This document shows, one piece after another, positions 1 to 51,936 of a stretch of DNA of 51,936 nucleotides. The position numbers and the translations under genes were made by a program. This DNA comes from Candidatus Firestonebacteria bacterium RIFOXYD2_FULL_39_29 (GTDB lineage Bacteria > Oederibacteriota > D2-FULL-39-29). Position 1 is the first letter of the stretch; every line of letters begins with the position of its first letter. The notes below the pieces were generated by a model that made no database searches, was not told where the DNA came from, and saw only the letters and a list, made by a program, of their open reading frames with translations. The stretch lies in contig MFGV01000015.1 in NCBI GenBank assembly GCA_001778375.1, forward strand, positions 1 to 51,936, given 5' to 3'.

Positions 1-2
1 GT

Positions 3-452
3 ACAACGGGTACAAAAGTCCCGATCAGTCAGAGAGCGACTATTACCAACTTAACAAGTAGTCCACTAAACCGGGGGAATTGCAGAGTTGTTATTGAATA
101 TCTTCCTGATGGTAGTATTTTAGCAGAGACTCCATATGAAAATGGGAAAATGTTCGGAACAAAAAAGACGTATTATTTACACAAAAAGATAAATTCTGAA
201 CAGGAATGTACGGATGGACGGGAAATGGGAGAGTATAAGGAATATGATGAGGATGGACACCTTGTTTTTGAAGGTGTTAGAGGAGAGAAATTACAATTTG
301 TAGGAAAAACTAAAAGATACATATACATAAATGGTAAATTAAATGAGATTAGGATTGATGAAGATGGAAATATTCTAAGTAGTGAAAAGTATGATGAAAA
401 TGGCAAATTGATTGAGACAAAAACATACAAAAATAAAACTTTCAAAAAGTAA
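3..452 (+). CDS. MORN/YwqK-type repeat protein, 5' end cut by window edge
   Basis: The frame is open from the first bases of the window to the stop at 452, so the gene is truncated at its 5' end; the ATG at 150 is internal and not a convincing start. The translation has the alternating pattern of the YwqK antitoxin/MORN superfamily, with Y-x-x-D/N-G-x-L followed by strands such as EYLPDGSI, EYDEDGHLVFEG and KYDENGKLIE. These repeats form extended beta-hairpin arrays; in most such proteins the role is unknown and an antitoxin function is rarely shown. A much longer relative starts at 10791. The protein ends in a short basic tail. No signal peptide can be judged because the N-terminus is missing. 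Confidence 0.75.
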   Translation, partial: TTGTKVPISQRATITNLTSSPLNRGNCRVVIEYLPDGSILAETPYENGKMFGTKKTYYLHKKINSEQECTDGREMGEYKEYDEDGHLVFEGVRGEKLQFVGKTKRYIYINGKLNEIRIDEDGNILSSEKYDENGKLIETKTYKNKTFKK

Positions 453-673
453 ATTCTCTTAAAACCCTCAATAAAATCAAGCATTTTCCGGTAAAAACCT
501 TTTGAAATGGTCATGTATTTCTGATATAATCAACTGATTTGAATGATTTTTGGAAAAAGTAAAAAAGATTGTTTTGAAAATAGAACAATTGAGCAATAGA
601 CTGCAATCGAAATAAGGAGTCTGTTTTCTAATGTTCTATTGTTCGATTGCTCTGTTTTTGCAGAAGCAAAAAC

Positions 674-750
674 GGGCCCGTAGCTAAAATGGATATAGCA
701 GTGGTTTCCTAAACCGCGCGCTGGAGGTTCAATTCCTCTCGGGCCCACCA
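674..750 (+). tRNA. tRNA-Arg (anticodon CCU), CCA encoded
   Basis: The cloverleaf can be drawn by hand. The acceptor stem GGGCCCG (674-680) pairs with CGGGCCC (740-746). The D stem is GCTA/TAGC (683-686/696-699). The anticodon stem GTGGT/ACCGC (701-705/713-717) holds the loop TTCCTAA, with anticodon CCT at 708-710. The T stem GGAGG/CCTCT (723-727/735-739) closes the TTCAATT loop. The discriminator is A747 and CCA is encoded at 748-750. Anticodon CCU reads the arginine codon AGG, which is used in this window. Confidence 0.97.
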
Positions 751-814
751 TTTTGCCGAAGGCAAATTTCAATGCATAAGGTTTTTAAAATGTAGGTGGA
801 GGTTACCTTATAAA

Positions 815-849
815 GACACTGGATCCCGTATCTTAGTACGGGATGACAG
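815..849 (-). repeat. Dispersed hairpin repeat (GTCAT...ATCCAGTGTC family), copy 1
   Basis: Read on the minus strand, this copy begins GTCATCCCGTA and ends in ATCCAGTGTC. The 8-bp arms are ATCCCGTA (823-830) and TACGGGAT (837-844). Six more copies lie in the window (9371, 10692, 13670, 33005, 33368, 33462), sharing the flanks but with different, compensating stems. Confidence 0.85.
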
Positions 850-902
850 ATGTGTTTTGCTTTTAATAATATGTTACGAGGTTTTACTTTTACAGACTTT
901 TA

Positions 903-996
903 TCTCGCTCTGTCAACGAATGTTGACAGGTCGATATCATACATAGCGAGAAAAGCTATGCTTATAGACCTTTAAAGACTTTTACGGACGTATAGC
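903..996 (+). repeat. Nested hairpins followed by two 10-bp repeat units before the PHP gene
   Basis: An outer stem TCTCGCT/AGCGAGA (903-909/945-951) encloses a perfect 8-bp hairpin CTGTCAAC/GTTGACAG (910-917/922-929). The right outer arm can instead pair as CATAGC/GCTATG (943-948/955-960), so two folds exclude each other. Downstream, GACCTTTAAA and GACTTTTACG (967-986) belong to the degenerate 10-bp tandem family also seen at 21834 and 39621. This may act as a leader for the operon starting at 1005, or it may simply be repeat debris. Confidence 0.5.
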
Positions 997-1004
997 GAGG
1001 CTTT

Positions 1005-1664
1005 ATGAAAATGATCAGCTTACACAACCACACTATCCACTCTGACGGGGAGCTTATACCGTCGGAATTGGCGCGTCATTGTGAAATAAACGGGTATTCG
1101 TATTTTGGGATTACCGATCACGCGGATTCGTCCAATCTGGAAAGCTTGGTGGCGGGGACAGTACGTGTTTGCCGAGATATTAATAAGTATTTTGCTTCGG
1201 TACAGGCGGTTCCGGGTGTTGAGCTGACCCATGTTGCTCCCAAACAAATATGTTTTCTGGCGAAAGAAGCGAGAAGACTCGGGGCAAAACTGGTGTTGGT
1301 TCACGGGGAGACAATTGCCGAACCGGTAAGGCCGGGGACTAATTTTGAAGCGTTAAACTCCGATATCGATATTCTTGCGCATCCCGGGCTGATCACGAAG
1401 AAAGAGATGGAGCTTGCAAAAAAACGGGGTATTTACATTGAGATCACTACCAAACAGGGGCATTCACTGACGAACGGGCATGTGGCAAAACTTGCTTTGC
1501 AGACAGGCGCAAAAATGGTATTAAGCACGGACAGCCATCGTCAGGGGGAGATTGTTACACTTGCGCAAGGAGTGAAAATAGCGCTCGGAGCGGGACTTAG
1601 CAATGCCCAGACGCTTTTACTTTTAAAAAATACAAAATATATAGCAGAGGAGAAATTAAAATGA
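1005..1664 (+). CDS. PHP-domain phosphoesterase, histidinol-phosphatase-like
   Basis: This 219-residue protein starts with the PHP metal-binding signature: L-H7-N-H9 with D14, then ITDH39AD, a His in LVLVHGE, AHPG near residue 124, and STDSH near residue 175. These residues bind two or three metal ions in the polymerase-and-histidinol-phosphatase fold, which hydrolyses phosphoesters. The length suits stand-alone PHP enzymes of the HisK/YcdX type, and the substrate cannot be read from sequence. It is the first gene of a five-gene operon: its stop overlaps the next ATG by 4 nt. No histidine biosynthesis genes are nearby, so histidinol phosphatase activity is only one possibility. Confidence 0.88.
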   Translation: MKMISLHNHTIHSDGELIPSELARHCEINGYSYFGITDHADSSNLESLVAGTVRVCRDINKYFASVQAVPGVELTHVAPKQICFLAKEARRLGAKLVLVHGETIAEPVRPGTNFEALNSDIDILAHPGLITKKEMELAKKRGIYIEITTKQGHSLTNGHVAKLALQTGAKMVLSTDSHRQGEIVTLAQGVKIALGAGLSNAQTLLLLKNTKYIAEEKLK

Positions 1665-2326
1665 ATAAAGAAAAAGAAGAATTTAAAAAGACGATGCACA
1701 CCGATGAATTGGTTTCTTTCACGGCTAAGGTTGTGGAGTATTTTAGGAACCCGGCGAATACCAAGAAGTGGCTGGATATTCTTTTTTACGTGGTTATTGC
1801 TGTAGTTGCTCTTTTCATGCTGAGAAATTGCCAGGTTAACCGTGATAATACCGTTAAGAATAAGCTCGGGCCTGCGGTATATAAGTTTTATAACGGGGAT
1901 TATGCGGGGGTCGTACCTTTGCTGCAGGATATAGATAAAGACTATCCGAATACTAATTTTACCGGAGAGGCGTTATATTATCTGGGAGAGGCTAATTACC
2001 GTCTCGGGAAATTTGATGCTGCGGCAAAAGCACTTGAAATTGCTAAAAAGAAGAGTGTTCCGGGAGTTATGAAACCGATAATATATATCTCTCTTGCTTA
2101 TTCGTATGAAGAATTAAAGGACTATACAAAAGCGGTTGCAGTTTATGAGGAAGCGCTGAAGAAGTTTAGGGACTATTCAAGCCGTGATGAACTTCTGTCC
2201 AGTCAGGCAAGGTGCCTCAAACTCTCGGGTAAAACCGAAGAAGCTAAGTCAAGATATGAGGAGATTGTTAATAAATATCCGACTTCACCTTTTGTTGATA
2301 ATGCTAAACAGAATATTGGAAGGTAA
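1661..2326 (+). CDS. Membrane-anchored tetratricopeptide-repeat protein
   Basis: 221 residues. A charged cytoplasmic N-terminus is followed by one membrane helix (about residues 38-55, WLDILFYVVIAVVALFML). The remainder holds TPR-like helix pairs, including GEALYYLGEANYRLGKFDAA and AYSYEELKDYTKAVAVYEEA. The layout (single N-terminal helix plus periplasmic TPRs) resembles YfgM-like and YbgF-like envelope scaffolds, but no specific ortholog is claimed. The gene is coupled to the PHP gene by an ATGA overlap and sits 9 nt before the GH57 gene. The role is likely protein-protein contacts in the envelope. Confidence 0.8.
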   Translation: MNKEKEEFKKTMHTDELVSFTAKVVEYFRNPANTKKWLDILFYVVIAVVALFMLRNCQVNRDNTVKNKLGPAVYKFYNGDYAGVVPLLQDIDKDYPNTNFTGEALYYLGEANYRLGKFDAAAKALEIAKKKSVPGVMKPIIYISLAYSYEELKDYTKAVAVYEEALKKFRDYSSRDELLSSQARCLKLSGKTEEAKSRYEEIVNKYPTSPFVDNAKQNIGR

Positions 2327-2335
2327 AGCTTCTTA

Positions 2336-4528
2336 ATGGGCGATAACAGCATTTACATAGCTTTTGTCTGGCACATGCACCAGCCTTATTACAAGGATCT
2401 GGCTACGGGAAAGTATGAAATGCCCTGGGTCCGCCTTCATGGTGCCAAAGATTACCATTTTATGGTTGAACTGCTGGATAAGTATCCGAAAATCAAACAG
2501 ACATTTAACCTTGTGCCTTCTCTTATTTCCCAGCTAAACGATTATGTTTTTAATAATGCGACAGATACAGTATTTGAGTTGACAGAGAAAAAGGCCGCAG
2601 AACTTGATCCGGATGATAAAGCTTTTATATTGTGGAATTGCTTTATGGCTAACTGGGATAATATGATAAAGCCGTACCCTCGGTATTTTGAACTCCTGGA
2701 GAAACGCGGTTATTATGTTTCGCAGAAAGAGCTTCCTGAGATTGCTTTGAGATTTACCGTGCAGGACTATCTTGACCTTCAGGTATGGTTTAACCTCTCC
2801 TGGTTTGATCCTCTTACCGTTGAAAAAGACCCTTTGCTTCTGGCTTTGAAAGCTAAAGGCAGAAAATTTACCGAGACCGACAAGCAAGTGGTTATGACAA
2901 AGCAGAAAGAGCTGCTCGCTAGAATTATTCCAAAATATAAAGAAGTTATGGAGCGCGGACAGATAGAGATTACTACAACCCCTTTTTACCATCCTATTCT
3001 TCCTCTTGTTTATGATACTTCAATTGCAAAGGTCTCACTGCCGCGGCTTAATATGAACTTTACATTTTCTGCTCCGGAAGATGCGGAGGAACAGGTTAAG
3101 CGCGCTGTTATTCTCCATGAGAAAACTTTTGGTGTTAAACCAAAAGGTCTTTGGCCGGCAGAAGGCAGTGTAAGTGAAGATATAATACCGCTTCTTTCCG
3201 GATACGGTATAAAGTGGATCTCTTCGGATGAGGAGATTCTCATGCATTCGCTTAAGATATTCAGCGGTAAAAATAATTATCTTTACAAACCATACATCGT
3301 CAAAAAGAACGGCTCAGAAGTTAATATAATATTCAGGAATAAAGAGCTTGCGGATGCCATTGGCTTTTTGTATTCAAAATGGGATGCGGAAGCAGCCGTA
3401 AATGATTTTATAGAAAAAATATACGGAATAGCAAATTCTACCGACATTCAAAATCCTTTAATAAGCATTATATTAGACGGGGAAAATGCCTGGGAATACT
3501 ATAAGAACAATGCATTGGACTTTTTTAACGTGCTTTATGACAGGCTTTCAAAAGATTCTCGGATACAAACGACAACTGTATCTGATTATCTGGAAAAATT
3601 TCCGCCTAAAGAAACACTTCCTTACCTGTATCCCGGCTCCTGGATAAATCATGATTTTTATATCTGGATTGGGCATGAAGAAGATATTAAAGCCTGGGAT
3701 TATCTGAATAGAGTGCGGCAAGACCTTAATAACTGGAAAGACGAGATAAAAGCAAGGGATCCTGACGCATATGAAAAGATAATGGAGGAAATGCTTATTT
3801 CTGAAGGGAGTGACTGGAACTGGTGGTATGGCGATGATCATTCTTCTGTCCAGGATGAAGAGTTTGACAAACTTTTCAGAAAACACCTTTCTAATATTTA
3901 CGAGTTTGCCGGTAAAAAAGTGCCTCCGTATCTGTTAACTCCGGTGATAAATGATGCAAAAGCCGTAATTCCTCAAATTGCAGTGACAGGTTTTATCAAA
4001 CCGGTTATAGACGGGAAGATAACTAACTTTTATGAGTGGAGCGCGGCCGGAGTATTTGAAGTTATTAAAGCAGGAGCTGCTATCCACCGGGCTGAAACAA
4101 TTACAAAAGCGCTGTATTTTGGTTTTGATAATGCGCAGTTGTATCTAAGAATGGATTTTAATGTGCCTTTATCCGTAGAAAAGTACAAGGATTATAATTT
4201 TGAGATAATAATATTTTGCAGGTATTTTTATAAAATTAGTTTTGACTTGAATAATCTTGGAGGGGATATATTACATGATTTTGCTTCCCAGACTGAAGAT
4301 AAAAAGAATTGGATAAATAAAGAGACAGCAGGTATTAGAATAAAAGCTATAAAGGTGGTGGAAATTGCAATACCTTTTGAAAAACTTTGCCTTCTGGAAG
4401 GCGAGTCAGTAGCTTTTTCTTTTGTTGTAAAAAAAGGTGCGAACGAAATAGAAAAGTGGCCGGTTATGGGGAATATTGTGGTAAATGTGCCGACAAAAGA
4501 TTTTGAATCCATTAACTGGCAGGTGTAA
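2336..4528 (+). CDS. Glycoside hydrolase family 57 (alpha-amylase/amylopullulanase-like)
   Basis: 730 residues. The N-terminus FVWHMHQPYY is the hallmark of GH57 enzymes, which cleave or transfer alpha-1,4/1,6-glucans by a retaining mechanism. The expected nucleophile is E276 in LWPAEGSVSE and the acid/base D381 in ILDGENAWEYY; their 105-residue spacing fits amylopullulanase-type members. A beta-rich C-terminal part (about 550-730, opening PVIDGKITNFYEWSAAG) resembles the accessory carbohydrate-binding domains of these proteins. No signal peptide is visible, so an intracellular role on glycogen or maltodextrin is likely. The next gene begins directly after its stop, so translation is probably coupled. 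Confidence 0.9.
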   Translation: MGDNSIYIAFVWHMHQPYYKDLATGKYEMPWVRLHGAKDYHFMVELLDKYPKIKQTFNLVPSLISQLNDYVFNNATDTVFELTEKKAAELDPDDKAFILWNCFMANWDNMIKPYPRYFELLEKRGYYVSQKELPEIALRFTVQDYLDLQVWFNLSWFDPLTVEKDPLLLALKAKGRKFTETDKQVVMTKQKELLARIIPKYKEVMERGQIEITTTPFYHPILPLVYDTSIAKVSLPRLNMNFTFSAPEDAEEQVKRAVILHEKTFGVKPKGLWPAEGSVSEDIIPLLSGYGIKWISSDEEILMHSLKIFSGKNNYLYKPYIVKKNGSEVNIIFRNKELADAIGFLYSKWDAEAAVNDFIEKIYGIANSTDIQNPLISIILDGENAWEYYKNNALDFFNVLYDRLSKDSRIQTTTVSDYLEKFPPKETLPYLYPGSWINHDFYIWIGHEEDIKAWDYLNRVRQDLNNWKDEIKARDPDAYEKIMEEMLISEGSDWNWWYGDDHSSVQDEEFDKLFRKHLSNIYEFAGKKVPPYLLTPVINDAKAVIPQIAVTGFIKPVIDGKITNFYEWSAAGVFEVIKAGAAIHRAETITKALYFGFDNAQLYLRMDFNVPLSVEKYKDYNFEIIIFCRYFYKISFDLNNLGGDILHDFASQTEDKKNWINKETAGIRIKAIKVVEIAIPFEKLCLLEGESVAFSFVVKKGANEIEKWPVMGNIVVNVPTKDFESINWQV

Positions 4529-6181
4529 ATGAAAAAAATAGGCCTTATAATAGCAGGATCCTTCTTTCTCTTTTCCTGTGCGGTGAAAGAAAATACCTTA
4601 AGAAAAGAAAAAAAAGAGGTTGTTACTGTAATTCCTGTGGAAAAGCCGAAAACTGATATCTTTAAGTATGATGTAAAATGTAAAAATCTTAAAATAGGCG
4701 TTATCCTTCCGCTTGCCGGGGATTCTGCGGGAAACGGCTTGAAAGCTAAAAACGGGGTAGAGCTTGCAATCAGTGTTTTTAATAAACAAAACAATACGGA
4801 GATTACTTCCGTGTATCAGGATACTGAGGGCGGCGAAGATTTGCTTGAGAAATTTTATAAGGTCTCGGCAGAAGATCCGCTCTTTTCGGGTATTGTCGGG
4901 CCTGTCCAGAACAGCTTGCTTCAGAAGGTTAAAACTCTTGCGGAAAACTACAGGCTGGTTACCGTCTCTCCCACTGCGGCGGCTCTCTCAAAGGTTAAAG
5001 GAAATCAGTATTTCTTTTCGGATGCGGTTTATCCTGAAGATGAAGGCAGAGTGATGGCTGAGTTTACTGTAAACACTTTAAAAAAGAAAAAAGCGGCAAT
5101 AATATATCCTTCTAATAATCCCTACGGTAAGGTTTGTGCTCTGGCTTATAAGGAAGAATTAATCAGGCTGGGCGGAGAAGTGACAAAAGAAGAAATGTTT
5201 GAAGAAGGTTCTTTTGATTATAAAGAGCAGATGGTTTCACTCGGCGGGATTGATCCTCATATTATCAAAGATATTATGTCCACAGATAAAAATAATCTTG
5301 AAAGTATTGTTTCCAAACTGGTTACTCAGGTACGTGCTTTCTTGCCGCCGGCTACGGATAAAAAGAGGAACAATTTAGTGCTTGTTAAATTCGTAAATTC
5401 CGGCAGGGATAAAGAACAGCTTTCGGAAGAGACGGATTACGGACAGATAATATCCGAAAAGTTAAGCTACGGGCTCGGGAAATTTAAGGATACGAAACTG
5501 TCTAAACTTGCGGAAGTAAAGGCGCACATTGCAAAAAATGGTTTTGACAAAAAGTCTTTAGCTGCGCATTTTGGGGCGGACCTTGTTGTTACCGGCGAGA
5601 TCTTTGAGAAAAACCCTCTTAGTTATTCCGCAAAGGTTACTTTGGAAAAAATGAATGACAAAAATGTTGTTGATGTGATTTTTGATTTTTCCGTTTCTGA
5701 CAAACTTATAACCAATCCGAACGGGCTTGAGGTGATTTATATGCCTGTGAGTTTGTACGATGCGGAAAGTATTATTTCGCATCTGGTTTTCTTTGAATTA
5801 AAGGTGCCCTATCTCGGAGGGACAGGGCTTAATGATAAAAAATTCATATCTAACATGAAATTAAATGAAAGTGAACTATATTTTACCGCCGGGTTTTATC
5901 CGGGTAGCGCGATCCCGAAAGTTGCCGGTTTTATTCAAGCTTACAAAGATACTTATTTTGAAGAACCTGATTATTATTCTGCGGCAGCTTATGATGCTGC
6001 AAATATATTGCTTCATGCCATAGGCAGAGGCGCCGGCTCAAAAGAAGAAGTAAAAAACGCAATAAGCAATATTTCTTCGATAGATCTTGTTACCGGTGCT
6101 GCGGCTTTCGCTGATGGTGAAATAAAAAAGGATCTGCATATCTTGAGTATATTTGAGAAAGAACTTGTAGAGGTGAAATAA
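4529..6181 (+). CDS. Periplasmic-binding (Peripla_BP_6/LpoA-like) lipoprotein with FlgO-like insertion
   Basis: 550 residues. The signal ends in the lipobox LFSC, with C17 as predicted lipidation site. From about residue 55 (LKIGVILPLAGDSAGNG) it follows the LivK/LpoA type I binding-protein fold: VSPTAAALS, a linker near IIYPSNNPYG, then VIYMPVSLYDAESI and VPYLGGTGL. Lobe 2 is interrupted at about residues 252-400 by a segment resembling FlgO/TolB-N/CsgG-like domains (LVLVKFVNSG, an ISEKLSYGL helix, FGADLVVTGEI, then a strand-rich end). Such inserts are not typical of binding proteins. An LpoA-like envelope role is as likely as ligand uptake, since no ABC permease is adjacent. Confidence 0.78.
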   Translation: MKKIGLIIAGSFFLFSCAVKENTLRKEKKEVVTVIPVEKPKTDIFKYDVKCKNLKIGVILPLAGDSAGNGLKAKNGVELAISVFNKQNNTEITSVYQDTEGGEDLLEKFYKVSAEDPLFSGIVGPVQNSLLQKVKTLAENYRLVTVSPTAAALSKVKGNQYFFSDAVYPEDEGRVMAEFTVNTLKKKKAAIIYPSNNPYGKVCALAYKEELIRLGGEVTKEEMFEEGSFDYKEQMVSLGGIDPHIIKDIMSTDKNNLESIVSKLVTQVRAFLPPATDKKRNNLVLVKFVNSGRDKEQLSEETDYGQIISEKLSYGLGKFKDTKLSKLAEVKAHIAKNGFDKKSLAAHFGADLVVTGEIFEKNPLSYSAKVTLEKMNDKNVVDVIFDFSVSDKLITNPNGLEVIYMPVSLYDAESIISHLVFFELKVPYLGGTGLNDKKFISNMKLNESELYFTAGFYPGSAIPKVAGFIQAYKDTYFEEPDYYSAAAYDAANILLHAIGRGAGSKEEVKNAISNISSIDLVTGAAAFADGEIKKDLHILSIFEKELVEVK

Positions 6182-6182
6182 A

Positions 6183-6560
6183 ATGTCCATCTTTAAAAAG
6201 TTATCTTCCTGGGTGCCGGCTGTTCTGTTTGCCTTTGGTATCTTTTACATGTCATCACGGTCAAATCCCCCGGGTGCCGGTCTTTTTGAATTTATACCAA
6301 ATTCCGACAAGCTTGTGCATATGACCGAATACTTTATATTATCTTCATTAATATACTTTGCCCTTAGAAAGGCTCATAATATAAAGACAAATAAAGCTGT
6401 GCTGGCAGCGGTATTAATTGCTTCTTTATACGGAATGACAGATGAATATCATCAAAGTTTTGTTCCTGAGCGCAGTATGGATATCCTGGATTGGGCCGCA
6501 GATATTGTCGGAGCAATTATTGGCGCGAGTTCGAGATACAAAGTCAGAATAGAAAAATAA
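6183..6560 (+). CDS. VanZ-like family membrane protein
   Basis: 125 residues with about four hydrophobic helices. It has the VanZ-family pattern: an opening helix ending in FYMSSRS, then NSDKLVHMTEYFILS in helix 2, YGMTDEYHQSFVPER before the third helix, and DWAADIVGAIIGA at the end. VanZ relatives are small inner-membrane proteins of mostly unknown function, named for one member giving teicoplanin resistance. The start lies 1 nt after the preceding stop, making this the last gene of the 1005-6560 operon. No resistance function is implied. Confidence 0.85.
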   Translation: MSIFKKLSSWVPAVLFAFGIFYMSSRSNPPGAGLFEFIPNSDKLVHMTEYFILSSLIYFALRKAHNIKTNKAVLAAVLIASLYGMTDEYHQSFVPERSMDILDWAADIVGAIIGASSRYKVRIEK

Positions 6561-6640
6561 TAAAGCAGGTTGAGCTCGACAGTCAGAATATGTAGAGTGC
6601 TGCATTATGTTTTTAAATAATAAACATCACATTATTATAT

Positions 6641-6685
6641 AACCTTATAAACCTTATTAACTTTACAAACTTTATGAACAGGCTT
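6641..6685 (+). repeat. Degenerate 9-bp tandem repeat upstream of a propeller gene
   Basis: Units AACCTTATA, AACCTTATT, AACTTTACA and AACTTTATG follow each other exactly at period 9, with a fifth partial unit AACAGGCTT, ending 17 bases before the ATG at 6703. The same family is at 33542 and 38098. Confidence 0.8.
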
Positions 6686-6702
6686 AAGCAAGGAAACTAC
6701 AG

Positions 6703-7824
6703 ATGAAAAGAATATCATATTTTCCGATGTATATCATATTTGTCTTGCTCGTAAGCTCATCTTTAACCGCTGAGTGGCCGCAATTCAGGGGAAATACTGC
6801 CCAGACAGGGGTAGCATCGGATAAACTCTTAAAATCACTTAAATTACTATGGAGTTATGATACCGGTGCCGAGATAGGTTCTACTCCTGCGCTAACAAAT
6901 ACTTCTGTTCATATCGGGACAGAAGGGAAAAAGTTTCTCTCTCTTGATATTTTAACAGGAAAGAAAAAATGGGAATTTTTCTCTAAAGGTGAGATCTCTT
7001 CTTCGGCTTTGGTCCTGGAAGGAAAAGTATTTTTCGGGGATGAAATGGGTTATTTTTACGCGCTTGATGAAGTCACCGGTAAAGAAATCTGGAGATTTGA
7101 AGAAAAAGACAAGATAATTTCCTCTCCAAATTATGCTTTAAACGGGGTGTTGTTCGGGAGTTATGACGGCAGCTTGTATTTCCTTGACAGAAAAAACGGT
7201 AAGCTTCTTTGGAAATTCGAAACAGAATCTCCCGTCCATGGTTCTCCCGCCGTTTTTGAGAACAGCGTAATTATAGCAGGTTGTGACGGTAACCTCAGGT
7301 TTATTGATATCCCTTCCGGCAAAGAAGAGTTTAATATTTCCCTGGAAAGCAATATCGCGAGTTCGCCTGCCGTGTCCGGCGGTCAGGTATTTATCTCTTC
7401 CTTGACCGGAAAATTCTTTTCTGCTGATATTAAAGACAGAAAAATTATTTGGAACTATTTTAATAAGGAGAATGATCAGTGTTCCTCCTCTCCGGCAGTG
7501 ACAAAAGAGCGTGTAATATTTGGTACCCGCGGCAATTTTTTGCGCTGTCTTAACAAGGAAAACGGGAAGCTTCTCTGGACTTTTACTGCGAAAGAAGGAA
7601 TTGACTCTTCCCCGGTTGTTGTAGAAAGTAAGGAAGGCGAAACCGTATATTTTGGAAGCAGTGACGGGAAAATGTACGGTGTGAAAACCGCGGACGGAAA
7701 AAAAGTATTTGAATATGACACCGGAAGCGCTATTACGGGCTCTCTGTCTGTTTCGGACGGAAGAATAGTCTTTGGTACCTCGGGTGGAATAGTCTATTGC
7801 TTTTCCGGGAAAAAAGAAAAATGA
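6703..7824 (+). CDS. Secreted PQQ-like beta-propeller repeat protein
   Basis: 373 residues with an N-terminal signal peptide, cleavage likely after SSSLTA. The mature part opens EWPQFRGNTAQTG and carries repeated blades with the pattern G-x-(V/I)-x-x-L-D-x-x-(T/N)-G-K-x-x-W (TGKKKWEF, TGKEIWRF, NGKLLWKFE, NGKLLWTF). This is the quinoprotein/BamB-like propeller family. The sequence alone does not show a bound PQQ, and many such proteins act as scaffolds. It is coupled to the next propeller gene by an ATGA overlap. The protein is presumably periplasmic. Confidence 0.88.
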   Translation: MKRISYFPMYIIFVLLVSSSLTAEWPQFRGNTAQTGVASDKLLKSLKLLWSYDTGAEIGSTPALTNTSVHIGTEGKKFLSLDILTGKKKWEFFSKGEISSSALVLEGKVFFGDEMGYFYALDEVTGKEIWRFEEKDKIISSPNYALNGVLFGSYDGSLYFLDRKNGKLLWKFETESPVHGSPAVFENSVIIAGCDGNLRFIDIPSGKEEFNISLESNIASSPAVSGGQVFISSLTGKFFSADIKDRKIIWNYFNKENDQCSSSPAVTKERVIFGTRGNFLRCLNKENGKLLWTFTAKEGIDSSPVVVESKEGETVYFGSSDGKMYGVKTADGKKVFEYDTGSAITGSLSVSDGRIVFGTSGGIVYCFSGKKEK

Positions 7825-9245
7825 AATCAGATAAAAGTATTCCTTCGGCGGTTACGGTTTTAATTATTGTAATTGGCGGTGTTATTCTGTTTGAATGGCT
7901 GGGTAAATCCTCTGTTAATGATATTGAATATAGAGTTCCAAAAGAGCAAAAAGTTGACGGCTTAAAAAACAGTGTTGAAGAAAAAGCAACAAAGCCCTCG
8001 GACGGAAAAGGAAAGTTATACAATGGTACGGGCCTGCCTTCAGAAGAAAAAGGCAGTTGGCTGCAATTCCGGGGCTCAGATCAGACCAATATTGTTACTA
8101 TGGGAAGAGGTATTATTCCTAAACACCTGTCAGAGCCTGCAAAAATTATTTGGCGTGTGAAGACAGGGGAAGGATATGCGGGGCCGGTGGTAAATAATGG
8201 CAGGGTTTACTTTATTGATTATGACCGGAGTAAAAAGGAAGATTCAATAAGGTGTTTATCCTTTAAAGACGGTGCAGAGATCTGGAAGTATAATTATCCT
8301 GTAAAGATAAAAAGAAATCACGGTATGACCAGAACAATGCCTGCCGTTACTGATAAGTATCTGGTTACAATGGGGCCTCTGGGGCATCTGACCTGTCTTG
8401 ATTCTGTAACCGGAGAGCTCCTATGGAAGAAAGATCTTGTTAAAGAGTATGGAACAAAGGTGCCCGAATGGTATGCGGGGCAGTGTCCTTTAATTGACGG
8501 TGAACTTGCAATAATTGCTCCCGCGGGAAAAGAAGTATTGATTACAGCGCTTGAACTAAGGACCGGAAGGGCAAAGTGGATCACTAAAAATCCTGAAGGC
8601 GCGTATAAAATGACGCATTCTTCCGTCGCGATCTTGAACTTTAAAGGGGAAAAACAATATGTTTACTGCGCCTCTTCCGGTGTTGTTTCTGTAGCGGCAA
8701 AAGACGGAAAGATACTCTGGACGGATCCGTCCTGGAGAATAAATATTGCGAATGTTCCGACTCCCGTTATCGTAGATAATGAAAAAATATTTTTTACCGG
8801 CGGGTATGATTCCGGCAGTAAATATCTCCGTTTGACAAAGGAAAACAAGAAAGGATATAAACTTCAGGAAATATTTAAGGTTAAAGCTTCTGTTTTTGCT
8901 TCACAGCAGACAACTCCGGTTTATTACAAAGGATATTTTTACGGAGTTATCCCTGACGGACAGCTTGTCTGTGTTGATGAAACAGGAAAACAGTTATGGA
9001 AGAGCGGGAGTGATAGAAAGTTTGGCCTTGGTCCCTTTATCCTTGTCGATCCTGCAGGAGTAATACTTGCTCTTAACGATATGACCGGGATCATTTACGA
9101 AGTAAAAGCAGACCCATTAAAATATGAAGAACTGGGAAGTATGAAGATATTAAACGGCCATGAAGCCTGGGCCCCGCTGGTGATCGTGAACGGAAAACTG
9201 CTGGCAAAAGACTTGACGGAGATGGTGTGCGTGGACTTGAGGTGA
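7821..9245 (+). CDS. Membrane-anchored PQQ-like beta-propeller protein
   Basis: 474 residues. I take the ATG at 7821, which overlaps the upstream stop, rather than an ATG 24 bases earlier inside the previous gene. A single N-terminal helix (VTVLIIVIGGVILFEWLG) is followed by a linker of about 50 residues and then the propeller, opening WLQFRGSDQTNIV. It is clearly paralogous to the protein at 12344: both share the WYAGQ region and FFTGGYDSGS/FTGGYNAGS and end in WAPLV(I/M)xNGxL. The blades have the GKxxW pattern. Location is predicted periplasmic, tethered to the inner membrane; the function is unknown. Confidence 0.85.
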   Translation: MKSDKSIPSAVTVLIIVIGGVILFEWLGKSSVNDIEYRVPKEQKVDGLKNSVEEKATKPSDGKGKLYNGTGLPSEEKGSWLQFRGSDQTNIVTMGRGIIPKHLSEPAKIIWRVKTGEGYAGPVVNNGRVYFIDYDRSKKEDSIRCLSFKDGAEIWKYNYPVKIKRNHGMTRTMPAVTDKYLVTMGPLGHLTCLDSVTGELLWKKDLVKEYGTKVPEWYAGQCPLIDGELAIIAPAGKEVLITALELRTGRAKWITKNPEGAYKMTHSSVAILNFKGEKQYVYCASSGVVSVAAKDGKILWTDPSWRINIANVPTPVIVDNEKIFFTGGYDSGSKYLRLTKENKKGYKLQEIFKVKASVFASQQTTPVYYKGYFYGVIPDGQLVCVDETGKQLWKSGSDRKFGLGPFILVDPAGVILALNDMTGIIYEVKADPLKYEELGSMKILNGHEAWAPLVIVNGKLLAKDLTEMVCVDLR

Positions 9246-9331
9246 ATGCCTGAGGCGCGGAAGCGCAGATGCTCAGAGGTGCAGCAAGAGATTGATGACA
9301 GAGGATAAAGGGCAAATATAAAAGTACAAAG
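9246..9331 (+). repeat. Composite spacer module shared with 13567-13640
   Basis: Right after the propeller stop lies a GC-richer stretch (GCGCGGAAGCGCAG, then GCAGCAA and GACAGAGGA) that recurs, diverged, directly after the paralogous propeller gene ending at 13567. In both places it is followed by the same hairpin repeat and by TAACGT units. Confidence 0.55.
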
Positions 9332-9370
9332 TGACAAAAATGAACGATAAGCAATTTATAATACATTTTT

Positions 9371-9406
9371 GTCATCCCCGAGTGTTTTTATCGGGGATCC
9401 AGTGTC
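9371..9406 (+). repeat. Dispersed hairpin repeat, copy 2
   Basis: Arms ATCCCCGA (9374-9381) and TCGGGGAT (9391-9398) are flanked by the family ends GTC and CCAGTGTC. It is nearly identical to copy 4 at 13670. Confidence 0.85.
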
Positions 9407-9440
9407 GATTTTCTTTTGATTATATAATAATACATTATTG

Positions 9441-9461
9441 TATAACGTGTAACGTTTAACG
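9441..9461 (+). repeat. Heptameric tandem repeat (TAACG type)
   Basis: Three units TATAACG, TGTAACG and TTTAACG at period 7 end 19 bases before the ATG at 9481. Looser versions (spacing 7-9) occur at 13746-13786 and 21795-21815, again just upstream of genes. Confidence 0.65.
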
Positions 9462-9480
9462 GTTGGATTAAAAAGGAAAA

Positions 9481-10593
9481 ATGGACTCTAAAAAGCTCAA
9501 ATACAGTCTAATCATTCTAGCAATCGGGTTGCTAACGGGCTTCGCCTTAACATTCTGGCTTGTTCCGGATAATCCCTATATTCCGGGGAATGATAAAGCA
9601 GGACTGGAAACCGGAGAATTAGACGCGAAATATAAATATAATATTGAGGAGTATAAGAAAGTTGACCCAAAGCTTGTGCTTTATGGCGAGTATGCCGCAG
9701 AAAACCACGGAGGTAACTCCGTGGATGAATGCGGCATGAATAATAAATTGAATTCCACTCGCCGAAACTCCGGACGTAAGTCCGCAGAGGTTCATAAGGA
9801 GTTGCCGGGTTTTAAGACAGAATTTGATGCGGCAACAGGAATAGTAATTGACAAAAAAGACAGGATATACATTTGCGGGGATACCGGGGTAAAAACATTT
9901 GATGCAAATGGAAAATTGCTTTCGGAGATTCCGACTGTGAAGAAAGTTACAGCAATAGCCGTAATGGGAACTGGTATCATATATGCGGCGCTTCAGGATG
10001 TTGTTTATAAGGATGTAAATAGAAGTTTTGGGAAGAAAGGCAAGGCCCCCGGTGAGTTCGAATATATCACCTCTATGAAAATAAACGGGGGCAGATTATT
10101 TATCGCAGATGCCGGGAATAGAAGGGTTTCGGTGTTTGATCTAAACGGCAAGTATCTTTATGAGTTTGGCAGAAAAGATGCGGCTAAAGGAATAAAAGGT
10201 TTTATCATCCCCAGCCCGCATATGGACCTGGACTTTGATAAGGATGGAAACCTCTGGGTGGCAAACACCGGAATGCTCCGTCTGGAAAAATACTCTCCTC
10301 AGGGTGTGCTTCTATTTACCTGGGGAAAAGCCGGTTCAAAGCTGGAAGAGTTTATCGGCTGCTGTAACCCCGCTAACTTCGCGATCATGAGTGACGGCAG
10401 TTTCATAACAAGCGAAAAGGGTCTGCCTCGGATAAAGCTATACGGCAAAACAGGAAAATTTATAGGCGTAGTAGCCCCGCCGTCATCTTTTAATGAAAAA
10501 TGCATCAATATGGCACTTGCAGTGGATTCTAAGAATAGAGTTTACGCGTTAGATTCGGCGGAAAAGAAAGTAAGAATTTTCGAAAGAAAATGA
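9481..10593 (+). CDS. Membrane-anchored NHL/6-bladed propeller protein with an in-frame palindromic insert
   Basis: 370 residues. One N-terminal helix (about 8-27, LIILAIGLLTGFALTFWLV) is followed by NHL-type blades: GIVIDKKDRIYICGD, KINGGRLFIADAGNRRVSVFD and DFDKDGNLWVANTG. Such propellers are usually extracytoplasmic binding or scaffolding domains. Residues about 71-103 (rich in Asn, Gly, Arg and Ser) interrupt the link between the anchor and the first blade. They are encoded by two DNA palindromes (9693-9736 and 9768-9787), so they look like a repeat inserted in frame. The gene stands alone between repeat-rich spacers. Confidence 0.8.
   Translation: MDSKKLKYSLIILAIGLLTGFALTFWLVPDNPYIPGNDKAGLETGELDAKYKYNIEEYKKVDPKLVLYGEYAAENHGGNSVDECGMNNKLNSTRRNSGRKSAEVHKELPGFKTEFDAATGIVIDKKDRIYICGDTGVKTFDANGKLLSEIPTVKKVTAIAVMGTGIIYAALQDVVYKDVNRSFGKKGKAPGEFEYITSMKINGGRLFIADAGNRRVSVFDLNGKYLYEFGRKDAAKGIKGFIIPSPHMDLDFDKDGNLWVANTGMLRLEKYSPQGVLLFTWGKAGSKLEEFIGCCNPANFAIMSDGSFITSEKGLPRIKLYGKTGKFIGVVAPPSSFNEKCINMALAVDSKNRVYALDSAEKKVRIFERK
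9693..9787 (+). repeat. Palindromic element inserted in frame within a coding sequence
   Basis: The outer stem TGCCGCA/TGCGGCA (9693-9699/9730-9736) encloses, symmetrically, a perfect 8-bp hairpin CCACGGAG/CTCCGTGG (9705-9712/9717-9724) with loop GTAA. A second hairpin CGGAC/GTCCG (9771-9775/9780-9784) has the same GTAA loop and extends through one mismatch. No stop codon is created in the reading frame. The arrangement recalls Rickettsia palindromic elements, but no sequence relation is claimed. Confidence 0.75.
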
Positions 10594-10619
10594 CTAAGGA
10601 CTATTGACTACTGACTATT
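10592..10619 (-). repeat. Heptameric tandem repeat (TAGTCAT family)
   Basis: Four 7-bp units GACTAAG, GACTATT, GACTACT and GACTATT begin inside the stop codon of the NHL gene. They are the reverse complement of the tracts at 12292 and 14087. Confidence 0.8.
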
Positions 10620-10691
10620 TAATGTGCGCGGGAAAAAGCTTCCGCGAATAGATTTATAAAGATTGAATGGCAGAAAAATTACAATTTTTCT

Positions 10692-10757
10692 GTCATCCCG
10701 TACTCAGATACCTTTTGTTTTGCCCGCCAATCTTTAAGGAGGGCGGGATCCAGTGTC
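10692..10757 (+). repeat. Dispersed hairpin repeat, copy 3, with inserted loop module
   Basis: Ends GTCATCCCG (10692-10700) and CGGGATCCAGTGTC (10744-10757) enclose a long loop. The loop carries a second hairpin, CCCGCC/GGCGGG (10723-10728/10742-10747), around AATCTTTAAGGA. The same loop module is in copy 6 (33368) and, inverted, in the cloverleaf at 26607. Confidence 0.8.
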
Positions 10758-10790
10758 TGTTAAGTAATTTTGTATGACTTTAGGAGAAAA

Positions 10791-12254
10791 ATGAGAAAAG
10801 CATTAACAGTACTTGCAATATTCTTTGTGATAGCCGCGTCCGGACTAACGGAAATAACTAGAAAGACAATTATAAACTCGGATGGTAGTTATAAAGTTAA
10901 TTTCTTTGTAGATAAGAAAGAAATAGCGTCTGAATTATATGATAAAAATGAAAAATTGGTCAAAAATAACGGTAAAATATCCGATAGAATAGTGAAGGAG
11001 TATTATCCGAATGGGAAATTGAAAGGTGAATGGAGTTATAAAAATGGAAAAAGGGAAGGGGTTAGCAAAATATATTATAATAATGGAAAGGTTGCGTGTG
11101 AATATGCTTTTGAAAATAACGAAATATGCGGATTGTACAAGGAGCTTTACGAAAGCGGAAATTTAAAGAGCAAAGCGATATATTTTGATGGTAAGTTAAA
11201 TGGAATTGGGAAAACGTATTATGAAAATGGAAAGACAAAAAGCGAGTCTTTTTATAAAGATGGAAAAGGAGAGGGATGGCATAAAGAGTATGGTGAAAAT
11301 GGAAAGATAAAATTAGAGTTTTTTTATAAAAATGGAAAAAGAGATGGACCTTATAAGATATATAATGAAAATGGTTCGATTAATCAGAACGGAACCTGCA
11401 AGGAAGATGAAGGGATGATTAGGTTTTTCGATGAAGATGGTAAACTGACTGAGGAGTGTGCTTATAGTAATGGAATGAAAAATGGAGTGTATAAGCTGTA
11501 CTATAAAAGCGGCAAGGTAAGAGTCGAAGGGACTAATAAGGATGGTGTTGAAACTGGAAAATATAAAGTATATTATGAAGATGGTACGCTTAAACAGGAT
11601 GGGCTTCATATCAATGGTGACGAAAATAAAACGTATAAAATATATAATAATGGCAAAGTAGTAGAAGAAGGTAGTTATAAGAATAATCTATTAGACGGGA
11701 TTGTAAGGTTTTATTATGATAATGGACAGCCAAGCGAAGAGTGCAACTATAAAACTGGTAAACTAGAAGGTAAATATAGGCTATACGGCAAGACTGGTGA
11801 GTCTTGTGAAGTTGGATTCTACAAGGATGGTAAAAAGAACGGTAAATTTGAGTCATATTGGAAAGGCAAATTAAATGAGGTTGGTGTATATAGAAATAGT
11901 AAAAAAGAGGACGTTTGCAAATGTTTTGATCAATATGGTGAGTTAAAGGAAGAAAAATATTATAAAAATGGCAAGCTTGAAGGAGAAACAAGTAACTATT
12001 GTGATACTAATGGAGAGTATTCGGTAGAAACCTATAAAGATAATAAACTTATTTCTTCTAAAAAAGGAAATATACTGTATAAAATATTAAAAACGGATCT
12101 ACCTCTGACGCTTCTGCTTTTAACTGTAGTTATTGTGGTAATAACAGTAATTGTTAAATGGTCAAAAGAATATATTGTAGGCAGAAAGAAAAAGGTTGTC
12201 AAAAAAATGAAAAGGACTTATACTAAAAAAAGTAAAATAAAAAAAAGAAGGTAA
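10791..12254 (+). CDS. Long YwqK/MORN-type repeat protein with C-terminal membrane helix
   Basis: 487 residues from the ATG at 10791, chosen because TTTAGGAG precedes it at good spacing; an ATG 21 bases upstream lacks this. A hydrophobic N-terminus (LTVLAIFFVIAASGL) looks like a signal or anchor. Residues about 50-430 are some 16-18 copies of a repeat of about 20 residues, G-x-x-K-x-Y-Y-x-N-G-K-x-x-x-E-x-x-Y-K. A membrane helix (LPLTLLLLTVVIVVITVIV) is followed by a very basic tail of about 30 residues. The likely topology is a periplasmic repeat domain held at the inner membrane. YwqK antitoxin annotation is by family only; no toxin gene is adjacent. It is related to the truncated gene at the left edge. 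Confidence 0.8.
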   Translation: MRKALTVLAIFFVIAASGLTEITRKTIINSDGSYKVNFFVDKKEIASELYDKNEKLVKNNGKISDRIVKEYYPNGKLKGEWSYKNGKREGVSKIYYNNGKVACEYAFENNEICGLYKELYESGNLKSKAIYFDGKLNGIGKTYYENGKTKSESFYKDGKGEGWHKEYGENGKIKLEFFYKNGKRDGPYKIYNENGSINQNGTCKEDEGMIRFFDEDGKLTEECAYSNGMKNGVYKLYYKSGKVRVEGTNKDGVETGKYKVYYEDGTLKQDGLHINGDENKTYKIYNNGKVVEEGSYKNNLLDGIVRFYYDNGQPSEECNYKTGKLEGKYRLYGKTGESCEVGFYKDGKKNGKFESYWKGKLNEVGVYRNSKKEDVCKCFDQYGELKEEKYYKNGKLEGETSNYCDTNGEYSVETYKDNKLISSKKGNILYKILKTDLPLTLLLLTVVIVVITVIVKWSKEYIVGRKKKVVKKMKRTYTKKSKIKKRR

Positions 12255-12291
12255 AATTTAAATAAATATCGCTGTTTACAGCTACCATAAA

Positions 12292-12319
12292 TAGTCATTA
12301 GTCACTAGTACTTAGTCAT
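12292..12319 (+). repeat. Heptameric tandem repeat (TAGTCAT family)
   Basis: Units TAGTCAT, TAGTCAC, TAGTACT and TAGTCAT, then ATTCTGAA, 24 bases before the ATG at 12344. The four units are identical to those at 14087, including their order and a similar 3' flank. Confidence 0.85.
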
Positions 12320-12343
12320 TAATTCTGAATCGGAGGATTTACT

Positions 12344-13567
12344 ATGAAAATAGTATTAATATTACTCGCAATATCAACATCCGTATTATTCTCCGCCAAT
12401 TTCCCCCAATTCATGGGGCCTGACAGGAATAATATTGTTAATGATACTAAATTATTGAAAGTCTGGCCTGCGGACGGGCTGAAAGAACTTTGGCGGATAA
12501 AGGTCGGGAGCGGTTTTGCTGCGCCTGTGGTTTATGGCGATAAAATATATTTTCTTGATTACGATCTGGCAAAAGAAGAAGACGTGGTGCGGTGTTTAGA
12601 TTCGAAAACTGCAAAAGAAGAGTGGCGTTCTGCGTATTCTTCTAAGATGGAAAAAACAAAGTATGATTATGCAAGAACCATGCCTTCGGTAACGGATAAA
12701 TATGTCGTAACGTTCGGGACCCAATGTGTAATAACTTGTCTTGACAGGGTTACGGGGCTGGTTGTTTGGCAAAAGGACCTGGTCAAGGAGTATGAAACAA
12801 CGGTACCAAAATGGTATGCGGGGCAAAATCCGTACATTGACGGGGATAAAGTTATTATTGCTGTCTATGGGGTGTCTGTACTGGCTGCGGCTTTTGATCT
12901 GACAACAGGAAAACCGGTTTGGGAGACGGCTTGTAAGGAAGAGTACGGTATGACTCATAATTCCCTGACTAAGATAACCGTCGACGGGGTGAAAATGTAT
13001 TTGAGCTGTTCAAAGATCGGGGCTTTCGGAATTTCAGCGGATGATGGAAGATTACTTTTTACGCATAAAGATTGGAAAGTCAAAATGGCAAATGTACCTT
13101 CGCCTTTGGTAATAGAAAAAAACAGAGTACTTTTTACGGGAGGGTATAATGCCGGCAGTGTTATACTTTCTCTCAGAAAAGAAGGTAAAGAGATATTTTT
13201 AAAGGAAGAGGTCAGGCTGAAAGGGAAAGTTTTTGGCTCCCACGTTCATACTCCAATACTATATAATAATCATATATTCGGGATCTCTATGGGAAAGTTA
13301 AAATGTCTGAATTTAGACGGGAAAGTACTCTGGGATAGCGGTGAGGAGGAGTTTGGTCTGGGCAGTTATCTCATTGCCGATAATAAACTATACGTTTTAA
13401 ATGAAACCGGAGAACTCTTTATGATCGAAGCCTCTTCTATAGGATATAAAAAGCTTTACAAAACAAAGATATTTGAAGGAGATCAGATTTGGGCACCGCT
13501 GGTGATGTCAAATGGCATACTATATATTAGGAATATGGGCGAGTTGGCAGCAATAGACTTGAAATAA
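12344..13567 (+). CDS. Secreted PQQ-like beta-propeller protein
   Basis: 407 residues. The signal peptide ends near VLFSA and the mature protein opens NFPQFMGPDRNNIV. Repeated blades carry the W/GK pattern (GLVVWQKD, TGKPVWET, DGKVLWDSGEE). It is a paralog of the protein at 7821: WYAGQNPYIDGD, MANVPSPLV and WAPLVMSNGIL all have counterparts there, but it uses a cleavable signal instead of an anchor. The start has a clear GGAGG (12331-12335) upstream. Probably periplasmic; cofactor and substrate are unknown. The stop is followed by the same spacer module as the 7821 gene, which suggests duplication of gene and spacer together. Confidence 0.87.
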   Translation: MKIVLILLAISTSVLFSANFPQFMGPDRNNIVNDTKLLKVWPADGLKELWRIKVGSGFAAPVVYGDKIYFLDYDLAKEEDVVRCLDSKTAKEEWRSAYSSKMEKTKYDYARTMPSVTDKYVVTFGTQCVITCLDRVTGLVVWQKDLVKEYETTVPKWYAGQNPYIDGDKVIIAVYGVSVLAAAFDLTTGKPVWETACKEEYGMTHNSLTKITVDGVKMYLSCSKIGAFGISADDGRLLFTHKDWKVKMANVPSPLVIEKNRVLFTGGYNAGSVILSLRKEGKEIFLKEEVRLKGKVFGSHVHTPILYNNHIFGISMGKLKCLNLDGKVLWDSGEEEFGLGSYLIADNKLYVLNETGELFMIEASSIGYKKLYKTKIFEGDQIWAPLVMSNGILYIRNMGELAAIDLK

Positions 13568-13669
13568 TGCAGGATGCGCGGAAGAGCGGAGGCGCAGAGG
13601 CGCAGCAAAAAATCGAGGACAGAGGACGGAAGGCTGATAAAAGGTACGACAGATAAGCTCTCTCTTTCT

Positions 13670-13705
13670 GTCATCCCCGAGTGTTCTTATCGGGGATCCA
13701 GTGTC
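13670..13705 (+). repeat. Dispersed hairpin repeat, copy 4
   Basis: Arms ATCCCCGA and TCGGGGAT with ends GTC and CCAGTGTC; it differs from copy 2 (9371) by one loop base. It lies after the composite module that begins at the propeller stop (13567). Confidence 0.85.
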
Positions 13706-13807
13706 TGCAGTGTCTGTGTAATAATAAGAAATAACACCATAGTGTAGAACGTGAGTAACGTGATAACGTGGAATGTTTTAACGTTTTTAGTGCTAAGGAG
13801 CTATAAG

Positions 13808-14032
13808 TTGAAAAAGAACACTAAGATTACTAGAAAAGAGCTTATTGAACGCGCCGTCCGTTATACTTTCGCCGGAATAATTGCCTCGCTTGCGGGTTTT
13901 TTGACTATTAAAAGTATCTTCAGTGACAAAACCTGCCGCGATTATGACAGATGCCTTTCCTGTAAAGATAAAAGCAACTGTTCACTTGTGACGAAAACTG
14001 AGCTGACAAAGAAATGGAAAAATAAAGGATAG
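13808..14032 (+). CDS. Small Tat-like/anchored Cys4 protein (possible iron-sulfur protein)
   Basis: I place the start at TTG 13808 because TAAGGAG (13794-13800) precedes it at ideal spacing, giving 74 residues; a longer ATG start at 13751 would run through repeat sequence. The N-terminus (TRKELIERAVRYTF, then a hydrophobic stretch to FLTI) resembles a Tat signal with R-K in place of R-R. The C-terminal half has four cysteines spaced C-x5-C-x2-C-x5-C (CRDYDRCLSC and KDKSNC), which could bind one Fe-S cluster. It is the first gene of a redox operon. The family is not recognised with certainty. Confidence 0.7.
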   Translation: MKKNTKITRKELIERAVRYTFAGIIASLAGFLTIKSIFSDKTCRDYDRCLSCKDKSNCSLVTKTELTKKWKNKG

Positions 14033-14086
14033 GTTCAAGGTCCTGGGTTTATGTTAAGGAGTTGTAAAATTATATACCACATTAAA

Positions 14087-14114
14087 TAGTCATTAGTCAC
14101 TAGTACTTAGTCAT
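14087..14114 (+). repeat. Heptameric tandem repeat (TAGTCAT family)
   Basis: Four units identical to those at 12292-12319, again followed by ATTCTGAA, 24 bases before the TTG start of the ferredoxin gene at 14139. The copy lies between the small Cys4 gene and the ferredoxin gene and may separate two transcripts. Confidence 0.85.
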
Positions 14115-14138
14115 TATAATTCTGAAGAGGGTTGGAAA

Positions 14139-14708
14139 TTGAAAAACGATAAAACAAATAAGATCTCTAGGCTGGATTTCCTTCGTCAAGTGGTCCGCTG
14201 GGCCTTTCTCCTTTCCCTCGGAGGCGTTGCCGGAGCGGTATTGGGTCGGGTCAAGCGCAAAGAGGCTGTCTGGCAGATTGACCCTTTAAAGTGCACACAG
14301 TGCGAAAAATGCGCTACTGAGTGCGTTCTACGGGTATCTGCGGTAAAATGCGTGCATAATTTTTCGATATGCGGGTATTGTAACCTTTGTTTTGGATATT
14401 TTACGCCCGGACAGCGGGAGTTAAATACGGGGGCGGAAAACCAACTATGTCCGACGGGTGCTATTAGCCGGAAATTCATTGAAGAACCATATTATGAATA
14501 TACTATTAAAGAAGCGCGTTGTGTAGGGTGCGGGAAATGCGTAAAAGGCTGTACCTCATTTGGAAATGGCTCATTACAGCTGCAAGTAAGGCATGACAGG
14601 TGCAAAAACTGCAATGAATGTACTATCGCAAAAGCCTGTCCAAGTAATGCTTTTGTAAGGGTGCCTTCAGATACTCCATATATAACCAAGGAGAACAATG
14701 AGAAATAA
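14139..14708 (+). CDS. Multi-cluster 4Fe-4S ferredoxin with Tat-like N-terminus
   Basis: 189 residues from a TTG start preceded by GAAGAGG. The N-terminus (SRLDFLRQVVRW, then a hydrophobic GGVAGAVLG) resembles a Tat signal with only one arginine at the RR position. Four cysteine clusters follow: CTQCEKCATEC, CGYCNLC, CVGCGKCVKGC and CKNCNECTIAKAC, enough for about three or four [4Fe-4S] clusters. It is like the NapG/NrfC-type electron-transfer partners of membrane polyferredoxins, which fits the gene downstream, overlapping by 11 nt. It likely sits on the periplasmic face. NapG itself is not claimed. Confidence 0.85.
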   Translation: MKNDKTNKISRLDFLRQVVRWAFLLSLGGVAGAVLGRVKRKEAVWQIDPLKCTQCEKCATECVLRVSAVKCVHNFSICGYCNLCFGYFTPGQRELNTGAENQLCPTGAISRKFIEEPYYEYTIKEARCVGCGKCVKGCTSFGNGSLQLQVRHDRCKNCNECTIAKACPSNAFVRVPSDTPYITKENNEK

Positions 14709-15975
14709 GCTGCGGGTGTTTCTCATATCGTTATTGTTTGTCTGTCTTGGCGCAGCAGCTGTATTTTCTGAGTATAAGTTTCCGCCACCGGAGTTTGAAA
14801 CTAATTATGTGAGGCCTGTAATGGAAAAGCCGGCAGCCCGGTCAGGAGAACTGGCTTACATTGATATTTTGGTTCTCGCATTAGTCGTACTTCTATCCGC
14901 CTGGGCGTCCCTGAAGAAAAGATCCCGAAATATAATAATGATGATATCACTATTTTCCCTCGCCTATTTTGGCTTTTATAAAGAAGGATGTATCTGTCCT
15001 ATCGGCTCTATACAGGATGTGGCTGCTGCTATTTTTAATCCGGGTTACTATATCCCGGTCTCTGTGGTTATTATATTTGCGCTGCCGCTCATCTCTGCGC
15101 TCTTCTTCGGGCGTGCGTATTGCGGGGGAGCCTGCCCTCACGGAGCTCTTCAAGATCTTCTGCTTATCAAAGAAATCCGTATTCCAAAATGGCTTGACCG
15201 CTCACTCGCTGTGATTGCCTACATTTATCTCGGGGCAGCGGTGCTTTTTGCCGTAAATAATACGGTATTCCTTATTTGCAAATTTGACCCGTTCGTTCCG
15301 TTCTTCCGTATGACCGGACCTTTCTATATGTTTGTAACCGGAGGGGTGTTTGTTCTCCTGTCTACAGTCATCGGCAGGCCTTACTGTAGATTCTTCTGCC
15401 CATATTCTGCAATTCTTAAACCTTTAGCTATCGTTAGTAAATATAAAGTGACGGTAACTCCGGATAAGTGTGTTGTCTGTAACCTCTGTGAGAACTCCTG
15501 TCCTTTTGGAGCAATTAATAAACCGGAAAATCTGCCAAAAAGAAAAAGCAGACCCGGCTTTTTTATAGCTGCATTTATTATTACCATTGTTTTTGGAGCA
15601 TTCCTGGGATATTTCGCAGGCGGATATTTTTCGGGTTACAACTCTGATGTTAAATTAGCCTATGAAATACATGCTTTTGATAAGGGCGTTGTTGCGGAGA
15701 AAGAACTGTCAGTAAATGCTTTGGAATTTGTTAAGAAGGGGGAGGGGGAAGGGGCTCCTTTTAAACGCGCGGAGGAAATAAAACAGAAATTTCAATCAGG
15801 AGGGGTGTTCTTTGGTGTTTTTATACTGCTTGTTCTTTTAATACAGGTTGCTTATTCGACAAGAAGAGTAAAAAGAGAGATTTACGAACCGGACAGCGCC
15901 CGCTGTGTTTCATGCGGCAGGTGTTTTATGGATTGTCCTATACATAGAGAAGCATTGAAAAAGAAAAATGAATAA
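14698..15975 (+). CDS. NapH/NosR-like membrane 4Fe-4S polyferredoxin
   Basis: 425 residues with about six membrane helices. Two C-x3-C-P motifs at helix ends (YCGGACPHGALQ and YCRFFCPYSAILK), plus CICPIGSIQD, are diagnostic of the NapH/NosR/RdxA polyferredoxin family, whose cysteines lie near the membrane surface. A 4Fe-4S motif CVVCNLCENSCP follows at about residue 260, and another, CVSCGRCFMDCP, at the C-terminus. No FMN-binding domain of NosR/RnfG type is present. Family members pass electrons between the quinone pool or cytoplasm and periplasmic carriers. The gene overlaps its neighbours by 11 and 8 nt, so it is strongly coupled to them. Confidence 0.88.
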   Translation: MRNKLRVFLISLLFVCLGAAAVFSEYKFPPPEFETNYVRPVMEKPAARSGELAYIDILVLALVVLLSAWASLKKRSRNIIMMISLFSLAYFGFYKEGCICPIGSIQDVAAAIFNPGYYIPVSVVIIFALPLISALFFGRAYCGGACPHGALQDLLLIKEIRIPKWLDRSLAVIAYIYLGAAVLFAVNNTVFLICKFDPFVPFFRMTGPFYMFVTGGVFVLLSTVIGRPYCRFFCPYSAILKPLAIVSKYKVTVTPDKCVVCNLCENSCPFGAINKPENLPKRKSRPGFFIAAFIITIVFGAFLGYFAGGYFSGYNSDVKLAYEIHAFDKGVVAEKELSVNALEFVKKGEGEGAPFKRAEEIKQKFQSGGVFFGVFILLVLLIQVAYSTRRVKREIYEPDSARCVSCGRCFMDCPIHREALKKKNE

Positions 15976-17674
15976 AAGATTAATTGATATACTCCGAATT
16001 ACGTTAAAGCAGGCAGCTGTCGCTTCCGCGGTCATTACTGTCGTAGCTGCAGCAGTACTTGTTTATGCTTGCTTTACAGGTATGACCGGGAATATTAAAG
16101 ATTCTACGGTGGTTGGGAAGGCCCAACAGGAAATAGAAAAAAATCCCGCCAATAAAGCCCTGTTGGAACATTTCAGAGAGATTGATTTTCAGGAAAGAGC
16201 ACTCTATTTTGGTAAGACAGAGTTTTTTGAAAACGGAAAAGATATTTGTATAGGTTTTCTTATATTATCTCTACTGTTTTTCCGGGGATATACGCTTCTT
16301 CGTGAGAAGTTGCCCGAGGTGAAGAAAAACGGTGACGCTGGATACAACTTGGCAAGAATTAAAGGGAATAATATTACTCTTCTTTCTTCAACTGTTACCG
16401 CTATTGTTGTGATACTATTTCTTGTTCTATTTTCAACATGGGGGAAGGAAAGATTCCCCTGGCAGTTGAAAGCTGAAACAAAAACAAGCGCCGATCTTTC
16501 AATGCAATGGTCAAGTTTTCGCGGGTTTACCGGGCAAGGTGTTGTTACATCCGGAAAGTATCCTGTAACCTGGGATGTTAAAACAGGTGAAAATATTTCC
16601 TGGAAAATAGATATGCCTGTAATAGCTTATAGTTCACCGATAGTATTCGAAGACAGGCTTTTCGTTACAGGGAGTGGGGAGAAGAAACTTAAAGTTTTAT
16701 CTTTTTCCGCTTCAACAGGTAAGCTGGTTTGGTCTTCAATGGTAATGGTAAAAACAAATACTGACGATATTGAGGTTATGTCGGAGGAGGCCGGAGGTGC
16801 AGGTTATGCTTCGCCTACGCCGGTGACTGACGGAAAATATGTTTACGCTTATTTCGCAACTAACATACTTGTTTGTTTTGATTTTGACGGGAAACAGCAA
16901 TGGGTAAAATTCTTCGGTAAACCTGAAAATACCTACGGGCTTTCTTCTTCACCCTTGCTTTTTGAAGATAAAATACTTCTGCAGGTGGATCAGAGCGGGG
17001 AAGGTATGTCAAAGCTATATGCCGTGAATAAAAAGAGCGGGAAAATAATATGGGAAACAAAAAGACCTGACGGGGCCTCCTGGGGAACTCCGATAATAAT
17101 AGACTATAAAGGAAAAAAAGAACTGATAACAACAGGAACCTCAATGGTAATAGCTTATGATCCTGTAACGGGAAAAGAACTATGGCGGGCTGAATGCCTT
17201 TCGGGGGAAGTTTCAACCTCTCCTGCCTATACGGATGAAAAAGTATTTGTAATGAGCGTCGGTTCTCAAACAACTGTCTTCGCGATCAATCCGGAGGGAA
17301 AGGGTGATATAACCAAAACAAATATAATTTGGGAGCATGAAGAAGAAAGTCAGGCGATAAATGCTCCGGTTGCTGTAAAGTCAAAAGTAATAGTTGCTAT
17401 GAACGGTTATATTGTTTGTCATGATGCAGGTACCGGTAAAATTATCTGGAAGTATGAATTAGAAGATGATTTTTGGGCTTCACCCGCTGTAACTGAAAAT
17501 TATATATACATACCTTCGCAAAAAGGAAAGGTGTATGTGTTTGATCTTGCCGGAAAGCTTGTAAATACAATCGAAATAGGGGAAAAGCTGTCGGCTTCTA
17601 TGGCTTTTTCAGGTTCCAGGATGTACATTCGGACTGATAAACTTTTATATTGCATAAGTGGAGAGTCAAAATAG
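15968..17674 (+). CDS. Inner-membrane PQQ-like beta-propeller, part of the redox operon
   Basis: 568 residues. Three hydrophobic segments occupy the first 155 residues (AAVASAVITVVAAAVLVYA, ICIGFLILSLLFF and AIVVILFLVLFSTW). The propeller then opens WSSFRGFTGQGVV and has blades with the GK-x-x-W pattern (TGKLVWSS, SGKIIWETKRP, TGKELWRAE, TGKIIWKYE). This matches the membrane-bound quinoprotein-like propellers common in Planctomycetes-type genomes. No CxxCH heme motif or other redox centre is visible, so any direct electron-transfer role would need a bound quinone cofactor. It sits inside the operon, overlapping the polyferredoxin gene and ending 2 bases before the NuoEF start. Confidence 0.85.
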   Translation: MNKRLIDILRITLKQAAVASAVITVVAAAVLVYACFTGMTGNIKDSTVVGKAQQEIEKNPANKALLEHFREIDFQERALYFGKTEFFENGKDICIGFLILSLLFFRGYTLLREKLPEVKKNGDAGYNLARIKGNNITLLSSTVTAIVVILFLVLFSTWGKERFPWQLKAETKTSADLSMQWSSFRGFTGQGVVTSGKYPVTWDVKTGENISWKIDMPVIAYSSPIVFEDRLFVTGSGEKKLKVLSFSASTGKLVWSSMVMVKTNTDDIEVMSEEAGGAGYASPTPVTDGKYVYAYFATNILVCFDFDGKQQWVKFFGKPENTYGLSSSPLLFEDKILLQVDQSGEGMSKLYAVNKKSGKIIWETKRPDGASWGTPIIIDYKGKKELITTGTSMVIAYDPVTGKELWRAECLSGEVSTSPAYTDEKVFVMSVGSQTTVFAINPEGKGDITKTNIIWEHEEESQAINAPVAVKSKVIVAMNGYIVCHDAGTGKIIWKYELEDDFWASPAVTENYIYIPSQKGKVYVFDLAGKLVNTIEIGEKLSASMAFSGSRMYIRTDKLLYCISGESK

Positions 17675-17676
17675 AA

Positions 17677-20052
17677 ATGCAAAGCGGAAATAAGAACAAC
17701 ATAGACCTTTCTATCGTAGAGAGGATAGTGTCTGAAACCGGGAAGGATAAATCCAAATTATTGCCGATCCTTCAGAAGGTGCAGAAGCACTTTAAGTATT
17801 TGCCTGAAGAAGCGCTTCTTCGGATATGCGAGATAACGGAGATATCGCAGGCGGAGCTTGCAGGAGTGGCGACTTTTTATACTCAATTCAGGCATAAGAT
17901 TGTGGGAAAGCACATTATAAGTGTTTGTCACGGAACTGCTTGCCATGTAAAAGGCGCGGAGTATATTACTGACGCTGTCCGCCGCTATTTAAAGCTGAAA
18001 GACGGAGAGGATACAGATGTAAATAATATGTTTACCGTGGAAAAAGCCGCGTGCTTTGGCTGCTGCACCCTGGCTCCGGTTGTAAAAATAGACGGAGTAA
18101 CCTATGGCAAGGTAACAGGCCGCTTTGTCCCGGAGATGATAGACCTTTTTTTACGGAGAAAGGCGCAAAACCCTGAGAAAAACAAACCCGAAGCGAAAGA
18201 AAGTTATGTTAAAGGAAAGGTTATTATTAAAATTGGGCTCGGCTCCTGCTGTGTTGCTGGGGGAAGCAAGGATGTAAAGGATGCTTTTGATAAATATATT
18301 GCCGATAACAGTTTGGAGGCAGTAACAAAGAGAGTAGGCTGCGTCGGAATGTGTCATAGCACCCCCTTTGTTGAAATTGCAGGATCAAATAATGAGCCGG
18401 TATTTTATGTCGGTGTGAACGTTGACGATGTGAAAATAATATGTGATAAACATTTAACATCTTCGACCCCAATGAAAAGGCTTGTAAACACTGTCAAAAA
18501 GGGACTGGATCGTATTTCTTTTAATTATTATGACAGGCCGGAGCAGGCTGATTCTATAAAATTAGAGGAAGGAGGGGAATGCGCTTTTCTTCAGCCTCAG
18601 AAAAGGATAGTTCTTGAAAATTCGGGAGAGGTTGATCCGCTTGACTTAAATGAATATAGAGCTAAGGGCGGATTTAAGGCGCTTGAGAAGGCAGTAAAGA
18701 ATATGAAACCAGGGGAAGTGATCGAGCAAGTAAAAATATCAGGGCTTCGCGGGCGGGGTGGCGCAGGTTTTCCGACCGGTGTGAAATGGGAGACCGTCAG
18801 ACTGTCGAAATCTCTTGGCGGAAAGAAATATATTATTTGTAACGGTGACGAAGGTGATCCCGGGGCGTTTATGGATCGCATGCTCCTCGAATCTTATCCG
18901 TATAGAGTTATTGAAGGTCTTACAATTGCTGCTTTTGCCATTGGGATAGACGAAGGTTATTTTTACATAAGAGATGAATATCCTCTGGCCTTAGAAAATA
19001 TTGAAAAAGCTCTTGCTGAGTGCGAGAAGGCGGGAGTATTGGGTGAGAACATTCTGGGTTCAGGTTTTTCCCTGAAGCTTCATACGTTCCGTGGCGCAGG
19101 CGCCTTTGTTTGCGGAGAAGAAACTGCATTAATAGCCTCCATTGAAGGTAAAAGAGGGATGCCTAACTTCAGACCGCCCTATCCGGCAGAAAAAGGATTG
19201 TTCGGTCGTCCTACGAATATTAATAATGTTGAGACGTATGCCTCAGTTCCCTGGATCATTAAAAATGGAGGAACGGCTTATGCGGGAATAGGGACAAAAA
19301 GGAGCAGCGGGACAAAAGTATTCGCGCTTGCCGGCAAGGTGGAGCGGGGCGGACTTATAGAAGTGCCGATGGGTACGACTATCCGTGAAGTTGTTGAGGG
19401 GATAGGTGGTGGCGTCAAAAAAGGCAGAAAATTCAAGGCTGTTCAGATAGGCGGTCCTTCGGGGGGATGTGTTCCTGAGGTTATGGCAGATCTTCCTATA
19501 GATTTTGAAGAAATTACAAGTACCGGAGCGATCATGGGCTCGGGAGGTTTGGTAGTTTTGGATGATACGGACTGTATGGTCGACTTTGCAAGGTTCTTTC
19601 TTGAGTTCATTCAAAATCAATCCTGCGGTAAATGTACTTTCTGTAGAGTCGGGACAAAGAGAATGCTGGAAATTCTGGAAAAGTTATGCAAGGGTGAGGG
19701 AAGTGTTTCCGATATTGACAGACTGGAAGAGCTGGGCAGGGATGTTAAGATCGGGAGTTTATGCGGGCTCGGGAAAACAGCTCCAAATCCGGTGTTGACC
19801 GCAATTAAATACTTTAAGGAAGAGTATATTGCCCATACAAAGCGGAAATGCCCTGCAAAAAAGTGTAAAGAACTTATAAAGTATTCCGTAAATGATAAAT
19901 GTATCGGTTGTACACTTTGCGCTCAGGCTTGCCCTTCGGATGCGATCACGGCAAGACCGTTTGAGAAGCATGAAGTTGATCAGGAGAAGTGTATCAAGTG
20001 TGACTCCTGCAAGGCAATATGTCCGTCAGAGGCGATAGATGTCACAACTTAA
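17677..20052 (+). CDS. NuoE-NuoF fusion (NADH-oxidising HydB/HndC-like subunit)
   Basis: 791 residues from ATG 17677, preceded by GTGGAGAG; a start 27 bases earlier would lie inside the upstream gene. Domain order: NuoE thioredoxin-like [2Fe-2S] (CHGTAC and CFGCC, about 8-150); a second thioredoxin-like [2Fe-2S] domain (GSCC and GCVGMC, about 180-265); NuoF with the FMN loop GLRGRGGAGFPTG (about 356) and NADH loop DEGDPGAF; SLBB; the 4Fe-4S site SCGKCTFC (650-656) with SLCG; and a 2x[4Fe-4S] ferredoxin (CIGCTLC and CIKCDSC). This order matches HydB/HndC subunits of bifurcating enzymes, with NuoE fused in. Cytoplasmic. It overlaps the next gene by 14 nt. Confidence 0.95.
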   Translation: MQSGNKNNIDLSIVERIVSETGKDKSKLLPILQKVQKHFKYLPEEALLRICEITEISQAELAGVATFYTQFRHKIVGKHIISVCHGTACHVKGAEYITDAVRRYLKLKDGEDTDVNNMFTVEKAACFGCCTLAPVVKIDGVTYGKVTGRFVPEMIDLFLRRKAQNPEKNKPEAKESYVKGKVIIKIGLGSCCVAGGSKDVKDAFDKYIADNSLEAVTKRVGCVGMCHSTPFVEIAGSNNEPVFYVGVNVDDVKIICDKHLTSSTPMKRLVNTVKKGLDRISFNYYDRPEQADSIKLEEGGECAFLQPQKRIVLENSGEVDPLDLNEYRAKGGFKALEKAVKNMKPGEVIEQVKISGLRGRGGAGFPTGVKWETVRLSKSLGGKKYIICNGDEGDPGAFMDRMLLESYPYRVIEGLTIAAFAIGIDEGYFYIRDEYPLALENIEKALAECEKAGVLGENILGSGFSLKLHTFRGAGAFVCGEETALIASIEGKRGMPNFRPPYPAEKGLFGRPTNINNVETYASVPWIIKNGGTAYAGIGTKRSSGTKVFALAGKVERGGLIEVPMGTTIREVVEGIGGGVKKGRKFKAVQIGGPSGGCVPEVMADLPIDFEEITSTGAIMGSGGLVVLDDTDCMVDFARFFLEFIQNQSCGKCTFCRVGTKRMLEILEKLCKGEGSVSDIDRLEELGRDVKIGSLCGLGKTAPNPVLTAIKYFKEEYIAHTKRKCPAKKCKELIKYSVNDKCIGCTLCAQACPSDAITARPFEKHEVDQEKCIKCDSCKAICPSEAIDVTT

Positions 20053-21625
20053 AATAAACGGAAAAACATACGGATTTAAAGAGGGCAGTACGCTCCTTGA
20101 GTGCGCAAAAGAGAACGGTATTTCTATACCCACAATGTGCTTTTTGAAGGAAACAGGGGCTCTCACCTCCTGCTTTATTTGCGTTGTTGAAGTAGAAGGC
20201 AAAACAAATCTGATTCCTGCCTGCGCGGCAAAAGCAGAAGACGGTATGGTCGTTGTAACGGATTCAAATAAAGTAAAAGAAGCCAGAAAGAAAGCATTGG
20301 AGCTTCTGCTTTCGGATCATACAGGGGATTGTCTGGGCCCATGTCATTTAGGATGTCCTGCGCATATAAATATCCCAAAATTCATTGAGGAGTTGCGCAG
20401 GGGGGATAATAAAGCAGCAATAACCACTATTAAGAAAAGCGTTGCTTTACCTGCGGTTTTAGGAAGGGTATGTCCGGAGATTTGTGAGAAGGTTTGCAGG
20501 CGGAAGGAGAAGGATTCAGCGGTCGCGATATGTCACTTAAAAAGATATGCGGCGGATTTGGATCTTGCTTCCGGAGCTCCATATTTGCCGTTTGTGGAAA
20601 AAAGCACCGGAAAGAAAACCGCTGTTATCGGAGGGGGCGCGGCCGGGTTAACAGCAGCGTATTTTTTGAGGCAATTTGGACATGATGTTACTATATTCGA
20701 AAAAAACGAGAAACTTGGCGGCGGCTTGAGGTATGGAATGAAAGCAGAACGGTTAAGTGAGAAAGTTCTGGATAAAGAAATAGCGCAGGTTTTGAAAATT
20801 GGAATCACGGTCAGAGTAAAAACAGAAATTGGCAGGGATATAAGACTTAAGGAATTGCTTGAGAGTTTTGACGCCGTATTTTTTGCATCAGGCTGGAATA
20901 ACGAAGTTTTTGATATGTTCAAGAAAGAGGGTCTGGCAGCGGATCCTGCGGGACCTAAGATAAACCGTGCTACGCATGAAACTAATATCAAAGGGGTTTT
21001 TGCCGGAGAAAAAACTACTCTGGCAGTGAGAGCTTCCGCAATCGGTCATTTTGCGGCAACAGCAATTAATAATTATTTAAAGGGATTGTCTTTGGAATAT
21101 GAGAAGAGACCTTTCTCCGTTAAAATGGGTAAAGTGTCAAAGGAAGAGCTGGAAATACTTTCTAAAGGTGCTTCGGAGTCAAAAAGGTTGTTGAGAAGTA
21201 TAGTTGATAACGTAATTGTAAAGGAAAATCCCGGTGAAGAAAGAGTTCCGTTTCTCCGGGGGGAAACTTTCGAAGAATCCAAGCGTTGTTTGAAGTGCGC
21301 GTGCAGAAAAGAAAAAACCTGCCTCTTAAAAAAATACTCCATAGAATATGGAGCAAAGACCGAGGCTTATAAAGGTGCAAAACGGGGATTCAGTCAGGAT
21401 GTTAAAAAGACAGGAATTGTTTATGAATCAGGAAAGTGTATAATGTGCGGGATATGTGTTAAAATAAGTAACAAAAACAAGGAAATATCCGGTTTTACTT
21501 ATATTTACAGAGGTTTTAACACCAGGATAGACGTCCCGTTTGATAAGAAAATAGATAAAGTAATGGAAAAAACAGCGGAGGAATGCGTTGCAAAGTGTCC
21601 GACTGGCGCATTGGCGAAGATGTAG
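20039..21625 (+). CDS. 2Fe-2S / GltD-like FAD / NuoG-like flavoprotein lacking the NAD(P)H domain
   Basis: 528 residues. The N-terminus (about 1-80) is a plant-type [2Fe-2S] domain as in NuoG/HydA (CAKENGISIPTMCF, TSCFICVVEV). A linker with CLGPCHLGCP and GRVCPEICEKVC is the GltD-type Fe-S helical domain. The FAD site is VIGGGAAGLTAAYF (196 on), with GGGLRYGMKAERL. In GltD/NfnB proteins a second Rossmann fold of about 120-150 residues for NAD(P)H follows. Here only about 35 residues separate FASGW (about 281) from GVFAGE (about 319), so that fold appears absent. The C-terminus resembles NuoG/FdhA 4Fe-4S parts (CIMCGIC, FTYIYRGF, CVAKCPTGAL). Sporomusa-type StnA is the nearest concept. It is probably the partner of the NuoEF protein. 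Confidence 0.87.
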   Translation: MSQLKINGKTYGFKEGSTLLECAKENGISIPTMCFLKETGALTSCFICVVEVEGKTNLIPACAAKAEDGMVVVTDSNKVKEARKKALELLLSDHTGDCLGPCHLGCPAHINIPKFIEELRRGDNKAAITTIKKSVALPAVLGRVCPEICEKVCRRKEKDSAVAICHLKRYAADLDLASGAPYLPFVEKSTGKKTAVIGGGAAGLTAAYFLRQFGHDVTIFEKNEKLGGGLRYGMKAERLSEKVLDKEIAQVLKIGITVRVKTEIGRDIRLKELLESFDAVFFASGWNNEVFDMFKKEGLAADPAGPKINRATHETNIKGVFAGEKTTLAVRASAIGHFAATAINNYLKGLSLEYEKRPFSVKMGKVSKEELEILSKGASESKRLLRSIVDNVIVKENPGEERVPFLRGETFEESKRCLKCACRKEKTCLLKKYSIEYGAKTEAYKGAKRGFSQDVKKTGIVYESGKCIMCGICVKISNKNKEISGFTYIYRGFNTRIDVPFDKKIDKVMEKTAEECVAKCPTGALAKM

Positions 21626-21661
21626 TGAAACGGGGTCAGTATTTGAATTTGAGTGCGGTGA

Positions 21662-21689
21662 AATGACAAAGTACTAATGACAAATGACA
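21662..21689 (-). repeat. Heptameric tandem repeat (AATGACA units)
   Basis: Units AATGACA, AAGTACT, AATGACA and AATGACA at period 7, an inverted relative of the TAGTCAT tracts, in the spacer after the redox operon. Confidence 0.7.
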
Positions 21690-21699
21690 ATTTAATGAA

Positions 21700-21726
21700 G
21701 GCGGAAATAGCGCCCGCCGAATTTTT
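21700..21726 (+). terminator. Weak hairpin with T-run after the redox operon
   Basis: Stem GGCGG/CCGCC (21700-21704/21714-21718) followed by GAATTTTT. It may terminate the 13.8-21.6 kb operon. A similar but T-poor hairpin (CGCGG/CCGCG) is at 10626-10646. Confidence 0.4.
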
Positions 21727-21743
21727 AAAAGGAAGAGAGTTGA

Positions 21744-21778
21744 GCAAAGGTGTATATATAAGACCATAAACCCTTTGC
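21744..21778 (+). repeat. GCAAAGG hairpin repeat, copy 1
   Basis: Stem GCAAAGG/CCTTTGC (21744-21750/21772-21778) with flanks AGTTGA and GAAATCCACC. The same stem, flanks and part of the loop (GACC, TAAA) recur at 24727-24761, 3 kb away. Confidence 0.7.
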
Positions 21779-21833
21779 GAAATCCACCTGGGCGGATAAC
21801 ATGTAACGTTCTAACTCTTTACGGAGGCTCTTA

Positions 21834-21873
21834 CTTTTATGGACCATTACGGACTTTTAAAGACTTTTATGGA
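21834..21873 (+). repeat. Degenerate 10-bp tandem repeat upstream of a glycosyltransferase
   Basis: Units CTTTTATGGA, CCATTACGGA, CTTTTAAAGA and CTTTTATGGA at exact period 10, ending 15 bases before the ATG at 21889. The reverse-complement family is at 39621. Confidence 0.85.
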
Positions 21874-21888
21874 CAGGTTTATTTACTT

Positions 21889-23196
21889 ATGAAAATAAAC
21901 CTGATTGTAGCGGGTGCCGGCGAGATGATCTGCGGTGCTTGCATGCATGATGCGCTTCTTGCCCAGGGCTTGATCAACAAAGGACATGAGGTTGAGGTGT
22001 TTACTCTCTATACACCCGTCAAAGTCGACTTTGAACTTCCGCAAAAAGAAAAAAAGATTTACTTTTCCGGTATTACAGCTTACCTGGAACAAAAATATAA
22101 AGTATTCCGTACTTTAAATCCCGGGATACTGGATAATCTTTTAGAGTCTCCTTCATTTTTAAGGTTTATGATGTCTTTTTCCATGGATGTTGAACCGGAA
22201 AAGCTCGGGGCGCTTACGGTATCTGTTTTAAAGGGCGCGGAGGGTTACCAGAGAAGGGAGGTTTTGCGGCTTGTCTCTGCGATGGGAAAAAAAGGAAAGC
22301 CGGATCTTGTAGTTATTACGAACTCAATGCTTATTTCCATTGCTCCGATGATAAAAGAAAGATTGAATGTCCCTGTATATTGCCAGCTGATGGGGGAGGA
22401 AGATTTTATAGAGAATCTACCGGCTCCTTACTCGGAGGAAGCAAAAGCTCTTATGCGTAAGCATGCTTCTTCGGTAGCAAAATTCCTTGCACCTTCACCC
22501 ACATACGCAGCTGAGATGGCATATTTTCTTGCAGTCGAAAAAAGCAAGGTTGTACCGATAGTTTCCGGGATTAACTCGGCCTATTATAACCCTTTGACTG
22601 AAAGGACAAAAGAGCCGTTCCGTATCGGATGGCTGTCAAAGATAATGTACGCCAAAGGTTTTGACCTTCTGGTTGAGGCTTTTATCCTCATCAGGAAAAA
22701 ATACAATAAAAAAGCAACGCTTTCTGTTGCCGGTGCGATACTCGGAAGCAAAAAGCAGGAATATTTTTACAAGTGTAAAGCCCGCCTTAAAGAAAAAGGA
22801 TTATTGGAAGACTTTAAATATATTGGGCCTGTAAATCTTAAAGAGAAAGCAGAATTTCTCAAAAATTTAAGCGTCTTTTCCGTTTCGAGCCGCTTTGCCG
22901 AATCCCGCGGTTTTGCCGTACTTGAAGCTATGGCTTCCGGTATCCCTGTAGTTCTCCCCGACTCCGGTATTTACCGTGAGTTCGTGAACAAAGGCAACGC
23001 CGGCATTCTCGTAAAACAAAACAACGCCGAAGCCCTCGCCGAAGGCCTCCTTAAAATAATGGACAATCCGTCCGAAGCCGATACTTTCGGCAAAAACGCC
23101 AGACAAACCGCCCTGAAAGACTACTCGCAAGAAAGAATGGTGGAAGAGAACGTAGAATTTTTCGAGCACGAAAAATTAGATGGTTGGAGGATTTGA
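21889..23196 (+). CDS. Glycosyltransferase family 4
   Basis: 435 residues. The start is set at ATG 21889, where the conserved INLIVAGAGEMICGACMHD begins; upstream codons run through the 10-bp repeat. It has the GT-B fold: an N-terminal acceptor lobe (ICGACMHDALLAQGL, GHEVEVFTLY) and a C-terminal nucleotide-sugar lobe with RIGWLSKIMYAKGFDLLVEA. The E-x7-E motif is ESRGFAVLE, followed by ASGIPVVLPDSG. The E-x7-E motif binds the sugar-nucleotide in retaining GT4 enzymes. Donor and acceptor are unknown. It stands alone, without an obvious polysaccharide cluster. No good Shine-Dalgarno sequence is visible; GGACAGG at 21871 is the best. Confidence 0.88.
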   Translation: MKINLIVAGAGEMICGACMHDALLAQGLINKGHEVEVFTLYTPVKVDFELPQKEKKIYFSGITAYLEQKYKVFRTLNPGILDNLLESPSFLRFMMSFSMDVEPEKLGALTVSVLKGAEGYQRREVLRLVSAMGKKGKPDLVVITNSMLISIAPMIKERLNVPVYCQLMGEEDFIENLPAPYSEEAKALMRKHASSVAKFLAPSPTYAAEMAYFLAVEKSKVVPIVSGINSAYYNPLTERTKEPFRIGWLSKIMYAKGFDLLVEAFILIRKKYNKKATLSVAGAILGSKKQEYFYKCKARLKEKGLLEDFKYIGPVNLKEKAEFLKNLSVFSVSSRFAESRGFAVLEAMASGIPVVLPDSGIYREFVNKGNAGILVKQNNAEALAEGLLKIMDNPSEADTFGKNARQTALKDYSQERMVEENVEFFEHEKLDGWRI

Positions 23197-23270
23197 AGGT
23201 TGGATGTTTGGTGAAAGCAAAAAGTTACAGACTATTTGAGAATTAAAATTGACTCTGACAATATCAGAAC

Positions 23271-23323
23271 TTGTAGTTGCTTGATTTATCAAGCATTGTT
23301 GGCCTCATGAAATGAGACAACTA
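23271..23323 (+). repeat. Cloverleaf-like repeat, copy 1
   Basis: The outer stem TAGTTG/CAACTA (23274-23279/23318-23323) encloses two hairpins: CTTGA/TCAAG (23280-23284/23289-23293) and CTCAT/ATGAG (23304-23308/23312-23316). Further copies are at 26607 and 46698. The start codon of the small wHTH gene lies in its right half. Confidence 0.75.
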
Positions 23324-23623
23324 AAAGTATCTAAGATAAAGAATTTCTGTTCTCTTGCCTTATTACTGCTTCTTGTAAAAAGCAGACAAAAATCAACCGT
23401 ATTTTTCAGGCCGAAACCCTCCAATATTGTCGGATTAAATGAGGGATTAAAAACACTTCTCAATGCAATAAAAAGTAATCCTGGAATGAAGACAAAAGCA
23501 CTTAGTGTTTCACTTAAAGGTCGTTCGATAAAGACGCTGGAACATCAAATAAAATTCCTTATCGAGAAAAAACTCATAGAAAGACGCGGCAGTAAAAAAA
23601 CAGGCGGCTACTGGCCGGTGTAG
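23312..23623 (+). CDS. Small winged-helix protein, possibly a gene fragment
   Basis: 103 residues. The C-terminal 60 residues (LNEGLKTLLNAIKSNPGMKTKALSV...KGRSIKTLEHQIKFLIEKKLI, ending GYWPV) look like a winged helix of the kind found at the C-termini of RecG-like or Fic/ATPase-type regulators. The N-terminal 35 residues come partly from the cloverleaf repeat, whose right arm supplies the ATG, so this may be the tail of a decayed larger gene captured behind a repeat. No clear Shine-Dalgarno sequence precedes it. Whether it is expressed is uncertain. Confidence 0.5.
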   Translation: MRQLKVSKIKNFCSLALLLLLVKSRQKSTVFFRPKPSNIVGLNEGLKTLLNAIKSNPGMKTKALSVSLKGRSIKTLEHQIKFLIEKKLIERRGSKKTGGYWPV

Positions 23624-23624
23624 G

Positions 23625-23667
23625 GGACTGACAACGTGTTTTCTCGGTGTCTGTCCCCGGTAACATA
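23625..23667 (+). repeat. Imperfect hairpin after the winged-helix gene
   Basis: The 14-base arms starting GGGGACTGACA (23625) and ending TGTCTGTCCCC (23667) pair with two mismatches around a TTTTC-containing loop. No T-run follows. A shorter GGGACGGAGGTGTCC-like string appears at the right edge of the window. Confidence 0.45.
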
Positions 23668-23679
23668 AAATATCTTCCG

Positions 23680-23729
23680 AAAAAATAAAAAATGAGTCCA
23701 GAAATTAGTGACAACACAATTAATTTCTG
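23680..23729 (-). terminator. Putative terminator of the ORF6N gene
   Basis: On the minus strand a 9-bp stem CAGAAATTA/TAATTTCTG (23721-23729/23699-23707) lies 10 bases after the ORF6N stop and is followed by a T-rich stretch (CATTTTTTATTTTTTC). Confidence 0.5.
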
Positions 23730-23738
23730 TTAATGCAT

Positions 23739-24299
23739 TCACTTGTTTTTCTTTTCTTCGGCTTTTATAAATCCGTATTTCATGGTGCTCTTTGCGGGTA
23801 GTTCAAAACGTTTTTTAAAGCTGTCGAAAAGGGAGAAAATAATTTCGAAGTTTGTATCACCTTTTTTGAGTTTTTGTTCTATAAGTTTAAAGTTTGTTTC
23901 AACGTATTTCCTGAAATCATCATTTCTCGACTCTAGTATTCTTATATGGTTGAAATACCTCATAATTTGTCTGTTTACTCTGATAGCTAAAGGGCTGTTT
24001 AGTACGCTAGATAGCATTGAAAGTCCATTATCCGTAAAAGCATAAGGTAAAACCCTCGATTTATTAAGGCTGTTTGCGGTCACAAATTGTGACCGCAAAT
24101 GATCATATTCTATCTGGGTTAATTCAAACATAAAGTCTTCGCCTTCGAATCTTTCAATATTCCTTTTTACAGCCTGATTTAATACCTTTGTTTCTACTCC
24201 ATATAATCCGGCTAAATCACTGTCAAGCATTACATATTGATTTCTTATTTTGAAAACTTTTTCCCTGATTGGATTAAACAAAGCTTCTTTATTTTCCAT
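23739..24299 (-). CDS. ORF6N-domain DNA-binding protein
   Basis: 186 residues from the ATG at 24299, which has AAGGGAGAA upstream; a longer frame to 24431 has no such signal. The ORF6N domain covers about residues 10-100: IREKVFKIRNQYVMLDSDLAGLYGVETKVLNQAVKRN, then RFEGEDFMFELT and RVLPYAFTDNGLSML. ORF6N proteins are KilA-N/Bro-type DNA-binding proteins found in phages and as stand-alone bacterial genes; the C-terminal 70 residues form a charged helical, probably coiled-coil, tail. No phage genes are adjacent, so it is likely a domesticated or mobile single gene. It has its own promoter. Confidence 0.9.
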   Translation of the reverse strand: MENKEALFNPIREKVFKIRNQYVMLDSDLAGLYGVETKVLNQAVKRNIERFEGEDFMFELTQIEYDHLRSQFVTANSLNKSRVLPYAFTDNGLSMLSSVLNSPLAIRVNRQIMRYFNHIRILESRNDDFRKYVETNFKLIEQKLKKGDTNFEIIFSLFDSFKKRFELPAKSTMKYGFIKAEEKKNK

Positions 24300-24324
24300 T
24301 TTTAATTCTCCCTTGAGCTTCCAT

Positions 24325-24374
24325 AGTATACAAAAATATCTTTTAATAAGCAATAAAAATGTTCCACATTGGAA
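24325..24374 (-). promoter_or_regulatory. Sigma70-like promoter and palindromic site of the ORF6N gene
   Basis: On the minus strand TTGCTT (24348-24353) and TATACT (24325-24330) are 17 bp apart, 25 bases before the start codon. Just upstream, TTCCA-CAT-TGGAA (24362-24374) is a short perfect palindrome that could be an operator, perhaps for autoregulation. Confidence 0.55.
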
Positions 24375-24431
24375 TCTTCCAAAACCAATAAAATTTAGAA
24401 TATTTTTATGAAATAATATTGTATAATACAT

Positions 24432-24867
24432 TAATTCTGTATAATTGCTTTTAAAAGGGTGTGTTACTTTTAGATAGTTTTAAGCTCCGCCGATAATAAC
24501 TGGCGGACGAACAATATTTAAATTAGATTAAGGTCGTTCGGAAAAGGAAAAATTATACTAGCAAGGGTTTTTGGGGCTGTTACTATGCCGGAGGTAGTTT
24601 TCTATTTCCAGACGGTAAAGATAAATTACCCCCAACCGTACCTTCCCGGAAAAGCAGAGAATCGAGCAATCGAAATAGAAAGTAGATGAGAAGAGGATAA
24701 AGAATATTAAAGCAGAGGGAAGTTGAGCAAAGGTATGAATAGTTGACCGTAAATCCTTTGCGAAATCCACCAGGCTTAAGGGCCAAAAAGACAGGATAAA
24801 TTACCCCCATCCATACCTTCCCCCTATAAAAAGAAGGGGGAAGAGAATTAATGTAAGGAGAATAATA
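24432..24867. other. Repeat-rich intergenic region without a gene
   Basis: I see no coding sequence here. It holds a CCGCC/GGCGG hairpin (24488-24508) related to one at 35426. A 28-bp direct repeat occurs twice with two mismatches (24620-24647 and 24795-24822), starting GATAAATTACCCCC. The second copy of the GCAAAGG hairpin is at 24727-24761. A perfect hairpin CTTCCCCC/GGGGGAAG (24817-24824/24836-24843) lies just before the Shine-Dalgarno of the next gene. Confidence 0.6.
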
Positions 24868-26583
24868 ATGGAATCGAATGAAATTGTTCTGAAGAAATCG
24901 CTTCGGCTTTGGCCGGGGGTTGCTATTGTGGTGTTGCAGTGGGTGCTTAGATTTGTTGCGCCTGTTATCTGGCCGGATACGCTTGTTGTCGGGATATTGG
25001 GCGGGGTGGTTTTATGGTTGGCGGTTGTTATCTGGTGGGCGTTCTTCAGCAGGGCGGCAAAATTTGACCGCTGGGCTGGTGTTGTTTTGATGATTGCGGT
25101 GCTGGTCGGGATAACTCCGTTCCTTGATGCGTCTATTTCGACAGCGAACATGGGACTCATGTTCATCTTCTTCTCTCTTCCGGTACTAAGCCTTGCTTTT
25201 GTCATCTGGGCGGCGGCAAGCCGTAATCTTGGAAATAAACTCAGACGTATAACTATGGTACTTACCATATTACTTTCCACCGGTTTCTGGTTACTTCTGC
25301 GTACGGATGGAATGACCGTACAAAACGGGCAGTATCTTAACTGGCGTTGGGCAAAGACAAACGAAGAGAAGTTGCTTTCAGAAATCGGTGATAATCTGAC
25401 AACAACATCTTTGACTCAGGCAGACATAGCAAAAGAAGCCGAATGGCCGGGATTTCGTGGAAAAGACAGAGACAGCATTGCTAAAGGTATAAAGATAGGG
25501 ACTGATTGGGCTAAAAATCCTCCGGTTGAAATGTGGCGCAGTCCTATTGGTCCGGGCTGCTCATCTTTTGCGGTACACGGTTCTTTCATCTTCACGCAGG
25601 AACAGCGCGGGGAATACGAGATGGTTACTTGTTATAATTTAAATACCGGCAAACCTGTATGGAAGCATGGCGATAAAGTCCGTTTCTGGGATTCACATGC
25701 GGGAGCCGGCCCCCGTTCGACACCTACCATAAGTAAAGGCCGTGTTTATACTTTAGGCGCGACAGGATTACTGAACGTGCTTGATGAACGTACCGGCAAT
25801 CTTGTGTGGATGCGTGATGCGGCAAAAGATACCGACGTAAAGATCCCGGTCTGGGGTTATACGAGTTCGCCTTTGGTAGTTGACAGCGTTGTAGTAGTAG
25901 CGATTTCAAGTAGAATCCTTGCTTATGACATTGCTACCGGAAAGCCGCGCTGGAATGGTTCTGATACCGGAGAAAGTTACAGCTCAGCACATTTATTGAC
26001 TTTAGACGGTGTTAGACAAATAGTATTTATGAATAAAGCAGGCGTGGCCGGCTACGCAGTTGACGATGGAAAGGAATTATGGAAGATAGTGAAAGAAGGT
26101 ATCCGGACCATTCAACCGGCACTTATTAACGATACTGACATTTTAATAGATATGGGTGAGATAAAAGGACTGCGGCGTATTTCACTTAAGCACACGGCCG
26201 GTAAATGGTCTATTGAAGAGAAATGGACATCAACCAAGTTAAAACCCAACTCAAACGACATTATTATTCACAAAGGTTATGTCTACGGTTTTGACATCCC
26301 GAGCCTCACGTGTATAGATATAGAAAAAGGCGAGCGCAAGTGGAAAGACGGACGCTATTCCGGCGAGCTAATTCTGTTGGCCGATCAGGATCTTCTTTTG
26401 GTTCTCTCGGAAAAAGGAGAGTTGGCACTGGTTCCCGCGGACCCCAAAGGGTTCAAAGAACTCGCGCGTTTCTCCGCCATCACCGGCAAAACCTGGAACC
26501 ACCCGGCCATTGCCGGCAGTGTCCTCTTACTCCGCAACACCAAAGAAATGGCAGCCTTCCGTCTGCCTCTTGAGGACAAGTAA
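24868..26583 (+). CDS. Polytopic membrane PQQ-like beta-propeller protein
   Basis: 571 residues with a strong Shine-Dalgarno (AAGGAG). The first 150 residues contain about five membrane helices (VAIVVLQWVLRFVA, VGILGGVVLWLAVVIWWAFF, GVVLMIAVLVGI and others). A propeller follows from about residue 190 (EWPGFRGKDRDSI), with AYDIATGKPRW, VDDGKELWKI and CIDIEKGERKW. This domain plan is shared with the 15968 protein of the redox operon and with large families in Planctomycetes and Verrucomicrobia. Base composition is visibly GC-richer than neighbouring genes, especially near the end, which hints at separate acquisition. It is a lone gene in a repeat-rich area. No function can be assigned. Confidence 0.87.
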   Translation: MESNEIVLKKSLRLWPGVAIVVLQWVLRFVAPVIWPDTLVVGILGGVVLWLAVVIWWAFFSRAAKFDRWAGVVLMIAVLVGITPFLDASISTANMGLMFIFFSLPVLSLAFVIWAAASRNLGNKLRRITMVLTILLSTGFWLLLRTDGMTVQNGQYLNWRWAKTNEEKLLSEIGDNLTTTSLTQADIAKEAEWPGFRGKDRDSIAKGIKIGTDWAKNPPVEMWRSPIGPGCSSFAVHGSFIFTQEQRGEYEMVTCYNLNTGKPVWKHGDKVRFWDSHAGAGPRSTPTISKGRVYTLGATGLLNVLDERTGNLVWMRDAAKDTDVKIPVWGYTSSPLVVDSVVVVAISSRILAYDIATGKPRWNGSDTGESYSSAHLLTLDGVRQIVFMNKAGVAGYAVDDGKELWKIVKEGIRTIQPALINDTDILIDMGEIKGLRRISLKHTAGKWSIEEKWTSTKLKPNSNDIIIHKGYVYGFDIPSLTCIDIEKGERKWKDGRYSGELILLADQDLLLVLSEKGELALVPADPKGFKELARFSAITGKTWNHPAIAGSVLLLRNTKEMAAFRLPLEDK

Positions 26584-26606
26584 GAGACACAATTAAATTT
26601 CTGAAC

Positions 26607-26689
26607 TTGTAGTTGCTTGATTCGCTCCAAAAAGATTGGCGGGCAAAGAAGCATCAAGCGCTTTGGCCTCATAAATGAGACAACTACAA
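26607..26689 (+). repeat. Cloverleaf-like repeat, copy 2, with inserted loop module
   Basis: Perfect outer stem TTGTAGTTG/CAACTACAA (26607-26615/26681-26689). Hairpin one is CTTGA/TCAAG (26616-26620/26654-26658), whose loop is enlarged by a module containing AAAGATTGGCGGGCAAA. Hairpin two is CTCAT/ATGAG (26668-26672/26675-26679). The inserted module is the inverse of the loop module in hairpin repeats at 10692 and 33368. Confidence 0.8.
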
Positions 26690-26801
26690 AAAATGTTAAT
26701 GAATAGAGAAGGAAACTTGTTAATGATCTTTAAAAAGCAGAATATTTTTACGAGATAATAATATTAAAGTAAAAATAATTAAAGGTGTTTCGGAGGGGTG
26801 T

Positions 26802-27659
26802 ATCAGGTACTTTTCTATATTAAAAGAACTTAGGTTGGACAAATCCATGCCGGTGCAGGCGGGGCTTATTACTATTTCTATTTTTGCGCTGGGGTCTGTC
26901 AGTTATTTTAAGGAAACATATTTTCTTTTGGATCTGCTGCTCGGGATAGTCTCACTTTTTCTTGTCATTTGCGCGGGGTATGTCATGAATGACGTTTTGG
27001 ATATAAAATATGACCTGGTAAACAGACCGGAAAGAGTATATGTAGATAAGCTTATCAGCAAAAAATCGGCATTGCTGCTTGCCCTCGGGCTTTTTATAAT
27101 TGGGCTAATAATCAGTGTTTTCGTGAATATCTATTATTTTCTGGTAATCCTTATGGATGTTGTTGTTTTGGTGGTCTATAACTTCTACAATAAGAAAATG
27201 CTCCTTTTAAAACCTCTTCTTGCCTCGGCGCTCATGGTGTCTGTGTATCCTCTTTCCTTTGCTTTGACAGAGGGAGGTATTGCTTCACCCAGACGTGACT
27301 CTCTTTTTCTCTATCCTATCTGGTTGTTTTTAACGTGCGTGCCTTACGCCATCCTGCAGGATGTGAGAGATGTAAAGGGAGATATAGAAGGAGGCAGCAA
27401 AAGCTATGTTGACATAATGGGAAGAAAAAAAGTTAGGACTATAGCCGTAGTATCTGCAATTCTCGGGATTCCGTTTTGTACTCTTCCATATATACTCGGT
27501 ATGTGCGGATCAGTTTATCTTTCCGGAATTATTCTTGCGGTTACCTCTCTGCTTGCAGGTATAATAATCGGGAGCGATAAAGCTTTTATGCGCGGAGTAA
27601 AGATTAATATTATTATCATTATGCTCTTTTCACTCTTAGATCTTATGGCGGTTAAATGA
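26802..27659 (+). CDS. UbiA-family prenyltransferase
   Basis: 285 residues if read from 26802. The first canonical start is TTG 26835, but family-like sequence (RYFSILKELRLDKSMPVQAG) begins before it, and GGAGG (26792-26796) sits 5 bases before ATC 26802, so a non-ATG start is suggested. Eight or nine membrane helices are present, with the first prenyl-diphosphate/Mg motif NDVLDIKYD and the second LQDVRDVKGD. UbiA enzymes attach isoprenoid chains to aromatic or glycerol-phosphate acceptors in quinone, heme or lipid synthesis. It leads a coupled cluster with radical SAM enzymes and a methyltransferase. The acceptor cannot be told from sequence. Confidence 0.85.
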   Translation: MRYFSILKELRLDKSMPVQAGLITISIFALGSVSYFKETYFLLDLLLGIVSLFLVICAGYVMNDVLDIKYDLVNRPERVYVDKLISKKSALLLALGLFIIGLIISVFVNIYYFLVILMDVVVLVVYNFYNKKMLLLKPLLASALMVSVYPLSFALTEGGIASPRRDSLFLYPIWLFLTCVPYAILQDVRDVKGDIEGGSKSYVDIMGRKKVRTIAVVSAILGIPFCTLPYILGMCGSVYLSGIILAVTSLLAGIIIGSDKAFMRGVKINIIIIMLFSLLDLMAVK

Positions 27660-29323
27660 AACATATAACAGGGCTAAGAAAATACTTTTATCTGGCAAGA
27701 GGGCTTTTAAATATTGATATCTTTAAGCTGCCGGTCGGTTTTGTCTGGTTTATGTTCAGGCAGATGCGACATGAGAAACTCACCCATCTTAACGGAAAGA
27801 CGATAGTCAGCACGAATTTTTCTCCGCTCCCGTCAAAATCCTACAACTCTGCGCTAAGACGCTTTGTTCAGATGTCAAAAGGCGAGTTCATTCCTTTTTC
27901 GGCGTATTTTGCAGTTACCGACAGATGCCCCTATGACTGCTGGTATTGCAGTAACGGAGGAAAAACAGATAAGAAAGACCTTAGCACAGAAGAAACGAAA
28001 AAAATAATTAAAATACTTCAAGCTGTGGGCGTATCCTGCATCGGCTTTTCAGGGGGTGAACCTCTTGAGAGGGAGGATATAAACGAACTGATTAAATCCG
28101 TTGATGCAAGGTCTTACTCGATTCTTTTTACCACTGGCTATGGTCTTACACAGGAGAAAGCATTTGAACTTAGAAATGCAGGTTTGCAAGCTTTAGTCGT
28201 AAGTCTGGACAGTCATATTAAAGAAGAGCAAAACATAAGTAAAAGCAATGATAAAGCTTATGAAAATGCCGTTAATGCAGTAAAATGTTCCGTAGAAGCG
28301 GGTATATACACGGCATTAAATATGGTTATCTCCAAGGATATGCTCTATTCGGACAAGAAAAATGAATATCTTAAATTTGCAGGAGAGATAGGAGTTCATG
28401 AACTTAGGATTTTGGAGCCGTCTCCATGTGGAAAGTTGTTTTCCGGGGAGTATGAAAAGTTTACCGAGGAAGACAGAATGAAAATAAGAGAGTTTCAGTA
28501 TGAGGTTAACAAGGATCCAAATCTACCCAAGGTTATGGCCTATGCTCATGCTACTTCTGATGGGATATTCGGATGTGGTGCAGGAATATACCATATGCAT
28601 GTTACCGCAAAAGGTGAAGTCACCCCCTGTGATCTGGTACAAGTTGCTGCGGGAAATCTCCTTAAGGAAAGTTTTGCTGACATTATGAAAAGGATGAGAG
28701 AGTTCATCCCAAGGCCTTCAGAATATTGCATTTCGAAAGGAGTGGCTGAGAAAGCTAATTGGAATCCTTCAAAAGGATTGCCTTTGAAAGATTATGAAAA
28801 AAACAAAACCTTGCTTAATTCTTTAGATTATGGCAGGATGCCTTTGATGTATGCTAAACTTGTTAAGGTAACCAGATTGGATGTTGGAGGAAATGGCAAA
28901 ATGAAGATAAAAAATATATATCATTTTCTTTCGGTTCTTTTTGTCTGTGCCTGTACGGGCTTAAATGGGTGGTTTTTTGGACAGGCTGGAGGTAATGCAA
29001 GTGCAATAACCGGTGGTATTTCGGGAGTGATAGCAGGGTATCTATTTTTATACGGGTATTATAAAACTAATAGAATTTGGAAAGTTAGACTGGCAAAAGC
29101 AACCAAACTTGGTGGAATCTACGGGGCAATATCAGGTTTTCTTGTCTATGTCCCAAGTTTCTTTGTACCAAATGATTTAGTTCACAGCTCATTACTCGGA
29201 ATGTTTATAATGGCTGGGATATTTATTGGTTGGATTACCGGATCAATTCTTGGAAATATTTTTGGCCGTCTTCTTTTTAGAGTCAGAATGGAGAAAGAAG
29301 TTAAATCTAATCCGGCGGCTTAG
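27656..29323 (+). CDS. Radical SAM enzyme fused to a small membrane domain
   Basis: 555 residues overlapping the UbiA stop by 4 nt (ATGA). The radical SAM core spans about 80-290, with cluster cysteines C91, C95 and C98 (CPYDCWYC) and the SAM-binding GFSGGEPL. A partial SPASM-like end carries GCGAG and VTPCDL. From residue 416 a separate unit of about 140 residues with four membrane helices follows (KIKNIYHFLSVLFVC, GGISGVIAGYLFL, GGIYGAISGFLV). This unit is duplicated as the next free-standing gene. GGAGG at 28886-28890 precedes an in-frame ATG at 28901, so the membrane part might also be made alone. The reaction is unknown. Confidence 0.87.
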   Translation: MKHITGLRKYFYLARGLLNIDIFKLPVGFVWFMFRQMRHEKLTHLNGKTIVSTNFSPLPSKSYNSALRRFVQMSKGEFIPFSAYFAVTDRCPYDCWYCSNGGKTDKKDLSTEETKKIIKILQAVGVSCIGFSGGEPLEREDINELIKSVDARSYSILFTTGYGLTQEKAFELRNAGLQALVVSLDSHIKEEQNISKSNDKAYENAVNAVKCSVEAGIYTALNMVISKDMLYSDKKNEYLKFAGEIGVHELRILEPSPCGKLFSGEYEKFTEEDRMKIREFQYEVNKDPNLPKVMAYAHATSDGIFGCGAGIYHMHVTAKGEVTPCDLVQVAAGNLLKESFADIMKRMREFIPRPSEYCISKGVAEKANWNPSKGLPLKDYEKNKTLLNSLDYGRMPLMYAKLVKVTRLDVGGNGKMKIKNIYHFLSVLFVCACTGLNGWFFGQAGGNASAITGGISGVIAGYLFLYGYYKTNRIWKVRLAKATKLGGIYGAISGFLVYVPSFFVPNDLVHSSLLGMFIMAGIFIGWITGSILGNIFGRLLFRVRMEKEVKSNPAA

Positions 29324-29333
29324 GGAGAAAAAC

Positions 29334-29780
29334 ATGAAAATTAAAAACGTATATCATTTTTTTGCAGTTCTTTTTGTATGTGCCTGTACTGGATTGAATG
29401 GTGCTTTTTTTGGCCAAGCAGGAGGTGTCGCAGGATCAATAACCGGCGTTGTTACCGGAGTAATAGCGGGATATCTGTTTTTGGATGGTTATTATAAAAC
29501 TAAAAGAATTTGGAAAGAGCGGATAACAAAAGCCACAAATCTTGGCGGGATCTATGGGGCAATCTCTGGATTTCTTGTTCATATTCCTAATCTCCTGTAC
29601 CCTCTGAAAGGCAATAACTCTATGTTAGGTATATTCCTTTGGGCAGGTCCGCTTGTTGGAGCTATTTCCGGTTTAATTCTAGGAATTATTTTGGGAAGTA
29701 TCCTTTATGGAGTCAGGATGGAATCAGAAGAAGAGTCAAAACAGGTAGAGCAAGAGGAAAAACCAAAGGAAAATGCTTAA
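29334..29780 (+). CDS. Small four-helix membrane protein, paralog of the radical SAM C-terminal domain
   Basis: 148 residues from ATG 29334 with GGGAG upstream. About 70% of positions match the C-terminal 140 residues of the preceding protein by eye: MKIKNVYHF, LFVCACTGLNG, FFGQAGG, GVIAGYLFLDGYYKTKRIWK and LGGIYGAISGFLV. Four hydrophobic glycine-rich helices and an acidic tail (ESEEESKQVEQEEKPK) are visible. The family is not recognised. Tandem duplication followed by fusion, or loss of a stop, explains the pair. It overlaps the methyltransferase gene by 8 nt, so it belongs to the same transcript. Confidence 0.78.
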   Translation: MKIKNVYHFFAVLFVCACTGLNGAFFGQAGGVAGSITGVVTGVIAGYLFLDGYYKTKRIWKERITKATNLGGIYGAISGFLVHIPNLLYPLKGNNSMLGIFLWAGPLVGAISGLILGIILGSILYGVRMESEEESKQVEQEEKPKENA

Positions 29781-30630
29781 AATACTAAGAAGTATAATGT
29801 CTTTTATATCCGGTGCTTTTTCCGGGAAAGATATTTATAAAGATGACTTTGATGATTGTGCGAAGACATATGATTCAGTCGCAACAAGACCGCTTCTTGC
29901 TAAGATTAGCGAAGAAAAAATTAAAAACTTGGAATTACCTTCTAATGCAAAAATATTAGAGCTTGGGTGCGGGACGGGGCAGGTTACGGAACTTTTTCTT
30001 AACCGGTTTAAGGAAAATAGAGTGGTTCTGACAGCGTGTGATGTCTCTGACAACATGCTGCTTCTTGCTAAAAAGAGGTGCGCAAACTATTTGACGAGGG
30101 TTAACTTTGTAAAAGGGGATATGGCAGAGGTTTTAAAGGCAACGCCTGCTGATAGCTTTGATCTTATTGCTTCTTGCTGGTCTTTGGAGTATTCAGATCC
30201 AAAAGTAATCTTAAAGGAGGCTTTTCGAACTCTAAAAAAAGGTGGAAGCATAGCTGTTCTTGTTAATACTGCAGATACCCTTTCCGAGCTTCAAAAGCTG
30301 GTTACCCCGATAGTTTTAAGAAACGTATTTTGTCTGAAAAATATTCCGCCGCTTGTTGTTCCTAAAAGTGCGGTTTGGTTCAAGAAGAGTGCGGAAAAAG
30401 TTGGCCTTAAAACTAAAGTTTTAAATGAAGAATTTGCTGAGTATACCTTTCTCTGTGGGGATGCTCTGGTTGACTGGATGAAAAACGGCGGCCCGTCCTC
30501 TGGTTTCAGAGGTGCGTTAAAGGAAAAACAAAGGGAGAAGATATTTTCCCTAATTTCAAAGGAAGCGGATAAATGCGGCGGTCTTAAAATTACATTCAGG
30601 TATCTATATTATGTGGGAGTAAAAGAGTGA
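29773..30630 (+). CDS. SAM-dependent class I methyltransferase (UbiE-like)
   Basis: 285 residues. The Rossmann methyltransferase motifs are in order: motif I ILELGCGTGQVTELFL (about 56-71), motif II VVLTACDVSDNML, post-motif NFVKGDMAE, and a motif IV-like DLIASCWSLEYSDP followed by FRTLKKGGSIAVL. This is the UbiE/Coq5/Methyltransf_11 type, which methylates C, O or N atoms of small molecules. In this cluster, with UbiA upstream and radical SAM genes around it, it may methylate a prenylated intermediate (inference). The stop overlaps the next gene's GTG start. Confidence 0.87.
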   Translation: MLKILRSIMSFISGAFSGKDIYKDDFDDCAKTYDSVATRPLLAKISEEKIKNLELPSNAKILELGCGTGQVTELFLNRFKENRVVLTACDVSDNMLLLAKKRCANYLTRVNFVKGDMAEVLKATPADSFDLIASCWSLEYSDPKVILKEAFRTLKKGGSIAVLVNTADTLSELQKLVTPIVLRNVFCLKNIPPLVVPKSAVWFKKSAEKVGLKTKVLNEEFAEYTFLCGDALVDWMKNGGPSSGFRGALKEKQREKIFSLISKEADKCGGLKITFRYLYYVGVKE

Positions 30631-31766
30631 GCATGTCAGGAGGGTTTCTAAAAATTAAAGCCCGGTTGTTTATAAAAAGTAAGGATATATTTCTGCATAC
30701 CATTGGCAAGGCCAAGCCGGGTTCTTTGCTCCAAAGTACTATTAGAATCTTCGCTCAAACCTTTGTAGGCCCTGTCCCCTATGTCATTAAGCTTGATATC
30801 AATACCGAATGCAATATTAATTGTAAGATGTGCTATTCAAGTAAAGAAGATATTGAAGTCCCTTTTGAGAAGATAAAAAAACTGCTGGATCAGGTAAAGG
30901 GCATGCGTATGCGGCTTGACATCATGGGGGGAGAGCCGTTACTCCATAAAAATATTGTAAGTATTGTCGCCTATGCGAAAAAAACTGCAGGATTCAAAGA
31001 AGTCATAATATACACAAATGGCACTGTGGCAGATAAAATGCTGGCCGAAGAACTGAAAATGGCGGGAGTTGATAAGATTATGGTGAATCTCTCCTCTTCT
31101 GATAAAAAAACACATGATGCGTTTACTCGAAACCCCGGTTTCTTTGATAAAACTTTAGCGGGGATTAAAAACTTTAAAGCAGCGGAAATAGAAACTTTCG
31201 CCTTTGTTGTGCTTCATAATAAAAATATAGGAGAGTATGAAAAGATCCGTGATTTTGCAGTAGAAAAACTTAAAATAAAGCCCGTTTTCTTTCAATATAT
31301 ACCGCAGATGATAAACGACAAGCTCTCCGTAGATAAAGAAAAATGGGCATTGGTTAAGCATAAAGTGCTGTACGAAGACAGCCCGAGTCATGGCAAATAT
31401 ATTGAAAAAGTAATAACCTTCTGCGGGACTGAATGCCTTGGAGGCTACTACTCCGTTTCGGTTAAAGTGAACGGAGATATGACACCATGTCCGTTTATAA
31501 ACGATATTGTAATGGGAAATGTGTACAAAGAAAACTTCTGGGATGTGTTTGCAAAGAGAAACAAATCAAAATCTTTTACCGAGTTTACAAAACTTCCTGA
31601 TGCTTGTATCCCTTGCAGCTATAAAAAACTCTGTGGTGGCGGCTGTAAAGCAGGGAATAAAGCGCTTTTTGGGAGCTATAGACAAAAAGATTGTAGATGT
31701 TTGGGGCAGTATAATGATAAGGTTTCAAAAGAAACTATGCATGACCGAATGCCAACATATTTTTAG
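30627..31766 (+). CDS. Radical SAM/SPASM protein
   Basis: 379 residues; the start is GTG 30627 overlapping the upstream stop (ATG 30633 is an alternative). The radical SAM cluster is C62, C66 and C69 (CNINCKMC), with the SAM site DIMGGEPLLH. A SPASM domain lies at about 270-360 with CGTECLGGYY, MTPCPFIND, and CIPCSYKKLCGGGC for extra Fe-S clusters. SPASM enzymes modify peptides, heme-like or quinone precursors; the family resembles PqqE/NirJ/anSME by layout only. No precursor peptide was noticed beside it. It is the last gene of the coupled UbiA cluster. Confidence 0.88.
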   Translation: MSMSGGFLKIKARLFIKSKDIFLHTIGKAKPGSLLQSTIRIFAQTFVGPVPYVIKLDINTECNINCKMCYSSKEDIEVPFEKIKKLLDQVKGMRMRLDIMGGEPLLHKNIVSIVAYAKKTAGFKEVIIYTNGTVADKMLAEELKMAGVDKIMVNLSSSDKKTHDAFTRNPGFFDKTLAGIKNFKAAEIETFAFVVLHNKNIGEYEKIRDFAVEKLKIKPVFFQYIPQMINDKLSVDKEKWALVKHKVLYEDSPSHGKYIEKVITFCGTECLGGYYSVSVKVNGDMTPCPFINDIVMGNVYKENFWDVFAKRNKSKSFTEFTKLPDACIPCSYKKLCGGGCKAGNKALFGSYRQKDCRCLGQYNDKVSKETMHDRMPTYF

Positions 31767-31773
31767 AACATGA

Positions 31774-31803
31774 TTGTCAAATATCAAGTATTTGCATTAT
31801 TCA
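31774..31803 (+). promoter_or_regulatory. Possible promoter before the UroD-family gene
   Basis: TTGTCA (31774-31779) and TATTCA (31798-31803) are 18 bp apart, 57 bases before the ATG. The -10 match is poor. Confidence 0.3.
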
Positions 31804-31859
31804 AATAAAGATGATAGGATATTGTTGTCACATCGAAATTTTGGGATTTTGGAGGAAGA

Positions 31860-32945
31860 ATGAATACAGAAGAGCGTTTTTTAACTGCTTTAAAATGCAA
31901 ACAGCCGGATAGAGTTCCTGTAACACTTTTCTTGAATCCTTATACAAAAAATTGGGCGACAGAGGATAAAAGTTATACCAAATTGATGGATGCGGTAAAA
32001 GAGTATTCCGATGTTGTTTATGACTGGCATTTTCCGTTTGGACATTTTAATACTGCTGTTGTTAAAGATTATAAAACAGAAGATATCGGCTCGGGTAAAA
32101 TCAAGCAGTCGATAAATGCACCTAAAGGAGAGCTTTGCCGGATCATTCAGGATAAATTTGGAGGGGGAACTGAAAAACACTGGATAGAATCGCTTGAAGA
32201 TGCGGAAAAAGTATTGTCTATCCCTTATGTTCCCTGCAGACCGGATCTTAATGAGTTTTTTAAAACAAAAAAAGAGTTAAAGGATAAGGCGGTTGCTCAA
32301 GTTACTTTGCCGGATCCTATATGTATAGTAGGAGATCTGTTTAAACCCGAGATGTTTTGCACCTTCTCAATTGAGAACAGGGATTTAATAATAAAAATGC
32401 TTGATGAATTTAAAAAACGGATACTTGATGAAATCGATTATCTGATCAAAAATGACGTGGGACCTGTTTATTATTTTAACGGGCCGGAATATGTGTTGCC
32501 TCCCTTAATGTCTCCTCTGGATTTTAACGATTTTGTAGTGGATTATGATACTGAGATAATACAAAAGATAAACAAAGCAGGTAAATATACGATAATTCAC
32601 AGTCACGGTAAAGTAAATAAATTTTTGGACAGTTTTCTAAAGATAGGACCTTCCGGTTTGAATGTTTTAGAGCCGCCTCCAAGCGGAGATATTATCTTGG
32701 CTGATGCAAAAAAGAAGATTGGCAAGAAGATTTGTATGATAGGCAATATCCAGTATGATGATTTAGCGCGGGCATCTCTGGCTCAGGTTGAAAAACTGGT
32801 AAAAGATTGCATGGACGCCGCAAAAGAGGGGGGAGGATTTATAATTTCTCCCTGCGCCTCGCCATACGAATCCCCGATCCCCGAAAAAACCGCAGAAAAC
32901 CTGATACATTACCTAAAAATGGCCAATAAGTACGGGAAATACTAA
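31860..32945 (+). CDS. Uroporphyrinogen decarboxylase-family protein (MtaA-like methyltransferase fold)
   Basis: 361 residues with GGAGG before the ATG. It opens MNTEERFLTALKCKQPDRVPV, the standard N-terminus of UroD-superfamily proteins, and has the TIM-barrel strand landmarks GPVYYFNGPEYVLPPLMSP, YTIIHSHGKVNKFLDSF, LNVLEPPPSGD, ICMIGNIQYDDL and GGFIISPCASPYES. The family includes HemE decarboxylases and MtaA/CmuA corrinoid:CoM-type methyltransferases. No heme genes are near. The conserved His in HSHG and Cys in SPCAS suggest a zinc-dependent methyltransferase type rather than HemE (inference). It is monocistronic. Similar UroD-like proteins are abundant in sugar-degrading candidate phyla. 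Confidence 0.85.
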   Translation: MNTEERFLTALKCKQPDRVPVTLFLNPYTKNWATEDKSYTKLMDAVKEYSDVVYDWHFPFGHFNTAVVKDYKTEDIGSGKIKQSINAPKGELCRIIQDKFGGGTEKHWIESLEDAEKVLSIPYVPCRPDLNEFFKTKKELKDKAVAQVTLPDPICIVGDLFKPEMFCTFSIENRDLIIKMLDEFKKRILDEIDYLIKNDVGPVYYFNGPEYVLPPLMSPLDFNDFVVDYDTEIIQKINKAGKYTIIHSHGKVNKFLDSFLKIGPSGLNVLEPPPSGDIILADAKKKIGKKICMIGNIQYDDLARASLAQVEKLVKDCMDAAKEGGGFIISPCASPYESPIPEKTAENLIHYLKMANKYGKY

Positions 32946-33004
32946 TTTCGTACAATATAAAAGTTTAAGGGTTGAAAATATTATCAGCCTGAAATATTTT
33001 TCTT

Positions 33005-33036
33005 GTCATTCTGAACTGGATTCAGAATCCAGTGTC
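33005..33036 (+). repeat. Dispersed hairpin repeat, copy 5 (5' of the GIY-YIG gene)
   Basis: Arms ATTCTGAA (33008-33015) and TTCAGAAT (33020-33027) have family ends GTC and CCAGTGTC. It has a short four-base loop and lies 29 bases before the nuclease start. Confidence 0.85.
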
Positions 33037-33065
33037 GGTGTTCTTGGTACTTAAGGGGAAATCTA

Positions 33066-33362
33066 ATGCGGGAATATACATTCTTTGTATACATCATGGC
33101 TAGTCATAGAAATGGCACTATCTACATTGGGATTACTAATGATTTAATTCGAAGAGTGGATGAACATAAAAAAGGCTTTGTAAAAGGATTCACTAAGGAT
33201 TATAAAGTGAAAGATTTAGTATATTATGAAGAAACGGACAGTGTCGAAGCTGCAATAATCAGAGAAAAACAACTGAAGAATTGGCATAGAAAGTGGAAAA
33301 AGGACCTGATTGAAATAAAAAACCCATACTGGCGAGACCTCTTCGACGATATTATTAAGTAA
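33066..33362 (+). CDS. GIY-YIG nuclease domain protein
   Basis: 98 residues, AAGGGG before the ATG. The GIY-YIG fold is complete for the small UPF0213/YhbQ type: FFVYIMASHRNGTIYIGITNDLIRRVDEHK contains the two strands and catalytic Tyr and Arg region, and AAIIREKQLKNWHRKWK has the conserved catalytic Glu helix. Such single-domain proteins are predicted Mg-dependent endonucleases, usually of unknown role. It is tightly bracketed by three copies of one dispersed hairpin repeat (33005, 33368 and 33462), which suggests that the nuclease and the repeats move or act together. No other gene shares its transcript. Confidence 0.92.
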   Translation: MREYTFFVYIMASHRNGTIYIGITNDLIRRVDEHKKGFVKGFTKDYKVKDLVYYEETDSVEAAIIREKQLKNWHRKWKKDLIEIKNPYWRDLFDDIIK

Positions 33363-33367
33363 TCTCT

Positions 33368-33428
33368 GTCATCCTGAACTGGGTTTCTTTTCACCCGCCA
33401 ATCTTTAAGGAGGGCAGGATCCAGAGTC
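33368..33428 (+). repeat. Dispersed hairpin repeat, copy 6, with inserted loop module
   Basis: Ends GTCATCCTG (33368-33376) and CAGGATCCAGAGTC (33415-33428). The loop includes CCCGCCAATCTTTAAGGAG as in copy 3. It starts 6 bases after the GIY-YIG stop. Confidence 0.8.
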
Positions 33429-33461
33429 TTTTTTGTTATGAAGTTATTTTGTTGTTTTAAA

Positions 33462-33494
33462 GACACTGGATACCGGATCTCAGTCCGGTATGAC
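33462..33494 (-). repeat. Dispersed hairpin repeat, copy 7
   Basis: Inverted relative to copies 5 and 6. Arms ATACCGGA (33470-33477) and TCCGGTAT (33484-33491) with ends GACACTGG and GAC. Confidence 0.85.
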
Positions 33495-33500
33495 AAAATA

Positions 33501-33530
33501 AAAAGGGCGGGAGATTATCCCGCCCTTTGC
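33501..33530. terminator. Bidirectional intrinsic terminator downstream of fba
   Basis: Perfect 8-bp stem GGGCGGGA/TCCCGCCC (33505-33512/33518-33525), with four A before and three T after it. It can end the leftward ndk-fba transcript and the rightward GIY-YIG transcript. Confidence 0.8.
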
Positions 33531-33541
33531 TTTTACTTTAT

Positions 33542-33577
33542 AAACTTTACAAACCTTATGAACCTTACAAACTAACG
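33542..33577 (+). repeat. Degenerate 9-bp tandem repeat
   Basis: Units AAACTTTAC, AAACCTTAT, GAACCTTAC and AAACTAACG at period 9, between the terminator and the end of fba. Same family as 6641 and 38098. Confidence 0.75.
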
Positions 33578-33589
33578 AATAAGCTTCGC

Positions 33590-34498
33590 TTACTCGTGAT
33601 GCTTTATCTCTGACGACTGTATTCCTGACTTTGCTCCGGTAATTATTCCTTTACCTTTGCAGCCGAAGTAGCCCATGTATTCCCTTACTCTGTCTTTTAC
33701 GGCATTTTTGCCGGGGAGAAGGATCTTTCTCATGTCTTTTTCATTCGGGTTCTTGTTGTATGCTTCGCCTATTGCTTTTACAAAGGATACGGAGAGCTGG
33801 GTGGCTACGTTGATCTTGCAGAGTCCGTTTGCTATACCTTCCTTGATGGACTCCGGATCTACACCGGAAGATCCATGAAGAACTAAAGGTATATCAATTA
33901 CGGAACGAATCTTTTTCAATCTCGGGATGTCAAGCTTTGCAGTTCTGTCTTTCATTGCGTGGACGGAACCGATAGCGACTGCGAGAGAGTCGATTTTTGT
34001 TGCTGCTACGAATTTTACCGCTTCTTCAGATTGGGTCATTGCTTTCTCTATTGTTTCTGCAGAGTTGTTATCGCCTATCTGAAGCACTTTCCCGAGTTCT
34101 GCTTCCACCGGTATATTGCAGGCATGGGACATTTCAGTTATCTTCGCAGTCATTTTAACATTGTCTTCAAAGCTAAGGGCTGAACCGTCAAACATCAAAG
34201 AAGTGAATCCTGCTCTTAAGCATCTTACGTTCTGAAGATAATCTGTACCGTGGTCAAGATGAAGTACTACCGGTACTGAGGCAAGAGCAGCTGCTGCTTT
34301 TACCATTTCTGTCGCCATTTCAAGGCCTGCGTATTTTATAGCTCCCTGGCTTACTTGAATAATTACCGGGGATTTCTCTTCTTCCGCAACCTCAATTATC
34401 GCTTCAACAAACTCCATGTTGTTTGCGTTAAAGGCGCCGATTCCGAACTTTTCTTTTTGTGCTTTCAACATCCATTCTTTACTTGATACTAAAGGCAT
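33590..34498 (-). CDS. fba: Class II fructose-bisphosphate aldolase
   Basis: 302 residues, with GGAGGA before the ATG at 34498. It has the class II zinc-aldolase signatures: FGIGAFNANNMEFVEA, PVVLHLDHGTD (zinc His), SLMFDGSALSFEDN, EAELGKV, AIGSVHAM (zinc His), PLVLHGSSGV (zinc His) and KINVAT. The enzyme splits or makes fructose-1,6-bisphosphate in glycolysis and gluconeogenesis; the length and the short insert also allow tagatose- or ketose-bisphosphate aldolase relatives. It follows ndk by 48 bases in the same direction and is probably co-transcribed from the promoter at 35098-35126, ending at the terminator near 33515. Confidence 0.93.
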   Translation of the reverse strand: MPLVSSKEWMLKAQKEKFGIGAFNANNMEFVEAIIEVAEEEKSPVIIQVSQGAIKYAGLEMATEMVKAAAALASVPVVLHLDHGTDYLQNVRCLRAGFTSLMFDGSALSFEDNVKMTAKITEMSHACNIPVEAELGKVLQIGDNNSAETIEKAMTQSEEAVKFVAATKIDSLAVAIGSVHAMKDRTAKLDIPRLKKIRSVIDIPLVLHGSSGVDPESIKEGIANGLCKINVATQLSVSFVKAIGEAYNKNPNEKDMRKILLPGKNAVKDRVREYMGYFGCKGKGIITGAKSGIQSSEIKHHE

Positions 34499-34546
34499 TT
34501 TCGTTCCTCCTGTTAAGAAATTTGTTTTTTGATTTGGAGCAGGGTT

Positions 34547-35050
34547 TTAAGCCCAGCTTTTTGTTTTCAGGTCTTTTATTACTTCTTCTTTTGTCGGATA
34601 AAGATCTACTATTATATCTTCAGGTTTGAACCAGAGTTTAATCTCTCTTTCTGCGTCTTTTTCATCGCTGGAAGCATGAATTACATTCTCAAAAACACCA
34701 TGCGTAGTAATTCTACCGTAAGAACCCCGGATGGAGACGGGATCGGCTTCTTCCGGATTGGTTGCCCCCGCTATATCTCTTACTTTTTTAATTGCATCGT
34801 TACCCCAATAAACCATAGCCATGACTTTTCGCCTGTCATGGAACTCTCCCTGAAGATATTTTACCACATCATCAAAAAAGGGTTTGTCTTTCAGGTGTCT
34901 GTAATGGTCTGCCGCCAGTTCCCTGCTGACCCTGGCCATTTTAGCGGCAACTATCTCAAGTTTTGTTTCGGAGAGACGGGTAAGGATGTTCCCGGTTAAG
35001 GACTTTGTTAGACCGTCCGGTTTTACAAGTACCAAAGTTGCCTGGTTCAT
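34547..35050 (-). CDS. ndk: Nucleoside diphosphate kinase
   Basis: 167 residues, slightly longer than the usual 140-150. It opens ATLVLVKPDGLTKSLTG, carries the YRHLKDKPFF segment and TNPEEADPVSIRGSYG, and has the phospho-accepting H125 in ENVIHASSDE. NDK transfers the gamma-phosphate between nucleoside triphosphates and diphosphates in the cytoplasm. The region between SIRG and VIHAS is several residues longer than in E. coli Ndk. The C-terminal 20 residues (IIVDLYPTKEEVIKDLKTK) form an extension. It is the first gene of the leftward ndk-fba pair. Confidence 0.93.
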   Translation of the reverse strand: MNQATLVLVKPDGLTKSLTGNILTRLSETKLEIVAAKMARVSRELAADHYRHLKDKPFFDDVVKYLQGEFHDRRKVMAMVYWGNDAIKKVRDIAGATNPEEADPVSIRGSYGRITTHGVFENVIHASSDEKDAEREIKLWFKPEDIIVDLYPTKEEVIKDLKTKSWA

Positions 35051-35097
35051 TTAAAATGCTCCTTTTGCTGCTGTTTGGGTATGATTTAAACATTAGT

Positions 35098-35126
35098 ATT
35101 TTATAGGAAAACTGGGAAAAAGTCAA
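35098..35126 (-). promoter_or_regulatory. Sigma70-type promoter for ndk-fba
   Basis: On the minus strand TTGACT (35121-35126) and TAAAAT (35098-35103) are separated by 17 bp, 47 bases before the ndk start codon. Confidence 0.6.
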
Positions 35127-35227
35127 AGCATTTTTGGTCCCGAAGTTTGAAGCTGATTTCGGGACTGATGACTCCGATAAAAAAAAGATGACACAGATAA
35201 ACGATTTGATTTGAAAAAGAAGTTCTT

Positions 35228-35256
35228 TTGATATTTGTCGTTGTTTTTGATATACT
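35228..35256 (+). promoter_or_regulatory. Sigma70-type promoter upstream of the sugar isomerase gene
   Basis: TTGATA (35228-35233) and TATACT (35251-35256) have a 17-bp spacer. It would give a leader of about 215 bases before ATG 35479. Confidence 0.6.
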
Positions 35257-35478
35257 ACGTTAAGTTGGTTATAAGGTTTCCGGACAATTTGAATTAAGCT
35301 GGAAAAATTGCCTGTATTAGTGTCCACCTACAGTGAGATCTCGTCCGCTACAATGCTGTGCGAGACCTCGCCAATAGGCGGGCTAAAGACGGAGAATCCG
35401 GAAGTTTTGTAATCTCGACGAGGGATCCGCCTAATATAACTGGCGGAGGTGGAATCTATTTTAAAAAGGAGAATAATA

Positions 35479-36243
35479 ATGATAGGATTACAGCTTTATA
35501 CACTTCGCAATTTTCTTAAGACTCCGGAAGATATTTCGGTTTCCTTGAAAAGAGTCAAGGAAATCGGGTACAAGGGTGTAGAGGTGTTTTCGGGAATTGG
35601 ACCTATAGAACCCGCAGAACTTAAAAAAATGATAAATGAGGCCGGGCTTCTTTCAAATTCCGGACATATGAATTATGGGAGAATTATCAACGAAACAGAT
35701 AAGGCGATTGAAGAATGTAAGATTATGGGATATGAGACTTTGGTCTGTCCCTGGCTTGATCTTGAAGTGAGGAACAATGAAGAGAGTTATAAAAAAGTAG
35801 CTAAAGAACTGACGAAAGCCGGAGAAAAATTGCTGCAAAATGGAATTTCACTTGCGTATCACAATCATGATTTTGAATTTGAGAAATTTAACGGCAGACT
35901 GGGTCTTGATATTATTTACAGTGAAAGCGATCCCGGGTATCTTCGAACAGAATTTGATACTTATTGGATACAATCCGGCGGAGGTGATCCTGCAGAATGG
36001 ATTTTAAGATTTAAAGATCGGACTTCTGTAGTACACTTGAAGGATATGGGTGCGGTAGGGAATAAAACACACATGATGCTCCCGGTGGGTGAAGGCAATT
36101 TAAACTGGAAAAGAATTTTCGGCGCGTTAAAAGAAGCGGGAACTAAAAATTACTTTGTTGAACAGGATAACTGCAACGGCATAGATCCATTTGAATGCGT
36201 GACTACAAGTTTTAATAATTTAAAGAAAATGGGGTTTGAATAG
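35479..36243 (+). CDS. Sugar phosphate isomerase/epimerase-like TIM-barrel protein
   Basis: 254 residues from ATG 35479, which has AAAGGAG at good spacing; an earlier ATG at 35449 lies in repeat sequence. It shows the xylose-isomerase-like/AP-endonuclease-2 TIM-barrel pattern: IGLQLYTLRNFLKTPED, EIGYKGVEVFSGIG, GISLAYHNHDFEFEK (metal His), YLRTEFDTYWIQSGGGDP, SVVHLKDMG and NYFVEQDNC. These enzymes bind a divalent metal and interconvert or oxidise sugars such as inositol or 3-ketoglucose; substrate is unknown. Its stop abuts the reading frame of the first EamA gene, so the three genes may be one transcript. Confidence 0.85.
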   Translation: MIGLQLYTLRNFLKTPEDISVSLKRVKEIGYKGVEVFSGIGPIEPAELKKMINEAGLLSNSGHMNYGRIINETDKAIEECKIMGYETLVCPWLDLEVRNNEESYKKVAKELTKAGEKLLQNGISLAYHNHDFEFEKFNGRLGLDIIYSESDPGYLRTEFDTYWIQSGGGDPAEWILRFKDRTSVVHLKDMGAVGNKTHMMLPVGEGNLNWKRIFGALKEAGTKNYFVEQDNCNGIDPFECVTTSFNNLKKMGFE

Positions 36244-36278
36244 AAACCTCTGATTCTAAAATAGTCACGGATGGCGAA

Positions 36279-37151
36279 ATTAAGAGCAGCAAGTCCGCTG
36301 ATTTTAGCCTTGTACTCATTGCTCTTATCTGGGGTGTTTCTTACAGTGTTGTAAAATGGTCGCTGTTAGATTCAGAACCTCTTGCAAATGTTTGTTTCCG
36401 CATGGCTGTGAGCGCTGCCGTACTCGGAGTGATTGCCAGGAGAAAGGGTAAAATCCCTTTTCAAACTGCCAAGAACGGTACAGTTCTTGGGATCCTTCTG
36501 GCCTGCCATTTTGCATTCCTTACCGTAGGTCTTAAAACCACTCTTGCTTCAAATGCGGGCTTTTTAGTCGGGGCTTTTGTGATCTTTGTTCCTATTTTTT
36601 CCCGGCTGCTGTTTAAAGAAAAATTTACAAAGAAAAAATTGTGGGCGGTCAGCGTTAGTTTTGCCGGTCTTTGGCTCTTAACCGGCGGTTTTTTCACTGT
36701 CAGTAAAGGGGCTGTATTTATAATAATTGCCGCTGCTGCCGGAGCGCTTCATATAATTTTTGTTTCAAAAATGTCCAAAGAAAAAGGCATGGAACCATTC
36801 GGGCTGACATTTTATCAGTTTGCTGCCGGAGCGTTGCTTGTTTTTTTCATTATTCTTTTTAACGGGTATAGTTTTAACATAGGCAGCGCAAATAATATAA
36901 TATTTTTAATATTAATTGCCCTCATCGGAAATGCCTTTACGACGGTCGGGCAGGTAGTTACTCAGAAATACATGACTGCGGTGAAGGCCGCGCTTATAAT
37001 TGCATTAGAACCAGTATTTTCCGCGCTTTTTGCGTGGAGTTACGGCGGGGAAAAGTTTAATATTATAGCGGGAGCCGGAGGGGTTCTTATCATTCTGGGA
37101 ATATTTATCTCGGAAATCAGTTTTAAGAAAAATACGGAGGTCTTGTCATGA
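36279..37151 (+). CDS. EamA/DMT-family transporter, first of a tandem pair; non-canonical start
   Basis: Read from 36279 it has 290 residues, matching its 296-residue neighbour. The first canonical ATG (36402) would remove the first membrane helix, yet the frame upstream encodes a textbook EamA helix 1 (SADFSLVLIALIWGVSYSVVKW). Between the upstream in-frame stop (36237) and 36402 there is no ATG, GTG or TTG in frame; ATT at 36279 follows GGATGG and is my best guess, with ATA 36240 as alternative. Ten helices are predicted, with TTLASNAGFLVG and ALEPVFSALFAW motifs of the drug/metabolite exporter fold. Substrate is unknown. An assembly indel would also explain the missing start. Confidence 0.8.
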   Translation: MKSSKSADFSLVLIALIWGVSYSVVKWSLLDSEPLANVCFRMAVSAAVLGVIARRKGKIPFQTAKNGTVLGILLACHFAFLTVGLKTTLASNAGFLVGAFVIFVPIFSRLLFKEKFTKKKLWAVSVSFAGLWLLTGGFFTVSKGAVFIIIAAAAGALHIIFVSKMSKEKGMEPFGLTFYQFAAGALLVFFIILFNGYSFNIGSANNIIFLILIALIGNAFTTVGQVVTQKYMTAVKAALIIALEPVFSALFAWSYGGEKFNIIAGAGGVLIILGIFISEISFKKNTEVLS

Positions 37152-38038
37152 AGAGTTCGAGAATAACATTGCTTGCGACTCTCGGGCTGCTCCTTTCTTC
37201 TTTGATGTGGGGTGCCTCATTTTACCAGATGAAAGATGCGATGGCTTTTATCAGCCCGCTTCCTTTTGTAGCCGTAAGGATGGGCGCCGCAGCGCTCTTG
37301 CTGGCAATTATTGCTTTGTATTTTAAGAAGAACCTCTTAAAGAATTTAAAAGCCGGACTTATTCTTGGCTCCATTTTATCAATTGTAATGATCTCGCAAA
37401 CGGCCGGTTTAAAATACACCACGGCCTCCAATTCCGGATTTATAACCGGAATGTTCATAGTATTTATTCCTGTATTTTCTTATCTGTTTTATAAAAGAAA
37501 ATTCTCCTTTATTAAGATAATTGCGGTGGTTGTAAATATTTCCGGCTTATGGATGCTTACAGGAGGCTTAAGCCGTCTTAATAACGGGGATATCCTTACT
37601 ATTATTACCGCCATAGCTTCCGGTTTACATATTGTTTATATCTCTGAAGTTACAAAGGAAGAAGGGATTGACCTTTTGGTATTATGTTTTCATCAGTTAT
37701 TCGTTACTTCTGTCGTCGCATTTATAGTGTCCTTGTGTTTCGGACTTCCCTTTAATCTCGGGAGTAACGGGAATATTGTCAGACTCGGATATATAATATT
37801 ATTTCCCACAGTGGGATCATTTCTAATTCAACTTAATACCCAGAAATTTCTCTCAACCGTAAGAGCAGCACTCATAATAACTACAGAACCTGTATTCGCC
37901 GCCGTTTTCGCCTGGACTTTAGGCGGAGAGAAAGTTGTACCAATTGCGATGCTGGGGGGACTGGTTATGGTTGCGGGAATGGTACTGTCGGAAGTGAAAA
38001 CAAGCAAGGAAAGCAAGTACAGTGAAAAAAGTGGGTAA
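37148..38038 (+). CDS. EamA/DMT-family transporter, second of a tandem pair
   Basis: 296 residues, ATG overlapping the previous stop by 4 nt. Ten membrane helices in two EamA repeats: LLSSLMWGASFYQMKDAM at the start, YTTASNSGFITGMFIVF between, and ITTEPVFAAVFAWTLGGE in the second repeat. It is clearly paralogous to its neighbour. DMT exporters move amino acids, nucleosides or other metabolites; most act alone, but coupled pairs could work as heteromers. Convergent with trpB, with a shared terminator at 38139. Confidence 0.9.
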   Translation: MKSSRITLLATLGLLLSSLMWGASFYQMKDAMAFISPLPFVAVRMGAAALLLAIIALYFKKNLLKNLKAGLILGSILSIVMISQTAGLKYTTASNSGFITGMFIVFIPVFSYLFYKRKFSFIKIIAVVVNISGLWMLTGGLSRLNNGDILTIITAIASGLHIVYISEVTKEEGIDLLVLCFHQLFVTSVVAFIVSLCFGLPFNLGSNGNIVRLGYIILFPTVGSFLIQLNTQKFLSTVRAALIITTEPVFAAVFAWTLGGEKVVPIAMLGGLVMVAGMVLSEVKTSKESKYSEKSG

Positions 38039-38097
38039 AGTGAAGAAAGATTTACATATAGGAGTTGTTAAAATAAAATAATATCACATTTGAAAAA

Positions 38098-38133
38098 GAC
38101 TTTATAAACCTTACAAACCTTATGGACCTTATA
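38098..38133 (+). repeat. Degenerate 9-bp tandem repeat
   Basis: Units GACTTTATA, AACCTTACA, AACCTTATG and GACCTTATA at exact period 9, directly before the terminator between the convergent EamA and trpB genes. Here the tract is not upstream of any gene. Confidence 0.8.
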
Positions 38134-38138
38134 AACTT

Positions 38139-38168
38139 AAAAAGGCCTCCGTTTCCGGAGGCCTTTTT
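38139..38168. terminator. Bidirectional terminator between EamA and trpB
   Basis: Perfect 8-bp stem GGCCTCCG/CGGAGGCC (38144-38151/38156-38163) with loop TTTC, five A before and five T after. Confidence 0.9.
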
Positions 38169-38170
38169 AC

Positions 38171-39535
38171 TTATCCTTTGAAATCTATTACCGGAACGTC
38201 CTTCAGTGCTTCTTTTATCTTGCACTCTTCGAGCTCTACATCATTCAGTTTTCCTGAAAGATAAGCTTCATAAGCGCCCAGATCGAAATGGCCGTGACCG
38301 GATAGACAGAAGACTATACATTTTTCTTTTTTGGTTTCCCTGCATTTAATTGCTTCATCTATTGCGGCTTTAATGGCGTGCGCGCTTTCCGGAGCCGGAA
38401 GTATTCCTTCGGTTCTGGCAAAAAGTACCGCGGAATCAAAGACCGGAGTTTGAGGGTAGGCTACTGCCTGGATAAGTCCCTCGTTAACGAACTGGCTGAG
38501 CAGGGGGGAATCACCGTGATAACGCAATCCTCCTGCGTGAATGCCTGACGGTACGAAACTATGGCCCAGCGTGTACATTTTTACTAAAGGCATTGATTTT
38601 GCTTCGTCGCCGAAATCATACCTGTAAGGCCCTCTTGTAAGCGTAGGACAGGCTGATGGTTCGACCCCGAGAAGGGTAATGTCCTCGCCTTTCATTTTTC
38701 TGGGAAGAAAAGGGAAGGCAATTCCTGCAAAATTACTGCCGCCGCCTACGCAGCCTATGACGATGTCCGGTTTCTTTTCTCCTGCAATCTTCAACTGCAT
38801 TTCTGTTTCCAGTCCGATTATAGATTGGTGCATGCAAACGTGATTAAGCACGCTGCCCAGGCAATATCTGGAGTCTTTACCGGTGACTGCTTCTTCAACT
38901 GCTTCAGAAATAGCTATTCCGAGAGAACCCAGAGATTTCGGGTCTTTGGCCAGTACATTTCTTCCGGCATTGGTACGGTTGGTTGGGGATGCATATATAG
39001 TCGCTCCCCAGGTTTGCATCAGTATTCTTCTGTACGGTTTCTGTTCATAAGAGATCTTAACCATGTAAACGACGCATTCCAGACCAAATTTCTGGGAGGC
39101 AAAGGCGATGGCGCTGCCCCACTGACCTGCGCCGGTCTCTGTAACTAATCTTTTTATACCTTGCTTCATATTATAGTAGGCTTGAGGCAGAGCAGTATTT
39201 AACTTGTGTGAACCTGCAGGGGAAACACTCTCATTTTTAAAATAAATCCTGGCAGGGGTTTTAAGTGCTTTCTCAAGATTGACGGCTCTTTGCAAAGGAG
39301 AAGGGCGCCATACTTTAAAAGCCTCTCTTACTTCATCAGGGATCTCTATCCATCTTTCCTGGCTCATTTCCTGCTTAATTATTTCCATGGGAAATACTGG
39401 GGCAAAATCCTCAGGTCCTGCGGGTTTTCCGTCCGGTTTAAGTGGCGGCAGAAGTTTGTTCTTCATATCTGCCTGCACGTTGTACCACTTCTGCGGTATA
39501 TCCTTTTCACTTAGAAATATCTTATTGTCAGCCAT
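38171..39535 (-). CDS. trpB: Tryptophan synthase beta chain, type 2 (TrpB2-like)
   Basis: 454 residues. It is longer than canonical TrpB (about 400) and has the TrpB2 N-terminal extension (residues 1-75) and [15 protein letters not shown]. The PLP lysine is K111 in [28 protein letters not shown] and the phosphate-binding loop [10 protein letters not shown] are intact. It joins indole (or a related acceptor) with serine. TrpB2 proteins often lack a TrpA partner and may act as indole salvage enzymes; no other trp genes are near. GGAGGAGATA precedes the ATG at 39535, and a promoter lies at 39563-39592. Confidence 0.93.
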
Positions 39536-39562
39536 ATCTCCTCCAAGAGTTAAGATGTAAGT

Positions 39563-39592
39563 ATTCTATAGCAAAGCAGGGGTTTTAGTCAA
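39563..39592 (-). promoter_or_regulatory. Sigma70-type promoter for trpB
   Basis: On the minus strand TTGACT (39587-39592) is followed after 18 bp by TAGAAT (39563-39568), or after 16 bp by TATAGA, about 28 bases before the start codon. Confidence 0.55.
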
Positions 39593-39620
39593 CTGCTAAT
39601 AGCTGAGCGGTAGAGCAAAC

Positions 39621-39660
39621 GTCCATAAAGGTCTGTAAAAGTCTATAAAAGTCCGTAAAA
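39621..39660 (-). repeat. Degenerate 10-bp tandem repeat
   Basis: Units GTCCATAAAG, GTCTGTAAAA, GTCTATAAAA and GTCCGTAAAA at exact period 10. They are the reverse complement of the family at 21834, here between the divergent trpB and MBL genes. Confidence 0.85.
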
Positions 39661-39793
39661 GTGAAAGATTAATAAAAAAAGATAATAATACATTTGTGTA
39701 AGTCATTATGGACTTTTAGACGGATTTACCGTATTATTGTGAAGAATCTATCAATCTGAAATAATAGGTTCAGTTAAGACTTAAAAGGAGTAA

Positions 39794-40600
39794 ATGAACT
39801 ATCTGAAGATCTGCGATAAAATCTACCTCGTCGGCCGCGGTATCTGGGGCGGGCTTTCCCCTATGACGGCAAAATTTGACTGCAATATATATCTTATTGA
39901 CGGAGGGGGCGAGCTGGCCCTTGTTGATAACGGTGAAGCTTTGAATATTGTAAAACTTAAAAGGAATATTCTGGCTGCCGGGTTGGATTTTAAAAAAATA
40001 AAAAAACTGATAATTACGCATGATCATCTGGATCATACGGCCAATACCTGGTTATTAAAAAAAATATTAAAGGCTAAAGTTTATTCCGGTCGGGGGAGTT
40101 TTTTCTTTCTTAAGCCGGATATGTATGTCAAATCCGGTGATACGATCAAAGTCGGGGATATATCCTTAAAAGTATATAATACTCCCGGACACACTCCTGA
40201 TTCCCTTTGTCTGGAAACGGAAATTAACGAAAAAAAAGTCTTATTTTCCGGAGATACTGCTATTGGAGATCAAGGGGAAAACGGGAAAGGTGTAGTGGGC
40301 TGGTATAATACAAAATGGGGCTCGGATAAAAAGAAGTTGCTGAAAAGTGTAAAATTTCTTGAAAAACTTGATCCTGATATAATGCTTCCCGGTCACGGAA
40401 TTCCCCACCTTACTAAAAGAAAATGCAGAGAGGCTCTGAAAAATTGCAAAAAACGCATAGCAGATTTTGGCAAATATCCCGAACTGGAAAGTATGCTGCC
40501 TCACGCTTTTGACCGGGGAGGCATAAGCCGAAGTTTCGACCTCAAGGGAAATAAACAACTGTTTATAAAGGTCAAGATACAAAGAGAGAAAAAGCGGTAG
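39794..40600 (+). CDS. MBL-fold metallo-hydrolase
   Basis: 268 residues; AAAAGGAG precedes the ATG. The metallo-beta-lactamase metal site is complete: H76, H78, D80 and H81 in ITHDHLDHT, PGHTPDS, the bridging Asp in LFSGDTAIGD, and LPGHGIP. Such proteins are often thiolesterases, glyoxalase II-like hydrolases or lactonases; the Zn/Fe-binding set here is compatible with any of these. The C-terminal 80 residues are basic. Substrate is unknown. It lies 69 bases before cysE but that gene has its own promoter-like sequence, so co-transcription is uncertain. Confidence 0.88.
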   Translation: MNYLKICDKIYLVGRGIWGGLSPMTAKFDCNIYLIDGGGELALVDNGEALNIVKLKRNILAAGLDFKKIKKLIITHDHLDHTANTWLLKKILKAKVYSGRGSFFFLKPDMYVKSGDTIKVGDISLKVYNTPGHTPDSLCLETEINEKKVLFSGDTAIGDQGENGKGVVGWYNTKWGSDKKKLLKSVKFLEKLDPDIMLPGHGIPHLTKRKCREALKNCKKRIADFGKYPELESMLPHAFDRGGISRSFDLKGNKQLFIKVKIQREKKR

Positions 40601-40627
40601 TAAAAAGAACTTCTAACAATACGGATT

Positions 40628-40655
40628 TTGGATGAAATACACTCCTATTTATAGT
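40628..40655 (+). promoter_or_regulatory. Possible promoter of cysE giving a very short leader
   Basis: TTGGAT (40628-40633) and TATAGT (40650-40655), spacer 16. Transcription would begin about 8 bases before the ATG, and no Shine-Dalgarno is present there. Confidence 0.4.
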
Positions 40656-40669
40656 AGAATATACCTACT

Positions 40670-41305
40670 ATGATAAGTCATATTAAAGCCATACTTGAAA
40701 AGGATCCGGCGGCCAACATATTTGATGTTGTGCTGTATCCGTGCTTGTATTCAATATTTTTTCACAGGATAGCCGGCTTTCTATGGAGAGTTCATATCCC
40801 GTTTTTCCCGAGGCTTATCTCCCAGATATCCAGATTCCTTACGGGCATAGAGATACACCCGGGGGCAAAGATCGGCAAGGGTTTTTTTATTGATCATGGC
40901 ATGGGCGTGGTAATCGGTGAAACCACAATTATTGGTGATAATGTAACGCTTTTTCAGGGGGTGACTTTGGGCGGGACCGGAAAACAAAAAGGGAAAAGGC
41001 ATCCTACTCTTGGCGATAATATAGTCGTCGGCTCCGGAGCAAAAGTATTGGGAAATATTAATATAGGGGATGGAAGTTATGTCGGGGCGAACTCAGTTGT
41101 ACTCCAAAATGTGCCCCCGCATTCCACCGTGGTAGGAGTTCCGGGAAGGGTGGTTAAGATCAAGGGACAATATGTTCCCAATATCAGCTTTAATCACGCG
41201 GACCTTCCGGATCCACTGGCGAACCGTCTTAAAAAAATTCAAGCCGAGCTTTTAGAAGTGGAAGAACATGTTAAGGTTTGGAAAAAGAAACGTCTTCATA
41301 AATGA
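40670..41305 (+). CDS. cysE: Serine O-acetyltransferase
   Basis: 211 residues, the short EpsC/Bacillus-type length. The N-terminal helical part (KAILEKDPAANIFDVVLYPCLYSIFFHRIAGFLW) is followed by left-handed beta-helix hexapeptide repeats: GIEIHPGAKIGKGFFIDHG, GVVIGETTIIGDNV, the catalytic loop region TLGGTGKQKGKRHPTLGDN, and VVGSGAKVLGNI. It acetylates serine with acetyl-CoA in the first step of cysteine synthesis. The stop overlaps the MFS gene by 4 nt, so the two are coupled; cysK is not next to it. Confidence 0.93.
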   Translation: MISHIKAILEKDPAANIFDVVLYPCLYSIFFHRIAGFLWRVHIPFFPRLISQISRFLTGIEIHPGAKIGKGFFIDHGMGVVIGETTIIGDNVTLFQGVTLGGTGKQKGKRHPTLGDNIVVGSGAKVLGNINIGDGSYVGANSVVLQNVPPHSTVVGVPGRVVKIKGQYVPNISFNHADLPDPLANRLKKIQAELLEVEEHVKVWKKKRLHK

Positions 41306-42441
41306 GTTTAGATAAACGCAAGCTTTCAATAATTACTTTTTCCCATATAGTTACGGATTCTTATGCTGCTTTTATTCCTCTTGCCGTTCCCGTTCTGATA
41401 GAAAAATACAATTTTTCGGTTGCCCTCGCGGGTTCTTTAGGAGTTATCCTTTCTCTTTCTACAAATTTTCCACAGATATTTTTCGGGTATATTTACGATA
41501 GAACTGGCAAATATTTAATTTTTCTGGCACCTCTGCTTTCTGCTTTGTTCGTAGGTACCGCCGTTTTGATGCCCACCTATGGTTTAATGGTTCTATTCCT
41601 GATAATAGGCGGAATTGGTATTGCAATGTTCCATCCCGAGGCTACGCACATAGCAAAGAGATCACAGAAGGAAAAGGGAAGCCTGGCTATGTCGATATTT
41701 CTTGCCGGAGGCACGGGCGGCTATGCTGTTGGCGGTTTTTTTGCGGCAATTTTAATAAAACTCTTCGGTTTGCCGGGTCTGGGTCTTTCTGTGATCCTGG
41801 GATTCGTTTCTTCCTATGTGTTATGGACAAATAAAAACATACTGGCGGAGCAGAAAAAAAAGGTGGTGCACTTCGCGACCGCGGGCGATATTAAAGAAGT
41901 TAACAATTTCCGGCAATTCCTGCTTCTTTTTTCCATAGTCACTATAATTGTATCTCTATCCTCTGCGGTCGGTATGTACCTGCCTGCTTATCTTAAACAA
42001 AGAGGGATGGATATTACTGTTGCCGGTCTGTCTTTTATGTGTTATATCCTTCCGGGATCCCTTGGAGGGATAGTAGTTGGCAGGTATTTTGTAAAATACA
42101 ATGCAAAGCTTATAATTATCTTAACCCAGTTATTTTCTGTACTTTTTTTATATTTGATGCTTTTTTTTCCCGCGCCTTATTTTCTTTTATTTATTCCCTT
42201 TGCCGGGGCATGCCAGCTTTCTTCATTTCCCATGCTTGTCAGCCAATCATATGTCTTTCTTCCAAAGAATAAAGGAGTTGCTGCGGCTTCTATAATCGGA
42301 CTTACCTGGGGCCTTGCAAGTGTTCTGATTTTTATAACCGGTTTACTTTCCGACTACGGCGGCTCAATAAGCTATGCCTTTAAAATAATATCTATACTGC
42401 CTGTTTTTGCCGTTATCCTGCTTGTAAAATTAAAAATATAA
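41302..42441 (+). CDS. MFS transporter, fosmidomycin-resistance (Fsr)-like
   Basis: 379 residues with about twelve membrane helices. Opening SIITFSHIVTDSYAAFIPLAVPVL, the loop GYIYDRTGKY, GGIGIAMFHPEATHIAKR and SIFLAGGTGGYAVGG match the Fsr subfamily of major facilitator antiporters. These export small hydrophilic compounds using the proton gradient. Coupling to cysE suggests a possible link to export of a cysteine pathway metabolite such as O-acetylserine (inference only). No resistance role is implied. Confidence 0.88.
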   Translation: MSLDKRKLSIITFSHIVTDSYAAFIPLAVPVLIEKYNFSVALAGSLGVILSLSTNFPQIFFGYIYDRTGKYLIFLAPLLSALFVGTAVLMPTYGLMVLFLIIGGIGIAMFHPEATHIAKRSQKEKGSLAMSIFLAGGTGGYAVGGFFAAILIKLFGLPGLGLSVILGFVSSYVLWTNKNILAEQKKKVVHFATAGDIKEVNNFRQFLLLFSIVTIIVSLSSAVGMYLPAYLKQRGMDITVAGLSFMCYILPGSLGGIVVGRYFVKYNAKLIIILTQLFSVLFLYLMLFFPAPYFLLFIPFAGACQLSSFPMLVSQSYVFLPKNKGVAAASIIGLTWGLASVLIFITGLLSDYGGSISYAFKIISILPVFAVILLVKLKI

Positions 42442-42767
42442 ATGAGAAATACGACGGGGAAGATGTTTTCATATACTGCTCTATCTGTGATATCTCGTTT
42501 CGTTTATCTGTGCCATCAGCCCTGAAGATGTAAGTATAAAAATCATTACGCATAAGAAGAAATCGCAGGCATGGTATTTCTCCCTAAAAAAGAAGTAGGA
42601 ATATTCAAGTTAAAGTAAAGAAAAGCGTATATGGTTGTTTTTTAATCAGTGGAATCCAAAAGCTTTGTAATCAGCGGAATCGAACCCGAAATCCTACTAA
42701 AATATCAATATTCTTAATGCCAATAATGGTATACTTTCTACTTCGGATTTCGGGTTCCTGGTAATTG
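42442..42767. other. Intergenic region with direct and inverted repeats upstream of the OmpA-like gene
   Basis: No gene is seen. A 13-bp direct repeat, AATCAG-T/C-GGAATC, occurs at 42644 and 42669, 25 bp apart. A perfect 13-bp inverted repeat GAACCCGAAATCC/GGATTTCGGGTTC (42682-42694/42745-42757) brackets an AT-rich loop of 50 bp and ends 10 bases before the -35 box of the next gene. These could be regulatory sites. Confidence 0.5.
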
Positions 42768-42796
42768 TTGACAGGGCAGAATTTTAGGAATATAAT
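42768..42796 (+). promoter_or_regulatory. Consensus sigma70 promoter at the start codon of the OmpA-like gene
   Basis: TTGACA (42768-42773), 17 bp, TATAAT (42791-42796): a perfect match. The expected start point, about 42802-42804, falls on the ATG at 42803, so the transcript may be leaderless. Confidence 0.8.
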
Positions 42797-42802
42797 CTAA
42801 AT

Positions 42803-45772
42803 ATGCCGGAAAAAATGGTTAAAATATTTTCTAAAACGCTGATATTGATGCTTTTAGCTGTATTTATTTTTTGTCAGCAATCCATGCCGGGAGTGGCATT
42901 ACCTGCTTTCAGGTCGACTAAACCGCCTTCATCTCCTACGGAACTTCTTGCTTCATCTATGGAAGACAGTAAGATTAGACTTACCTGGACACTTTCTACA
43001 TCTTCCGATGTCGGTGTTTACAATATATATACGGATAACGGCGGCGGGGCTATTGATTATAATATTCCGATTGCTACCGTTGATCACAAGACAAATCTTT
43101 TTGTGACCCCGCCCTTAAAGAGCGGAATCAGTTACAGATTTGGCGTCAGAGCTGTGAGCACCTCCGATATAGAAGAAAAAAATAGTTCAATAATAGCCTC
43201 AGCTTCTGCTTCCGAAAATATATCAAAAGTTACTACCGGCTCCGAGAATATACAAAGGCTAAGAGAGGTTACAGGAGAAGCAGAAGTGTCTATTATTGCG
43301 GATGTGATTATCGGGGATATGGAGGAACGGCGGGTCGTAAAGGAGAAGGAAAATATTGATGATATTTCTTTAAGACTAAAAGATAAAAAGAAAAAGATTG
43401 AAGAAATGAAAAAAGAAATGAAAGAGATTAACGGTAAACTTTTAAATGACCGGAAAGATATTGATAGTATCCGTGATGAGCTGTCTTTGGACCGGGAGAT
43501 GCTCTTGTCTCCGGATAAGGAAAATGCAAATAAGAATGAAAGAAAGAAATCTGCCGGGAATCTGGCGGAGCATTTCGAGAAACTTGCTGATAAAGAAAGA
43601 GAAGTTACCAAAATGATTGCTGAGCTTATGAATATTAAAAGCCGGTCGGAGTCGAAAGAGATTGTTTCCGACGCCAAAGAGCTTCTAAAGGAAGCAAAAT
43701 CAAGGATTACGCAGGTGCAAGCGGTAGTTAAAGACATTAAGGAAGAAAAGGAAAATCTTGAAAAACTGAAAAATAAAGTTGCAAAGATGTACCCGGAATT
43801 TGAGGAGGTTATTTTTTCGAAGGATATGTCTGAAAGTACTTTGACGAAAAAAACCGGAAAAGTCCTTGATGTCAAGGGCGCAAAAGCAAAATTACAGGAT
43901 GCCTCGGACACTGCGGAACTTCTGGTAGAAAAGGTCGAGGAAGTCAGAAAGAAGATAACGGAGACCGGAGCGGCCGTTTTAAATGTTGTAAAAGAAAAGG
44001 AACTCTTCCCGGAAGAAGTTAAGGAGCTTAAAGAAATATATGTGAATACTTCGGAAGGACAGTTAAACAAACTGGAGGAAGTTAGAAAGAAAATACTTGA
44101 AGAAAAAAGCGTTATTTACGTTTTGAATAGCCGGGAAAAACAGGGTAATAAATATTTGAATCCTGAAGAGGTTCTGAAAAGTTCTGGTAATATTATCGGA
44201 TTATCTGAAAAATTAAAAGAAATAGAAAAGCAGGTTGCCATGCAATACCGGGAGGCTGCCGCCAAGAAGAGTGCTTTTGAAGAAAAACCGGCGTCTGACA
44301 AGAAAAGTGAGGCCGTTATCAGTTTGGGTCAACTTCAAAAAGAGCTTAAGGATGTTGAGATAAAAAGGTCGGAAATAACAAGGAAAAGGAATAGTTTGGT
44401 GGCGCTGGAAGAAAGTATAAAGTCTTCCGTTGAAAAGGCTGAAAAAGACAAAGAAAATATTAAAACGGCGGATAAAATAAATTTACCTCCGGCTTCTGGA
44501 ACTTCCGCGGCAGTTGATGATGCTAAAAGGATCCCGGTTACAACTGCTATGTTTCCGAAAAAAGAGGCGAAATCTCCCGCCGGTATTGCCGGAGTTGATG
44601 AAAGTACAAATTCCCTGAAGGAACCTGAAGATAATAAAGTTCCGGGTGTTCAGCCGGAAACAGGGGCTGATGTCATCGCCGGTAAGTCCGGAGTTGCAAA
44701 GGCAGAAGAAAACTTAGCGGAAAAAGATGCAGCTCGGGAAAATAGAACTGTAAAAGCGGAAACTCAGGTTAAAAAACCTGAGGAAAAAGGTATGACGGTT
44801 AAAACTGCGGAGGAAGAGGAAAGTGTTATTCAGATAGGCTTACAAGGTCCTTCGGATTTTGAAAGTATTCCCGAAATGACTAAAGAAAAAAACATGGAGG
44901 GGAGGGGGAATGCAGGGAGTTCTTCCGGTGCTGCTTTTGTGTCGAAGGGTTTTAAAAATGAAAAGGAAGTGACCGGTTCAAAAGGCGAAGATATCAGGGA
45001 TGCAATTAATAGGATAGATAAACTGGTAGAAAAACTGGATCTGGTAGGGAGAGAAATTGCGGGCAGGATTATGGAAGCGATAAAGCGTAAAGAAGTTGCT
45101 GCAGAAGTTGCCGAAAAGAAAACATTACAGGTTGAAACTCCGGCAAAGGATACACTGCAGGAAGGAACAGCTGAGGCCAAAACAGTAAATGAGCCGGCAA
45201 AAAATGATATGCAGGGGGATATCCCTGCCTTGCCTGAGCTCTCTGTGAAAAGCGGTGAAACCGTGAGTACCCGGGAACATCTTGACAGCATCGGTTCAGA
45301 TCTGAATAAGATATTAACGGAGAAAAAAGGTGCAATTGATGAAACTACAAAAATGGCGAAAGACCTCTCCATTACGGATATAAAGAAAGAAAAAAATGTC
45401 GGAGTTGATGATAAAGCAACCGAAGTCGCTATCCGGCTTTCCGAGGGGGCTATAAATTTTGATTATAATAAAGCGGAAGTGAAAACCCTGTATTTTAAAC
45501 TCCTTAATAAGATAGTCAAATATATAGCATTAAATCCTGACAGTAAAATAAGAGTAGAAGGACACACCTGCTATGTCGGTTCAGCGGATTATAACAAGAT
45601 ACTTTCCAGGAAAAGAGCTGAAGCTGTAGTTGATTATTTTGTCAAACACGGGCATTTGCATGAAGGAAGTTTTACGGTTGCGGGCTTAGGCAAAGACAAG
45701 CCCATAGCTCCCAATGAAACTGAGGAAGGGCGTTCGAAAAACCGAAGAGTGGAGATAATAATTGAAAAATAA
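42803..45772 (+). CDS. Large OmpA-domain envelope protein with FN3 and coiled-coil regions
   Basis: 989 residues (974 or more also if ATG 42815 is used). A signal sequence (about 8-33, TLILMLLAVFIFCQQSMPG) is followed by a fibronectin type III domain (about 37-125, PPSSPTELLASS to RFGVRAVS), a long charged coiled coil (about 150-560), and a flexible Lys/Glu/Ala-rich region. The OmpA C-terminal peptidoglycan-binding domain lies at about 873-989 (INFDYNKAEV, NKILSRKRAEAVVDYF, GRSKNRRVEIIIE). In the motif GHTD the Asp that usually contacts diaminopimelate is C923 (GHTCYVG). It probably links the outer envelope to the cell wall. The stop overlaps rsmA by 11 nt. Confidence 0.88.
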   Translation: MPEKMVKIFSKTLILMLLAVFIFCQQSMPGVALPAFRSTKPPSSPTELLASSMEDSKIRLTWTLSTSSDVGVYNIYTDNGGGAIDYNIPIATVDHKTNLFVTPPLKSGISYRFGVRAVSTSDIEEKNSSIIASASASENISKVTTGSENIQRLREVTGEAEVSIIADVIIGDMEERRVVKEKENIDDISLRLKDKKKKIEEMKKEMKEINGKLLNDRKDIDSIRDELSLDREMLLSPDKENANKNERKKSAGNLAEHFEKLADKEREVTKMIAELMNIKSRSESKEIVSDAKELLKEAKSRITQVQAVVKDIKEEKENLEKLKNKVAKMYPEFEEVIFSKDMSESTLTKKTGKVLDVKGAKAKLQDASDTAELLVEKVEEVRKKITETGAAVLNVVKEKELFPEEVKELKEIYVNTSEGQLNKLEEVRKKILEEKSVIYVLNSREKQGNKYLNPEEVLKSSGNIIGLSEKLKEIEKQVAMQYREAAAKKSAFEEKPASDKKSEAVISLGQLQKELKDVEIKRSEITRKRNSLVALEESIKSSVEKAEKDKENIKTADKINLPPASGTSAAVDDAKRIPVTTAMFPKKEAKSPAGIAGVDESTNSLKEPEDNKVPGVQPETGADVIAGKSGVAKAEENLAEKDAARENRTVKAETQVKKPEEKGMTVKTAEEEESVIQIGLQGPSDFESIPEMTKEKNMEGRGNAGSSSGAAFVSKGFKNEKEVTGSKGEDIRDAINRIDKLVEKLDLVGREIAGRIMEAIKRKEVAAEVAEKKTLQVETPAKDTLQEGTAEAKTVNEPAKNDMQGDIPALPELSVKSGETVSTREHLDSIGSDLNKILTEKKGAIDETTKMAKDLSITDIKKEKNVGVDDKATEVAIRLSEGAINFDYNKAEVKTLYFKLLNKIVKYIALNPDSKIRVEGHTCYVGSADYNKILSRKRAEAVVDYFVKHGHLHEGSFTVAGLGKDKPIAPNETEEGRSKNRRVEIIIEK

Positions 45773-46571
45773 AGATATGGTCTCGACAGGGAAACACAGA
45801 CCGCGTAAGCGTTTTGGTCAGAATTTTTTAACTGATTTGAAACTGCGGGAGTTCATTGTTAACTCCGCTTTTATTGTAAAATCCGATACGGTCCTTGAGA
45901 TCGGGCCGGGAAGGGGTGAGCTTACGGGAATAATCGCAGTAAGAGCTCCCGTTATTGCCGTGGAAATAGACCGTGATCTGGTAAAACTTTTGAGATCAAG
46001 GTTTGAAACAAATAAAAATGTTGAAATAATAGAGGGGGATATACTCTCATTTGATTTTAAGGCCCTGCCGGTTAAAAAGATAAAAGTAATAGGAAATGTT
46101 CCGTATTATATTACAACTCCTATTATTTTTAAGCTGCTTGAAAATAAGGAAAAAGTAGAAATAGCCGTACTTACGATACAAAAAGAAGTAGCAGAACGGT
46201 TAGGAGCCTCACCGGGAAGCAAAGATTATGGGGTTTTAACAATAATGGTAGGCATGTATGCAGAAGTAGAAATATTAAAAATTATTCCTGCTGCCGCCTT
46301 TTATCCCGCCCCGCAGGTTGATTCTGCTGTGATAAGTGTTAAACCAAGGGAGTTTATGCGGGCTTCAGTTAAAAATCCGGCCAGCTTTGAAAAACTTGTC
46401 AAAACGGCTTTTCAACAGCGGAGAAAAAATATAAGAAACGCTCTTGTAAGGTTTGGAGCCGAAAAAGAAAAAGTAAAAAGTATTCTTAACTCGTGCGGGA
46501 TAAATGAAAATTCAAGGCCTGAAGATGTATCCATCGAAGAGTTCGCAAAACTTGCAGATGCACTGTCTTAG
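45762..46571 (+). CDS. rsmA: 16S rRNA (adenine1518/1519-N6)-dimethyltransferase
   Basis: 269 residues from TTG 45762, which follows GTGGAG and overlaps the OmpA stop; ATG 45777 is an alternative. KsgA/RsmA signatures: HRPRKRFGQNFLTD, SAM motif I VLEIGPGRGELT, AVEIDRDLV, the target-adenine motif IGNVPYYITTPI (N-x-P-Y) and QKEVAERL, with the C-terminal helical domain ending in EDVSIEEFAKLA. It dimethylates two adenines of helix 45 in late 30S assembly. It is cytoplasmic, expressed with the OmpA-like gene by coupling. Confidence 0.95.
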   Translation: MKNKDMVSTGKHRPRKRFGQNFLTDLKLREFIVNSAFIVKSDTVLEIGPGRGELTGIIAVRAPVIAVEIDRDLVKLLRSRFETNKNVEIIEGDILSFDFKALPVKKIKVIGNVPYYITTPIIFKLLENKEKVEIAVLTIQKEVAERLGASPGSKDYGVLTIMVGMYAEVEILKIIPAAAFYPAPQVDSAVISVKPREFMRASVKNPASFEKLVKTAFQQRRKNIRNALVRFGAEKEKVKSILNSCGINENSRPEDVSIEEFAKLADALS

Positions 46572-46666
46572 ACTGAAAACTAAAAGCAATTTCGTCATTC
46601 CCCTTCCAAAATAAAAAAACTCAACATAATAAGTGCTTTTCTCAAATTTCGTGTTTATTGGGAAAT

Positions 46667-46792
46667 GAAATTCCTCATGACGGTTATTTTCTTGATTTTG
46701 TAGTTGCCAGATTCATCGGGCGCCTTAAAAACGCTCAATAAATTGAGCAACTACAAGAAAAATCACGCACTTTTCCCTTCACGAGGAATTTC
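46667..46792 (+). repeat. Cloverleaf-like repeat, copy 3, inside a larger inverted repeat
   Basis: The core (46698-46756) has the perfect outer stem TTGTAGTTG/CAACTACAA, hairpin one GCC-A-GA/TC-G-GGC with one mismatch, and hairpin two CTCAAT/ATTGAG (46734-46739/46742-46747). The core is bracketed by 14-base arms GAAATTCCTCATGA (46667-46680) and TCACGAGGAATTTC (46779-46792), one mismatch, making a 126-bp MITE-like unit. Confidence 0.75.
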
Positions 46793-46811
46793 TGCAACTT
46801 TCCTAAACTGC

Positions 46812-46840
46812 TTGTATTTCTTACTGTTTAATTATACAAT
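46812..46840 (+). promoter_or_regulatory. Promoter candidate for the right-edge accessory operon
   Basis: TTGTAT (46812-46817) and TACAAT (46835-46840) are spaced 17 bp; TATAAT at 46842-46847 is an overlapping second -10 possibility. Confidence 0.45.
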
Positions 46841-46947
46841 ATATAATATAATACATTCGAATGTAGGGGGACGAATGGGAAGATTCCCGGAAAGGAATAA
46901 GAATTTAAACAGATTTAACAGGATAGGAACTAAATAAAACACATCCG

Positions 46948-46980
46948 AACCCACTCATTTTAGACGTGGGTTTTTTGTTT
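46948..46980 (+). terminator. Intrinsic terminator or attenuator before the TPR gene
   Basis: Stem AACCCAC/GTGGGTT (46948-46954/46966-46972) followed by TTTT-G-TTT. It lies 24 bases upstream of ATG 47004 and downstream of the promoter, so it could attenuate the following genes or end a short leader RNA. Confidence 0.7.
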
Positions 46981-47003
46981 AATATTGAAAAAGCGAAGGA
47001 AAA

Positions 47004-47915
47004 ATGAAAAAAAGGCAAAAATATAAGGGGTCGCTGTATGCTATAAGAGGTATAGAGTACGTCCAGAAGGGGAATTATGCTAAAGCTGTTTCTTTCTTTA
47101 ATAAAGCAATAAGCCTGAAAAACAAAGATGCATATGTTTTGAGAGGGATGGCCTACTCAGACATTGGGCAAACAAAAAAAGCTATTAGTGATTTTGAACA
47201 GGCAGTCAGATTTAATCCGAAAGATTACAAGGCGTATTCTTATCTTGGGATGAACTATGGGAAATCAGGACATCATAGAAAAGCGATTTCGGCCTTAAAT
47301 AAGTCAATTTATATATATTCAAAATATGCTTATGCCTATCTTTGCCGAGGAGTTACTTATGAAAAGGGTCGAAACTTCAAAAAAGCAATAAAAGATTATA
47401 CTGAGGTCACGAAACTTGACAAAAAAGACGCAGGAGTATATTACAATAGAGGAAATGTTTACTTGGCAATGAAACAATACGAAAAGGCAATAAAGGATTA
47501 TAGCAAACTTATAAAAACCGGCAAAAGAAATACGGACAGAATTAATGCTTACAATAATAGAGGGGTATGCTATACAAGAATAAAGCAATTCAAAAAAGCA
47601 ACACTCGATTGTAATAAAGTAATCTCGCTCGAACCTAAAAATATAGGTAATTATTGGAATAGAGCATTTAATTACTTTGCTGCAGGACAGTTCAGAAAGG
47701 CAATACCCGATTATGTTAGAGTACTCAAGTTTGAACCGGAGAATTTAGATGCATACTATAGACTTGGAGAATCTTATCATAAATTAGGAGATATTAAGAA
47801 AGCAAGATATATAATGAGAAAAGGCTTAATGAAAAGCCCGACGGATAAGGATTTTAAGAATTATTTGAAAAAGTTAAAAGATATAGTTGATAAGAAAATA
47901 AACGAGGCCAAATGA
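47004..47915 (+). CDS. TPR-repeat protein without signal peptide
   Basis: 303 residues, GAAGGA before the ATG. Seven to eight tetratricopeptide repeats fill residues 8-285, for example YVQKGNYAKAVSFFNKAI, YSDIGQTKKAISDFEQAV, YEKGRNFKKAIKDYTEV and YFAAGQFRKAIPDYVRVL. The protein is strongly basic and has no membrane helix, so it is probably a cytoplasmic scaffold. It overlaps the next gene by ATGA and starts an accessory run that reaches the right edge. Confidence 0.88.
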   Translation: MKKRQKYKGSLYAIRGIEYVQKGNYAKAVSFFNKAISLKNKDAYVLRGMAYSDIGQTKKAISDFEQAVRFNPKDYKAYSYLGMNYGKSGHHRKAISALNKSIYIYSKYAYAYLCRGVTYEKGRNFKKAIKDYTEVTKLDKKDAGVYYNRGNVYLAMKQYEKAIKDYSKLIKTGKRNTDRINAYNNRGVCYTRIKQFKKATLDCNKVISLEPKNIGNYWNRAFNYFAAGQFRKAIPDYVRVLKFEPENLDAYYRLGESYHKLGDIKKARYIMRKGLMKSPTDKDFKNYLKKLKDIVDKKINEAK

Positions 47916-49435
47916 AAAGATTTCTATTCGGGATTCTATTTGTTATGGTTTTTTCAAATGTACTATTTGCACACGGGCTTATTGTAAATGCTAACACGCC
48001 TCTTTTCGCAGATGGTAATTATTTTGTCGGAATATTATTCATAGCCCTTTCGTTTATTGCAAAAACGTTATTTTTAAAACATTATCAAAAACTCAGTTTA
48101 AGGAAAAGTCTAATTAGTTCGACAGTATTAATGTTAGTTACTACAATTTCTACAGTTTTAATATATGCAGGAATTTATATAACTTTAACTTCAGGTTTCG
48201 GAACAGGATATGAACCTGTAATTAAATACCCCGCTTTTATTATAGTAAATGTAATAATATGTATGCTTATTTCAATATTTGACGGATTATTATTAAGACG
48301 TATCATAAAGACGTTTAAAGAATCATTTAAATTTTCCTTAAAGATTAATACATTCATCTACATCCCCGCTATTATCCTTGTTGTGATAGTTTACTCTCCG
48401 TTTAATTATTTTGTTGGAGGATATGCCAATGATTGGTGCAGGGACAATTTAAAAGTTATTGGAGAATTATTATATAAATATAGCCTTGAACACGATGGCA
48501 AAATCCCGACGGCCAAGGATATTGACGAACTCAAAAGCAAATTGGCTAAATACTATGATAAAAAAATGAACCCCTGGCATAATAAAGATCAGGATATAGA
48601 AGGTCTCTTTAGTTGTCCAGTAGAGCAAAGAATAAGCGGCAAGAAAAGTGTATATAAATGGAATACTGCTTTTAACGGGAAAATTGTAAAAGATTTTAAT
48701 AAAGATGACAAAGCTTTGATAATTGTGTGTCTTGACAAGTGGCATGGTGACTGGCTTGAACAGTACCGGCCTAGTTTAAAACCAGAGGATTTACTTTATA
48801 TAAAGATAAAAGCCGAATTTAAAAATGATCTGAACTCAATAATTAAAAAAGCAAAAGAAAGTAAGGAAGTTGATGAGAAAATAGAACTATTTGAAAAGGC
48901 CAGAAAGATGGCGGAGACAATGAGCTGGTCAACAAATACTCCCGAAGAGGAGTGTACTGTTGAATTGATTTATCTTTATGCAAAGAAGTTTCACAATTTA
49001 AAAGCCGCAGATATGCTCCGTAAGTTAAAGCTTAAAGAAGGTGAGTTCTGTATTATAAAACCTTTTGATTTTGGCTTAGATGGCAAGGAAGAAGCAATCC
49101 TAATAAAAAGTGGCAGGAATTTTGGAGTAACCTATACAAATATCGGCCTTAAAGTGAATGAATTTATGCCCGGACGACACATGGAGAAGGAATTGGGTAT
49201 AATAGAAACAGGAAAGAATAAATTATTATTGATTGAAACAGTGGGCTGGGGTGAAAATAAGTACGATGCAACATTGTTGGGTATGGAAACGGGAGAAATA
49301 AAAGTGCTTTTTTCCAGCGAAAGAACAGATTTAGAAGATAAAGGTATAAAATATTTACAGCTGGGTGATAAAAAAGAAATAATATTAAAAAAAGCCAAGT
49401 ATACCTGGAATGGCAGCACATTTGTGAAAAATTAG
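47912..49435 (+). CDS. Multi-helix membrane protein with pseudopilin-like C-terminal segment, unknown function
   Basis: 507 residues. A signal-like first helix (FLFGILFVMVFSNVLFA) is followed by about four more helices up to residue 170. Then comes WCRDNLKVIGELLYKYSLEHDGKIPTAKD, similar to the post-helix part of DUF1559/type II pseudopilin-like proteins, where C-x3-L-K-x-I-G-x-L-L-x-x-Y precedes a P in a loop. The remaining 300 residues include a helical linker and a beta-rich end (TNIGLKVNEFMPG, ATLLGMETGEIKVL). I do not recognise a full-length family. It is coupled to the TPR gene. Confidence 0.7.
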   Translation: MKRFLFGILFVMVFSNVLFAHGLIVNANTPLFADGNYFVGILFIALSFIAKTLFLKHYQKLSLRKSLISSTVLMLVTTISTVLIYAGIYITLTSGFGTGYEPVIKYPAFIIVNVIICMLISIFDGLLLRRIIKTFKESFKFSLKINTFIYIPAIILVVIVYSPFNYFVGGYANDWCRDNLKVIGELLYKYSLEHDGKIPTAKDIDELKSKLAKYYDKKMNPWHNKDQDIEGLFSCPVEQRISGKKSVYKWNTAFNGKIVKDFNKDDKALIIVCLDKWHGDWLEQYRPSLKPEDLLYIKIKAEFKNDLNSIIKKAKESKEVDEKIELFEKARKMAETMSWSTNTPEEECTVELIYLYAKKFHNLKAADMLRKLKLKEGEFCIIKPFDFGLDGKEEAILIKSGRNFGVTYTNIGLKVNEFMPGRHMEKELGIIETGKNKLLLIETVGWGENKYDATLLGMETGEIKVLFSSERTDLEDKGIKYLQLGDKKEIILKKAKYTWNGSTFVKN

Positions 49436-49494
49436 ACTAAAATATCGTGGAAATAAAGAAGAATATACCTTCTTATGGAGAAGGAACGAGGAAA

Positions 49495-49941
49495 ATGAAA
49501 AAGAAAAGAAAGATAATAATCACGTCTTTTGTGGCTGCAATAATAATCTTTTGCATTATTGGAAGAATATTGTTGAAAGAAAAAACTTTAACCGAAAGAG
49601 CAGCCTTGATAAGTGAGTTATCTGTTCCGGACAATGTTAAAGTCGTTAAACACGATGAATTTTGGTGGATTTCAAATGGATACCTTTACCTTGAAATTCA
49701 ATTAGAAAAAGAGCAGTTGAATAAAATAGTTGATGAAGCTAAAACAAAAAAAGAGTATTTACTTGGAGACAAGATAGAGAATTTGAATTGGTATCTTTCA
49801 GGTAAATATGTACTGCCAAAAGATTTATCAAAAGTGTATTATTGGTATGAAAAGTCTAAATCTAGTGATCCTTTACGATATACTATAGTGCTAATTGATA
49901 TGGTGAGCGGTAAATTGATAGTTTATGTAAGTGACAGTTAA
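49495..49941 (+). CDS. Small single-helix membrane protein, unknown function
   Basis: 148 residues from ATG 49495, chosen for GGAACGAGG upstream; an ATG 48 bases earlier has no such signal. A basic N-terminus (KKKRK) leads into one membrane helix (IIITSFVAAIIIFCIIGRIL), then an extracytoplasmic domain of about 115 residues with alternating strands (VKVVKHDEFWWISNGYLYLEIQL, LENLNWYLSG-like). No family is recognised. It follows the 47912 gene by 59 bases in the same direction. Confidence 0.65.
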   Translation: MKKKRKIIITSFVAAIIIFCIIGRILLKEKTLTERAALISELSVPDNVKVVKHDEFWWISNGYLYLEIQLEKEQLNKIVDEAKTKKEYLLGDKIENLNWYLSGKYVLPKDLSKVYYWYEKSKSSDPLRYTIVLIDMVSGKLIVYVSDS

Positions 49942-50025
49942 AAATATGTAAGAGAGAGTGAGACAAACAGCCCAATAAATCGGTAGAGCTGCAAAAAAGG
50001 TAAATAGACAGCGCAGGAGTGTAAT

Positions 50026-50478
50026 ATGTATCTGGGAATGCTGAATAAAAGAAAATTGTATTATCAATATTGTAATGATAAGAATTTAAAGGTTGTTTTG
50101 AAGAATGCGTCCTGGGTTTTATGTGTAATTGCGACTAAAAGCGTGAATATTGATGGCTTAGATGAAAATCTAAACTACTATTTAAGTAAAAAGCCCTGTT
50201 GGATAACTACTGGCGGTCCAAAGGCAGTAAGTATTCATGATTTTATAGATGCAAAAACTCGAGGACGGAAATATTTTGATAAAGTTATTACAGACTTTGA
50301 TACAATACTGAAAGGAGCCTTGAGAAATTCAATATATTTAACTGAGAACTCAAAGAAAATAATAACAAAACAGATATTTTTAGACGTTTCCAAGCGAAAG
50401 CCCATCGGCGGAAGCAGTTTTAAAATACTATTGCGTGAAATGAAAAAGGAATGCTTCCTGAAAAGAGGGAACAAATGA
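50026..50478 (+). CDS. Hypothetical protein, 150 residues
   Basis: CAGGAG precedes the ATG at good spacing. The protein is soluble-looking and basic, with segments NASWVLCVIATKSVNIDG, KPCWITTGGPKAVSIHDF and KGALRNSIYLTENSKK. No signal peptide, membrane helix or known motif is seen. It overlaps the next gene by 4 nt (ATGA), which supports its being a translated gene. Confidence 0.6.
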   Translation: MYLGMLNKRKLYYQYCNDKNLKVVLKNASWVLCVIATKSVNIDGLDENLNYYLSKKPCWITTGGPKAVSIHDFIDAKTRGRKYFDKVITDFDTILKGALRNSIYLTENSKKIITKQIFLDVSKRKPIGGSSFKILLREMKKECFLKRGNK

Positions 50479-51587
50479 AGAAGCAAAATATAAGCAAGCT
50501 AAAGATTGTTGCTGTGCTGGTATCTGTTGTTTTGCTTGGCCTTTTATTTGTAATATATTTTGCTTCTGATTTAGCTCGTGAGGTTGAAGGTAGGAAAAAT
50601 GTTGAAAGATGCAGGTTGTTAAAAGTTGGTATGACAAGAAGCCAAGTTAGAGGCATAATGAAAGCCACTCCGATGAGTATGCATGCCGAAGAAAATATAA
50701 CGGAAACATGGTATTTTGAGGGGCCGCATGCAGCATCAACAGCTCCCCATGTGATATTTGATAAACAAACTGGAAAAGCTATTAAAATTATTTGCGATGA
50801 TTCAGGTATCCAAGTGTTAGAGAAAAAGGATGACATAAAAAGCAAGAGTGAAGAATCAATACCTGAAGGGAAAAAGTATGGCAATGTTACGCCAATAAAA
50901 AAAGAGCTGGAAAATGAAATACTAAAACAGTTGAATAAAAGCGCTTTTATTGTTGAGACAAATATTCTTACTCAAACCCCAAAGGCAAGAGCTCTTGTTG
51001 CCTGGATGATTGACCCTGAAAAAGTACCATTAATGACAGAAAATGCATATACTTGTCCGGAGTATTCCAGAGGGAATCACTACAGCGGTCCATTAAGGAT
51101 ATCTTTGTTGGATCTTACAACACTGAAAATAATAAACACTTTAGACGTAATAAATGGACGGGGAAAGGATAAATTTGATTTACCTTATAGAATAAAAGGT
51201 AATAATTGGGAAAATTATCATAATCCTGATTTGTCTGCATGGTACAAAATTAGTAAAAAACCCTTTACGGAAGAGGAATGGGATAATCCGCCTATCATGT
51301 GGCTTAAGGACTATAATGGCGATGGAAAATTATTAGAATTCGGTTTGTTTGATCAAATAGCTTGTATGGGGATATATACCTGCTGTATCGGCTATTCCGA
51401 AAAGCAGGACAACGTTATCTTTTATAAAGTAGACGACAAAGACTGGGCGGACTACTTATTTAGAGAGAAACAGAAAAGACCAGGCGAATGGGAATTTGAA
51501 GTAGATTATCGCGGAAGAGGCGGCGGTTTAGCAAAAACAAAAGTAAAATACAATAAAGAAAAAGAATGCTTTGAAACTGTAAAGTAA
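50475..51587 (+). CDS. Membrane-anchored protein with BamE/SmpA-like domain
   Basis: 370 residues from ATG 50475 (overlapping the upstream stop, with AGAGGG before it). One N-terminal helix (IVAVLVSVVLLGLLFVIYFA) is followed at about residues 45-110 by the SmpA/OmlA pattern CRLLKVGMTRSQVRGIMKATP, then TWYFEGP and VIFDKQTGKAIKII; this fold occurs in BamE and in many small envelope proteins. The C-terminal 250 residues contain DYNGDGKLLEFGLFDQ, a calcium-loop-like acidic segment, and several aromatic strands. It is an extracytoplasmic protein; the function is unknown. Confidence 0.7.
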   Translation: MKKQNISKLKIVAVLVSVVLLGLLFVIYFASDLAREVEGRKNVERCRLLKVGMTRSQVRGIMKATPMSMHAEENITETWYFEGPHAASTAPHVIFDKQTGKAIKIICDDSGIQVLEKKDDIKSKSEESIPEGKKYGNVTPIKKELENEILKQLNKSAFIVETNILTQTPKARALVAWMIDPEKVPLMTENAYTCPEYSRGNHYSGPLRISLLDLTTLKIINTLDVINGRGKDKFDLPYRIKGNNWENYHNPDLSAWYKISKKPFTEEEWDNPPIMWLKDYNGDGKLLEFGLFDQIACMGIYTCCIGYSEKQDNVIFYKVDDKDWADYLFREKQKRPGEWEFEVDYRGRGGGLAKTKVKYNKEKECFETVK

Positions 51588-51606
51588 TTATATACTTGAG
51601 GTGAGA

Positions 51607-51936
51607 ATGAAGAAAACGAGATTGTTTTTAATAGCGTTACCGTTCTTTTTGTTTGCTGTAATAGATTTCAATTCTGATGTATGGGCGCAGCAGGAAACAA
51701 GAAACGACAAAAAGGTATCTGAAAAAGAAATTGCAAAACTGCTGCAGGATTTGATAACTGATGATAAAACTGTCCAGAGAAAAATATTAGAAAATCTCAA
51801 AAAGATTGATAAGAATATAATAATAGAGTTTTGTAAAAAAGTATTACGAGGTACAATTCCCCCAAAGCAGTGGACACAAAGAAGAGATGGTGCTAATATA
51901 GGAACCGTCTCAGGGACGGAGGTGTCCAATGGAAGA
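51607..51936 (+). CDS. Secreted hypothetical protein, 3' end cut by window edge
   Basis: The frame from ATG 51607, with GAGGTGAG upstream, is open for 110 codons to the last base. The N-terminus is a clear signal peptide (KTRLFLIALPFFLFAVI, cleavage near VWA-QQ). The mature part begins with a charged helical stretch (EKEIAKLLQDLITDDKTVQRKILENLKK), as in short HEAT-like or helical repeat domains. It lies 19 bases after the previous stop and is probably in the same transcript. Function is unknown. Confidence 0.65.
   Translation, partial: MKKTRLFLIALPFFLFAVIDFNSDVWAQQETRNDKKVSEKEIAKLLQDLITDDKTVQRKILENLKKIDKNIIIEFCKKVLRGTIPPKQWTQRRDGANIGTVSGTEVSNGR

Follow-up and report, generated by a model that had tools for sequence, protein, structure and literature searches.

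The window, a 51,936-nucleotide stretch of contig MFGV01000015.1 from Candidatus Firestonebacteria bacterium RIFOXYD2_FULL_39_29, encodes a membrane-anchored protein with a six-bladed NHL propeller, and a palindromic unit of 111 bp lies in frame within its gene (Table 1). A sequence-only reading had placed this palindrome at 9693-9787 with about 33 encoded residues. These limits describe the inner core of the element and the segment is indeed in frame, but the true unit spans 9685-9795 and encodes 37 residues, 69-105, which include the peptide stretch GEYAAENHGGNSVDECGMNNK. Translation of the ORF confirmed that the reading frame stays open throughout. The comparison of NHL orthologs that had been proposed as a check found residues 69-105 precisely missing from all seven Firestonebacteria orthologs, and none of the seven carries the protein segment without the DNA palindrome. 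The nearest ortholog has CTTTACAAGG at the place where the window gene has CTTTAT-element-AAGG.

In the AlphaFold model of the NHL protein, pLDDT is <50 at residues 70-102 and >90 on the blades after the insert. The insert is predicted to form an extra disordered loop that joins the membrane-side linker or anchor to the propeller; that it is a by-product tolerated by the protein is more likely than that it is an adaptive domain. In Rickettsia, a guanylate kinase carrying an insert of a Rickettsia palindromic element (RPE) is reported to be translated and to keep its activity, its affinity for the substrate being altered (PMC2229807); by analogy, it may be a reasonable model for tolerance of the insert in the NHL protein.

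Both hairpins with GTAA loops noticed earlier were found, the first being P3 and the second (CGGAC-GTAA-GTCCG, 9771-9784) the inner part of P4, as was the symmetric 7-bp stem round the first hairpin, P2. Two further helical parts were absent from the earlier description, namely P1 (GGCGAGT/ACTCGCC), which encloses P2 and P3, and a pairing that lengthens the second hairpin outwards (GAAACTC/GAGGTTC, 9764-9770 / 9787-9793). The fold of the window copy has an energy of -53.6 kcal/mol, compared with -27.5 +/- 3.4 for dinucleotide shuffles (z -7.7), none of 200 shuffles being as good. The four helices are common to three sister subfamilies, with many compensatory changes. When 34 pairs were scored over 24 copies of the three subfamilies, 92.1% of cells were paired, against 31-44% with partners slid by 1-3 columns, and two-sided changes were observed in 115 cells compared with 39.6 in shuffles. 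The stems exchange G-C, A-U and C-G pairs, and the AGAAAA/ATGAAT loop, the GAATAAT linker and the 3' end AGAG(G/T)TTCAT are near-fixed. The helices are conserved and the stem sequence is not. In two copies (L017 and L072) a mismatched internal loop was corrected to a perfect palindrome, and another (L215) has a terminal exact fold-back of its own 5' arm, which suggests DNA events of the kind expected from template switching on a DNA hairpin.

Table 1. Positions in the window of the NHL gene, the inserted element and its helices
Feature	Position	Strand	Evidence
Host gene, membrane-anchored NHL/6-bladed propeller protein, 370 aa	9481..10593	+	ORF; Pfam NHL 2.3e-09; orthologs in relatives
Target site TTTAT, retained 5' of the insertion	9680..9684	+	TTTAT at 57/61 distinct sites (rest TTAT/CTAT); empty site CTTTAC-AAGG in nearest ortholog
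Mobile palindromic element (very probable), 111 bp = 37 codons (GEYAAENHGGNSVDECGMNNKLNSTRRNSGRKSAEVH)	9685..9795	+	copies elsewhere; exact gap in all orthologs; covariance model 136 bits
P1 5' arm GGCGAGT, pairs with 9757-9763	9685..9691	+	fold; 80% of cells paired, two-sided changes at 4 pairs
P2 5' arm ATGCCGC, pairs with 9731-9737	9692..9698	+	98.6% of cells paired; GC/AU/CG swaps at inner pairs
Internal-loop strand AGAAAA, opposite ATGAAT at 9725-9730	9699..9704	+	near-invariant in three subfamilies despite changing stems
P3 hairpin CCACGGAG-GTAA-CTCCGTGG	9705..9724	+	94.6% of cells paired, two-sided changes at 5 pairs
P2 3' arm GCGGCAT, then near-invariant GAATAAT linker	9731..9737	+	copy alignment, pairing statistics
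P1 3' arm ACTCGCC	9757..9763	+	pairing statistics
P4 right-end hairpin GAAACTC-CGGAC-GTAA-GTCCG-CA-GAGGTTC	9764..9793	+	93% of cells paired; 3' terminus TTCAT/TTTCAT near-constant in all copies

Dispersed copies, target site and orientation

A genome-wide palindrome search, the other check proposed at the outset, found that the element recurs both inside genes and in intergenic DNA. The host genome (G000, 3.0 Mb) holds 13 exact occurrences of GGACGTAAGTCC, and BLAST returned about ten near-identical copies, the full or nearly full ones at 95-100% identity, together with longer or divergent variants. The longer variants carry extra hairpins within their loops and reach 259 bp; a subfamily at 75% identity is also present. 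A covariance model gave about 47 hits in the host genome and 2 in G002, of which the one inspected (L208) is diverged; four genomes from a second family of the order gave 52, 43, 29 and 19. When one genome per GTDB species was scanned for exact motif matches, the conserved 3'-half pattern was found in 48 stretches, all from Candidatus Firestonebacteria. The viral contigs scanned gave no match to the element pattern, an Rfam scan of the element region gave none either, and the titles and abstract openings of the screened papers that mention Firestonebacteria contain no account of such an element.

Among 61 distinct insertion sites, 57 have TTTAT on the left and the others TTAT or CTAT; the next base on the right is A or T, with little further information there, and the element is 111 long at 41 sites. 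The target is asymmetric, its five fixed bases all lying on the left. In the NHL gene the 111-bp unit was inserted precisely 3' of a TTTAT, and this unit recurs at dozens of places in the host genome and its relatives. No terminal inverted repeats were found when GGCGAGTATG was compared with the reverse complement of the 3' end, ATGAACCTCT. Comparison with empty sites revealed no target duplication beyond a possible 2-bp AT, which remains compatible because the 3' end of the element also ends in AT.

With the replication strand assigned from GC skew only, element orientation matches the regional skew in 59 of 69 copies (p 1e-9), and in the host genome alone 18 of 21 copies are oriented with the G-rich strand. 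Where the skew and the nearest gene are discordant, the element follows the skew in every case (18/18, p 8e-6). The G-rich strand bears 84% of genes, and leading strands usually carry the majority of genes. The sequence of the G-rich strand is that of the lagging-strand template, and the orientation bias is a signature that fits lagging-template preference.

Several other repeats were observed. A second dispersed family has a like layout and a TTTAT left edge with another sequence (TGTGCAGGCGGTTTTGAAAACC...GGATGAAAAAACCGC...); it occurs in the host genome (L203, L204, L206, L207) and in G003/G004 (L213, L214, L221), and has a relative in another family of the phylum (L209-L212, G027). The weaker covariance-model hits in other families of the phylum, where inspected (G027), are this second, sequence-distinct element. 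A hairpin repeat CCGCCAATCTTT..GGAGG lies within GTCATCCC...GGATCCAGTGTC repeats in the window (10713-10768, 33384-33439) and has 27 exact-pattern matches in the genome, several of them nested in loops of longer element variants (L018, L026, L037, L205). Palindromic intergenic repeats of the form TGTCATCCC...GGGATCCAGTGTC are dispersed in both orientations (window 9366-9406, 13665-13705, 808-848 and 33455-33495), and intergenic arrays of 9-bp units (ACCTTATAA/ACTTTACAA) lie at 6624-6698, 33526-33582 and 38090-38146. In the second family of the order, TTTATAAC/ACGTT stretches resembling the 9-bp arrays stand beside many element copies, perhaps owing to their richness in TTTAT. The window also contains two 264-nt direct repeats, 77% identical and 433 bp apart (28898-29161, 29331-29594).

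Insertions in coding sequence

Gap-free empty-site orthologs reveal the same event in at least five genes besides NHL. In a response regulator (L011), the insertion splits the receiver domain at DYL|KPF; the ortholog in G001 has no interruption. Gapless empty-site orthologs also exist for a YfhO-family membrane protein with a 63-nt element remnant, for a DUF3795-like Cys-rich protein and a small helical protein, each with an antisense copy, and for a DJ-1/PfpI gene with a 180-bp variant. The DUF3795-like and small helical hosts were named by sequence inspection and have no Pfam match. The DJ-1/PfpI gene is probably decaying, since a nonsense codon stands about 23 codons upstream of the element. 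An antisense copy changes the C-terminal end of LpxK. For L015, kept as an ORF-spanning case, no full-length ortholog was found.

Genic cases were collected by joining the sequences on either side of each copy whose left end could be recognised, and seeking long ORFs irrespective of frame. Five clean sense genic insertions of subfamily 1 were obtained (L009, L011, L015, L022, L024), and all are in phase 0, the sole open sense frame of this subfamily. Phase 0 accounts for 39% of sense TTTAT sites in host coding sequence; the chance of five out of five is about 0.009, or about 0.023 for four out of four without L022, a truncated copy added separately that was found through its open frame. In the antisense direction, the third phase is impossible because ATAAA would put TAA in frame, and both possible phases are open in subfamily 1. 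Every sense frame of subfamilies 2 and 3 is closed, and no in-frame genic copies of either were found. The exact 111-bp copies of subfamily 1 in the host genome number nine, six of them in ORFs (L009, L011, L012, L013, L014, L015). As judged by conceptual translation, a genic copy in the open sense frame or on the antisense strand amounts to 37 extra codons.

Selection for open frames within the element was also considered and rejected as unproven. Three of the six frames are open, a number matched by 18-24% of randomised sequences and thus not unusual, and the element therefore need not have evolved to be coding.

Two further genic copies were observed. A 181-bp variant (L029/L031, G000:C26:5904-6089) stands at the upstream end, or start, of the gene for an NAD(P)H-hydrate dehydratase and seems to provide it with an in-frame start codon and so with a new N-terminus; L029 was excluded from the clean in-frame list because 181 bp shifts the frame. 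A subfamily-3 copy with closed frames, from the second family of the order (L087:7441-7503), lies in sense near the N-terminus of a GNAT acetyltransferase ORF; it probably either disrupts this ORF or sits upstream of the true start.

Proposed mode of movement

The segment in the NHL gene is very probably one copy of a Candidatus Firestonebacteria mobile element that is non-autonomous and folds into hairpins. From the one-sided target, the subterminal hairpins and the lagging-template bias, we infer transposition like that of IS200/IS605 or REP/RAYT elements; single-stranded transposition on the lagging-strand template by a Y1 transposase acting in trans is moderately favoured. In this model, the element would move as single-stranded DNA on the lagging-strand template and would be cut and rejoined, in trans, by a tyrosine HUH (Y1) transposase. 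TTTAT would be the left target and cleavage site and TTCAT the right terminus, and the folded hairpins would act as the recognition signal for the transposase, as in IS200/IS605 and REP/RAYT. Selection would purge genic copies that break the frame, and those tolerated in loops or linkers would remain.

Candidate enzymes were found. The host genome has five Y1 genes of RAYT type (one partial), with one above the curated cut-off, and REP-associated Y1 transposases are present in element-rich genomes; no Y1 gene was found in G002, the genome with only 2 element hits. A search for one RAYT clade or ortholog common to all element-bearing genomes found none, and members of the phylum without the element have RAYTs just as often. 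For this reason, and because the surroundings (about 1.5 kb) of 25 Y1 genes, from nine genomes with incomplete assemblies, contained no element ends, no Y1 gene is named here as the mobilising enzyme.

Other explanations were weighed against single-stranded transposition. A classic MITE, the deletion derivative of a DDE transposon moved via its terminal inverted repeats with duplication of AT (or TA), would likewise be small and dispersed without coding for its own movement, and AT does stand at both edges of nearly all copies. The two ends, however, are not mutual inverted repeats, the target has its five fixed bases on a single side, and an orientation bias by replication strand is unexpected for double-strand cut-and-paste, and we regard a MITE as unlikely. 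A mobile structured RNA, spread by reverse splicing or reverse transcription, or a regulatory RNA, is somewhat less likely again. Such an RNA would be removed or bypassed like an intron or a byp element and would add no residues to the protein. The strongly covarying helices and conserved internal-loop bases do resemble functional RNA, but Rfam gave no match, orientation tracks replication and not local transcription, and many copies are intergenic, with some antisense within genes. Moreover, the sense genic copies all use a single open frame, which would be needless if they were skipped, and the fold-back and loop-correction copies are DNA events.

The remaining explanation, that the segment has long been a functional part of the NHL protein and is palindromic by chance, is extremely improbable. 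It would account for the open frame and the otherwise intact protein, but the segment is predicted to be disordered, and the explanation is refuted by the insert-free state of all seven orthologs and by the same DNA at dozens of unrelated places.

A broader reading of the mobile element is held tentatively, at slightly below even probability. Here, a superfamily of replication-coupled single-strand transposons, sharing TTTAT and nested hairpins, would have diversified in the phylum. One subfamily, 111 nt long and with one sense frame and the two usable antisense frames open, would be frame-compatible. Of the nine full-length copies that this subfamily has in one genome, six would serve as coding sequence in ORFs, and the subfamily would constitute a live generator of protein insertions outside Rickettsiales.

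Comparison with known palindromic elements

In-frame palindromic repeats have been described in Rickettsia and Wolbachia and, less strikingly, among ERIC, Correia, YPAL and REP repeats (PMC2229807, PMC10969869, PMC3733652). The RPE and the Wolbachia palindromic elements (WPE) are 105-146 bp long, structured and dispersed, and are either intergenic or in frame in conserved protein genes (PMC2229807, PMC10969869). The Firestonebacteria element is also a dispersed palindromic repeat, with 111 bp within the class of about 100-150 bp, and is found in frame in several unrelated genes with insert-free orthologs (NHL, response regulator, YfhO, DUF3795-like, small helical protein, DJ-1). It differs in its occurrence, since the scan for its exact motif in one genome per GTDB species gave matches in Firestonebacteria only and none in Rickettsiales, and in having resolved empty sites, a TTTAT target and a replication-strand bias; the target-site duplication of RPE is listed as unknown (PMC2229807). 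The sequence-only reading had likened the insert to RPE in an unrelated lineage, and the copies and empty sites support this at the DNA level. The Firestonebacteria element is the same kind of phenomenon as RPE/WPE, from an unrelated family.

Correia elements have an open 107-bp form fused into reading frames and a 155-bp form with stops that is intergenic (PMC2229807). This open-genic and closed-intergenic pattern, shared with the ERIC and YPAL/RU-2 class, is repeated by subfamilies 1 and 3. Correia and ERIC elements end in inverted repeats and duplicate a TA at their target (PMC2229807), whereas the Firestonebacteria element lacks such repeats and shows no duplication beyond a possible AT.

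A one-sided target, subterminal hairpins and lagging-template bias characterise single-stranded transposition of IS200/IS605 and REP/RAYT (PMC6006769). The Firestonebacteria element resembles these systems, REPINs included, in its subterminal hairpins at both ends (P2/P3 and P4), its fixed 5' target tetra- or pentanucleotide, its conserved 3' terminal bases, its lagging-template preference and the presence of Y1 genes in its host. It differs in lacking a GTAG/GTRG guide or tag and an adjacent transposase or RAYT gene, and in its nested four-helix architecture. No clear counterpart was seen to the left guide of IS608, which precedes the hairpin foot on its 5' side. P4 has a GAAA at its foot that might base-pair with the 3' end, and no tetranucleotide is conserved 5' of P2.

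The best-known in-frame palindromic elements are those of Rickettsia and, to our knowledge, no mode of movement has been established for them. The present element adds an independent example from an uncultured candidate phylum. Its empty sites are clean and its target is sharp, it bears a replication-strand signature and comes with a testable model of mobility, and its frame-closed sister subfamilies serve as built-in controls. This opens two old questions to testing, namely by what means such elements move and whether proteins just tolerate them or gain useful parts from them. The architecture and the strand signature set the Firestonebacteria element apart from the known in-frame palindromic elements.
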